Part shown: positions 1-33,055 of the stretch, one piece after another
Position numbering within the stretch: position 1 is the stretch's first letter
How the letters are laid out: each line of letters starts with the position of its first letter
Source of the DNA: Nitrospirota bacterium
Lineage (GTDB): Bacteria > Nitrospirota > UBA9217
NCBI GenBank assembly: GCA_035516965.1
Contig: DATIZR010000050.1
Coordinates: 1 to 33,055, forward strand
Direction: 5' to 3'
Length of the DNA: 33,055 nucleotides
Program-made: the position numbers and the translations under genes
The notes under the pieces: generated by a model
Told to the model about the DNA's origin: nothing
The model's input: the letters and a program-made list of their open reading frames with translations, nothing else
Database searches by the model: none

Positions 1-151
1 AGCATCTAAGCGGGAAACCCACCTCAAGACGAGATCTCCCGGGCCGCAAGGCCCCTAAAGACCCCCGGTAGACTACCGGGTTGATAGGCTGGGCGTGTAA
101 GGGTGGTAACATCCTAAGCTAACCAGTACTAATAGGTCGTGCGGCTTAACC
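1..151 (+). rRNA. 23S ribosomal RNA, 3' end (partial)
   Basis: The first 150 bases match the conserved 3' terminus of bacterial 23S rRNA: a GGTTGATAGGC segment, then GCTAACCAGTACTAATAGG, and the closing GGCTTAACC. The gene starts outside the window. The 3' boundary is set by analogy with known 23S ends, so it may be off by a few bases. A 5S gene follows 77 bases later, the normal rRNA operon order. Confidence 0.95.
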
Positions 152-227
152 ACTAATTTTCTGCTTCTGACAGATTCAGCTTTTCTGTGCACCTTGCTTA
201 TTCAGTGTCAAACATGTTCATAGGTTT

Positions 228-344
228 CTCGGTGGCTATACCGGAGGGGTCACACCCGTTCCCATCCCGAACACGGAAGTAAAGTCCTCCAGGGCCGATG
301 ATACTATGACCGAGAGGTCATGGGAAAGTAGGACGTCGCCGGGA
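228..344 (+). rRNA. 5S ribosomal RNA
   Basis: A stretch of about 117 bases has the 5S architecture. The terminal stem pairs TCGGTGGC (229-236) with GTCGCCGG (335-342). The internal CCCATCCCGAACACGGAAG and a GGGAAAGTAGG near the 3' side match the conserved loops. It lies downstream of 23S and ahead of a strong terminator. Ends are estimated from the stem. Confidence 0.95.
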
Positions 345-351
345 TATTTTT

Positions 352-390
352 AAGCCCATCATCCATTCGATGATGGGCTTTTTTTATTTT
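352..390 (+). terminator. rRNA operon intrinsic terminator
   Basis: A perfect 12-bp stem (352-363 with 369-380; AAGCCCATCATC and its complement) with a 5-base loop is followed directly by a run of T interrupted once. It lies 8 bases beyond the 5S end, so it should end the rRNA transcript and isolate it from smpB. Confidence 0.92.
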
Positions 391-518
391 TCCACAAGAA
401 TCCTGAGGAGTCGCTCATAATCGGCTGAGCTTGAGCAGCATACGACTTGCAGTTTGAATCGGGTATGTGTATCATTGCTCCATTGCTCATCTGAATGCGG
501 AAAAAAGAACAAGACGGT

Positions 519-986
519 ATGGCTGAAAAGAAAAACGATACTCCGGTAACGACAAACCGCAAAGCTTTCCACGATTATTTCGTCGAAGAGACCTATGAAG
601 CCGGGCTTGCACTCCAGGGGACCGAGGTAAAATCCTTACGTCTCGGCCTCGCCAACCTGACGGACAGCTACGCTATCGTCAAGAACAATGAGCTGTTCCT
701 GTTTAATGCGAATATAGGCCCTTATCCCTACGGCAACATCATGAACCACGAACCGCTTCGGACGCGAAAACTGCTCCTTCATAAAGAGGAAATTCGAAAA
801 TTGACCGGAAAGATTGCCCAAAAGGGTTACACACTCATTCCGCTCAAGGTCTATTTCGTCCGCGGGAAGGCGAAAGTCCTCATCGGCCTCGCGAAGGGCA
901 AAAAAGCATTTGATAAGCGCGAGACGATCAAGGAAAAGGAATCGAAACGCGAGGTGGAACGCACGGTGAAGGAGAGGAGCCGTTGA
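519..986 (+). CDS. smpB: SsrA-binding protein SmpB
   Basis: SmpB binds tmRNA (SsrA) and delivers it to stalled ribosomes for trans-translation. The 155-residue product has the family hallmarks: an N-terminal RKAFHDYFVEETYEAG segment, GTEVKSLR at the start of the beta-barrel, the central GPYPYGN-type loop, and a basic lysine/arginine-rich C-terminal tail of about 30 residues, which in the family folds on the decoding centre. Length is typical (150-160). I prefer the ATG at 519 because family proteins start close to this point. An in-frame ATG at 495 would add eight residues; neither has a strong Shine-Dalgarno sequence. The gene stands alone between the rRNA terminator and the next gene, and no tmRNA gene is visible nearby. 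Confidence 0.95.
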   Translation: MAEKKNDTPVTTNRKAFHDYFVEETYEAGLALQGTEVKSLRLGLANLTDSYAIVKNNELFLFNANIGPYPYGNIMNHEPLRTRKLLLHKEEIRKLTGKIAQKGYTLIPLKVYFVRGKAKVLIGLAKGKKAFDKRETIKEKESKREVERTVKERSR

Positions 987-1120
987 GCCGTACTTATTAA
1001 GATGATTTCTGCTAAAATAGTCATGTTAATCCTAATCACATTTTAAACCAGTGTCCCGCATGCGTAGCACTCCTCGTCCCTGTCTCCAGGGCGATAGTTC
1101 ATCCCGAGAAGGAGAATACT

Positions 1121-1936
1121 ATGAAGAAGAACATCGTCGGATTGATCGCCACTATTATTATAGCAGCGCTTGCGGCAGGATCAGCCATTGCCGCCCCGAA
1201 GATCGAGGGGAAGGCTGTGGAGTACACGGCTGGCGGCGTGACCATGAAGGGGTATCTCGCCTATGATGCGAACAGGCAGGGCAAGCGGCCGGGAGTCCTG
1301 GTAGTGCACGAGTGGTGGGGACACAATGAATATGCGCGCATGCGGGCGCGGATGCTTGCCGAGATGGGCTACTCCGCCCTTGCGGTCGACATGTACGGCG
1401 ACGGCAAGCAGGCAATGCATCCCGATGAGGCGGGCAAGTTCTCGTCAGAGGTCATGCACCATTTTCTCGACACGGGAAAGGCGCGGTTTGAAGCTGCCAT
1501 GGACTTCTTGAAGAAGCAGCCCACCGTGGATCCTGACCGGATGGCGGCGATCGGCTACTGCTTCGGCGGCGGTGTTGTCCTGAACATGGCGCGTCAGGGC
1601 GCAGATCTTAAAGCCGTGGCCAGTTTCCACGGCAGCCTGGCCGCTGTCAAGCCGGCTGCGGCAGGTGTGGTAAAGGCCAAGATCCGGGTCTACAACGGCG
1701 CAGACGACAAGTTCACTCCCCAACAGGCGATCGACGCCTTCAAGAAGGAAATGACCGACGCTAAAGTGGACTTCAAGTTCATTAATTATCCCGGCGCGGT
1801 CCACAGCTTCACAAACCCTGATGCGACCGAGCTGGGGAAAAAGTTCAATCTTCCCATGATGGCATACAATGAAAAGGCCGACAAGGAGTCCTGGGCGGAT
1901 CTGACGAAGTTCTTCGCAGAGGTCTTACAGAAATAA
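1121..1936 (+). CDS. Secreted dienelactone hydrolase-family alpha/beta hydrolase
   Basis: This 271-residue protein starts with a classical signal peptide (hydrophobic stretch at residues 5-24, likely cut after AIA at about 25) and should act in the periplasm. The rest is a dienelactone hydrolase fold (DLH, PF01738). The nucleophile is Cys147 in GYCFGGG, the acid is Asp195 or Asp196 in GADDKFTP, and the histidine is His228 in AVHSF, which is the Cys-Asp-His triad typical of DLH rather than a Ser esterase. HEWWGHN near residue 63 is also family-typical. The start is supported by an AAGGAG ribosome site 8 bases upstream. The natural substrate cannot be read from sequence; many exported homologues are general carboxyl-ester hydrolases. 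A weak hairpin follows. Confidence 0.88.
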   Translation: MKKNIVGLIATIIIAALAAGSAIAAPKIEGKAVEYTAGGVTMKGYLAYDANRQGKRPGVLVVHEWWGHNEYARMRARMLAEMGYSALAVDMYGDGKQAMHPDEAGKFSSEVMHHFLDTGKARFEAAMDFLKKQPTVDPDRMAAIGYCFGGGVVLNMARQGADLKAVASFHGSLAAVKPAAAGVVKAKIRVYNGADDKFTPQQAIDAFKKEMTDAKVDFKFINYPGAVHSFTNPDATELGKKFNLPMMAYNEKADKESWADLTKFFAEVLQK

Positions 1937-1961
1937 CTGCGGAATACGAGAACCAACCTTC

Positions 1962-1986
1962 GGCGCTGGACGATCCGTCCTGCGCC
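1962..1986 (+). terminator. GC-rich hairpin after the hydrolase gene (weak terminator)
   Basis: Arms GGCGCTGGACG and CGTCCTGCGCC pair around a 3-base loop with one T-T mismatch, 25 bases after the hydrolase stop. There is no proper T-run behind it, so its role as a terminator is uncertain. Confidence 0.35.
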
Positions 1987-2142
1987 TTCGTTATGTAAGG
2001 GATGGTTTCCCGCCTTTAGCGGACAAATGATTGTGATGTAACCTGCCAACTCTCTTATCCTTTCATGCACCGATAGGTCGGGTTGGAATTGTCGCGAAAC
2101 CTCAGGCCCAAGATAGCGCGGAAACAAAAAAAGAGGCCGGTC

Positions 2143-2847
2143 ATGGCAATCGAGAAAATCCAGAAGAGATTGCGTCAATTTGCGAGCAGGGAAAAGGCAA
2201 AGGTTCTCCGGGGGTTCTTCAAGACCGGTCCCGGCGAGTACGGAGAAGGAGACCTCTTTCTCGGCGTCGCAGTCCCGGACATCCGAAAGGTGGCAAAGGA
2301 ATTTTGCAACACACCGCTCAATGATGTGCTGAAGCTGCTTTCATCGCAGCATCATGAAGAACGTCTGCTCGCGCTCCTCATGCTCACGCAGGTTTTTGAC
2401 GAGGGCGACGAGTCCTTGAAGAGGAAGATATTCGGCCTCTATCTCGGGAACACCCGCTTTATCAATAACTGGGATCTCGTTGATATATCGGCGCCGAACA
2501 TCGTCGGAGCCTGGCTTGTAGGCAGGAGCAGAAAGCCGCTCCACAGTCTGGCGAATTCACGCGACCTCTGGAAGCGGCGCATTTCGATTCTCTCAACGCT
2601 CGCATTTATCCGTCAGAACGATTTCAACGACGCGCTCATGATCTCGCGGATATTGCTCACCGACAAGCACGATCTGATCCACAAGGCTGTTGGCTGGATG
2701 CTCCGGGAGATCGGCAAACGTGATCGCCGCGTTGAAGAGGAATTTCTCATGCGCCACTACCGGCACATGCCGAGGACCATGCTGAGGTACGCTATCGAAC
2801 GGTTCCCCGAACGGCTGAGGAAAAGCTACTTGAATGGCGTGCGGTAG
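2143..2847 (+). CDS. DNA alkylation repair protein, AlkD-like HEAT-repeat glycosylase
   Basis: The 234-residue product matches the AlkD family (PF08713), HEAT-like repeat proteins that remove positively charged alkylated bases such as N3- and N7-alkylpurines. Recognisable segments are the N-terminal GVAVPDIRKVAKEF, the HHEERLLALLML helix, NNWDLVDISAPNIVG (an Asp-containing stretch equivalent to the catalytic region) and KAVGWMLREIGKRD near residue 185. Length fits the family (about 230). I chose ATG 2143, preceded by AGAGG; a TTG at 2083 would add 20 basic residues not seen in the family. It appears to be a single-gene unit. Confidence 0.88.
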   Translation: MAIEKIQKRLRQFASREKAKVLRGFFKTGPGEYGEGDLFLGVAVPDIRKVAKEFCNTPLNDVLKLLSSQHHEERLLALLMLTQVFDEGDESLKRKIFGLYLGNTRFINNWDLVDISAPNIVGAWLVGRSRKPLHSLANSRDLWKRRISILSTLAFIRQNDFNDALMISRILLTDKHDLIHKAVGWMLREIGKRDRRVEEEFLMRHYRHMPRTMLRYAIERFPERLRKSYLNGVR

Positions 2848-2900
2848 GGGGGAAGGCGCAGACAAGACTTCCCGCGCGGGATGAAAAACTCATGAGGCGG

Positions 2901-3359
2901 TTATTGGCCTGCTTGCGTGGCTTTCTTCCCCTCTGGAGGTTGCGCTGTCCCGCTCATGTTCTTTTCGGGAGTCGGGGAATCGGACGCCTTCTGCTCAACC
3001 CGAGACCCGGGGATCTCCGCGGGCTTGTGTCGATTCGGCGAGAAGTTGGGGTCAAGCTCATAGGCCTTGTCAAAATTATCGATAGACTTCTTTCTGCTCG
3101 CTGCGTCTCCGGAGCGACCCTTCAGGTAGTAAGCATACCCGAGATAATAATAAGCCTCTGCATCGGGATCGATCGATACGGATTCCTCGAGTTCTTCGAT
3201 GGCGGCATCGAGGTTTTTAGCCCTGAGTTGAGCGAGGCCCTTCTCGAGGTGAACGGCCGCGGCCTTAGTATCGAAGAGCTCCTCTTCAGCGCTTGCAACT
3301 GCAGTGATTGCCGAAAGAAGCAGGCAGATTACGACCAAGACCAAGGTTTTTCTCATCAT
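2901..3359 (-). CDS. Exported small TPR-repeat protein
   Basis: About 152 residues with a signal peptide (hydrophobic LVLVVICLLLSAITAVASA, cleaved near residue 24) and then at least two tetratricopeptide-type helical pairs: a KGLAQLRAKNLDAAIEELEE unit and an AYYYLGYAYYLKGRSGD unit followed by an IDNFDKAYELDP helix. The C-terminal 45 residues are rich in Pro, Lys, Glu and Ser and probably disordered. TPR units are protein-protein interaction modules; no partner can be inferred. The start is one of two adjacent ATGs (3359 or 3356) just behind a strong AGGAGGAG ribosome site. It is the only minus-strand gene among plus-strand neighbours in this part. Confidence 0.8.
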   Translation of the reverse strand: MMRKTLVLVVICLLLSAITAVASAEEELFDTKAAAVHLEKGLAQLRAKNLDAAIEELEESVSIDPDAEAYYYLGYAYYLKGRSGDAASRKKSIDNFDKAYELDPNFSPNRHKPAEIPGSRVEQKASDSPTPEKNMSGTAQPPEGKKATQAGQ

Positions 3360-3380
3360 CTCCTCCTCTTGTCCCGTCAT

Positions 3381-3724
3381 GAATTCAACAATAACATAGG
3401 GCTGTCACGGATGTCAACAATACTGTCGCATCCGAGATGCTGGTAGACAAAATTGTCGAACAGTATTAAGGCTGCAGAGAGCGCCTAGAATCGAGCTTTT
3501 AAAGGATTAGCACGCGATCTCGCTCGACAAAACTTACCTTTTTCCCCTTCCGACATGCCGACTATCCGTCTGAAAACACGGAAAATCAGCATGCTTATAA
3601 ATGGCATGCGAATTGTAATAAGGATAGGGAGCGCGAACAATGGACACTGCCATCCCCTCTCCTCCCCGGATGTCCCCCTGGCAGTGTCCGTTGTTCCAGC
3701 TTTTTTACGGCTGAGGAGGCTTCC
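3381..3724. other. Intergenic region with repeat/hairpin, no gene seen
   Basis: This stretch of about 345 bases between the divergent TPR and rhodanese genes has no convincing coding frame. It holds a pair of GCATGC motifs around 3590-3610 and the long inverted repeat listed separately at 3635-3706. Promoters for both flanking genes should lie here, but I see no clear consensus hexamers. Confidence 0.6.
3635..3706 (+). repeat. Long inverted repeat with trailing T-run (REP-like palindrome or attenuator)
   Basis: Arms of 18 bases (3635-3652 and 3679-3696) pair completely except for one G-T wobble around a 26-base loop, and six T follow at 3701-3706. The core is GGACACTGCCA/TGGCAGTGTCC. The structure sits 19 bases before the rhodanese start codon, so it could attenuate that gene's transcript, or be a stand-alone REP/MITE-like palindrome. 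Confidence 0.65.
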
Positions 3725-4060
3725 ATGTTCTTTAACTCATATAAATGCCAAAATATCGGACCTGGAGAACTTCATGATATGGTTCAAAGGGGGAAGGATT
3801 TTCTCCTGCTCGACGTGCGAACGCCCCGGGAGTACACAGGAGATGCTATAGAAAATTCCACCCTGATCCCCCTCCAGGAGTTGGAACATCGTGTACGGGA
3901 ATTACCTCGGGACAAGGAGATCGTGGTGTATTGCCGGGTTGGCAACCGGAGCGCCTATGCCTGTTCATTCCTTGCCCGGCTGGGATATCGAGTAAAAAAT
4001 CTTGAAGGCGGGATCATGCTATGGAACAGAGCTGGACTTGCATCAATGTCGAGGGTTTGA
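3725..4060 (+). CDS. Rhodanese-like sulfurtransferase domain protein
   Basis: A single rhodanese domain (PF00581), 111 residues, presumably cytoplasmic. LLLDVRTPREY at residues 27-37 is the conserved N-terminal motif, and the catalytic loop CRVGNRS places the persulfide cysteine at Cys70, followed by the CH2-like GYRVKNLEGGIMLW near the C-terminus. Proteins of this kind carry sulfane sulfur to acceptors such as cyanide, thiols or biosynthetic enzymes; the acceptor here is unknown. A strong AGGAGG lies 8 bases before the ATG. Its stop codon overlaps the start of the downstream chimeric remnant. Confidence 0.9.
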   Translation: MFFNSYKCQNIGPGELHDMVQRGKDFLLLDVRTPREYTGDAIENSTLIPLQELEHRVRELPRDKEIVVYCRVGNRSAYACSFLARLGYRVKNLEGGIMLWNRAGLASMSRV

Positions 4061-4449
4061 ACTTGAGAACATGCCGGTTGGTCATCACAACGGCCCTGGT
4101 GCTCCTGCTGATGCTGTTGACTCTTGTCGTGGCGTCCTTCAGTTATGCCGCCGAGCGAGACTGTAGACATCGGCGGGCCAAGGAGCTGCTCTTCACGGGC
4201 CGGACCGTGGACGCGGATGAGGCGCTCCGGATAGGGCTCGTCAACAAGGTAGTTCCGCCGGACCAGCTCGACGCGGAAGCGTACCGGCTTGCGCTCAGGA
4301 TCGGCGGCAACAGCCTGAGTTCGCTCCGCGCCGTCAAGATGCTGATGAACTTCGGGCTGAACGAGGGGTATGCGGTGGGCCTGAAGGAAGAAGTTACGGC
4401 GTTCAGCGAAGCGTTTAACCCGGATACGAACCAGTGGGAACGGCTCTAG
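4057..4449 (+). pseudogene. Chimeric remnant: signal peptide joined to an enoyl-CoA hydratase C-terminal fragment
   Basis: The open frame begins at a TTG overlapping the rhodanese stop. It first encodes a signal-peptide-like segment (TTALVLLLMLLTLVVASFSYAA), then switches abruptly to crotonase sequence: AKELLFTGRTVDADEALRIGLVN and a C-terminal helix region. That corresponds to roughly the last third of an enoyl-CoA hydratase/isomerase (PF00378). The catalytic core with both oxyanion-hole segments is absent, and the last dozen residues no longer look like the family. The simplest reading is that a deletion fused the start of an exported protein gene to the end of a crotonase gene, leaving a nonfunctional product. 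Whether it is translated is unknown. Confidence 0.7.
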
Positions 4450-4582
4450 AGAGAAGGTCCTGAAAGGGACGCTCCGGGGGCGCAGCAGGGCCTGACGAAG
4501 GCAATTAAAAAGGGAGAACGGCCGCAGGATGCAGATCGGCGGACCGAAAACAGAACCGAAAACAGAGAGGGAGGAATGAAAA

Positions 4583-5011
4583 ATGGGGATCAGTGCGTGG
4601 CATGTCATGCGGGAAAAAATTCATGTGGGGCCAGACACAACAGCGCGGGAGGTGGCGATGAAGATCATTTCATCGGGACTTGCCGCAATGCCGGTCGTGG
4701 ACAACAACCGGGAAATCCTGGGAGTTGTGTCGGAGAACGCGATTCTGGACGCGATACGTGAGGAGCGGGACCTGGAGCAGATCGCGGCGTCGACGATTAT
4801 GGTACCTGCACCGATCATCACCGATGCGGACACCCCGACGAAGGAGCTCATCAATCTGCTCCTGAAGAGCTGCTGCTCCGTGGTCACGGTGGTGAAGGAC
4901 AATAAATATGTGGGCGTGGTGAGCAGGCACATGCTCATGGACATCTTTACGTCGCCCCACTATACGCGGTTCGCGGCCAAGGACCGGAAGGCCCCGTTCG
5001 CCTGCAAATAG
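4583..5011 (+). CDS. Tandem CBS-domain protein
   Basis: The 142-residue protein consists almost entirely of two CBS domains (PF00571), residues about 8-60 and 73-125. The pattern is the usual one: V(M)...V.PDTTAREVA...GLAAMPVVDNN.EILGVVSENAIL, then APIITDADTPTKELINLL...VVTVVKDNKYVGVVSRHMLM. A CBS pair forms a Bateman module that usually binds adenine nucleotides such as AMP, ATP or SAM and regulates a partner protein; no fused effector domain is present. The start is supported by GGAGG about 10 bases upstream. The following small genes are on the same strand and may be co-transcribed. Confidence 0.88.
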   Translation: MGISAWHVMREKIHVGPDTTAREVAMKIISSGLAAMPVVDNNREILGVVSENAILDAIREERDLEQIAASTIMVPAPIITDADTPTKELINLLLKSCCSVVTVVKDNKYVGVVSRHMLMDIFTSPHYTRFAAKDRKAPFACK

Positions 5012-5101
5012 AATGATCATGGTTCCGGAGCCCGGGTAATGACGTGTGGACGAGGTATGTCCCTGTCAACCCGCGACTCCCCCGATCGGGAGGAGGTTTT
5101 G

Positions 5102-5326
5102 ATGTACATCGCAGACACCAAGACATGGTACCTGGAAAGGCTGATCCGGCTTGTCGCCGGCATCCTCGTGCTCGGGAGCGTGATCCTCGGCTTCTCCGCG
5201 AGCAGCAAGTGGTTCTATTTTTCGGGCTTTGTGGGCTTTATGCTCACGATTTTTGCCTTGACAGGGTTCTGCCCGATGAGTATTATACTCCACGCTTTTG
5301 GGGCGCGGGAGCGCTGCGACGGCTAG
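5102..5326 (+). CDS. DUF2892-type small inner-membrane protein
   Basis: A 74-residue protein with two predicted transmembrane helices (residues about 13-33 and 37-57). It ends with the TGFCPMSIILHAFG motif characteristic of DUF2892 (PF11127, YgaP-like) membrane domains. In other bacteria this domain is often next to or fused with a rhodanese, and a rhodanese gene lies 1 kb upstream here, which suggests a sulfur-related role without proving it. The start codon follows a strong GGGAGGAGG ribosome site; the longer upstream frame from 5039 has no such support. Confidence 0.82.
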   Translation: MYIADTKTWYLERLIRLVAGILVLGSVILGFSASSKWFYFSGFVGFMLTIFALTGFCPMSIILHAFGARERCDG

Positions 5327-5354
5327 ATCGATCTTTTTTGCAAAGGAGTTTGTC

Positions 5355-5552
5355 ATGCCATTCTATGAGTATACCTGTGAACAGTGCGGGAAGGATTTCG
5401 TGCTCCTCCAGTCGGTGACGGCGAAGGCCGAGGATACGGTGTGCCCCTACTGCAGCGAGAAAAAGGCACAGAAGAGGGTCTCCAAGTTCGCGTCGCCCGG
5501 TAGCGGGCATTCCAGCTGCGGCACCGGCGGCCATTCCTGGGGCGGCGGTTGA
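5355..5552 (+). CDS. FmdB-family zinc-ribbon regulatory protein
   Basis: A 65-residue protein starting MPFYEYTCEQCG, the signature of the FmdB/CxxC_CXXC_SSSS family (PF09723). Two CxxC pairs (Cys9/Cys12 and Cys30/Cys33) should bind one zinc ion. The C-terminus is a flexible Gly/Ser/His-rich tail with an extra Cys and HSWGGG. FmdB was first linked to regulation of formamidase/amidase genes, but the family is widespread and its role is mostly unproven. AAAGGAG lies 7 bases before the ATG. It ends a short run of codirectional genes closed by the terminator at 5592. Confidence 0.88.
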   Translation: MPFYEYTCEQCGKDFVLLQSVTAKAEDTVCPYCSEKKAQKRVSKFASPGSGHSSCGTGGHSWGGG

Positions 5553-5591
5553 GGCATCTAGGGAATCCGCCGTGAGCGGATCAGAAATCCC

Positions 5592-5627
5592 AAGCCTGAG
5601 AGTCTGATGATTCTCAGGCTTTTTTTG
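5592..5627 (+). terminator. Intrinsic terminator after the FmdB-like gene
   Basis: A perfect 10-bp stem AAGCCTGAGA/TCTCAGGCTT (5592-5601 with 5612-5621) is followed by a run of seven T. It closes the CBS-DUF2892-FmdB group. Confidence 0.9.
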
Positions 5628-5705
5628 CGACAAATCCCGGCATGGCACGCGGCGGTTCGGAGAGGCGGGCGCACAGCGCACACCAGGGAGATCTCCAAAT
5701 TGTGT

Positions 5706-5735
5706 TTGAATGAACCGGGGGAGTTGTTCTATAAT
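5706..5735 (+). promoter_or_regulatory. Putative sigma-70 promoter upstream of the acyltransferase gene
   Basis: A TTGAAT hexamer (5706-5711) and a perfect TATAAT (5730-5735) are 18 bases apart, about 80 bases before the acyltransferase start and just after the preceding terminator. Position and hexamers fit, but this is a pattern match only. Confidence 0.5.
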
Positions 5736-5813
5736 GCTTTGCAGGCAAGTATCTGAATTGCTTGTTCACCTCGGTGAACTGCGCGTCCTGTGTGGAGAAT
5801 CGCCTAAACAATC

Positions 5814-6734
5814 ATGGGTTCCGTTTCTCTCAAGACCTTTCTGAATCCCCGTTACTGGTACGCCTGGCCGGTGCTGGCGCTCATGGTCCTGCTCGCCTGG
5901 ACGCCGCGGCGCATACTGCGGTTCCTGGGCAGCGGCCTGGGCACGGTCATCTCATGGATCCCATCGTCCAACCGCCGCTATGCCGAGCGGAACCTCGAAT
6001 TGTGCTTCCCGGAGAAGAGCCCGGCTGAACGCCGGAGGCTGATGAAGCAGCATTTCCGCCTGAGCGGGTTCGCCACGCTCAGTCTCGGCGTGGCCTGGTT
6101 TGCCCCGCCGTGGAGGCTCAAGCGGTTCATCGCGGTCCGCGACCGTCACTACCTCGAGGATGCTGTGGGCCGCGGGAACGTTATCATGCTCGCCCCGCAT
6201 TTTATCGGGCTTGATATGGGCGGCGCGCGTCTCGCGTCAGAACGCTCCCGGAAGTACGTCAGCATGTACCGCAAAGCGAGGGACCCGCTCCTGGAATACC
6301 TGTTCCAGCGGCGAGCTCGGTTCGGGTCCGTCATCATCGAACGGAACGCTGGCCTGAAGCCGATCATCCGGTGTCTCCGTGAGGGAAGGCCATTTTACTA
6401 TCTGCCCGACCAGGACATGGGAGATCGCGCCAGTGTCTTCGTCCCGTTCTTCGGCATCCCTGCGGCGACCGTCACGGCGCTAAGCCGCATTGCCCTGGCC
6501 ACGAATGCCGTGGTTGTGCCCTTTATCACGCGCATCCTCCCGAACGCCTGCGGCTACGAGGTACGGTTCTACCCTCCCCTCGAAAACTTCCCGACCGACG
6601 ATCCCGTGGCCGATGCCACCCGCATGAACCAGGCCATCGAACAGTGGGTTCGCGAGATGCCCGAGCAGTACATGTGGTCCTACCGGCGCTTCAAGACCCG
6701 ACCCAACAACGAACCCTCGCTCTATAGCAAATAG
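5814..6734 (+). CDS. LpxL/HtrB-family lysophospholipid (lipid A) acyltransferase
   Basis: The 306-residue product belongs to the LpxL/LpxM acyltransferase family (PF03279), inner-membrane enzymes that add secondary acyl chains to lipid A precursors. An N-terminal hydrophobic anchor spans residues about 15-50. NLELCFPE at 60-67 is a typical family segment. The catalytic HX4D motif is HFIGLD with His129 and Asp134. FYYLPDQD near residue 195 and FVPFFG after it match the conserved acyl-acceptor region. Length is normal (about 300). Its presence argues for an LPS outer membrane. The ATG at 5814 is the best start, although the ribosome site is poor. The acyl chain and position added cannot be read. 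Confidence 0.9.
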   Translation: MGSVSLKTFLNPRYWYAWPVLALMVLLAWTPRRILRFLGSGLGTVISWIPSSNRRYAERNLELCFPEKSPAERRRLMKQHFRLSGFATLSLGVAWFAPPWRLKRFIAVRDRHYLEDAVGRGNVIMLAPHFIGLDMGGARLASERSRKYVSMYRKARDPLLEYLFQRRARFGSVIIERNAGLKPIIRCLREGRPFYYLPDQDMGDRASVFVPFFGIPAATVTALSRIALATNAVVVPFITRILPNACGYEVRFYPPLENFPTDDPVADATRMNQAIEQWVREMPEQYMWSYRRFKTRPNNEPSLYSK

Positions 6735-6857
6735 TTCGGAGCTTGGAGCTGGGATGCCGGCACAGTGAGGATGAACAGGGGTGAGCGTCCCGGTGAAACA
6801 AAACCGTCACAGGTTTACGTGATCGGTGCTTATGTGCATCGACGCGGGAGGTAGAAT

Positions 6858-7604
6858 TTGCCTGTGCTTCGATCTCCAAACTTTCCTATGTCCACGTGGA
6901 AACTGCTCGATACGGGCGCAAATACCGGCGCCTACAACATGGCCGTCGACGAGGAGCTGCTGGCCCGTGCGCAGGCGGGCGACGCAATGCCGGTGCTTCG
7001 GTTCTACACGTGGGATCCGCCGGCGGTATCGATCGGCAGGTTCCAGGACAGGAAGTCGGCCGTGAATGCCGAGGCATGCAGGCATCACGGGTTCGAAGTC
7101 GTGCGACGCATCACGGGCGGCAGGGCGGTGCTGCACCGTCGGGAACTGACCTACAGCATCGTCGCCCGTTCGGATCAACCGCTCTTCCCGCCGAGCGTGC
7201 TGGGGACCTACCGGGTCATTGCCGCCGGGCTCGTTGCCGGGCTCCGGACCTTGGGGCTTTCCGCCGAGGCGGTCTCCCGGGAGGGCAGGCACGCTTCTCT
7301 CGTAAGGAAGCAAGCGAAGGGCCCCGCCTGTTTTTCCTCTCCTTCGTGGTATGAGATCGTCGTGCATGACCGAAAGATCGTCGGCAGCGCCCAGCGAAGG
7401 GTGAGCGGCGCATTCCTCCAGCACGGCTCGATCCTCCTGGACTACGATCCGGGTCTGGAAGCGGAGGTCATCCCCGGGGAGTGCGCGGGAGACGGAGTGA
7501 CCTGCGTCAAGCGGGAACTCGGCCGGGAGGTCTCGACGGAGGAACTGAAAAAAGGCGTGCTGCAGGGACTCACCGCCGCGCTCGGGATTGTCATTTTATC
7601 GTGA
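6858..7604 (+). CDS. Lipoate-protein ligase / octanoyltransferase (LplA/LipM family)
   Basis: A biotin/lipoate ligase-fold protein (PF03099) of 248 residues that attaches lipoate or octanoate to lipoyl domains of 2-oxoacid dehydrogenases or GcvH. RRITGGRAVLH at residues 83-93 is the substrate-binding loop, and KIVGSAQRR holds the catalytic-type Lys173. CFSSPSWYEIVV precedes it as in the family. LipM (octanoyltransferase) and LplA (ATP-dependent ligase) are not easily separated; there is no LplA C-terminal accessory domain, which favours the LipM/short type. I chose the TTG at 6858 because GGGAGG stands 7 bases before it, whereas the first in-frame ATG at 6888 has no ribosome site. Confidence 0.87.
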   Translation: MPVLRSPNFPMSTWKLLDTGANTGAYNMAVDEELLARAQAGDAMPVLRFYTWDPPAVSIGRFQDRKSAVNAEACRHHGFEVVRRITGGRAVLHRRELTYSIVARSDQPLFPPSVLGTYRVIAAGLVAGLRTLGLSAEAVSREGRHASLVRKQAKGPACFSSPSWYEIVVHDRKIVGSAQRRVSGAFLQHGSILLDYDPGLEAEVIPGECAGDGVTCVKRELGREVSTEELKKGVLQGLTAALGIVILS

Positions 7605-7689
7605 TCAGCTGTCCCAGGCTTGACGGATCGGCACCTTCTCTCTATACTCAAGGAAATATTGAGACTCGAGCGTGAAAGCAGGAGGGAAC

Positions 7690-8193
7690 ATGGCGTTCAG
7701 GGAAATGGGACCGGAGCTGATCCCGGACAACCCGTTTAAGCTGATCGGCAGGGACTGGATGCTGATCACGGCAGGATCACCGGAGAAGTTCAATTCTATG
7801 ACCGCGAGCTGGGGCGGGTTGGGTGTGCTCTGGGAGCGGAAGGCGGCGTTCTGCTTCATCCGGCCCACCCGGTATACGTACGAGTTCGTCGAAGCCTCGC
7901 CACTCTTCACCCTGTGCTTCTTCCCGGAAAAACACCGCAAGGCCCTCAGCTTCTGCGGCAGCCATTCGGGAAGGGACCGGAACAAGATCCTGGAATCCGG
8001 CCTCAGGCCGGTCAAGGAAGCGGGAGTGGTCTATTTCCAGGAGGCACGGCTCGTCCTTGTCTGCAGGAAGATCTATTCCCAGGACATCGACCCAGGCCTG
8101 TTTCTCGATCCCTCCATTCAGGACATGTATCCGCAGAAGGACTATCACCGGATGTACGTCGGCGAGATCGTGAAGTGCCTGGTGGGCGAATAG
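7690..8193 (+). CDS. Flavin reductase-like domain protein
   Basis: The 167-residue product resembles the FMN-binding flavin reductase family (PF01613). It opens with a KLIGRDWMLITAG strand, then SMTASWGGLGVLWERKAAFCFIRPTRYTYEF, which corresponds to the FMN-binding core, and later LCFFPEKHRKALSFCGSHSGRD. In the family this fold binds FMN; substrates vary from flavin reduction by NAD(P)H to roles as small flavoproteins. The ATG at 7690 follows AGGAGG at optimal spacing, so the GTG at 7672 is not needed. It lies between the lipoate ligase and a cupin on the same strand; no pathway link is obvious. Confidence 0.82.
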   Translation: MAFREMGPELIPDNPFKLIGRDWMLITAGSPEKFNSMTASWGGLGVLWERKAAFCFIRPTRYTYEFVEASPLFTLCFFPEKHRKALSFCGSHSGRDRNKILESGLRPVKEAGVVYFQEARLVLVCRKIYSQDIDPGLFLDPSIQDMYPQKDYHRMYVGEIVKCLVGE

Positions 8194-8269
8194 GCCCGAT
8201 GTTGCCGCGGCGGCGCGGGGACATGGGGATCCGGCCGTCTAAAGGGTCCGCGCTCCCGGGAGATCATCA

Positions 8270-8644
8270 ATGGCTACGCACATCACCTCTCCGGCCGTTA
8301 TCCGGGCCGTGGGAAACAAACCGAAGATCATCGAGGAATACATCGGCCGGGTGAACTCCAAGACCGGTGCGCTCAGCATCGCCCGGATGAAAAGTCCGGC
8401 AGGGTGGGTCGAGCCGGGGCAGACACCCGAATTTGATGAGTACACGGTCGTTCTTTCCGGCATGCTGCGCGTGGCGACGCAAAGCGACAGATTCGATGTC
8501 CGTGCCGGCCAGGCGATCATCACGCACAGGGGCGAATGGGTGCAGTACAGCACGCCCGGCCCGGACGGGGCGGAGTATGTTTCCGTATGCCTGCCCGCCT
8601 TTGGCGCGGAGACGGTGCATCGTGACGATGAGGACCAGCGCTGA
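8270..8644 (+). CDS. Small cupin-domain protein
   Basis: A 124-residue single-domain cupin (cupin_2, PF07883). The first cupin motif is loosely present around GWVEPGQTPEFDEYTVVLSGMLRV, with Glu/Asp in place of the usual paired histidines, and the second is the GQAIITHRGEWVQYSTPGPDGAEYVSVCLPAF stretch. The metal ligand set is therefore atypical or partial. Cupins range from enzymes to sugar-binding or regulatory modules, and this one cannot be assigned a reaction. The ATG is preceded by GGGAG 8 bases upstream. It follows the flavin reductase gene by about 75 bases and could share its transcript. Confidence 0.8.
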   Translation: MATHITSPAVIRAVGNKPKIIEEYIGRVNSKTGALSIARMKSPAGWVEPGQTPEFDEYTVVLSGMLRVATQSDRFDVRAGQAIITHRGEWVQYSTPGPDGAEYVSVCLPAFGAETVHRDDEDQR

Positions 8645-8909
8645 GCGGGAGAGTGCGGACGGCGATCCCGACCGCTCGTGACGCGGACCGCACGTACCAT
8701 CGAGATCCTCGTTGAGGGAATCATCTTTCCCTCGCTCCTCACCCTGTTCTGATATAATAGGAGAGAGTTTGCTTCGCGCGGCTTATCGTGCGGTCGATTC
8801 CGTGGCTTCCTTTTGTCCCGGGATGCGATCGCCGCAGGAACCATGAGCCCCGAAGCCGATGCCTGGCCTGAGATCCCGACATCCCAACATTGCTGCACAG
8901 GTGACCTGC

Positions 8910-11564
8910 ATGCAGGAGACCCGAAAAGAGCCCCCCAAAGCGATTTATCTGAAGGACTATCGCCCTCCTGATTACCGCATCGAAACGACCAATCTCGCCT
9001 TCGAGCTGGACGAGACGCGGACCGTGGTCCGGTCAACCCTGGCCGTGTCCTGCAATCACGACCGCTGCGACGGCATCCGTCCGCTCGTGCTGAACGGCAG
9101 GGACCTGGTGCTCATATCCGTGAAGCTCGACGGACAGACCCTGCACGAACAGGATTACAAGCGCGACGCGGAAACACTGACGCTGCTGCCGGTCCCGGAA
9201 TCGTTCGTTCTCGAGATCGAGACCGAGATCAATCCCGCCGCGAACACGGAACTGACCGGCCTCTACCTGTCGTCCGGCAACTTCATCACCCAGTGCGAGG
9301 CGGAGGGGTTCCGGAGAATCACCTACTACCTCGACCGGCCGGACGTGCTGGCGCGATTCTTCACGACCATCGTCGCTGACAAGACGAAATATCCCGTGCT
9401 GCTGTCCAACGGGAACCTGATCGGGTCGGGTGAACTCGGAAACAACCGGCACTTCGCCAAATGGCACGACCCCTTCCCCAAGCCGGCCTACCTCTTTGCG
9501 CTCGTCGCCGGCGACCTCGCGCGCATCAGCGATACCTTCACCACCCAGTCGGGACGGAAGGTGGACCTGCACATCTTCGTCCAGCACCATAACACGGACA
9601 AGTGCGGCCACGCCATGGAATCGCTCAAGCAGGCCATGCAGTGGGATGAGAGGACTTACGGCAGGGAGTACGACCTCGATGTCTTCATGATCGTGGCAAC
9701 GGACGATTTCAACATGGGCGCCATGGAGAACAAGGGACTGAACGTCTTCAATTCAAAGTACGTGCTCGCGCGGCCGGACACGGCCACGGACGGGGACTTC
9801 CAGGGCATCATGGGCGTTGTCGGGCACGAATATTTTCACAACTGGTCGGGAGACCGGGTCACGTGCCGCGACTGGTTCCAGCTCTCGCTCAAGGAAGGAT
9901 TTACCGTGTTCCGCGACCAGCAGTTCATGGAGGACATGACCTCGCGCGGCGTGAAGCGCATCAGCGACGTCAACATCCTCCGGAGCAGCCAGTTCCGGGA
10001 AGACGCCGGCCCGATGGCCCATCCCGTCCGTCCGGACTCCTACCTGCAGATCAACAACTTCTATACGCTCACGGTCTACAACAAGGGCGCGGAAGTGATC
10101 CGCATGCTCCACACGCTCCTCGGTCCCGGGGGATTCCGGAAGGGCACGGACCTCTACTTCTCCCGTCACGACGGACAGGCCGTTACGATCGAGGATTTCG
10201 TCCGGGCAATGGAGGACGCCAACTCCACCGACCTGGCCCAGTTCAGGCTGTGGTATTCCCAGGCGGGAACACCCGAGCTCCGGGTCTCCCGTTCCTACGA
10301 CGCCAAGGCCAGGACCTACAAGCTCGTGATCCGGCAGCACACCCCCCCAACGCCGGGACAGCCCGTGAAGAAGCCGATGCACATCCCCGTCGCGCTCGGG
10401 CTCCTGGGCAGGGACCGGCGGGAGCTGCCACTTCGTCTGGATGACAGGCGATCCGGTCCCGGCGGGACCATCGTGCTGGAGCTCCGGAAGGAAACGGAGA
10501 CGTTCCTGTTCTCCGATATTCCCGGGGAGCCGGTGCCGTCGCTGCTCCGTCACTTTTCCGCGCCCGTCAAGCTCGCGCTGGACCTGACCGACGAGGAGCG
10601 GCTCTTCCTGATGGCCTACGACAGCGACGAGTTCAACAGGTGGGACGCGGGTCAGCAGCTCGCGGTGAAGCTCGTCCTGGGCCTGGTGAAGGACCATCAG
10701 CAGGGGAGGGCGCTTGCGCTCGATGAAGCCTTCATCAACTCTTTCGGGAAGCTGCTCGAGAGCAAAATGCAGGACAAGTCCTTCCAGGCCTTCGCCCTCT
10801 CGCTGCCCCCGGAAAGCTATCTCGCGGACTTCATGGACGTGATCGATCCGGCCGCCATTTACGAAGCGCGGCGGTTCGTGACGCGGACGCTCGCCGGAAA
10901 GCTGAAGCAGACCTTCCTCTCCGTCTACTACACGAACCAGGACACGGGCCCGTACCGGACGGACCAGGCATCCATCGGCCGCAGGAGCCTCAAGAACATC
11001 TGCCTTGCCTACCTCATGGAGCTGAACGAGCCCGGCGTCCGGAAGCTCTGCGTCGAGCAGCTCCAGAACGCCTCGAACATGACCGATGAGGTGGCGGCGC
11101 TGGCAGCGCTGGCCGGCGTTGACTGCCCGGAGCGCGGGCCCGCGCTCGAATCCTTCTACCGGAAGTGGAAGGACGACCAGCTGGTCATGGATAAATGGCT
11201 TGCGATCCAGGCGCTGTCGCCGCTGCCGGACACGCTGTCGGTCGTGAAGCGGCTGACGACGCACGCCGCCTTTACCTTCAGGAACCCGAACAAGGTGCGC
11301 GCCCTGATCGGCTCTTTCGGACAGGGGAACCCGGTGCGGTTCCACGACCCGGGCGGCGAGGGATATGTGTTCCTCGCGGACGTGGTCCTGGAATTGGACC
11401 CCGTGAACCCCCAGATCGCGGCCCGGCTCGTTTCTCCCTTTACGTTATGGAAGCGCTACGAGGGAAAACGCAGGGGCCTCATGAAGGCGCAGCTGGAACG
11501 GATCGCGAAGACGGAGCGGCTGTCCCGGGATGTGTACGAGATCGTGACCAAGAGCCTCGCGTAA
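8910..11564 (+). CDS. pepN: Aminopeptidase N (M1 family, E. coli PepN type)
   Basis: An 884-residue cytoplasmic zinc metallo-aminopeptidase that removes N-terminal residues from peptides. The exopeptidase motif GAMEN is at residues 270-274. The zinc site HEYFH is at 306-310, with the third ligand Glu329 in LKEGF. Domain order follows PepN: N-terminal beta domain, thermolysin-like catalytic domain, a beta-sandwich (DUF3458), and a long C-terminal helical domain. The start KAIYLKDYRPPDY matches the N-terminus of PepN homologues, so I place it at ATG 8910. An in-frame ATG at 8859 would add 17 unconserved residues. Length is close to E. coli PepN (870). A terminator follows at 11621. Confidence 0.95.
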   Translation: MQETRKEPPKAIYLKDYRPPDYRIETTNLAFELDETRTVVRSTLAVSCNHDRCDGIRPLVLNGRDLVLISVKLDGQTLHEQDYKRDAETLTLLPVPESFVLEIETEINPAANTELTGLYLSSGNFITQCEAEGFRRITYYLDRPDVLARFFTTIVADKTKYPVLLSNGNLIGSGELGNNRHFAKWHDPFPKPAYLFALVAGDLARISDTFTTQSGRKVDLHIFVQHHNTDKCGHAMESLKQAMQWDERTYGREYDLDVFMIVATDDFNMGAMENKGLNVFNSKYVLARPDTATDGDFQGIMGVVGHEYFHNWSGDRVTCRDWFQLSLKEGFTVFRDQQFMEDMTSRGVKRISDVNILRSSQFREDAGPMAHPVRPDSYLQINNFYTLTVYNKGAEVIRMLHTLLGPGGFRKGTDLYFSRHDGQAVTIEDFVRAMEDANSTDLAQFRLWYSQAGTPELRVSRSYDAKARTYKLVIRQHTPPTPGQPVKKPMHIPVALGLLGRDRRELPLRLDDRRSGPGGTIVLELRKETETFLFSDIPGEPVPSLLRHFSAPVKLALDLTDEERLFLMAYDSDEFNRWDAGQQLAVKLVLGLVKDHQQGRALALDEAFINSFGKLLESKMQDKSFQAFALSLPPESYLADFMDVIDPAAIYEARRFVTRTLAGKLKQTFLSVYYTNQDTGPYRTDQASIGRRSLKNICLAYLMELNEPGVRKLCVEQLQNASNMTDEVAALAALAGVDCPERGPALESFYRKWKDDQLVMDKWLAIQALSPLPDTLSVVKRLTTHAAFTFRNPNKVRALIGSFGQGNPVRFHDPGGEGYVFLADVVLELDPVNPQIAARLVSPFTLWKRYEGKRRGLMKAQLERIAKTERLSRDVYEIVTKSLA

Positions 11565-11620
11565 CATACCCTGCGCCGGCCCTCCCGGAGCGGGCCGGTG
11601 ATGTTCTCAACAGAAACAAG

Positions 11621-11650
11621 AAAGGCAGCCTCAGTGAGGCTGCCTTTTCT
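11621..11650. terminator. Bidirectional terminator between pepN and the Ig-repeat gene
   Basis: An 11-bp stem AAAGGCAGCCT/AGGCTGCCTTT (11621-11631 with 11637-11647) has A on its left edge and T on its right. It lies between two convergent genes and can serve both. Confidence 0.85.
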
Positions 11651-11676
11651 CGTTTTACACAAACAAGCGTTGCTGC

Positions 11677-14600
11677 TTATTGAATGGTCTTGCTGCCCTC
11701 ATTTGAAAAAGCGCTCTCGACCCCGGAACTGTTCATCGCCGTCACCGTGAAGTAATAGGTGCCGGGAGCGAGGTTGCTGATGACATAGTTCGTCACGTTG
11801 CCGGCGTTTATCGACGTGCCGTAGTTGCCTGATGCGGTCCCGTAATATACTTTATATCCGGTCAGGTTCGTGAGCGGCGTCCCGTCGGTATTGGTCGTCG
11901 GCGCAGTCCACGTCAGGCTGGCTGACCCGTTGACCACCGTAAGGACGGTCGTTGCCGAAACGTTCCCTGATATTGCCGTGATCGTGGTGGAGCCCGTGGC
12001 TATTGGCGTTGCCAGGCCGTTCGAGCCTGCCGCGTTGCTGATCGCCGCTACTGCGGTGTTCGATGAGCTCCAGGTGACCGACGCGGTCAGGTTCTGTGTC
12101 GTGGTGTCCGAATAGGCCCCCGTTGCGGTGAACTGCCGGTTCGTTCCGAGACCGGTGCTGGGATTGGCCGGCGTGATCGCGAGAGAGAGCAGTATCGCGG
12201 GATTCACGGTCAGGATCGCCGTCCCCGACACGCTTCCCGATGCGGCGGTGATCGTCGTGGTGCCCGAGCCCACGGACGTTGCCAGGCCGTGCGAGCCCGC
12301 CGCGTTGCTGATGGTTGCCGTGGCAATGTAGGATGAGCTCCAGGTAACCGTGTTGGTCAGGTTCTGCGTCGTATTGTCGGCATAGGTGCCCGTTGCCGTG
12401 AACTGCTGGTTCGTTCCCTTGGCGATGCTCGGATTGGCCGGAGTGACCGAGATCGAGACGAGTGCCGCCGGATTGACGGTCAGGGTTGTGGTTCCCGATA
12501 TGCTTCCCGATGTGGCCTTGATCGTCGTACTGCCTGCAGCCACAGAAGTTGCCAAACCGTTCGAGCCGGCCACGTTGCTGACGGTTGCCACGCCGGTGCT
12601 GGACGAACTCCAGGTGACGGATGCGGTAAGGTTCTGCGTCGTATTGTCGGAATAGGTCCCCGTTGCCGTGAACTGCTGGCTCGTACCCTTGGCGATGCTG
12701 AGATTGGCGGGCGTGATCGAGAGCGATGCCAGGGTCGCCGGATTGACGGTGAGAACCGTAGTCCCCGATACGCTTCCCGATGTGGCCGTGATCGTCGTCG
12801 TGCCTGCATCCACCGACGTTGCCAGCCCGTTCGAACCGGCCGCGTTGCTGATGGTTGCCACGCCGGTGCTCGATGAGCTCCAGGTGACCGATGCTGTCAG
12901 GTTCTGCGTCGTATTGTCGGAGTAGGTGCCCGTTGCCGTGAACTGCTGGCTCGTTCCCTTGGCAATCCCCGGGTTGGTGGGCGTAATGGAGAGCGACACA
13001 AGGGTCGCCGGACTAACCGTCAGGACCGTGGTGCCCGATACGCTTCCCGATGTGGCCTTGATCGTCGTGGTGCCTGCGGCCACCGATTTTGCCAAGCCGT
13101 TCGAACCGGCCGCGTTGCTGATGGTCGCCACGCCGGTGCTGGACGAGCTCCAGGTGACCGATGCGGTCAGGTTCTGCGTCGTATTGTCGGAATAGGTACC
13201 CATTGCCGTGAACTGTTGATTCGTGCCCGGACCGATGCCGGGATTGGCAGGCGTGACCGAGAGAGAGAGGAGCGTCGCGGGATTCACGGTCAGGGTCGTG
13301 GTTCCTGAAATGCTTCCCGATGCGGCCTTGATCGTTGTGGTGCCCGCGGCCACCGACGTTGCGAGCCCGTTCGAACCGGCAGCGTTGCTGATGGCCGCCA
13401 CGCCGGTGCTGGACGAGCTCCAGGTGACCGATGCGGTCAGGTTCTGCGTCGTGTTGTCGGAATAGGTCCCCGTCGCGGTGAACTGCTGGTTCGTTCCCTT
13501 CGCGATGCCCGGGTTGGTCGGCGTAACCGCGATGGACACGAGGGATGCAGGATTCACGGTCAAGGCGGCCGAGCCTGATACGCTTCCCGACGCAGCCGTG
13601 ACCGTCGTCGTCCCCGATGCCACGGACGTCGCCAGTCCGTGCGAGGCGGCAGCATTGCTGATTGTTGCCACGCCCGTGCTGGAAGAGCTCCATACGACGG
13701 ACGCGGTCAGGTTCTGGGTGGTATTGTCCGAGTACGTGCCCGTGGCCGTGAACTGCTGGTTCGTGCCCTTGGCAATCGCCGGGTTTGCCGGCGTAACGGC
13801 AATCGAAACGAGGGTTGCCGGATTGACCGTCAGGGTCGTTGTTCCCGATACGGCTCCCGAGGTTGCCGTGATCGTCGTCGTCCCCGATGACACCGACGTC
13901 GCGAGACCGCGCGATGCCCCGGTGCTATTGATCGTGGCCACGCTGCTGCTGGAGGAACTCCAGGTCACGGTGTTGGTCAGGTTCTGGGTGGTGTTGTCCG
14001 AGTAGGTTCCCGTTGCCGTGAACTGCTGGCTGGTCCCCGGCGCGATGCTTGGATTGGAGGGAGTGACGTGGATCGAGACGAGGGTGGCCGGATTGACCGT
14101 CAAGGTGACTGAACCCGAAATGCTTCCCGAGGTCGCCGTGATCGTGGTGGTCCCGGCGGCCATTGACGTTGCCATTCCGTTCGAACCGGCGGAACTGCTG
14201 ATCGTTGCGACGCCGGTGTTGGAAGAGCTCCAGGCAACCAGGGTGGTCAGGTTCTGGGTGGTGTTGTCCGAGTAGGTGCCTGTTGCCGTGAACTGCTCAT
14301 TGGTGCCTATGGCAATGCTCGGGCTTGCCGGCGTGACGGCAATCGAGACGAGGACGGTCTGACTGACCGTCAATTCGGTTGACCCTGAGACGCTGCCCGA
14401 TTTTGCCGTGATCGTCGTGGTTCCTTTAGCGCGGCCATAGGCATGGCCCGGAGTGTCGCCCGCTGCGTTCAGGGTAATGCCTGATGCCAGGGTCGTTCCC
14501 GTGCCCGAGGTCGTACTCACGATCGCGACGCTCGTATTGGACGATGACCAGTCGGCAATTGCCGAGATGTCCTTTGTTGTATTGTCCGCGTATATCCCAG

Positions 14601-14763
14601 TTGCCACGAATTGCTGGTCTGAATTCAGTGCGATCGTTGCACTGGCAGGGGTAACCGATATGGCCACCAGTGTAGAGTCCGGCTTCGCGGCCGGCTTGCA
14701 TCCAACCAGGGCTGTTGCAATGAGCAGTGACAGGAGAAGCGAGTGTGAGATTTTTTTCAGCAT
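11677..14763 (-). CDS. Riboswitch-controlled lipoprotein with ten Ig-like (Big_2) repeats and a fibronectin type III domain
   Basis: About 1028 residues. A lipoprotein signal (LLIATALVGC) comes first. Ten bacterial Ig-like group-2 domains (PF02368) of about 90 residues follow; each begins L-V/L-S-I/L-x-V/I-T-P and has QQFTATGTYSDNTTQNLT and a V-SGxTxLTVNPA end. The first unit is more divergent, with an inserted loop. The C-terminus is one FnIII-like domain (WTAPTTNTDGTPLTNLTGY...SAFSNEG). Such stalks usually hold surface adhesins or matrix proteins. No sorting signal, transmembrane anchor or enzymatic domain is visible beyond the lipid anchor. Start: ATG 14763 is preceded by AAGGAGG, though 11 bases away. 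Translation lies behind the riboswitch and terminator at 14798-14903. Repeat units are nearly identical at DNA level with an exact 270-bp period. Confidence 0.87.
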   Translation of the reverse strand: MLKKISHSLLLSLLIATALVGCKPAAKPDSTLVAISVTPASATIALNSDQQFVATGIYADNTTKDISAIADWSSSNTSVAIVSTTSGTGTTLASGITLNAAGDTPGHAYGRAKGTTTITAKSGSVSGSTELTVSQTVLVSIAVTPASPSIAIGTNEQFTATGTYSDNTTQNLTTLVAWSSSNTGVATISSSAGSNGMATSMAAGTTTITATSGSISGSVTLTVNPATLVSIHVTPSNPSIAPGTSQQFTATGTYSDNTTQNLTNTVTWSSSSSSVATINSTGASRGLATSVSSGTTTITATSGAVSGTTTLTVNPATLVSIAVTPANPAIAKGTNQQFTATGTYSDNTTQNLTASVVWSSSSTGVATISNAAASHGLATSVASGTTTVTAASGSVSGSAALTVNPASLVSIAVTPTNPGIAKGTNQQFTATGTYSDNTTQNLTASVTWSSSSTGVAAISNAAGSNGLATSVAAGTTTIKAASGSISGTTTLTVNPATLLSLSVTPANPGIGPGTNQQFTAMGTYSDNTTQNLTASVTWSSSSTGVATISNAAGSNGLAKSVAAGTTTIKATSGSVSGTTVLTVSPATLVSLSITPTNPGIAKGTSQQFTATGTYSDNTTQNLTASVTWSSSSTGVATISNAAGSNGLATSVDAGTTTITATSGSVSGTTVLTVNPATLASLSITPANLSIAKGTSQQFTATGTYSDNTTQNLTASVTWSSSSTGVATVSNVAGSNGLATSVAAGSTTIKATSGSISGTTTLTVNPAALVSISVTPANPSIAKGTNQQFTATGTYADNTTQNLTNTVTWSSSYIATATISNAAGSHGLATSVGSGTTTITAASGSVSGTAILTVNPAILLSLAITPANPSTGLGTNRQFTATGAYSDTTTQNLTASVTWSSSNTAVAAISNAAGSNGLATPIATGSTTITAISGNVSATTVLTVVNGSASLTWTAPTTNTDGTPLTNLTGYKVYYGTASGNYGTSINAGNVTNYVISNLAPGTYYFTVTAMNSSGVESAFSNEGSKTIQ

Positions 14764-14791
14764 CTTTAGTATTACCTCCTTCTTGGGCAAT

Positions 14792-14821
14792 AAAAAACCG
14801 CCAGATATAAATCTCTGGCGG
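14792..14821 (-). terminator. Riboswitch expression-platform terminator
   Basis: On the minus strand CCGCCAGA pairs with TCTGGCGG around an 8-base AT loop, followed by six T (14797-14792). It lies between the aptamer and the ribosome site of the Ig-repeat gene. Its 5' arm directly continues from the 3' end of the aptamer, so ligand binding could decide whether this hairpin forms. Confidence 0.85.
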
Positions 14822-14903
14822 CCCGGCGGACATTAAATCTTATGTTCTTAGTCCCGTAGCTCTGCGTCCCAGGGTTTCCCCTGGTTTGCTCTGATCAGAG
14901 AAA
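14822..14903 (-). promoter_or_regulatory. GEMM-I cyclic dinucleotide riboswitch with A at the specificity position (cGAMP-type candidate)
   Basis: Reading the minus strand, CAGAGCAAACC is followed by a 6-bp hairpin CCAGGG-GAAA-CCCTGG capped by a GNRA tetraloop. Then come GGACGCAGAGCTACGGGACTAA and, further on, GTCCGCCGGGCCGCC. These are the conserved blocks of the GEMM-I (c-di-GMP-I) aptamer: the GCAAACC strand, the tetraloop stem, the GACGCAAAGC joining strand with the base-stacking A retained, and the CCGGG closing strand. Aligned with the V. cholerae Vc2 aptamer, the ligand-contacting G20 is an A here (minus-strand base at 14890). In published work that substitution characterises GEMM-Ib aptamers, which respond to 3',3'-cGAMP. 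It controls the Ig-repeat lipoprotein downstream. Confidence 0.88.
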
Positions 14904-15168
14904 GTGAACGGCAACCTGCGAGTAGGACAGTGCCATTACTTTTGTAGTATGAATATAAGGGAAAGCGGAATAAATTTCTGTGATTTCACTCACTATCGTA
15001 ATCCTATAGTTTCCAAGCAGATGACGATGTGCCATGCAGACGAGTGCAAAAGGGGAAGGGGAAGTGATAAAAAATTTCAAGAAAACCTGTAAGCGTTTTT
15101 ACCGCAGCAACCTGATAGCCTGATAAATGAGTCGGCCGCTAGCAGGTCACTGGAAAAATATTTTTTCC

Positions 15169-15447
15169 GTCTTTGCGAGCGAAGCAAAGCAATCTCAGCC
15201 TTAGTAAGTAACAAATCAAATTTTTTCAAAACGGCAAGAAAATTTCTCGCGGAGGCGCAGAGCTCGCAGAGAAAATCAAAAAATAATTCGCCATGAAAGA
15301 CTTTCGGGCTTTGGTTTTAAACTCTGCGTCCTCCGCGTGCTCCGCGAGAGACGCTTTAGCTCCTGGTTTTGATCCGGCTTGTCCGGGTTAGGTAAATCAA
15401 TGAATTCGAGATTGCCACGTCGCGAAAGACGCTCCTCGCAATGACAG
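15169..15447. repeat. Interrupted 'TTGCGAGCGAAGC...AATCTC' palindromic element
   Basis: The left arm (15169-15196) reads CTTTGCGAGCGAAGCAAAGC then AATCTC. The right arm (15408-15447) begins GAGATTGCC and ends GCTCCTCGCAATGACAG, an imperfect reverse complement. Elements of this kind are common intergenic palindromes in many bacterial genomes. Here the two arms are split by about 210 bases that contain the other repeat copy (15207-15392), implying insertion of one repeat into another. Confidence 0.6.
15207..15392 (-). repeat. Long dispersed repeat, copy 1 (inverted relative to copy 2)
   Basis: This 186-bp stretch is the reverse complement of 28297-28486 with only scattered differences (about 95 percent identity by eye). 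It contains the low-complexity motif of alternating CTCTGCG/CTCCGCG units and the segment TCTTTCATGGCGAATTATT on the minus strand. It closes the left end of the accessory region. No transposase is associated. Confidence 0.85.
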
Positions 15448-15710
15448 TTTGGGGAATTTTTCAACAAACTGCTAAAGGAACCACGCAGAGGAATTCAAGT
15501 TCCTGAATGACGGCAAATCAGGGCGAAGAGACTTGGGACCAATCCGGCCATAAGTTGGCAATGCAAGATCTTCTCTGCATCCTTTGCGGTGAAGTATCTT
15601 GGCAATAGGTGGGAAGGACGAGGGGGATGTCGGTGAATGCGGAATGAAGAGAGCGGGCCTGACCTGCCCGAAAGGTTGCATGGGGAGTTGGACAAAGCCA
15701 GGACAACGGC

Positions 15711-17024
15711 CTAAACTTTTATGTTCAAGACCGGCAGGCCGAGCCGCTGGCGCTTGTTCTCGCCCTGAAACAGGTTTCCCTTTCTCATGGGCACGTCGCC
15801 CCGTTCGCCTTCGTGCTGGGCCTGCAGTTTCGCGGGCAGGCTCGCGCCGTGCTGCACCGCGTGCTTGCCGTACTTCCGGGAAAGCTTGTCCACGCATGCG
15901 TAGATCCTGGCCATCTTCTCGATCTTTGCGGTGTCGTCAAAGAGCGAGTACTGGGTGCCGGCCTCGGCCGCGAGGCCGCCGAGCACCACGCCGGTCTGGC
16001 GGTAGGGCGTATGGGGCTCGTAGACCTGGCCGAACCCTTCGCGCAGCGAGTCGAACATCTCCGCGGGATAGGCCGTGGGCCGGGAGAGCCTGATCTCCAC
16101 GCCGCTGCTCGTGAAGTCCTGCTTCCGGAGGAACAGGATCAGCCGCGCGGCGGCCAGTTTGTAGCGCCGCGCCTTGATGCAGGCGTTCTCGAGGTTCTTG
16201 GACAGCTGGGCGAACACGAAGGCAGGGTCCTGCGAGGGCGGGGTGAAGGTCCTCGCCTTGCTGATGGACTGGTAGTCGTTCTTGGTCTCCGTGACCACGG
16301 GGTAGACGCTCCTGCCGTTCAGCTCGTGCCAGACCTCGCGATAGGGCTTGGAGAGGTACTGCTCGAGGAACCGTTCGTCCCTGCGCGCGAACTGGAGCGC
16401 CGTCACGATCCCGTGCTTGTTCAGGAAGGCCGCGGTGTTCGGGCCGATGCCCCAGACCTTGCCCACGGGAAGGTTCTCGAGATAGCGGTGGATGTCCCTT
16501 CCCGGGATCATGGTGAGGCCGTCCGGCTTCTTGTGCTTCGATCCGATCTTCGCCAGGACCTTGGAGAGACTCACCCCGGCGGACACGGTGATGCCCAGCT
16601 CCTGTTTGATGGCCGCTCGCATCTTCTCCGCGATCGTCTCATAAGGACCGTGGAAGCTCCTGCGGAGCCCGGTGAGGTCCACGAAGGCCTCGTCGATGGA
16701 ATACTCCTCCACGTCCGGGGAGAAGCGGCGCAGGATCTCGAACATCCTGACCGAGAAGAGGCTGTACGTCTCGTAGTCCGAGGGGAGGATGACGGCGTCG
16801 GGGCAGATCTTCTTCACGTCCGACAGCCTCACCCCGCGCTGCACGCCGCGCGCCTTGGCCTCGTAGCTCGCGGCAGCCACGATGCCGCGCTCCCTGCCGG
16901 TGATCACCGGCCTGCCCCTGAGCTCGGGGTGGATCGCCTGCTCGCAGGACGCGAAGAAGGCGTCGGCGTCGATATGCATGATGGCCCGGGGCCAGGAGGA
17001 GATGGTGAGGGGCTGGTTGTCCAT
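15711..17024 (-). CDS. dinB: Y-family DNA polymerase (Pol IV/DinB type), probable partner of UmuD
   Basis: A 437-residue translesion DNA polymerase. Palm carboxylates are in HIDADAFF (Asp19, Asp21) and YSIDEAF (Asp111, Glu112). VWGIGPNTAAFL near residue 190 is the helix-hairpin-helix thumb, and the little-finger domain follows. QYSLFD at 358-363 is a good beta-clamp-binding motif. About 70 basic residues after it are extra to E. coli DinB (351). The DADAFF and YSIDEAF sequences are DinB-like rather than UmuC-like, yet in many bacteria such a gene directly follows a umuD gene. Here umuD lies 9.8 kb upstream on the same strand, with the cassette array between. No SOS box is seen directly upstream of dinB. 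The ATG has only a weak ribosome site. Confidence 0.92.
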   Translation of the reverse strand: MDNQPLTISSWPRAIMHIDADAFFASCEQAIHPELRGRPVITGRERGIVAAASYEAKARGVQRGVRLSDVKKICPDAVILPSDYETYSLFSVRMFEILRRFSPDVEEYSIDEAFVDLTGLRRSFHGPYETIAEKMRAAIKQELGITVSAGVSLSKVLAKIGSKHKKPDGLTMIPGRDIHRYLENLPVGKVWGIGPNTAAFLNKHGIVTALQFARRDERFLEQYLSKPYREVWHELNGRSVYPVVTETKNDYQSISKARTFTPPSQDPAFVFAQLSKNLENACIKARRYKLAAARLILFLRKQDFTSSGVEIRLSRPTAYPAEMFDSLREGFGQVYEPHTPYRQTGVVLGGLAAEAGTQYSLFDDTAKIEKMARIYACVDKLSRKYGKHAVQHGASLPAKLQAQHEGERGDVPMRKGNLFQGENKRQRLGLPVLNIKV

Positions 17025-17051
17025 GTTAGGTTCACCGCGAAACGGAAAAGG

Positions 17052-17097
17052 ATGGAACGCAACTGCCTTCTGTCCGAGTTAGCTTGCCTCGTTATGT
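17052..17097 (-). repeat. Probable degenerate terminal attC site
   Basis: GTTATGT (17091-17097) overlaps the methyltransferase stop codon exactly as GTTAGCC and GTTAGAA do in attC sites at 17743 and 21520, and is identical to the end of the 22563-22621 site. To the left an AACG pairs with CGTT, and CAA with TTG, but the rest of the stem is poor and a clear opposite core is lacking. This would be the decayed last attC of the array, only 28 bases from the dinB start. Confidence 0.45.
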
Positions 17098-17676
17098 GTC
17101 TAGAGGGCCCTTTTTCCCGACTACCAAAAAATGCTTTTGTAATTCATTATAAATATTTATGTCTTTAAATCCCACCTTTGCCATTTGTTCCTTCACTTTT
17201 TCGGGCAAACATCTGATCTTTGTAGGAGGCCCTTCAGGCATATCTTTCTTTTTCCAATCGACAATAAAGAATTTTCCACCAGGTTTCAAAATTCTATAAG
17301 CTTCTCCAACTGACAGAGATGGGTTATCTAATTCATGATGCAGGTTGATCATGAACACCAGGTCTGCAATCCCATCATCAAGTGGCACAGTATGTTCTTC
17401 TGTCTTTACAGGAATAATTTTGGGATACTTCGAAGACACATTTTCCTTTATCCAGTTGATCATTACGTCCGATAAGTCACAAGCATATAATATTGAAGGT
17501 CCGAATTTTTGAAAAAACGCAGCACTAAAAAATGCTGTTCCGGCGCCTATTTCAACAAATACGCCCGGTTCTTCTATATGTAATTTTCCCCAAATATAAT
17601 CAGGAGGGATATCCAACAATCTTTGAGGATCATTCAGTTTCTGCAATTTATTGGGATCAAATTTTTTTTCATTCAT
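17092..17676 (-). CDS. Cassette gene: class I SAM-dependent methyltransferase (UbiE-like)
   Basis: A 194-residue protein with the Rossmann methyltransferase signature: motif I FVEIGAGTAFFS (residues about 40-51), an acidic CDLSDVM after strand 2, DLVFMINLHHELD (motif IV region), and RILKPGGKFFIVDWKKKD (motif VI). It resembles Methyltransf_11/UbiE-type small-molecule methyltransferases; the substrate is unknown. GC content is clearly lower than in neighbouring dinB. It is the last cassette of the array in transcription order. Its start is 10 bases from the preceding attC (17687-17743), and its stop overlaps the decayed terminal site. Confidence 0.83.
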   Translation of the reverse strand: MNEKKFDPNKLQKLNDPQRLLDIPPDYIWGKLHIEEPGVFVEIGAGTAFFSAAFFQKFGPSILYACDLSDVMINWIKENVSSKYPKIIPVKTEEHTVPLDDGIADLVFMINLHHELDNPSLSVGEAYRILKPGGKFFIVDWKKKDMPEGPPTKIRCLPEKVKEQMAKVGFKDINIYNELQKHFLVVGKKGPLDT

Positions 17677-17686
17677 AGCAAGACCT

Positions 17687-17743
17687 TTCTAACGACGAGT
17701 TCACACGCCGCGAAGCGGCGTCGGCTTGAATGAATTGTTAGCC
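17687..17743 (-). repeat. attC recombination site 1 (57 bp)
   Basis: Ends TTCTAAC and GTTAGCC fit the RYYYAAC/GTTRRRY core sites. The centre ACGCCGC-GAAG-CGGCGT is a strong hairpin, and AACGACGAGTTCA pairs partly with TTGAATGAATTGTT. The right core overlaps the stop codon of the reductase gene, the normal place for the attC of that cassette. Confidence 0.88.
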
Positions 17744-18298
17744 GCATTCGCGCCGGTAGTGCATGGCGACCGCGCCGTTGCGGAGCGGCTTCGCCGAGAT
17801 CAACTCGAGCCGTCGCGTGCTGGGCAGCCCGCTCTGGTACAGGGTCGGGCCGTGGCCGGCGATCCTAGGGTGGACGAGGAACATGTACTCGTCGATCAAA
17901 TCCAGCCGATCTAGCTCGGTCGCGAGCTTGCCGCTACCAAGGAGCACACCGGCCGGAGTCGCGTCCTTCAGTTTCTGCACCCCCGTGCGAAGGTCGCCGG
18001 CGATGTGGTGGGTATTGGTCCACGGAAAGTCCTTTCGCGTCGACGACACCACGTACTTCGGCTTAGTCTCCAGCTTGACCGCCCACTCACGGATCGCCGG
18101 CGGTGCCTCCACGTCGCCTCGGGCGACCGCCGGCCAGTAGCTCTCCATCATCTCGTAGGTAACGCGGCCCCACAGCATCGCCCCGCCTTCGTCCATGAGG
18201 CGGATGAAGAAGGCGTGTGTCTCGTCGTCGGCGATCCCTTCCCGGTGGTCGACGCAACCGTCGAGGGTGACGTTGATGCTGAAGGTCAAAAGTCCCAT
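17738..18298 (-). CDS. Cassette gene: dihydrofolate reductase / RibD C-terminal family protein
   Basis: A 186-residue protein of the RibD_C/DHFR-like fold (PF01872). The N-terminus LLTFSINVTLDGCVDH is the family's first strand and loop. GAMLWGRVTYEMM, KYVVSSTRKDFPW, GVLLGSGKLATELDRLDLIDEYMFLVHP and the C-terminal strand follow in order. Such proteins bind NADPH, but most are not true folate reductases, and a trimethoprim-resistance role should not be assumed. ATG 18298 has an AGAGGA ribosome site; the frame stays open to 18436 but that extension lacks support. High GC sets it apart from the AT-rich cassettes, suggesting a different source. The leader of about 240 bases to the next attC is unusually long. 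Confidence 0.85.
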   Translation of the reverse strand: MGLLTFSINVTLDGCVDHREGIADDETHAFFIRLMDEGGAMLWGRVTYEMMESYWPAVARGDVEAPPAIREWAVKLETKPKYVVSSTRKDFPWTNTHHIAGDLRTGVQKLKDATPAGVLLGSGKLATELDRLDLIDEYMFLVHPRIAGHGPTLYQSGLPSTRRLELISAKPLRNGAVAMHYRRECG

Positions 18299-18318
18299 GG
18301 CTGTGAATTCCTCTTGGC

Positions 18319-18379
18319 GGCTAACGAGTCTGTAGATTAAGTACCTTTTCAAACCCCAACGCACCAGGCGTCGTTTAAC
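18319..18379 (-). repeat. Possible decayed attC in the long leader of the reductase cassette
   Basis: GGCTAAC (18319-18325) followed by GAGTC, and GTTTAAC (18373-18379), stand 61 bases apart, the length of neighbouring attC sites. The interior shows no convincing stem. If real, it implies a gene-less or eroded cassette between 18325 and 18540. Confidence 0.25.
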
Positions 18380-18539
18380 GCGATTAAACTTCAGAAATGT
18401 CTCTCGATGATGGCCGGGCGATAGGGATCCCGTCATTCAGGCTCAGAACCATCGTCAGTGCTATTCCAATTATCATCAGTGTAATTACGTTGCTGCTCTT
18501 AAGGGGTTAAAATGAGCCCTTTTAGGGGTTTTCCTACAG

Positions 18540-18617
18540 GCTCAACGTGTAGCTGAGGGGCGCGCCGTAGGCGCGTCCCATCCCCCGAAGGGGGCGAACT
18601 CGAGCGGAGGGTTAGAC
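18540..18617 (-). repeat. attC recombination site 2 (78 bp)
   Basis: Perfect core sites GCTCAAC (18540-18546) and GTTAGAC (18611-18617). The interior has two hairpin tips, GGCGCGCC-GTAG-GCGCGTCC and CCCCC-GAAG-GGGG, which makes it longer than the other sites. It lies just after the VOC gene's stop. Confidence 0.8.
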
Positions 18618-18633
18618 GCTAACGCCTGAATTC

Positions 18634-19221
18634 TCATTGCTTACGATCCATAGGGTTCTCTCGGGAGGTCTGCTGCCCGAGCTGCTGGGCAAGCCCGATG
18701 AGAATTCCTTCTGGACCCCGGATGTAGCAGAGCCGGTAGATGTTTTCGTAATTGACAACTTCATCGACCAACGTCGCACCGAGCTTGCTGAGCCGGGCGA
18801 GGGTGTCGTCGATGTCCTCAACGGTGAACATTATTCGCTGGTATCCCAGCGAGTTCACGGGAGCTGTGCGGTGGTCGGACTCGATGGCGGGGGCGTCGAA
18901 GCGCGAGAGCTCGATGCGGCTGTGGCCGTCAGGGGTACGCATTATGGCGATCTCGACACGCTGGCCGCGCACTCCGGTAACGCGGCCGGCCCATTCACCA
19001 TCGATGGGCATGCGGCCTTCGAGGGTAAGGCCGAGTTCAGTGAAAAACTGAATTGCAGCATCGATGTCTTTCAACACGATGCCGACGTTGTCCATACGTT
19101 TTACTTTCATGATGTCTCCTTGGTGTCCAACAGACGTCGGGACGGCCTCCATTTTTGGGGGCGGCATTGATGCACAGCCGGAAGTGAGTAGTACAAGCAG
19201 AATTGCATATACGTCCTTCAC
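18634..19221 (-). CDS. Cassette gene: VOC/glyoxalase-fold protein, possibly made as a lipoprotein
   Basis: The conserved part begins at MKVKRMDNVGIVLKDIDAAIQFF and holds two VOC (PF00903) beta-alpha-beta-beta-beta modules: NVGIVLKD...FFTELGL...EWAGRV...VEIAIM, then GYQRIMFTVEDIDDTLARL...YIRGPEGILIGLAQ. VOC proteins include lyases, dioxygenases and antibiotic-binding resistance proteins; this type is unassigned. Two starts are plausible. ATG 19110 has an excellent AAGGAG and gives the standard 158-residue VOC. GTG 19221 has AGGAG, lies only 20 bases from the attC as cassette genes normally do, and adds a signal with a lipobox (LLTSGC). Both forms could be made. High GC. Confidence 0.82.
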   Translation of the reverse strand: MKDVYAILLVLLTSGCASMPPPKMEAVPTSVGHQGDIMKVKRMDNVGIVLKDIDAAIQFFTELGLTLEGRMPIDGEWAGRVTGVRGQRVEIAIMRTPDGHSRIELSRFDAPAIESDHRTAPVNSLGYQRIMFTVEDIDDTLARLSKLGATLVDEVVNYENIYRLCYIRGPEGILIGLAQQLGQQTSRENPMDRKQ

Positions 19222-19241
19222 GAGCGCTCCTGATTACTGGC

Positions 19242-19299
19242 GTCTAACACGCGGGTGAGGAGCGTGCTGTTCGCGACTCACTCGACCCGCAGGTTAAAA
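19242..19299 (-). repeat. attC recombination site 3 (58 bp)
   Basis: Core sites GTCTAAC (19242-19248) and GTTAAAA (19293-19299). ACGCGGGTGAG pairs with CTCACTCGACCCGC, with one extra-helical interruption. It lies downstream of the split lipoprotein cassette genes. Confidence 0.8.
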
Positions 19300-19316
19300 T
19301 GACGCCTTCTCATGGA

Positions 19317-19676
19317 TCACTTCGAAACCGAAACCTCAGCGGCAGTATTTATTTTATACGGGTCATACATGCCGTTATTAAAATCACGGGAAAAATCATG
19401 TAGAAAGTTCATATACAAACGTTCGTGGTATTTTTTCGTAGTGGCGACCTCATTATGCTCGGATCTTAGAAACAGCATTGATAAATGAACCCATAAGTCA
19501 GCGTGTTCATGGTAGACGTACTCTTTAATGATTTCAGAATTATTTTTTATTTGTATTTTAGACGTAACGTTATCACGCGCATACCCCGGTATAATTCCAA
19601 GAGTTAATTCAGAAATCCCGACACTAAGTAGGGCAAGCGGATGGTAAGCTATTTTTAAATCCGTGAGCTCCTTCAT
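19317..19676 (-). CDS. Cassette gene: hypothetical protein, probable second half of a split lipoprotein
   Basis: 119 residues with no signal peptide and no recognised domain. HPLALLSVGISELTLGIIPGYARD resembles segments near the middle of small exported lipoproteins. Its ATG overlaps the upstream stop in an ATGA arrangement. The upstream frame ends a few codons after a run of seven A. One extra A (or a -1 slip) there would read ...DDKKNLHMKELTDL and join the two into a single protein of about 235 residues. So this is either a translationally coupled gene or the C-terminal half of a frameshifted one; I favour the second. Confidence 0.6.
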   Translation of the reverse strand: MKELTDLKIAYHPLALLSVGISELTLGIIPGYARDNVTSKIQIKNNSEIIKEYVYHEHADLWVHLSMLFLRSEHNEVATTKKYHERLYMNFLHDFSRDFNNGMYDPYKINTAAEVSVSK

Positions 19677-20014
19677 ATGAAGATTTTTTTATCATCAGCG
19701 TTCGGAGTACAGTCTCTCCGAAAAAATCCGCTTTTTTCGAGCATCTCGTATATCGGATCACTCAATTCATGACACGTTTTATCGCAATCCTTATAATTCA
19801 CTATTAGACACGCTCTTTTCTCTAGGGGAGGAGCAGGCGGGAGATCCGCCATGGTATATACAGGAAGATCATTGCCCAGAAAAGTCGCGCAGCCGCTAAG
19901 ACTTATAGCAAGTAAAAGAAACGAAAGCGAGAGCCGAATCCAGGAGAAAAAATGATCGGGCATGGTATTTGCCAAAGAAAATAGGTCAGGTATGAAGCGA
20001 GTATCATTTCGCAT
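19673..20014 (-). CDS. Cassette gene: lipoprotein, N-terminal half
   Basis: 113 residues from ATG 20014, which follows AAGGAAG at about 9 bases. The frame is open up to 20077, but that part runs into the attC and cannot belong to the gene. Residues about 22-40 are hydrophobic (LSLSFLLLAISLSGC) and end in a lipobox, so the mature protein begins at the lipid-modified Cys. A short region with several Cys (NYKDCDKTCHEL, RRDC) follows. The frame stops just after a run of seven A (19690-19684), where the downstream frame begins. No family recognised. Confidence 0.65.
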   Translation of the reverse strand: MRNDTRFIPDLFSLANTMPDHFFSWIRLSLSFLLLAISLSGCATFLGNDLPVYTMADLPPAPPLEKRACLIVNYKDCDKTCHELSDPIYEMLEKSGFFRRDCTPNADDKKIFI

Positions 20015-20050
20015 ATATAGTTCTTCCTTATCTCCTGTTTCCCTTGTCAA

Positions 20051-20110
20051 GGTTAACACGAGCCTGACGCGCCGCATTCTAGCGCGTCGCCGTCGAGGCG
20101 ATTGTTAGTC
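20051..20110 (-). repeat. attC recombination site 4 (60 bp)
   Basis: GGTTAAC (20051-20057) and GTTAGTC (20104-20110) bracket a strong hairpin GACGCGC-CGCATTCTA-GCGCGTC. The interior resembles sites 5 and 6. It lies 8 bases past the stop of the methyltransferase gene it belongs to. Confidence 0.87.
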
Positions 20111-20118
20111 TTTTCAGG

Positions 20119-20868
20119 CTATGATTTCCGCGCCCACACAGAAAACGCAAGATCACTGATAAAAACAGAACTCTCTGGTCTTTCATCTTTCAATCGTTGC
20201 TCAAGTGTTTCAATACCAATTTCAGCTTCAGTAGCTATACCTTGCGCGACGATTCTCGGTAATATGGCTCGCACCACCGTCGCTAATGGATAATGTAATT
20301 TTTGACCCTGAATGATGGCCTCTGCTTTAACGTTTTCAACAACAAAGCCGCTTTCCTTAAGAACTCTGGGCAATTCAAAACCCATATGGAGATTTCCACC
20401 TTCCCTCTCAACAGTACGCCATATCCACTCGTTTACTTTTTCATGCAGGGGAAGGACTTCAATTCGTCCAGGTGTAATTGTTGCATCGCTTTCTTGAAAT
20501 GCAACCACACCGCCGCTTTTGACCATGCTTGATATATTTTTTAATGCTAATACCGGGTTTTGCAAATACATAAGAACACGCCTGCCAAAAACAGCGTCGA
20601 AGATGCCGAGGCCAGTCAACTGATTGGAAATGTCTGCTTTAAGAAATTTCAAGTTAGAGATGCTGTTTTCTTTCGCTCGACTTTTAGCCATTTCAAGAGC
20701 TTTATCATTGATATCTATGCCGACAACTTCTCCTTCCGGGCCAACTGCGTCCAAAAGGAGAAAAGATACGAGTCCATTGCCGCAGCCGATATCGAGGACA
20801 CGCATTCCTCTTGCGATACCCGCACTTGAAATTAGTCGTGCAGTTATAGAATTCTCATCTTCCGCCAT
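20119..20868 (-). CDS. Cassette gene: class I SAM-dependent methyltransferase
   Basis: A 249-residue protein. Motif I is RVLDIGCGNGLVSF (residues about 24-37), with VVGIDINDKALEMA after it, LKFLKADIS (motif III region), FDAVFGRRVLMYL, and SMVKSGGVVAFQESD. The C-terminal 80 residues resemble the substrate-side region of ubiquinone/menaquinone-type and small-molecule methyltransferases. Substrate unknown; methyltransferases are common cargo in integron cassettes. The start is about 30 bases from the next attC. GC is moderate, lower than the flanking chromosome. Distinct in sequence from the methyltransferase at 17092. Confidence 0.85.
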   Translation of the reverse strand: MAEDENSITARLISSAGIARGMRVLDIGCGNGLVSFLLLDAVGPEGEVVGIDINDKALEMAKSRAKENSISNLKFLKADISNQLTGLGIFDAVFGRRVLMYLQNPVLALKNISSMVKSGGVVAFQESDATITPGRIEVLPLHEKVNEWIWRTVEREGGNLHMGFELPRVLKESGFVVENVKAEAIIQGQKLHYPLATVVRAILPRIVAQGIATEAEIGIETLEQRLKDERPESSVFISDLAFSVWARKS

Positions 20869-20899
20869 ATTTCATCTCGAATGCTGGATTCATTGTGGA

Positions 20900-20959
20900 G
20901 GCTAACAAGCCGGTCACGCGCCGCCTTCTGGCGCGACGCTGTGGACCGGCAGGTTGGTT
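20900..20959 (-). repeat. attC recombination site 5 (60 bp)
   Basis: GGCTAAC (20900-20906) and GTTGGTT (20953-20959) flank CACGCGCCGCCTTCTGGCGC and a GCTGTGGACCGG arm. The interior is almost identical to site 6. Confidence 0.9.
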
Positions 20960-20964
20960 CTTGC

Positions 20965-21447
20965 TTACGATTTAGACTGGCGATATCTCAGGTGTTTTCC
21001 GAGGCCATTCTCAACTGGTCGCCATGCAATTGACTCGGCAGTGACCTCAATATCGGATTCCGTGTAAGGTTTCTTTTGAATTGAGACCCAGCTGTTTGGC
21101 GGTCCTGTTAATGGTCCACCCATGAAATTCAAGGCAAGACGATATGTCTTTCCATCAGTCGTTATGTTGCCGCCCGCTAAGATTGAATCGCAATTGTCAG
21201 GCGTCGGATTGACTCTAATTCCAGTCACGCGTTCGCATTTGATTTCAATTGCTGGTAATGACCGATTCTGCCCTTGCAGGAAAAGAAGCGCAGATGTGTC
21301 AAGATGGCCAGGACAGCTCATTGCAAGATTCTCTGCAACATATGTTTCTGTTGCGATAGAAACTTCTCGCAGGCAGGCATCATGAAACCCTGCAAATTCG
21401 TGAAGCAGTCTATCAATTGATGATTGCGAATCTATACTAATCCACAT
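20965..21447 (-). CDS. Cassette gene: hypothetical protein with an FHDA-C-LRE motif
   Basis: 160 residues, no signal peptide or membrane segment, mostly predicted beta strands. The N-terminal IDRLLHEFAGFHDACLREVSI is reminiscent of small cassette and immunity-type proteins with a leading helix and an F-H-D pattern, but I do not recognise a named family. The last third contains GPPNSWVSIQKKPYTESDIEV. The stop lies 5 bases from attC 5 and the start 14 bases from attC 6, typical cassette packing. Function unknown. Confidence 0.7.
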   Translation of the reverse strand: MWISIDSQSSIDRLLHEFAGFHDACLREVSIATETYVAENLAMSCPGHLDTSALLFLQGQNRSLPAIEIKCERVTGIRVNPTPDNCDSILAGGNITTDGKTYRLALNFMGGPLTGPPNSWVSIQKKPYTESDIEVTAESIAWRPVENGLGKHLRYRQSKS

Positions 21448-21460
21448 GCTCGCTCCACAA

Positions 21461-21520
21461 AACCAACGCCCGCGTCACGCGCCGCCTTCTGGCGCGTCGC
21501 TGTGGACGCGGTCGTTAGAA
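21461..21520 (-). repeat. attC recombination site 6 (60 bp)
   Basis: AACCAAC (21461-21467) and GTTAGAA (21514-21520) flank CGCGTCACGCGCCGCC-TTCT-GGCGCGTCGCTGTGGACGCG. It shares a near-identical interior with site 5. The right core overlaps the stop codon of the candidate defence gene. Confidence 0.9.
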
Positions 21521-22555
21521 TTCCCTAAGCTTGTCATCGCGCATGGCCGAATATACATGATCGAAATGCCAATCGGCAATACCTTCCAACCCGGTGGCCA
21601 AGTATGTATTAGGAACTTGTATCTTCAAATCTATCAAATAGGCAAAGCGCTCAAGAATTGAGCTCTTCTGAATCACAGTTAAGCTGTCCCACCATGAAAT
21701 TCTTATGGCGTGATTCTCACAGCAGGTAAAAGAAAAACGTAGTAGGGCGTCTTCTATAGACCCACCATTATGGATAAGAGCGGCGAGAGAGCCCATAAAC
21801 TGACTACATATTTTGGAACTTTCCTTGTGCCATGCAAACGTAAATGACCATCCATTATGTACTGGTGCTGTAAAAAAGGTAATAAAACTTAATGGCGCAG
21901 GAAGGTCTAACAAGTCCTGCAGTTTTTGCCCAAGAAAATCATAATCAGGGTACAAGACGCCGGACAATTGAAAGTTCCATTTTGCCTTCGAGATAAAGCA
22001 TACATATTCAAATTGGTCGAAATTGCCGTTTTTGACGTCTTTATCAAAAGTTGTCTTTATACCTTGAAGTCGAGCAAAACTGGCAACTGAGCCTTCATGA
22101 AAATTAGATATAAGCTTTTGAAGGCGCTGCGACATCTTTTCATGATTCAAAAACTTATTGAATGTGCGTACAGCATTTTCTTTAACAAAGTACTCACGGC
22201 ATAAACAGCGATACGCGTATAAGGAAATTTGGACTGCGTTCGGAACTAATAATTTATTGTCGATTAGTCTAAATAACTCATTGTCATGTCGCTGACAGAA
22301 TCCATCAAATGTGGATACCTTATTTACGCCAATCTTAGCAATTTGCGGACGTCCACCAGCCTTCTTCAGTGTTGAAATATTTGAACTGATTCTATAAACA
22401 TGGCCATCTTCTTCTATGAGTCTCAACTGACCACTTTCTTGAATTGAATGAGCGCTGATAATTTTGTTACAGCGATTACCGCTATCATAGTGTAGACAGC
22501 GACCACGACTACGTTGCTTTTTTACTTCCGCCAAATAGCCTTTGAGAAGTGTCAT
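21515..22555 (-). CDS. Cassette gene: HNH-like zinc-motif protein, candidate defence protein
   Basis: 346 residues without signal or membrane segments. The N-terminus has Cys20 and Cys29, then ISAHSIQ with His36, a GHVYR stretch, and FCQRHDNELF with Cys87, His90 and Asp91. This spacing suggests a treble-clef zinc site like that of HNH endonucleases, possibly degenerate. The remaining 250 residues are mixed alpha/beta, with paired cysteines (FTCCENH) near 275, and match no family I can name. Proteins with a similar AHSIQ and C-x2-HD signature occur, as I recall, near phage-defence genes. That link is weak and the function is inferred, not shown. AT-rich compared with the chromosome. The start is 8 bases inside attC 6 and attC 7 boundaries would allow. 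Confidence 0.68.
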   Translation of the reverse strand: MTLLKGYLAEVKKQRSRGRCLHYDSGNRCNKIISAHSIQESGQLRLIEEDGHVYRISSNISTLKKAGGRPQIAKIGVNKVSTFDGFCQRHDNELFRLIDNKLLVPNAVQISLYAYRCLCREYFVKENAVRTFNKFLNHEKMSQRLQKLISNFHEGSVASFARLQGIKTTFDKDVKNGNFDQFEYVCFISKAKWNFQLSGVLYPDYDFLGQKLQDLLDLPAPLSFITFFTAPVHNGWSFTFAWHKESSKICSQFMGSLAALIHNGGSIEDALLRFSFTCCENHAIRISWWDSLTVIQKSSILERFAYLIDLKIQVPNTYLATGLEGIADWHFDHVYSAMRDDKLREF

Positions 22556-22562
22556 ATTGGAA

Positions 22563-22621
22563 AACTAACGCCGAGTTGAGCCCCGCGCTGTAGAGCGCGG
22601 GACTCGAACGACTTGTTATGT
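22563..22621 (-). repeat. attC recombination site 7 (59 bp)
   Basis: AACTAAC (22563-22569) and GTTATGT (22615-22621) flank CCCCGCGCTG-TAGA-GCGCGGG, with GAGTTGAG and CTCGAACGAC outer arms. Interior almost identical to site 9. Confidence 0.92.
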
Positions 22622-22622
22622 C

Positions 22623-23831
22623 TTACCCTTTGAAGAAGGGTAACAAAAGCCAGGAAAAGAAATTTTCAAAAATCGTTTTTATCGAATCAGACATCGTCGG
22701 CTTTACATAGATAACGTCATAACCCAAATCTTTCTTCGAAAATTTAATTAAATAAGGCACAGTGTTTCCGCTGGGCGCGTAACTTTTTAGCTTGTAAGCA
22801 TCGAGCCAGACGAATTCATTGTCCACAATGGCTGTGCCTGTAATACGTATTTCCATTGGTAAATCAATCGAAATGCTGTCAGAGGTTTCTTTGTTTACAC
22901 GGAATATTGTAGATTTGCCTGTGCTGTTGAAAGATGGATCAATAAACCATAAGTAATTATCATTTGTTATGTTGTCAGCATTTGTAATTGGCCATGATAC
23001 ATTAGCCTTTATGCTTGCGCTTACAAATGTTTTGTCTTTTTTAGAGAATTTTGCAAAGGACGGTTTATTATGAGGAATGTCCCGGGCCTCTCTAAAAACC
23101 CATAGCCAATCCTTGTCTCCAATTATTGTTGCTTTGAAAATCCAGTTACCGCCATCAAATTCATAACTATCGAGTTTACCGTTAAGCTTTGATTTGGAGA
23201 CCAGAACAAGGACGCCTTGAGGAATATTATATTTTTGAGGCAGCCCTCCGCGAAAACAGGCGTACCAATAAGAGTGATCATCTTCCCATGTGTCTGTTAC
23301 GATCAAATCTCTATTGTTATCGAAATGATATTCGCTGCGTGTTTTGGTTTTCCTATTATATTTTGCTCCCTTGAATAACCAATTATTAGTTTTATTATTT
23401 GGATCTTTAAGATATTTCATCTCCGTAACAAAATAATTTTCATCGTCCATTCCTGATAATGACTCAAAATTGCCAATTTCAATCACTTTATGAAAGACGC
23501 TCTTTTTGTCTATACCGTATATCACTCCGTTATGTTGCCAATCACCGTGGCGCTGCAAATAAACTAAATCCTCATTACTTATCATCTTGTTTGCCACAGT
23601 TTCATCTGAGTCCGGTATCGTAATCTTTTTGCCCCACTTATTCTTATCAATATCATACAACCTAATGAATGGTACAGCATTTCCTCTTGCTGTAGTCAGA
23701 ACGACGTATAATGAATTATCAAACCTACCCATTTGAGTAGCTGTTGTTGAGGGAATATGAGTGCATGCTGAGAGCACGAGGAAGCAGCAATTAAACAATA
23801 TAGAAATTAATCTTATTGAGGTCATGTGCAT
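22623..23831 (-). CDS. Cassette gene: large lipoprotein, probable beta-propeller-like
   Basis: 402 residues with a lipoprotein signal (LFNCCFLVLSAC, lipid-modified Cys near residue 22). The mature part is rich in aromatic and beta-strand patterns that repeat loosely, for example LYDIDKNKWGKKITIPD, NGVIYGIDKKSVFHKVIEIG, LVLVSKSKLNGKLDSYEFD and DEFVWLDAYKL. This hints at a repeated-blade (propeller) fold, but no named family is evident. It should sit in the periplasm or on an outer-membrane leaflet. Markedly AT-rich. Two close start codons (MHM) differ by two residues. The stop is 1 base from attC 7. Confidence 0.72.
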   Translation of the reverse strand: MHMTSIRLISILFNCCFLVLSACTHIPSTTATQMGRFDNSLYVVLTTARGNAVPFIRLYDIDKNKWGKKITIPDSDETVANKMISNEDLVYLQRHGDWQHNGVIYGIDKKSVFHKVIEIGNFESLSGMDDENYFVTEMKYLKDPNNKTNNWLFKGAKYNRKTKTRSEYHFDNNRDLIVTDTWEDDHSYWYACFRGGLPQKYNIPQGVLVLVSKSKLNGKLDSYEFDGGNWIFKATIIGDKDWLWVFREARDIPHNKPSFAKFSKKDKTFVSASIKANVSWPITNADNITNDNYLWFIDPSFNSTGKSTIFRVNKETSDSISIDLPMEIRITGTAIVDNEFVWLDAYKLKSYAPSGNTVPYLIKFSKKDLGYDVIYVKPTMSDSIKTIFENFFSWLLLPFFKG

Positions 23832-23843
23832 ATTGACACCATA

Positions 23844-23903
23844 ATATAACGCGGAGTTGAGACGCGCGTCTTTTGCGCGTCGGTCTCGAACGACAAGTTA
23901 ACC
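23844..23903 (-). repeat. attC recombination site 8 (60 bp)
   Basis: ATATAAC (23844-23850) and GTTAACC (23897-23903) flank GAGACGCGCGTC-TTTT-GCGCGTCGGTCTC. Outer arms GGAGTTGA and TCGAACGAC match sites 7 and 9. Confidence 0.88.
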
Positions 23904-23922
23904 TATTTTCGTGCAAGATGAG

Positions 23923-24459
23923 CTATTGCAATTTTTCCGGTTTGACTTCAGGAACAATAGCTTCTGCAAAATAGTCGTTTCCATGTGCATCAACTCCGAT
24001 ATAGGCCCATTTAATCTGCAAATCCTCAGGAGAAGCAGTCCAGTGCCAATTCACTGTACAGATCGCTTTACCTCCGGGACGTATCCATCCATCCTCGTCC
24101 ATATCCTCCTTATGGAAGTACCAATCCATAAAATCTGAACCGCGAAGCACTTTATTCCGCACATTTCCTGCGAACCAGTTGCCCTGATTATTGAAATAGC
24201 CGTCGAACCAGATAACTTTTATCGGTCGGTTTGTATTATTGAGCACTTCGGTGCGGTAGAAGCGGGCATATGGGTAATGCATCTTCTGAATTAACTCTTT
24301 TGGAACATCGTTAATCGTAAGTGGCATGTGCGTTACTTGTAATCCACCTTCTGATCGATCTGTCTTTAAGGATCCCTTAACGCTACAGGAAACAATGCTG
24401 AGAATGGCTATAAACGAAATTAAATATGATATCGACTTCGAGATGTAATTTCTACTCAT
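23923..24459 (-). CDS. Cassette gene: lipoprotein with a conserved-looking C-terminal beta domain
   Basis: 178 residues. A basic start (MSRNYISKS) and a hydrophobic stretch end in LSIVSC, a lipobox with Cys at about 25. The mature part, FYRTEVLNNTNRPIKVIWFDGYF...DWYFHKEDM...WIRPGGKAICTVNWHW, looks like an immunoglobulin-type or DUF1425-like periplasmic beta-sandwich, although I cannot name the family with confidence. AT-rich. The start lies 12 bases from attC 9 and the stop 20 bases from attC 8. Confidence 0.68.
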   Translation of the reverse strand: MSRNYISKSISYLISFIAILSIVSCSVKGSLKTDRSEGGLQVTHMPLTINDVPKELIQKMHYPYARFYRTEVLNNTNRPIKVIWFDGYFNNQGNWFAGNVRNKVLRGSDFMDWYFHKEDMDEDGWIRPGGKAICTVNWHWTASPEDLQIKWAYIGVDAHGNDYFAEAIVPEVKPEKLQ

Positions 24460-24470
24460 ATGCTCCTCAG

Positions 24471-24529
24471 GGTTAACGACGAGTTGAGCCCCGCGCTGCA
24501 GAGCGCGGGACTCGAACGACTGGTTGGTT
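24471..24529 (-). repeat. attC recombination site 9 (59 bp)
   Basis: GGTTAAC (24471-24477) and GTTGGTT (24523-24529) flank CCCCGCGCTG-CAGA-GCGCGGG with GACGAGTTGAG and CTCGAACGACT arms. It differs from site 7 by only a few bases. Confidence 0.92.
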
Positions 24530-24554
24530 CTTTATCTATTTCGCATCGTATTTT

Positions 24555-25079
24555 TTATTGAGAAGGACAAGGGCAGATCCCGCGACATTGTGCCTTGAAC
24601 TGTTCGTAAGCAATACCGCCGTATTCCACCATTTCAGAATAAATAATTTTCTCCGCCTCGACATCAATAATGACATCTGTTGCAGCTATTCTGCCCCACC
24701 AAACGCGAACTGTAAGAAGTTTTTCATTTATCCATTTCGGAGTGTCAATACCATCAATATCGTCATAGCTGTTGCTTAAAACATATTTGCGTTCTGTGAA
24801 AATATAAATGTCAGAATGCCGCGGATGTTTCGCATCAGACTGTTTTACCCAGAATGCATATGCTTTATTGGGAGAGAACGTTGCGTCAGCTGGAACTGGT
24901 TCGGCAATACGATTTAATTTGATTTTTGGACTTAGGTCCTTCCAAACCGGGCCTGAATGAAACATGCGAGGTTCTTTCCAGCATTCTGGACTTGTATGAA
25001 AGGCATACACGAGGGTTGGCACAGATAAAAATAAACAGACCAAGGCTGTTTGTACTGACTTAACCCGCATTATCTTCAC
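24555..25079 (-). CDS. First cassette gene: secreted hypothetical protein
   Basis: 174 residues with a signal peptide (VQTALVCLFLSVPTLVYA, cleaved at about residue 26). The mature part contains FSPNKAYAFWVKQSD, SDIYIFTERKYVLSNSYDDIDG and KWINEKLLTVRVWWGRI, a beta-rich pattern. It ends in a Cys-rich tail (CRGICPCPSQ). No family recognised. It is the array's first cassette in transcription order; a lone core site (25112-25118) lies 33 bases before it. AT-rich. Confidence 0.68.
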   Translation of the reverse strand: MKIMRVKSVQTALVCLFLSVPTLVYAFHTSPECWKEPRMFHSGPVWKDLSPKIKLNRIAEPVPADATFSPNKAYAFWVKQSDAKHPRHSDIYIFTERKYVLSNSYDDIDGIDTPKWINEKLLTVRVWWGRIAATDVIIDVEAEKIIYSEMVEYGGIAYEQFKAQCRGICPCPSQ

Positions 25080-25111
25080 TGCAACATCCTTTCTCCCGCT
25101 CAGAATCTTGG

Positions 25112-25118
25112 GACTAAC
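25112..25118 (-). other. Core recombination site at the array's upstream edge (attI-like or last trace of one)
   Basis: GTTAGTC on the minus strand (25118 to 25112) fits GTTRRRY and marks where the first cassette begins. No attC-type hairpin accompanies it on the outer side, as expected for attI or for a junction left after deletion. The neighbouring bases are the AT-rich repeats at 25143-25271. No integrase gene follows. Confidence 0.4.
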
Positions 25119-25142
25119 CAGTTATTATCTAAACGGACTCTG

Positions 25143-25271
25143 GCATATAATAATAGATGCCGGTATATAATATTAGATGCAAGCATCCACTATTATATGC
25201 TTTTTAGGTTTATATTATTAGATGCTTTTCCCTTTTCCTGTCCTGACTGTCTGGCATCTAATATTATATGC
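25143..25271. repeat. Cluster of five 18-bp AT-rich dyad repeats (iteron-like)
   Basis: The units are at 25143-25160, 25163-25180, 25183-25200, 25208-25225 and 25254-25271, based on GCATMTAATATTATATGC and its complement. The first three are exactly 20 bp apart. The best unit (25254-25271) is an almost perfect palindrome except for one position in each half. Two of the five fall inside the last codons of the 25193-25594 gene. A looser relative occurs at 28522-28540. Confidence 0.8.
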
Positions 25272-25594
25272 TTTTCCAGTTCTGTCCCTTTGATCCTGCC
25301 GAATCGGATGAGCCACAATTTCACTTCCGGGTCCCATCTTCCCTTTGCAGTCCTGGCCTTATCCTGAAGTGCCGTTTCGGCAAACCCGATTCGCACCGGG
25401 ACGAGCATATCATCGGGGATTTGGGACGCCGGCGGTGTCCATGGTTTCTTCTCGACGATGATCTCGGCCGTCTTTGCCCGCGTTCGACTCTCGATGTCGT
25501 AGCGATAGCGCACGCAGAGGAGCGCGTCTCCGTATTGAGCCAGCAGGTTCTTCGTCCCTTTTTGTCCCGGTTTAAGCTTCAGCCGCGTTCTCAT
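25193..25594 (-). CDS. Conserved uncharacterised protein
   Basis: About 133 residues from ATG 25594, which has AGGA 8 bases upstream. A longer frame to 25774 overlaps the next gene and is unlikely. The order MRTRLKLKPGQKGTKNLLAQYGDALLCVRYRYD, then TAEIIVEKKPW, then VPVRIGFAETALQDKARTAKGRWDPEVKLWLIRFG, looks like a compact, widely distributed bacterial family that I recall only as hypothetical. Basic N-terminus, no signal peptide. Its 3' end contains two of the dyad repeats; the last 12 codons are unusually AT-rich, as if the reading frame had been extended into repeat sequence. Function unknown. Confidence 0.7.
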   Translation of the reverse strand: MRTRLKLKPGQKGTKNLLAQYGDALLCVRYRYDIESRTRAKTAEIIVEKKPWTPPASQIPDDMLVPVRIGFAETALQDKARTAKGRWDPEVKLWLIRFGRIKGTELEKHIILDARQSGQEKGKASNNINLKSI

Positions 25595-25658
25595 CGCATG
25601 TCCTAAAGAAGTCTCATGGAGAGGCATAGATGCCATAATGTCTCGCGCACTGCACTCG

Positions 25659-25967
25659 TCAGGCGCGGTCCGTCGGCAGCACCGCCCGAGGCATTGAACA
25701 AATTTCGAACGTAAAGCCCGCGCCGGCCTTGATGGTGGGGTCGTTCCTGCCGAGAGCATGCGGGTCCGCGTCATCAGCGAGCTGCATCACGGCAATGCCG
25801 TAGCTACCCCTGGGGTCGGCAACGGGGCCGAACACGATGACGTGGCCGTCGTTCATCAATTGGCGCCAGTACGCCGAATGCTCCTGCATCAGCTTGGCTT
25901 CCGCCGGCGTCATGTCGGCGGGGAAGGTGGGTCTCGGCGGAATGAGCTTGAACAAATAGTACTTCAT
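25659..25967 (-). CDS. YCII-related domain protein
   Basis: A 102-residue protein resembling the YCII family (PF03795), small ferredoxin-like-fold proteins. YYLFKLIPPRPTF at the start, TPAEAKLMQEHSAYWRQLMNDGHVIVFGPVADPRGSYGIAVMQL in the middle, and a C-terminal FEICSMPRAV strand follow the family layout. The conserved histidine is in EHSAYW. Proposed roles in the family include small dehalogenase-like or decarboxylase-like enzymes; none is proven for this type. I chose ATG 25967; four more codons upstream are open. It is on the same strand as umuD and dinB but not part of the cassette array. Confidence 0.78.
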   Translation of the reverse strand: MKYYLFKLIPPRPTFPADMTPAEAKLMQEHSAYWRQLMNDGHVIVFGPVADPRGSYGIAVMQLADDADPHALGRNDPTIKAGAGFTFEICSMPRAVLPTDRA

Positions 25968-26122
25968 CCGGCGTCTCACACTTTGATGAATTTTATCCGT
26001 GATGATGCGAAAAGCAAATCTACTGTCAGCTTATCATCGTTCGAAATTTTCCGCAAGATGGGACTTCCCCATTTCCGCTGCATCCATGAAAAAGGGAATG
26101 AAAAAAAACAACTGCTGAGATG

Positions 26123-26152
26123 TCTCGCGCAAAGCCGCCAAGCCGCAAAGGG
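26123..26152 (-). repeat. Dispersed repeat copy A
   Basis: On the minus strand the stretch reads CCCTTTGCGGCTTGGCGGCT followed by TTGCGCGAGA, the same motif as copies B and C but inverted. Confidence 0.6.
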
Positions 26153-26260
26153 TGAATCTTGTCTTGAAATTAAGACAACTCAATTTGTTCATTAAGATCA
26201 AAACCCGCTTACGCAAGACGTAAAACACAAAATGTTGAATCCTGGTTTAAAAGCATTTGC

Positions 26261-26291
26261 CTTTCTTTGCGTCTTGGCGCCTTAGCGCGAA
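26261..26291 (+). repeat. Dispersed repeat copy B, downstream of the GxxExxY gene
   Basis: CTTTCTTTGCGTCTTGGCGC followed by CTTAGCGCGA. It ends 18 bases from the stop of the GxxExxY gene. Confidence 0.6.
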
Positions 26292-26308
26292 AATTGGCTT
26301 TTGACTCT

Positions 26309-26686
26309 TCAAAGTCGATTGACAACACGTTCGATCCCATCCTTGATAAGGGTTACGTTAAAATTAACAAGCAGGCCGAGCTTCATCCCGGTCAATTTTA
26401 AATAGGTTGTGAGCTGTTTTTTATGAACAGGTTGAACTTTCTCTACGGATTTCAATTCAATGATCACCAGATTTTCCACGATCAAATCCGCTCGAAAGCC
26501 AAGGTCAAGCCTGACATCTTCATAGTGCACCGGTATCCCGACTTCTTTTTCGCATTTCAATCCCGCCTTCTTCAATTCGTATATGAGAATTTCAAGATAG
26601 ACTGATTCCAACAGCCCCGGCCCGAGTTTTGTGTGAATGTTATAGCAGCAGTTCACGACAATCTTCGATATCTGGTTTTCGTCCAT
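26309..26686 (-). CDS. GxxExxY protein (PD-(D/E)xK nuclease-like)
   Basis: A 125-residue GxxExxY-family protein (PF13366). The name motif is GPGLLESVY at about residues 22-30. LGFRADLIVENLVIIELKSVE holds the Asp and the Glu-x-Lys of a PD-(D/E)xK nuclease core, and QLTTYLKLTGMKLGLLVNFN is the conserved C-terminal helix and strand. The biochemical function of this family is not established, but it retains the nuclease active-site pattern. The gene lies between copies B and C of the dispersed repeat, and the start codon's AAAGG lies within copy C. A GTG at 26689 is an alternative start. Confidence 0.88.
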   Translation of the reverse strand: MDENQISKIVVNCCYNIHTKLGPGLLESVYLEILIYELKKAGLKCEKEVGIPVHYEDVRLDLGFRADLIVENLVIIELKSVEKVQPVHKKQLTTYLKLTGMKLGLLVNFNVTLIKDGIERVVNRL

Positions 26687-26692
26687 CACTGG

Positions 26693-26720
26693 CCTTTCTT
26701 TGCGGCTTGGCGGCTCTCGT
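26693..26720 (+). repeat. Dispersed repeat copy C (5' of the GxxExxY gene), with a diverged copy D nearby
   Basis: CCTTTCTTTGCGGCTTGGCG followed by GCTCTCGTGC, starting 7 bases before the GxxExxY start. A further diverged unit, TCTTCGTGGCTCCGTGGCGA, lies near 26787. Confidence 0.6.
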
Positions 26721-26836
26721 GCCCGCGCCTTCGAGCACTCGCTGCGAGAGCAGGGTATTGCGCGAGATAGGTTTTAATTTGCTTCTCTTCGTGGCTCCGT
26801 GGCGACCTGTGAGAACTGTTCTGTTTCTGAAAGCCT

Positions 26837-27298
26837 CTATTTGTATTTCCTCACCACCGCCGTGACCACGCCGGCGATCTTGAGCTCGTCCTTCGGCTTG
26901 ATCGGACCGTACTTCGGGTTCGCGGGAACGAGTGTGACGCTGTCGCCGCGCTTCCGCAGGTACTTCATGGTCCACTGGCCGTCCACCTCGGCGATCACGA
27001 TGTCGCCGCTCTTCGGCGTCTGCCCCCGGTCCACGATCACCATGTCGTTCGGAAGGATGCCCGCGCCGGTCATGGAGTCGCCGGTCACCCTGAGCAGGAA
27101 CGAGGCCTCCCGGTTCTGGATGAGCATCTCGTCGAGGGAGAGCGTGTCGGCGAGCTCTTCCTCGGCAGGGCTCGGGAACCCGGCCTCGATCGTGCCGAGC
27201 ATCGCGGTCGTTCCGCCCGACGGTCTGCTGCCTGGTGAAAAGGTTCCGACGAAGGTGAAGGGGACGGTTTTGTTCTTTACGGGAAAGGGAAGTATCAT
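26837..27298 (-). CDS. umuD: UmuD-type SOS protein (S24 peptidase family, no DNA-binding domain)
   Basis: A 153-residue LexA/UmuD-type self-cleaving serine protease (PF00717) without an HTH domain, so it is UmuD-like rather than LexA. IEAGFPSPAEEE at residues 37-48 gives the Ala39-Gly40 cleavage site and mirrors the E. coli UmuD CGFPSPAADY region. The catalytic serine is Ser75 in GDSM and the lysine Lys112 in WTMKYLR. UmuD trimmed under RecA filament control supports translesion synthesis together with a Y-family polymerase. Here that partner would be the dinB gene 9.8 kb downstream on the same strand. Its N-terminal arm (39 residues) is longer than in E. coli (24). ATG 27298 is preferred. 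A perfect SOS promoter lies about 65 bases upstream. Confidence 0.93.
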   Translation of the reverse strand: MILPFPVKNKTVPFTFVGTFSPGSRPSGGTTAMLGTIEAGFPSPAEEELADTLSLDEMLIQNREASFLLRVTGDSMTGAGILPNDMVIVDRGQTPKSGDIVIAEVDGQWTMKYLRKRGDSVTLVPANPKYGPIKPKDELKIAGVVTAVVRKYK

Positions 27299-27360
27299 TT
27301 TTTCACCACGGGCGCCTTCGGCGCACACAGATAAACACGGGTTTTTTATAAGGTGATTTT

Positions 27361-27389
27361 ATTATAGGTGAACAGATGTTCACTGTCAA
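27361..27389 (-). promoter_or_regulatory. Consensus sigma-70 promoter of umuD
   Basis: On the minus strand TTGACA (27389-27384) and TATAAT (27366-27361) are separated by exactly 17 bases, so both hexamers and spacing are fully consensus. The spacer is filled by the SOS operator at 27368-27383, so repressor binding would cover the promoter. Confidence 0.93.
27368..27383. promoter_or_regulatory. SOS box (LexA operator, GAAC-N4-GTTC type)
   Basis: GTGAACAGATGTTCAC is a 16-bp palindrome apart from its four central bases. It matches the GAAC-N4-GTTC operator of Bacillus-type LexA proteins rather than the E. coli CTG-N10-CAG box. It lies inside the umuD promoter and about 95 bases upstream of the divergent SRAP gene, so it may control both. 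No lexA gene is in the window. Confidence 0.88.
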
Positions 27390-27477
27390 GGGGAATCCCG
27401 GTCCTCACTTTTCCACGGGATCCGATCCCGCATACTGTTATAATTTATATGGTTATCCATCGGGCAAGAGGTTTCCC

Positions 27478-28146
27478 ATGTGCGGACGATTCGAGATCCA
27501 CAGCGCCCTCGAGATCATCCTGAAGATATTCCAGGTCGATTCCATCACCTTCGACCTCATGCCGAGCTACAACATCGCCCCGGGCCAGGACATCCCTATC
27601 GTGATCAATGACAACGGCAACCGGCTCGTCCTGAGCAGGTGGGGCTTCGTGCCGAGCTGGTCCAGGGAGCTCAATGCCGGATACAAGATGATCAATGCCC
27701 GGGCCGAGACCGTCGCGACACTTCCCTCGTTCCGGGACGCCTTCGCGAACCATCGCTGCCTCGTGCCGGCAGACGGGTTCTTCGAATGGAAGAAAACCGA
27801 CAAGGCGAGGCTGCCCCGTCTCATCCGCCTCCGGTCGGGAAGGCCGATGGGATTTGCGGGGCTGTACAATGCCTGGCACTCGCCGGAAGGGGAGGAGGTC
27901 CTGACCTGCACGATCATCACGACCAGCGCGAACGAAGCGGTCAAAGAGCTCCACGATCGGATGCCCGCGATCCTTCCCGAGAACGCTTTCGATCAGTGGC
28001 TCGATCCCGGCGAGCACGACGCGAAGAAACTGCTGCCGCTGCTCAAGCCCTGTGCGCCGGATGAGATCGAGGTCTATCCCGTCACGCCGAAGATGAATTC
28101 CTACCAGTACAACGATCCCGAGAATATCAGGCCAATCCCGGAATGA
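27478..28146 (+). CDS. SOS response-associated peptidase, SRAP/HMCES (YedK) family
   Basis: A 222-residue SRAP protein (PF02586). The start must be at ATG 27478, since Cys2 (MCGRF) becomes the N-terminal residue and forms a thiazolidine with abasic sites in single-stranded DNA; a frame open from 27376 would bury it. Other active-site motifs are YNIAPGQ, INARAET, DGFFEWKK (catalytic Glu) and HDRMPAIL (His). The protein shields abasic sites by covalent crosslink. It is transcribed away from umuD, with the SOS box between. An AGAGG precedes the start, and a TATAAT (27439-27444) without clear -35 lies upstream. Confidence 0.93.
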   Translation: MCGRFEIHSALEIILKIFQVDSITFDLMPSYNIAPGQDIPIVINDNGNRLVLSRWGFVPSWSRELNAGYKMINARAETVATLPSFRDAFANHRCLVPADGFFEWKKTDKARLPRLIRLRSGRPMGFAGLYNAWHSPEGEEVLTCTIITTSANEAVKELHDRMPAILPENAFDQWLDPGEHDAKKLLPLLKPCAPDEIEVYPVTPKMNSYQYNDPENIRPIPE

Positions 28147-28296
28147 GATTTGAGGCATCCACGATTTTCTTTCTTGTCATTTAGGGCAGGGTTAAACTAT
28201 ACTCGATGCAACGTCGATAAATGGCACATGGCTGAGAACTTGTTTGCGTGCTTGCCGGCCGGAAAAGCCTATTACACGGCAGACTTTGGCGGACAG

Positions 28297-28486
28297 CCTA
28301 ACCCGGACAAGCCGGATCAAAACCAGAAGCTAAAGGCGTCTCTCGCGGAGCACGCGGAGGACGCAGAGCTTAAAACCAAAGCCCGAAAGTCTTTCATGGC
28401 GAATTATTTTTTGATTTTCTCTGCGAGATCTGCGCCTCTGCGAGAAATTTTCTTGCCGTTTTGTAAAGAATTTGATTTGTTAGTTA
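28297..28486 (+). repeat. Long dispersed repeat, copy 2
   Basis: Inverted counterpart of 15207-15392, starting CCTAACCCGGACAAGCCGG and ending in GATTTGTTA. Differences are a handful of substitutions and short indels. The pair encloses the whole umuD-cassettes-dinB region. Confidence 0.85.
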
Positions 28487-28521
28487 CCACGTCCAGCCTT
28501 GTTGTCCGGTGATCGAGGCAG

Positions 28522-28540
28522 CGCATATATTATTAGACTG
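28522..28540. repeat. Outlying dyad-repeat relative
   Basis: GCATATATTATTAGACTGC resembles the 18-bp units at 25143-25271 with one extra base and a changed end. It is an isolated copy near the right-hand inverted repeat; the match may be chance. Confidence 0.35.
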
Positions 28541-28798
28541 CGGGGCGGTATAGGTGCGGTCTGGGGCTAAGTTAGCGAGTTGGCGTGGTGCTTGAGGCAG
28601 CGGCCACAGCAGCCATGCCCTCATTTGACCTGCCGGTAATTAATACGAATACCGGAGCCGTTGAGGTCAGGAAGCTGAATGATGTAGCTGATATGGTTGG
28701 TATTACGCTCAAGTTGCGATACTCACTTTAAGAGTGATCGCTGCTACAAGAAGCGTTCGGCCAGTCTGTAGGTCGGGCAGAGCGAAGCGGAACCCGAT

Positions 28799-29422
28799 AT
28801 GAATACTGAAAGCGTCATCATGCAATATCATCTTCCCATACTATCTCGATCGCTCGTTTCAATCTGCCTCCTCGCCGTTCTCTCCGGCTGCGCCACGACA
28901 CAGACCTTCATCCATGCCGTGGGTTCGAAGCCACCTCTTTGCAAGGCGCGTTCACGACAGGAGTCAGCCTTGGTGCTCTGGGGGACCGCGTGGCGGGACA
29001 ATCAAAAGGAACCGCGGCTCCGCGAGGAGATGGCATCGAAGGCCATTGCGGAATTTTTCAGCGGCCGATCATGTTACGCGAAGGCCACCATACTGAGATC
29101 GATCGAGGGCCGTGAGGCTGTTACTCTCTCCGACGTCGATGCTCTGAAATTTGCGAACGCGCTTCCGGAAAAATACAGCAGGATCATCATGCTCCGTGTC
29201 GAGGAACTGGGGCCACTCCTCATCTTTTATCTCTCGCCGATTCTGTGGGAGGGCGGGACGGACGTGGTGCTTCGGGTCAGGGAGCTTGATGCGGACGCTT
29301 CTGCTCTTGACTCCGATCTCGATATCCACTGGAAGAACAGCGGAGCCTTTGTCCTGAAAGGAACGAAGTCTCTCGAGCAGGACCTTCAATCGGCGCTCGA
29401 GAAAGTTTTCCTGAATCAATAG
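28799..29422 (+). CDS. Lipoprotein of unknown function
   Basis: 207 residues. After MNTESVIMQYHLP, a hydrophobic stretch ends in LAVLSGC, a lipobox with Cys at about residue 31. The mature protein has a basic region, then AIAEFFSGRSCYAKATILRSIEGREAVTLSDVDALKFANALP and KYSRIIMLRVEELGPLLIF, which resemble small envelope lipoproteins that sense or stabilise the cell surface. No family named. Two close ATGs (28799 and 28820) are possible starts. It begins just after REP-like sequence. Confidence 0.72.
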   Translation: MNTESVIMQYHLPILSRSLVSICLLAVLSGCATTQTFIHAVGSKPPLCKARSRQESALVLWGTAWRDNQKEPRLREEMASKAIAEFFSGRSCYAKATILRSIEGREAVTLSDVDALKFANALPEKYSRIIMLRVEELGPLLIFYLSPILWEGGTDVVLRVRELDADASALDSDLDIHWKNSGAFVLKGTKSLEQDLQSALEKVFLNQ

Positions 29423-29462
29423 GTCATACGAGCTTCATCTATTTTCGAGGCGGGAGTCAACC

Positions 29463-30050
29463 ATGTGGGACAAAAGATACGATACCGATGAATACGTTTA
29501 CGGCAAGAAGCCGAATGAGTTCCTGGTGAGCATGAGCCACCAGATCCGGCAGGGCAGGGTCCTGTGCCTGGCCGAGGGCGAAGGCAGGAACGCCGTGTAC
29601 CTCGCGACGCTGGGTCATCGTGTGCTGGCCGTGGATTCGTCTTCCGTGGGCCTCAAAAAAGCCAAGCTGCTTGCTGCGGAGAACAATGTGACGATCGAGA
29701 CGCAGGTGGCTGACCTTGACCATCTCGAGATCGAGCCGGAAGCATGGGACGGGATCGTGTCCATCTTCGCCCAGGTGCCTTCCTCCCTCCGGAAAAGGCT
29801 TCATAACAAAGTCATTCAGGGCCTGCGCCCCGACGGGGTGTTCATACTCGAAGCATACACGCCGGAACAGCTCAAGCATAAGACCGGCGGCCCGCCTGAC
29901 GAGGACAAGATGATGACCTTGAGCGGCCTCAGGCAGGAACTGGAGGGCCTGAGGTTCGTTCATGCCAGGGAATTCGAGCGGGACGTCATTGAGGGAAAAC
30001 TGCACACGGGCAGGGGCGCGGTCGTGCAGGTGGTTGCAGTGAAGCCGTAG
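29463..30050 (+). CDS. Class I SAM-dependent methyltransferase (TehB-like)
   Basis: A 195-residue protein that opens MWDKRYDTDEYVYGKKPNEFL, a start typical of TehB/thiopurine-type small methyltransferases. Motif I is VLCLAEGEGRNAVYLA, where AEGEGRNA replaces the usual D-x-GxGxG; this is common in the group. DSSSVGLKKAKLLA, DHLEIEPEAWDGIVSIFAQVPSSLRKRL and GVFILEAYTP follow. Substrate unknown; TehB itself methylates tellurite and thiols. A GGGAG ribosome site is in place. It follows the lipoprotein gene by 40 bases. Confidence 0.85.
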   Translation: MWDKRYDTDEYVYGKKPNEFLVSMSHQIRQGRVLCLAEGEGRNAVYLATLGHRVLAVDSSSVGLKKAKLLAAENNVTIETQVADLDHLEIEPEAWDGIVSIFAQVPSSLRKRLHNKVIQGLRPDGVFILEAYTPEQLKHKTGGPPDEDKMMTLSGLRQELEGLRFVHAREFERDVIEGKLHTGRGAVVQVVAVKP

Positions 30051-30202
30051 TTCATCGGATTTAGCGTTTCCCAGCAGTTGTGAAAGGAATGCCGCGCTCG
30101 TCCGTCGTTTCTGCAAGTGGAACAATTCAAGTCGGGAACCAATGCCGATGAAGAATTCCGGACAAGCTGGAAGATGGACTAAATTTCCTTCTATATATAC
30201 TT

Positions 30203-31195
30203 CTATATATAGTCCTCTCTCCTGACCTCGCCCCTGATCGGCTCTCTTGCCAGAAACCGCTTTACATTCTCGATTGCCAGCCTCGTCGCTTTTTCATTGA
30301 TGCCCGAAACGATCGCCGAATTGTGCGGGGAACCCAGCACGTTGGGCAGCGTGAAGAACGGGTAACTTGTCTTGAAGCTGCCATGCCCAAAGGGTTCGAA
30401 CCACCAGGCATCGATGCCTGCCTTGAATTCCGGATGGCCGACCAGGTGGTCGTAGAGGGCCTTTTCATCGATGATTTGACCGCGGGCGACATTGATGAGG
30501 ATTGCATCCGGCTTCATTGCTTCCAGCTCCTGTTTTCCGATAAGGCCCCGCGTCGTTTTGTTGAGCGGCAGGGATACGACCACGATATCCGACGCGGTGA
30601 GGACCGCGTCCAGGTTCTTGAGTGTGCCGATGAAGTCCACGGGCTCCTCGGTCCTGCCGCTCGTGTTCACCGCGCGGACCCGGACCCCGAGTCCGCTCAT
30701 CAGGCGGGCGACGGCCTTTCCGATGCCGCCGAAGCCCAGGATCCCGCAGACCGATCCTTGCAGCAGGTCGTTCATCCGTGACTGGTTGAACTCGCCGTGG
30801 GCGAGGTTCGCGTGTTCCCGGTGCAGGTGTTTCGTAAGCGCGAGCGCCATGGCAAGGACGTGCTCGGCCATGGGCTCTGCATAGGCCCCGACATTGCTCG
30901 CAATGACGACGTCACGGGGGATCTCCCGGAAGGGCAGATGGTCTGCTCCGGCCGAAAGGAGCTGGATCATGCGCAGGTTCTTCAACAGGCCTAGCCCTCC
31001 GAAGGCGAGCTCCTTCGGCAGGTTCCAGGTCAGGAACACGTCCGCGTCCATGAGCGTCTGTTCCCGCAGCCCGGTCGGCTGGTCAGCAAGAAAGGAAAGC
31101 TTCACACCATCGCCGAAAAAGCCCCGGATCTGCGCGCGTCGTGCGTCTTTCACGGCATAGGTTACAACGATGTGAGGTTTGCCTGAAGCGTCCAT
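30203..31195 (-). CDS. D-isomer-specific 2-hydroxyacid dehydrogenase family protein
   Basis: A 330-residue NAD-dependent dehydrogenase (PF00389/PF02826) that interconverts a 2-oxoacid and a D-2-hydroxyacid. The nucleotide-binding loop GILGFGGIGKAVA is at about 151-163. VVSLPLNKTTRGLIGKQELEAMKPDAILINVARGQIIDEKAL holds the conserved Arg near 239. NVGAYAEPMAEHVLAMALAL is the usual helix. The last active-site histidine position, in GSPHNSA, is present. Substrate not predictable. ATG 31195 follows GGGGGAG; the frame to 31324 overlaps the divergent gene and is not used. An imperfect tandem duplication (TTCTATATATAC/G) covers its stop. Confidence 0.88.
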   Translation of the reverse strand: MDASGKPHIVVTYAVKDARRAQIRGFFGDGVKLSFLADQPTGLREQTLMDADVFLTWNLPKELAFGGLGLLKNLRMIQLLSAGADHLPFREIPRDVVIASNVGAYAEPMAEHVLAMALALTKHLHREHANLAHGEFNQSRMNDLLQGSVCGILGFGGIGKAVARLMSGLGVRVRAVNTSGRTEEPVDFIGTLKNLDAVLTASDIVVVSLPLNKTTRGLIGKQELEAMKPDAILINVARGQIIDEKALYDHLVGHPEFKAGIDAWWFEPFGHGSFKTSYPFFTLPNVLGSPHNSAIVSGINEKATRLAIENVKRFLAREPIRGEVRREDYI

Positions 31196-31322
31196 GCCCT
31201 GCTCCCCCGTTCGTGCGGCCAAGGAGGCCGAAGGAAAAGACCCCCGGCATCTCCCGAAAGCCACTATACTTTCTATTATAAGGCATTTATGACGGAAAGC
31301 GGCCTGTGAGGAAAAAGACAGC

Positions 31323-32249
31323 ATGCCTGAACTGCCTGATATCGAAGTCTATCGGGAAGCACTGAGCGAGCGCATCCTTGGTCAGCCGCTCCTGCGTCTG
31401 CGCATCGTTCATCCCTTCCTGCTGCGGACAGCGGAGCCGCCTGTTTCGGCAGTCGAGAACAGGCGGGTTGTGGAGCTCCGCCGCATCGGCAAGCGCATAG
31501 CCATCGGTTTCGAGGGAGACCTCTGGATCGTCATGCATCTGATGATCGCCGGACGGCTGCACTGGCGTAAGCCTGGCGCCGCGCTCCGGGGCAAGACGGA
31601 ACTGGCAGCGTTCGATTTCCCGGCCGGAAGCCTCGTGTTGACCGAGGCGGGAACAAAAAAGCAGGCTTCCCTCCATCTCGTGCAGGGAGGGGATGCCCTT
31701 CGCGCTTTCGATCCGGGCGGCATCGAAGTCCTGGCTGCCGGCCTCGAGACGTTCTCCTTTGTCCTGACAGGCGCGAACCACACCCTCAAGCGGGCCTTGA
31801 CGGATCCGCACCTTTTCAGCGGGATCGGCAACGCCTATTCCGACGAGATCCTGTTCCGGGCGCGGCTCTCGCCCGCGGCGATGACCGAAAAGCTCACGCA
31901 GCTCGAGATTGGAAGGCTCTACACTGCTGCGCGGGAGACATTGGCCGAATGGACAGACCGGCTCCGGGGGGAAGCCGTTGGCAAGTTCCCGGAGAAGGTC
32001 ACCGCGTTTCGAAAGGACATGGCAGTCCATGGGCGGTATGGCCAGGCATGCACGGTATGCGGTTCGTTGATCCAGAGGATCCGCTACGCCTCGAACGAAT
32101 GCAACTACTGCGCACGGTGCCAGAACGAGGGAAGACTGCTCGCCGACCGAGGCTTGTCGCGGCTGCTCAAGAAGGACTGGCCGCGGACCATCGAGGAGCT
32201 TGAGAAGCGGTACGGCAAACCCCGTTCGGACCGCTCCCGCACGCCTTAA
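31323..32249 (+). CDS. Formamidopyrimidine-DNA glycosylase / endonuclease VIII family (Fpg/Nei)
   Basis: A 308-residue base-excision repair glycosylase/AP lyase. The mature N-terminus is the nucleophile Pro2 followed by Glu3 ([12 protein letters not shown]). [25 protein letters not shown] holds the family's lysine and beta-strands. [18 protein letters not shown] is the helix-two-turn-helix segment. The C-terminal zinc finger is CTVC...CNYCARC with the intercalating QNEGRLL. Which of Fpg (8-oxoG) or Nei (oxidised pyrimidines) it is cannot be settled; length and the MPELPDIE start lean to Fpg/Nei-like hybrids. It is divergent from the dehydrogenase gene. Confidence 0.92.
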
Positions 32250-32299
32250 ATTCGTTCTCTCTCCTTTACATTCATGGTTCGATGTGCTAAATAAATCCC

Positions 32300-33055
32300 A
32301 TGAAATTCATCATCCCCTGCGGCGCTGCCGTCCTTCTTTTGCTCGCCATTTCAGCGCCGCTGTTCGCCTCTCCCTTCACAGGACTGACCGTAACCCGCAT
32401 CGAGGTCCAGGACGACCTTGGCAGGCCATGGCAGGACCACGGACAAATCAGTCAGCTCATGGTCGTGAAGACCGGGGACAGGTTCTCGTCCGAGGCAGTG
32501 CGGGATGGCATCAAGTACCTTTACCTTACCGGAAAATTCCGCGACATCCGGGTGGACGGTTTCGCGGACGACGGCGGCGTGAGGCTGGTCTATACCCTCG
32601 TGCCCGTGACCGTCGTGAACGCCATTCTGGTCAGGGGAAACAAGGAGCTCCCGGCGTCGCGGATCCGCGGCGAACTGCGCGGCGTGGAAGGCCGGGAACT
32701 GCGGGAGGACAAGTTCCCCGATTACCGGACCGGCATCCAGCTGCTGTACCAGGCCGAGGGCTATTACGGCGCGGAGGTGGACTTCAGGGTAGAACCGCTG
32801 CCTCAGGCCCACCAGGTCGACCTTATCGTATCCATCGCGGAGCGGGAGCGGACGATGATCGGCGACATCGATTTCTCGGGCAACAGTGTGTTCCCGAAAA
32901 AGAAGCTCCTCAAGACGATGAAGAGCGAGCCCGGAGGGCCGCTCAGAACGAATGTGCTGCTCGACCATGATATCCCCGCCATCGTGGAGAAATACGCCGA
33001 TGCGGGGTATCCGGCCGTGAAGCAGGGGGCCGTGGACGTCGGCTTCCGGGAGGGA
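32300..33055 (+). CDS. POTRA-domain outer membrane assembly protein (BamA/TamA-like), N-terminal part
   Basis: The frame is open from ATG 32300 to the window end (252 codons, no stop), so it is partial. A signal peptide (CGAAVLLLLAISAPLFA) is followed by three POTRA modules. The first starts LTVTRIEVQDD; the second VVNAILVRGNKELPASRIRGEL; the third RTMIGDIDFSGNSVFPKKKLLKTM, with GYYGAEVDF and DAGYPAV at their ends. These are periplasmic chaperone domains of the Omp85 superfamily. A beta-barrel should follow outside the window. BamA has five POTRAs and TamA three, so the full gene is needed to decide. No clear ribosome site. Confidence 0.88.
   Translation, partial: MKFIIPCGAAVLLLLAISAPLFASPFTGLTVTRIEVQDDLGRPWQDHGQISQLMVVKTGDRFSSEAVRDGIKYLYLTGKFRDIRVDGFADDGGVRLVYTLVPVTVVNAILVRGNKELPASRIRGELRGVEGRELREDKFPDYRTGIQLLYQAEGYYGAEVDFRVEPLPQAHQVDLIVSIAERERTMIGDIDFSGNSVFPKKKLLKTMKSEPGGPLRTNVLLDHDIPAIVEKYADAGYPAVKQGAVDVGFREG

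Follow-up and report, generated by a model that had tools for sequence, protein, structure and literature searches.

The GEMM-I riboswitch upstream of an Ig-repeat lipoprotein gene in a member of the Nitrospirota (GenBank DATIZR010000050.1) raises the question of which cyclic dinucleotide it senses. The first-pass annotation of this locus, made from the letters of a 33,055-nt stretch of DNA (hereafter the window), had described an aptamer with an A in place of Vc2 G20 and taken this exchange as the mark of an RNA that responds to 3',3'-cGAMP rather than c-di-GMP. The riboswitch and its target gene comprise the following elements:

14813-14900, minus strand: GEMM-I aptamer, class X subtype (see below), including the outer helix P0 (RF01051, 65.4 bits; class X model, 96.9 bits, with the window sequence in the training set of that model)
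14896-14900, minus strand: 5' strand of P0 (CUCUG), pairing with 14813-14817; compensatory changes in 3 of 5 pairs among 14 relatives
14890, minus strand: A equivalent to Vc2 G20 (A20), RF01051 model position 11, base read back
14813-14817, minus strand: 3' strand of P0 (CAGAG), the switching segment, which also contributes to the terminator's 5' arm
14792-14824, minus strand: intrinsic terminator, stem 14824-14795 as scanned and U tract 14797-14792 (terminator scan and fold)
14775-14780, minus strand: ribosome binding site AGGAGG, read from the sequence
11677-14763, minus strand: regulated gene, encoding a lipoprotein of 1028 residues that carries ten Big_2 repeats and ends in an FN3-like domain
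11620-11648, both strands: bidirectional terminator-like hairpin closing the lipoprotein gene (terminator scan)

The identity of the aptamer is clear from its match to the Rfam model of the c-di-GMP-I/GEMM-I family (RF01051), which covers positions 14900-14814 of the minus strand with 65.4 bits (E = 7.8e-11; gathering score 35) and spans model positions 1-87, i.e., the whole model. The equivalents of A47 (14863) and C92 (14818) as well as the GNRA loop of P1b are intact, in line with the conserved blocks reported in the first-pass annotation. Moreover, the adenine at 14890 lies just 5' of the G21-C22 pair strand and thus represents the equivalent of Vc2 G20. An alignment placing this adenine elsewhere had been named as a reason to abandon the assignment; alignment to the Rfam model puts it at position 11. 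Compared to the Vc2 type, the window aptamer hence shares the secondary structure and the A47 and C92 equivalents, but it has A rather than G at position 20 and contains additional invariant positions.

The predicted terminator consists of an 11-pair stem (14824-14795) followed by a T6 tract (14797-14792). The hairpin announced in the annotation does exist, although it does not simply adjoin the aptamer, as its stem overlaps the aptamer 3' end. Folded alone, the aptamer adopts the P0/P1/P2 arrangement (-28.3 kcal/mol), whereas folding of the full leader yields the terminator (z = -2.8), which on its own reaches -17.4 kcal/mol (z = -4.9). The aptamer and terminator folds are mutually exclusive, a layout typical of an ON switch. 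This modelled competition agrees with activation through control of the terminator, the predicted direction in vivo, and there is good support for the view that the RNA works as an A20 GEMM-I switch that would turn the lipoprotein gene on. A sigma-70 promoter scan gave no match. In the mechanism that we propose for this transcriptional ON riboswitch of the A20 GEMM-I subclass class X, the aptamer 3' end (GGGCCGCCAGAGAU) would fold into the terminator when ligand is absent, such that transcription stops. The ligand, in turn, would sit in the three-way junction, with A20 opposite the adenine and C92 paired with the guanine of cGAMP, and its binding would enable P0 and P2 to keep the GGGCCGCCAGAGAU segment, preventing terminator formation and leading to the synthesis of the Ig-repeat surface lipoprotein.

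The regulated open reading frame extends from an ATG at 14763 to a stop at 11677. Its product starts with a lipobox signal (LVGC), contains ten Big_2 stretches (E = 5.9e-106) and ends with a segment that shows 64% identity to the first of the FN3-like domains in a protein under class X control at another locus (L278), so that its earlier description as an Ig-repeat lipoprotein holds. The protein may act in adhesion. With its lipobox, ten Big_2 repeats and FN3-like C-terminus, it resembles other Big_2/FN3 surface lipoproteins and is in itself ordinary; the noteworthy part is its control by an A20 aptamer. The gene stands alone, with a convergently oriented gene for an M1 aminopeptidase as its neighbour (8859-11564, plus strand). 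At the DNA level, the repeats also form a tandem array (11951-14421; 270-bp period, 9.2 copies, 79% matches), and their copy number may therefore differ among strains. The contig opens with the end of a 23S rRNA gene, followed by a 5S rRNA gene (1-344).

As judged from its sequence, the window aptamer is a member of a discrete and widespread subclass, here termed class X, of which we found no earlier description in the literature. Its consensus reads CUYUG-CUCAGAGCAAACC-NNNN-GAAA-NNNN-GGRCGCAGAGC...GCCGCCARAG, and the elements UCAGAGC and GCAGA are invariant beyond the GEMM-I consensus. The core set comprises 13 loci identified by a regular expression and one (L186) added by hand. In the alignment of these 14 members, 97% of the cells are paired and 10 of 22 pairs show changes on both sides; none of 500 shuffles matched the covariation score or the percentage paired. 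Covariation backs the P1 and P2 helices and also P0 (3/5 pairs), and its strength points to selection. A search with a class X covariance model produced matches in many Nitrospirota families, and a pattern scan additionally detected one Acidobacterium and one Gemmatimonadete. A20 is present in 61 of the 62 distinct matches with scores of 65 bits or more, and the one without it (L304) lacks the class X framework, while the generic GEMM-I aptamers read from eight other Nitrospirota genomes, from lineages without Hypr enzymes, mostly have G20.

Class X differs from the GEMM-Ib riboswitches of Geobacter (Gs1761 pgcA, Gmet_0970, pilM), although both share the common GEMM-I fold, A20, a terminator-based ON switch, the occurrence of tandem copies and pilM as one of their targets. 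The Geobacterales aptamers have a sequence of their own (AAUACUAAACC...GGRCGGAAAGCC) and a C21-G46 pair, whereas class X is characterized by UCAGAGCAAACC...GRCGCAGAGC, a G21-C46 pair, a variable P2 arm, mainly FN3/Ig-repeat targets and a ligand that is so far presumed. The window aptamer falls outside the measured Geobacterales group (ACUAAACC...CGGAAAGCC) and within class X. Most class X targets are secreted FN3/Ig-repeat proteins, making the window lipoprotein a typical target rather than an oddity. In addition, class X aptamers precede pilM in two families as well as genes for a di-haem oxidoreductase, PD40/hydrazine-synthase-like lipoproteins and a MotA/ExbB protein; a target in the relative G004 combines HYDIN-type Ig repeats with two CxxCH motifs, and the commonest target within the window's family is a conserved lipoprotein of ~149 residues. 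Two genomes contain tandem arrangements of G20 and A20 aptamers:

L275, 1329-1586 (genome G252): G20 and A20 aptamers in tandem before an FN3 surface-protein gene
L276, 464-816 (genome G226): G20 and A20 aptamers in tandem before an FN3 surface-protein gene

In both cases, the G20 aptamer comes first, followed by the A20 class X aptamer and then a single FN3 gene, and each of the two aptamers has a separate terminator, an organization that suggests the involvement of two ligands.

The claim that A20 marks cGAMP-sensing aptamers proved too strong. A scan for A20 GEMM-I cores in one genome per species returned at least 118 stretches, with the matches listed including Geobacterales, Clostridia, Omnitrophota, Nitrospirota, Acidobacteria, Chloroflexi and others and forming recognisable sequence groups. 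The Ser/Thr348 signature of Hypr enzymes was present in 17 of 32 genomes picked mainly for a Geobacterales-type aptamer (one of the 17 being the class X Acidobacterium) and in 1 of 38 picked for the other A20 type, this one belonging to the Geobacteraceae; A20 aptamers also occur in a Nitrospirota family without Hypr (L361). Furthermore, a naturally occurring A20 aptamer, that of Desulfobacca acetoxidans, binds both c-AMP-GMP and c-di-GMP, with an increased affinity for the former and perhaps only a slightly decreased affinity for the latter (PMC9481103). Given its occurrence in many lineages without the Hypr signature and this dual binding, we rejected A20 as sufficient evidence for cGAMP. 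Four relatives of the host (G002, G005, G010, G012) contain A20 aptamers that are near-identical to the Geobacterales cGAMP type (L191, L193, L194, L196, L197, L199) and precede genes for secreted proteins, in Nitrospirota without canonical Hypr.

The canonical Hypr signature, in which Ser348 lies 23 residues from the motif, was detected in 104 of 296 Nitrospirota genomes, and all 30 cases read out were GGDEF. Outside the window's family, it is present in 29 of the 31 genomes with strong class X matches, the other two being 65% and 77% complete. At the genome level this association is strong (p = 4e-12), but it becomes weak when families are counted (p = 0.08), such that shared ancestry may account for part of it. 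Within the window's family, canonical Hypr was found in none of 14 genomes. The host genome itself (G000; 3.8 Mb, 97.7% complete) encodes 22 detected GGDEF domains, none of which combines Ser/Thr348 with GGDE[F/Y]. The search for a Hypr enzyme suggested in the annotation thus uncovered no canonical representative, and the sole Ser348 among the 22 domains (L028) is accompanied by GGEEF and predicted to be inactive. CD-NTases were rejected as a source of cGAMP, as no match to PF18144 was found.

Instead, 13 of the 14 genomes in the family (12 by pattern, and G012 across an assembly gap) encode a GAF-GGEEF protein in which 25 residues separate Ser348 from the motif, for which we found no counterpart in the 282 other Nitrospirota genomes. 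The exception, G001, is 96% complete and has class X, but no Ser348 enzyme was found in it. The serine of L028 (NDRYGHLEGS) is invariant among the 17 family sequences that were read across the motif, as is GGEEF (17/17), which is neither GGDE[F/Y] nor the GGDDF of GSU1937; this conservation of the catalytic signatures argues against decay. L028 resembles the Hypr enzymes GacA and GSU1937 in having Ser348 and otherwise intact catalytic signatures, but it deviates from them in its motif, in the spacing of 25 rather than 23 residues and, by our reading, in its GAF domain. In a tree, it clusters with a GGEEF cyclase that has Asp348, indicating that it stems from such an ordinary cyclase and leaving its status as a canonical Hypr orthologue unsupported. 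According to a published rule, Ser348 works only with GGDE[F/Y], which predicts Ser348/GGEEF to be inactive; engineered GacA mutants with this combination were indeed inactive, WspR mutants followed the same trend, and the authors were aware of no natural case (PMC6456294). The protein may represent either a replacement (convergent) synthase or a coincidence, or else a sign that the ligand is c-di-GMP. The most likely source of cGAMP in the family would be this GAF-GGDEF protein. We tentatively consider a scenario, with the odds somewhat against it, in which the family lost Hypr, the GAF-GGEEF cyclase (Asp348 to Ser; 25 versus 23 residues) became a convergent synthase feeding class X, and Ig/FN3 surface proteins constitute a major output of cGAMP beyond extracellular electron transfer. 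If true, it would break the rule restricting Ser348 to GGDE[F/Y]. Six family members also encode degenerate Ser348/GGDDF proteins (NDRYGYAHGS; L245, L246, L249, L252, L253, L254), which resemble the active synthase GSU1937 (PMC8835794) in their motif; their nearest homologue in the host (L034) has Asp.

Collectively, we favour 3',3'-cGAMP as the main physiological ligand of the window riboswitch, with a probability of roughly 0.6. This preference is based on the fixation of A20 in class X, the G20/A20 tandems, the association with Hypr genomes and the control of pilM, the pilMNOP operon being a cGAMP target in G. sulfurreducens (PMC6456294); we also count in its favour that four relatives carry aptamers resembling the Geobacterales type. 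Its weak point is the lack of a synthase of known type in the window's family, which counts for the alternative that the RNA senses c-di-GMP and merely tolerates A20, i.e., the same ON switch fed by the ~20 ordinary GGDEF enzymes of the host, with A20 only lowering the affinity or tuning the threshold. The abundance of A20 aptamers in genomes without Hypr, including the family of L361, and the retention of class X in G001 would fit this explanation as well. However, we regard it as rather unlikely, since class X has a fixed A20 while seven or more G20 GEMM-I aptamers are retained in the host, since class X occurs almost exclusively in genomes that encode a Ser348 enzyme, and since a G20/A20 tandem before one gene would be redundant.

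The same tandems, with their separate terminators, argue for discriminating pockets and thereby weaken the idea of a promiscuous aptamer that responds to both c-di-GMP and cGAMP at the levels present in the cell and adds up the two signals. Precedents exist in the dual binding of the D. acetoxidans aptamer (PMC9481103) and the G. sulfurreducens omcST riboswitch, which was reported to sense both ligands (PMC6456294), and class X keeps G21-C46 and C22-G45, as opposed to C21-G46 in the selective Geobacterales type; even so, we consider summation improbable. Finally, the invariant UCAGAGC and GCAGA elements outside the GEMM-I consensus could hint at another ligand, or the window aptamer could be a non-functional remnant, but the intact A47 and C92 equivalents, P1b GNRA loop and terminator, together with the covariation indicative of selection, make this very improbable. 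Should the cGAMP reading be correct, riboswitch-based cGAMP signalling would extend to the Nitrospirota and probably the Acidobacteriota and Gemmatimonadota, with the cell surface (FN3/Ig-repeat proteins and type IV pilus assembly) as its main output there. Class X would then also provide a clean way to distinguish whether ligand choice is determined by position 20 or by the entire aptamer framework, and the window's family would put the 'Goldilocks' rule for the substrate choice of GGDEF enzymes to a natural test.

The host genome contains twelve GEMM-I aptamers at the Rfam level, with A20 in four (L001, L003, L007, L011) and G20 in at least seven. A thirteenth, with A20, is a tandem copy on contig 36 that was detected only by the class X model built here: at L011 (contig C36, 30288-30401 and 30457-30569), two class X copies precede the gene for a conserved 174-aa secreted protein, the upstream one not being among the matches of the Rfam-family search. 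On contig C53 (17498-18167; L004, L008, L009), a single leader harbours three successive G20 GEMM-I aptamers, two of them identical. Near-identical aptamers also precede near-identical multihaem cytochrome starts at L003 (1501-1581) and L006 (1501-1589), which lie on separate contigs (C75 and C113), and likewise at L180 and L049 of the relative G004. In each of these pairs, one aptamer has A20 and the other G20, so that the paralogous cytochromes may answer to different dinucleotides.
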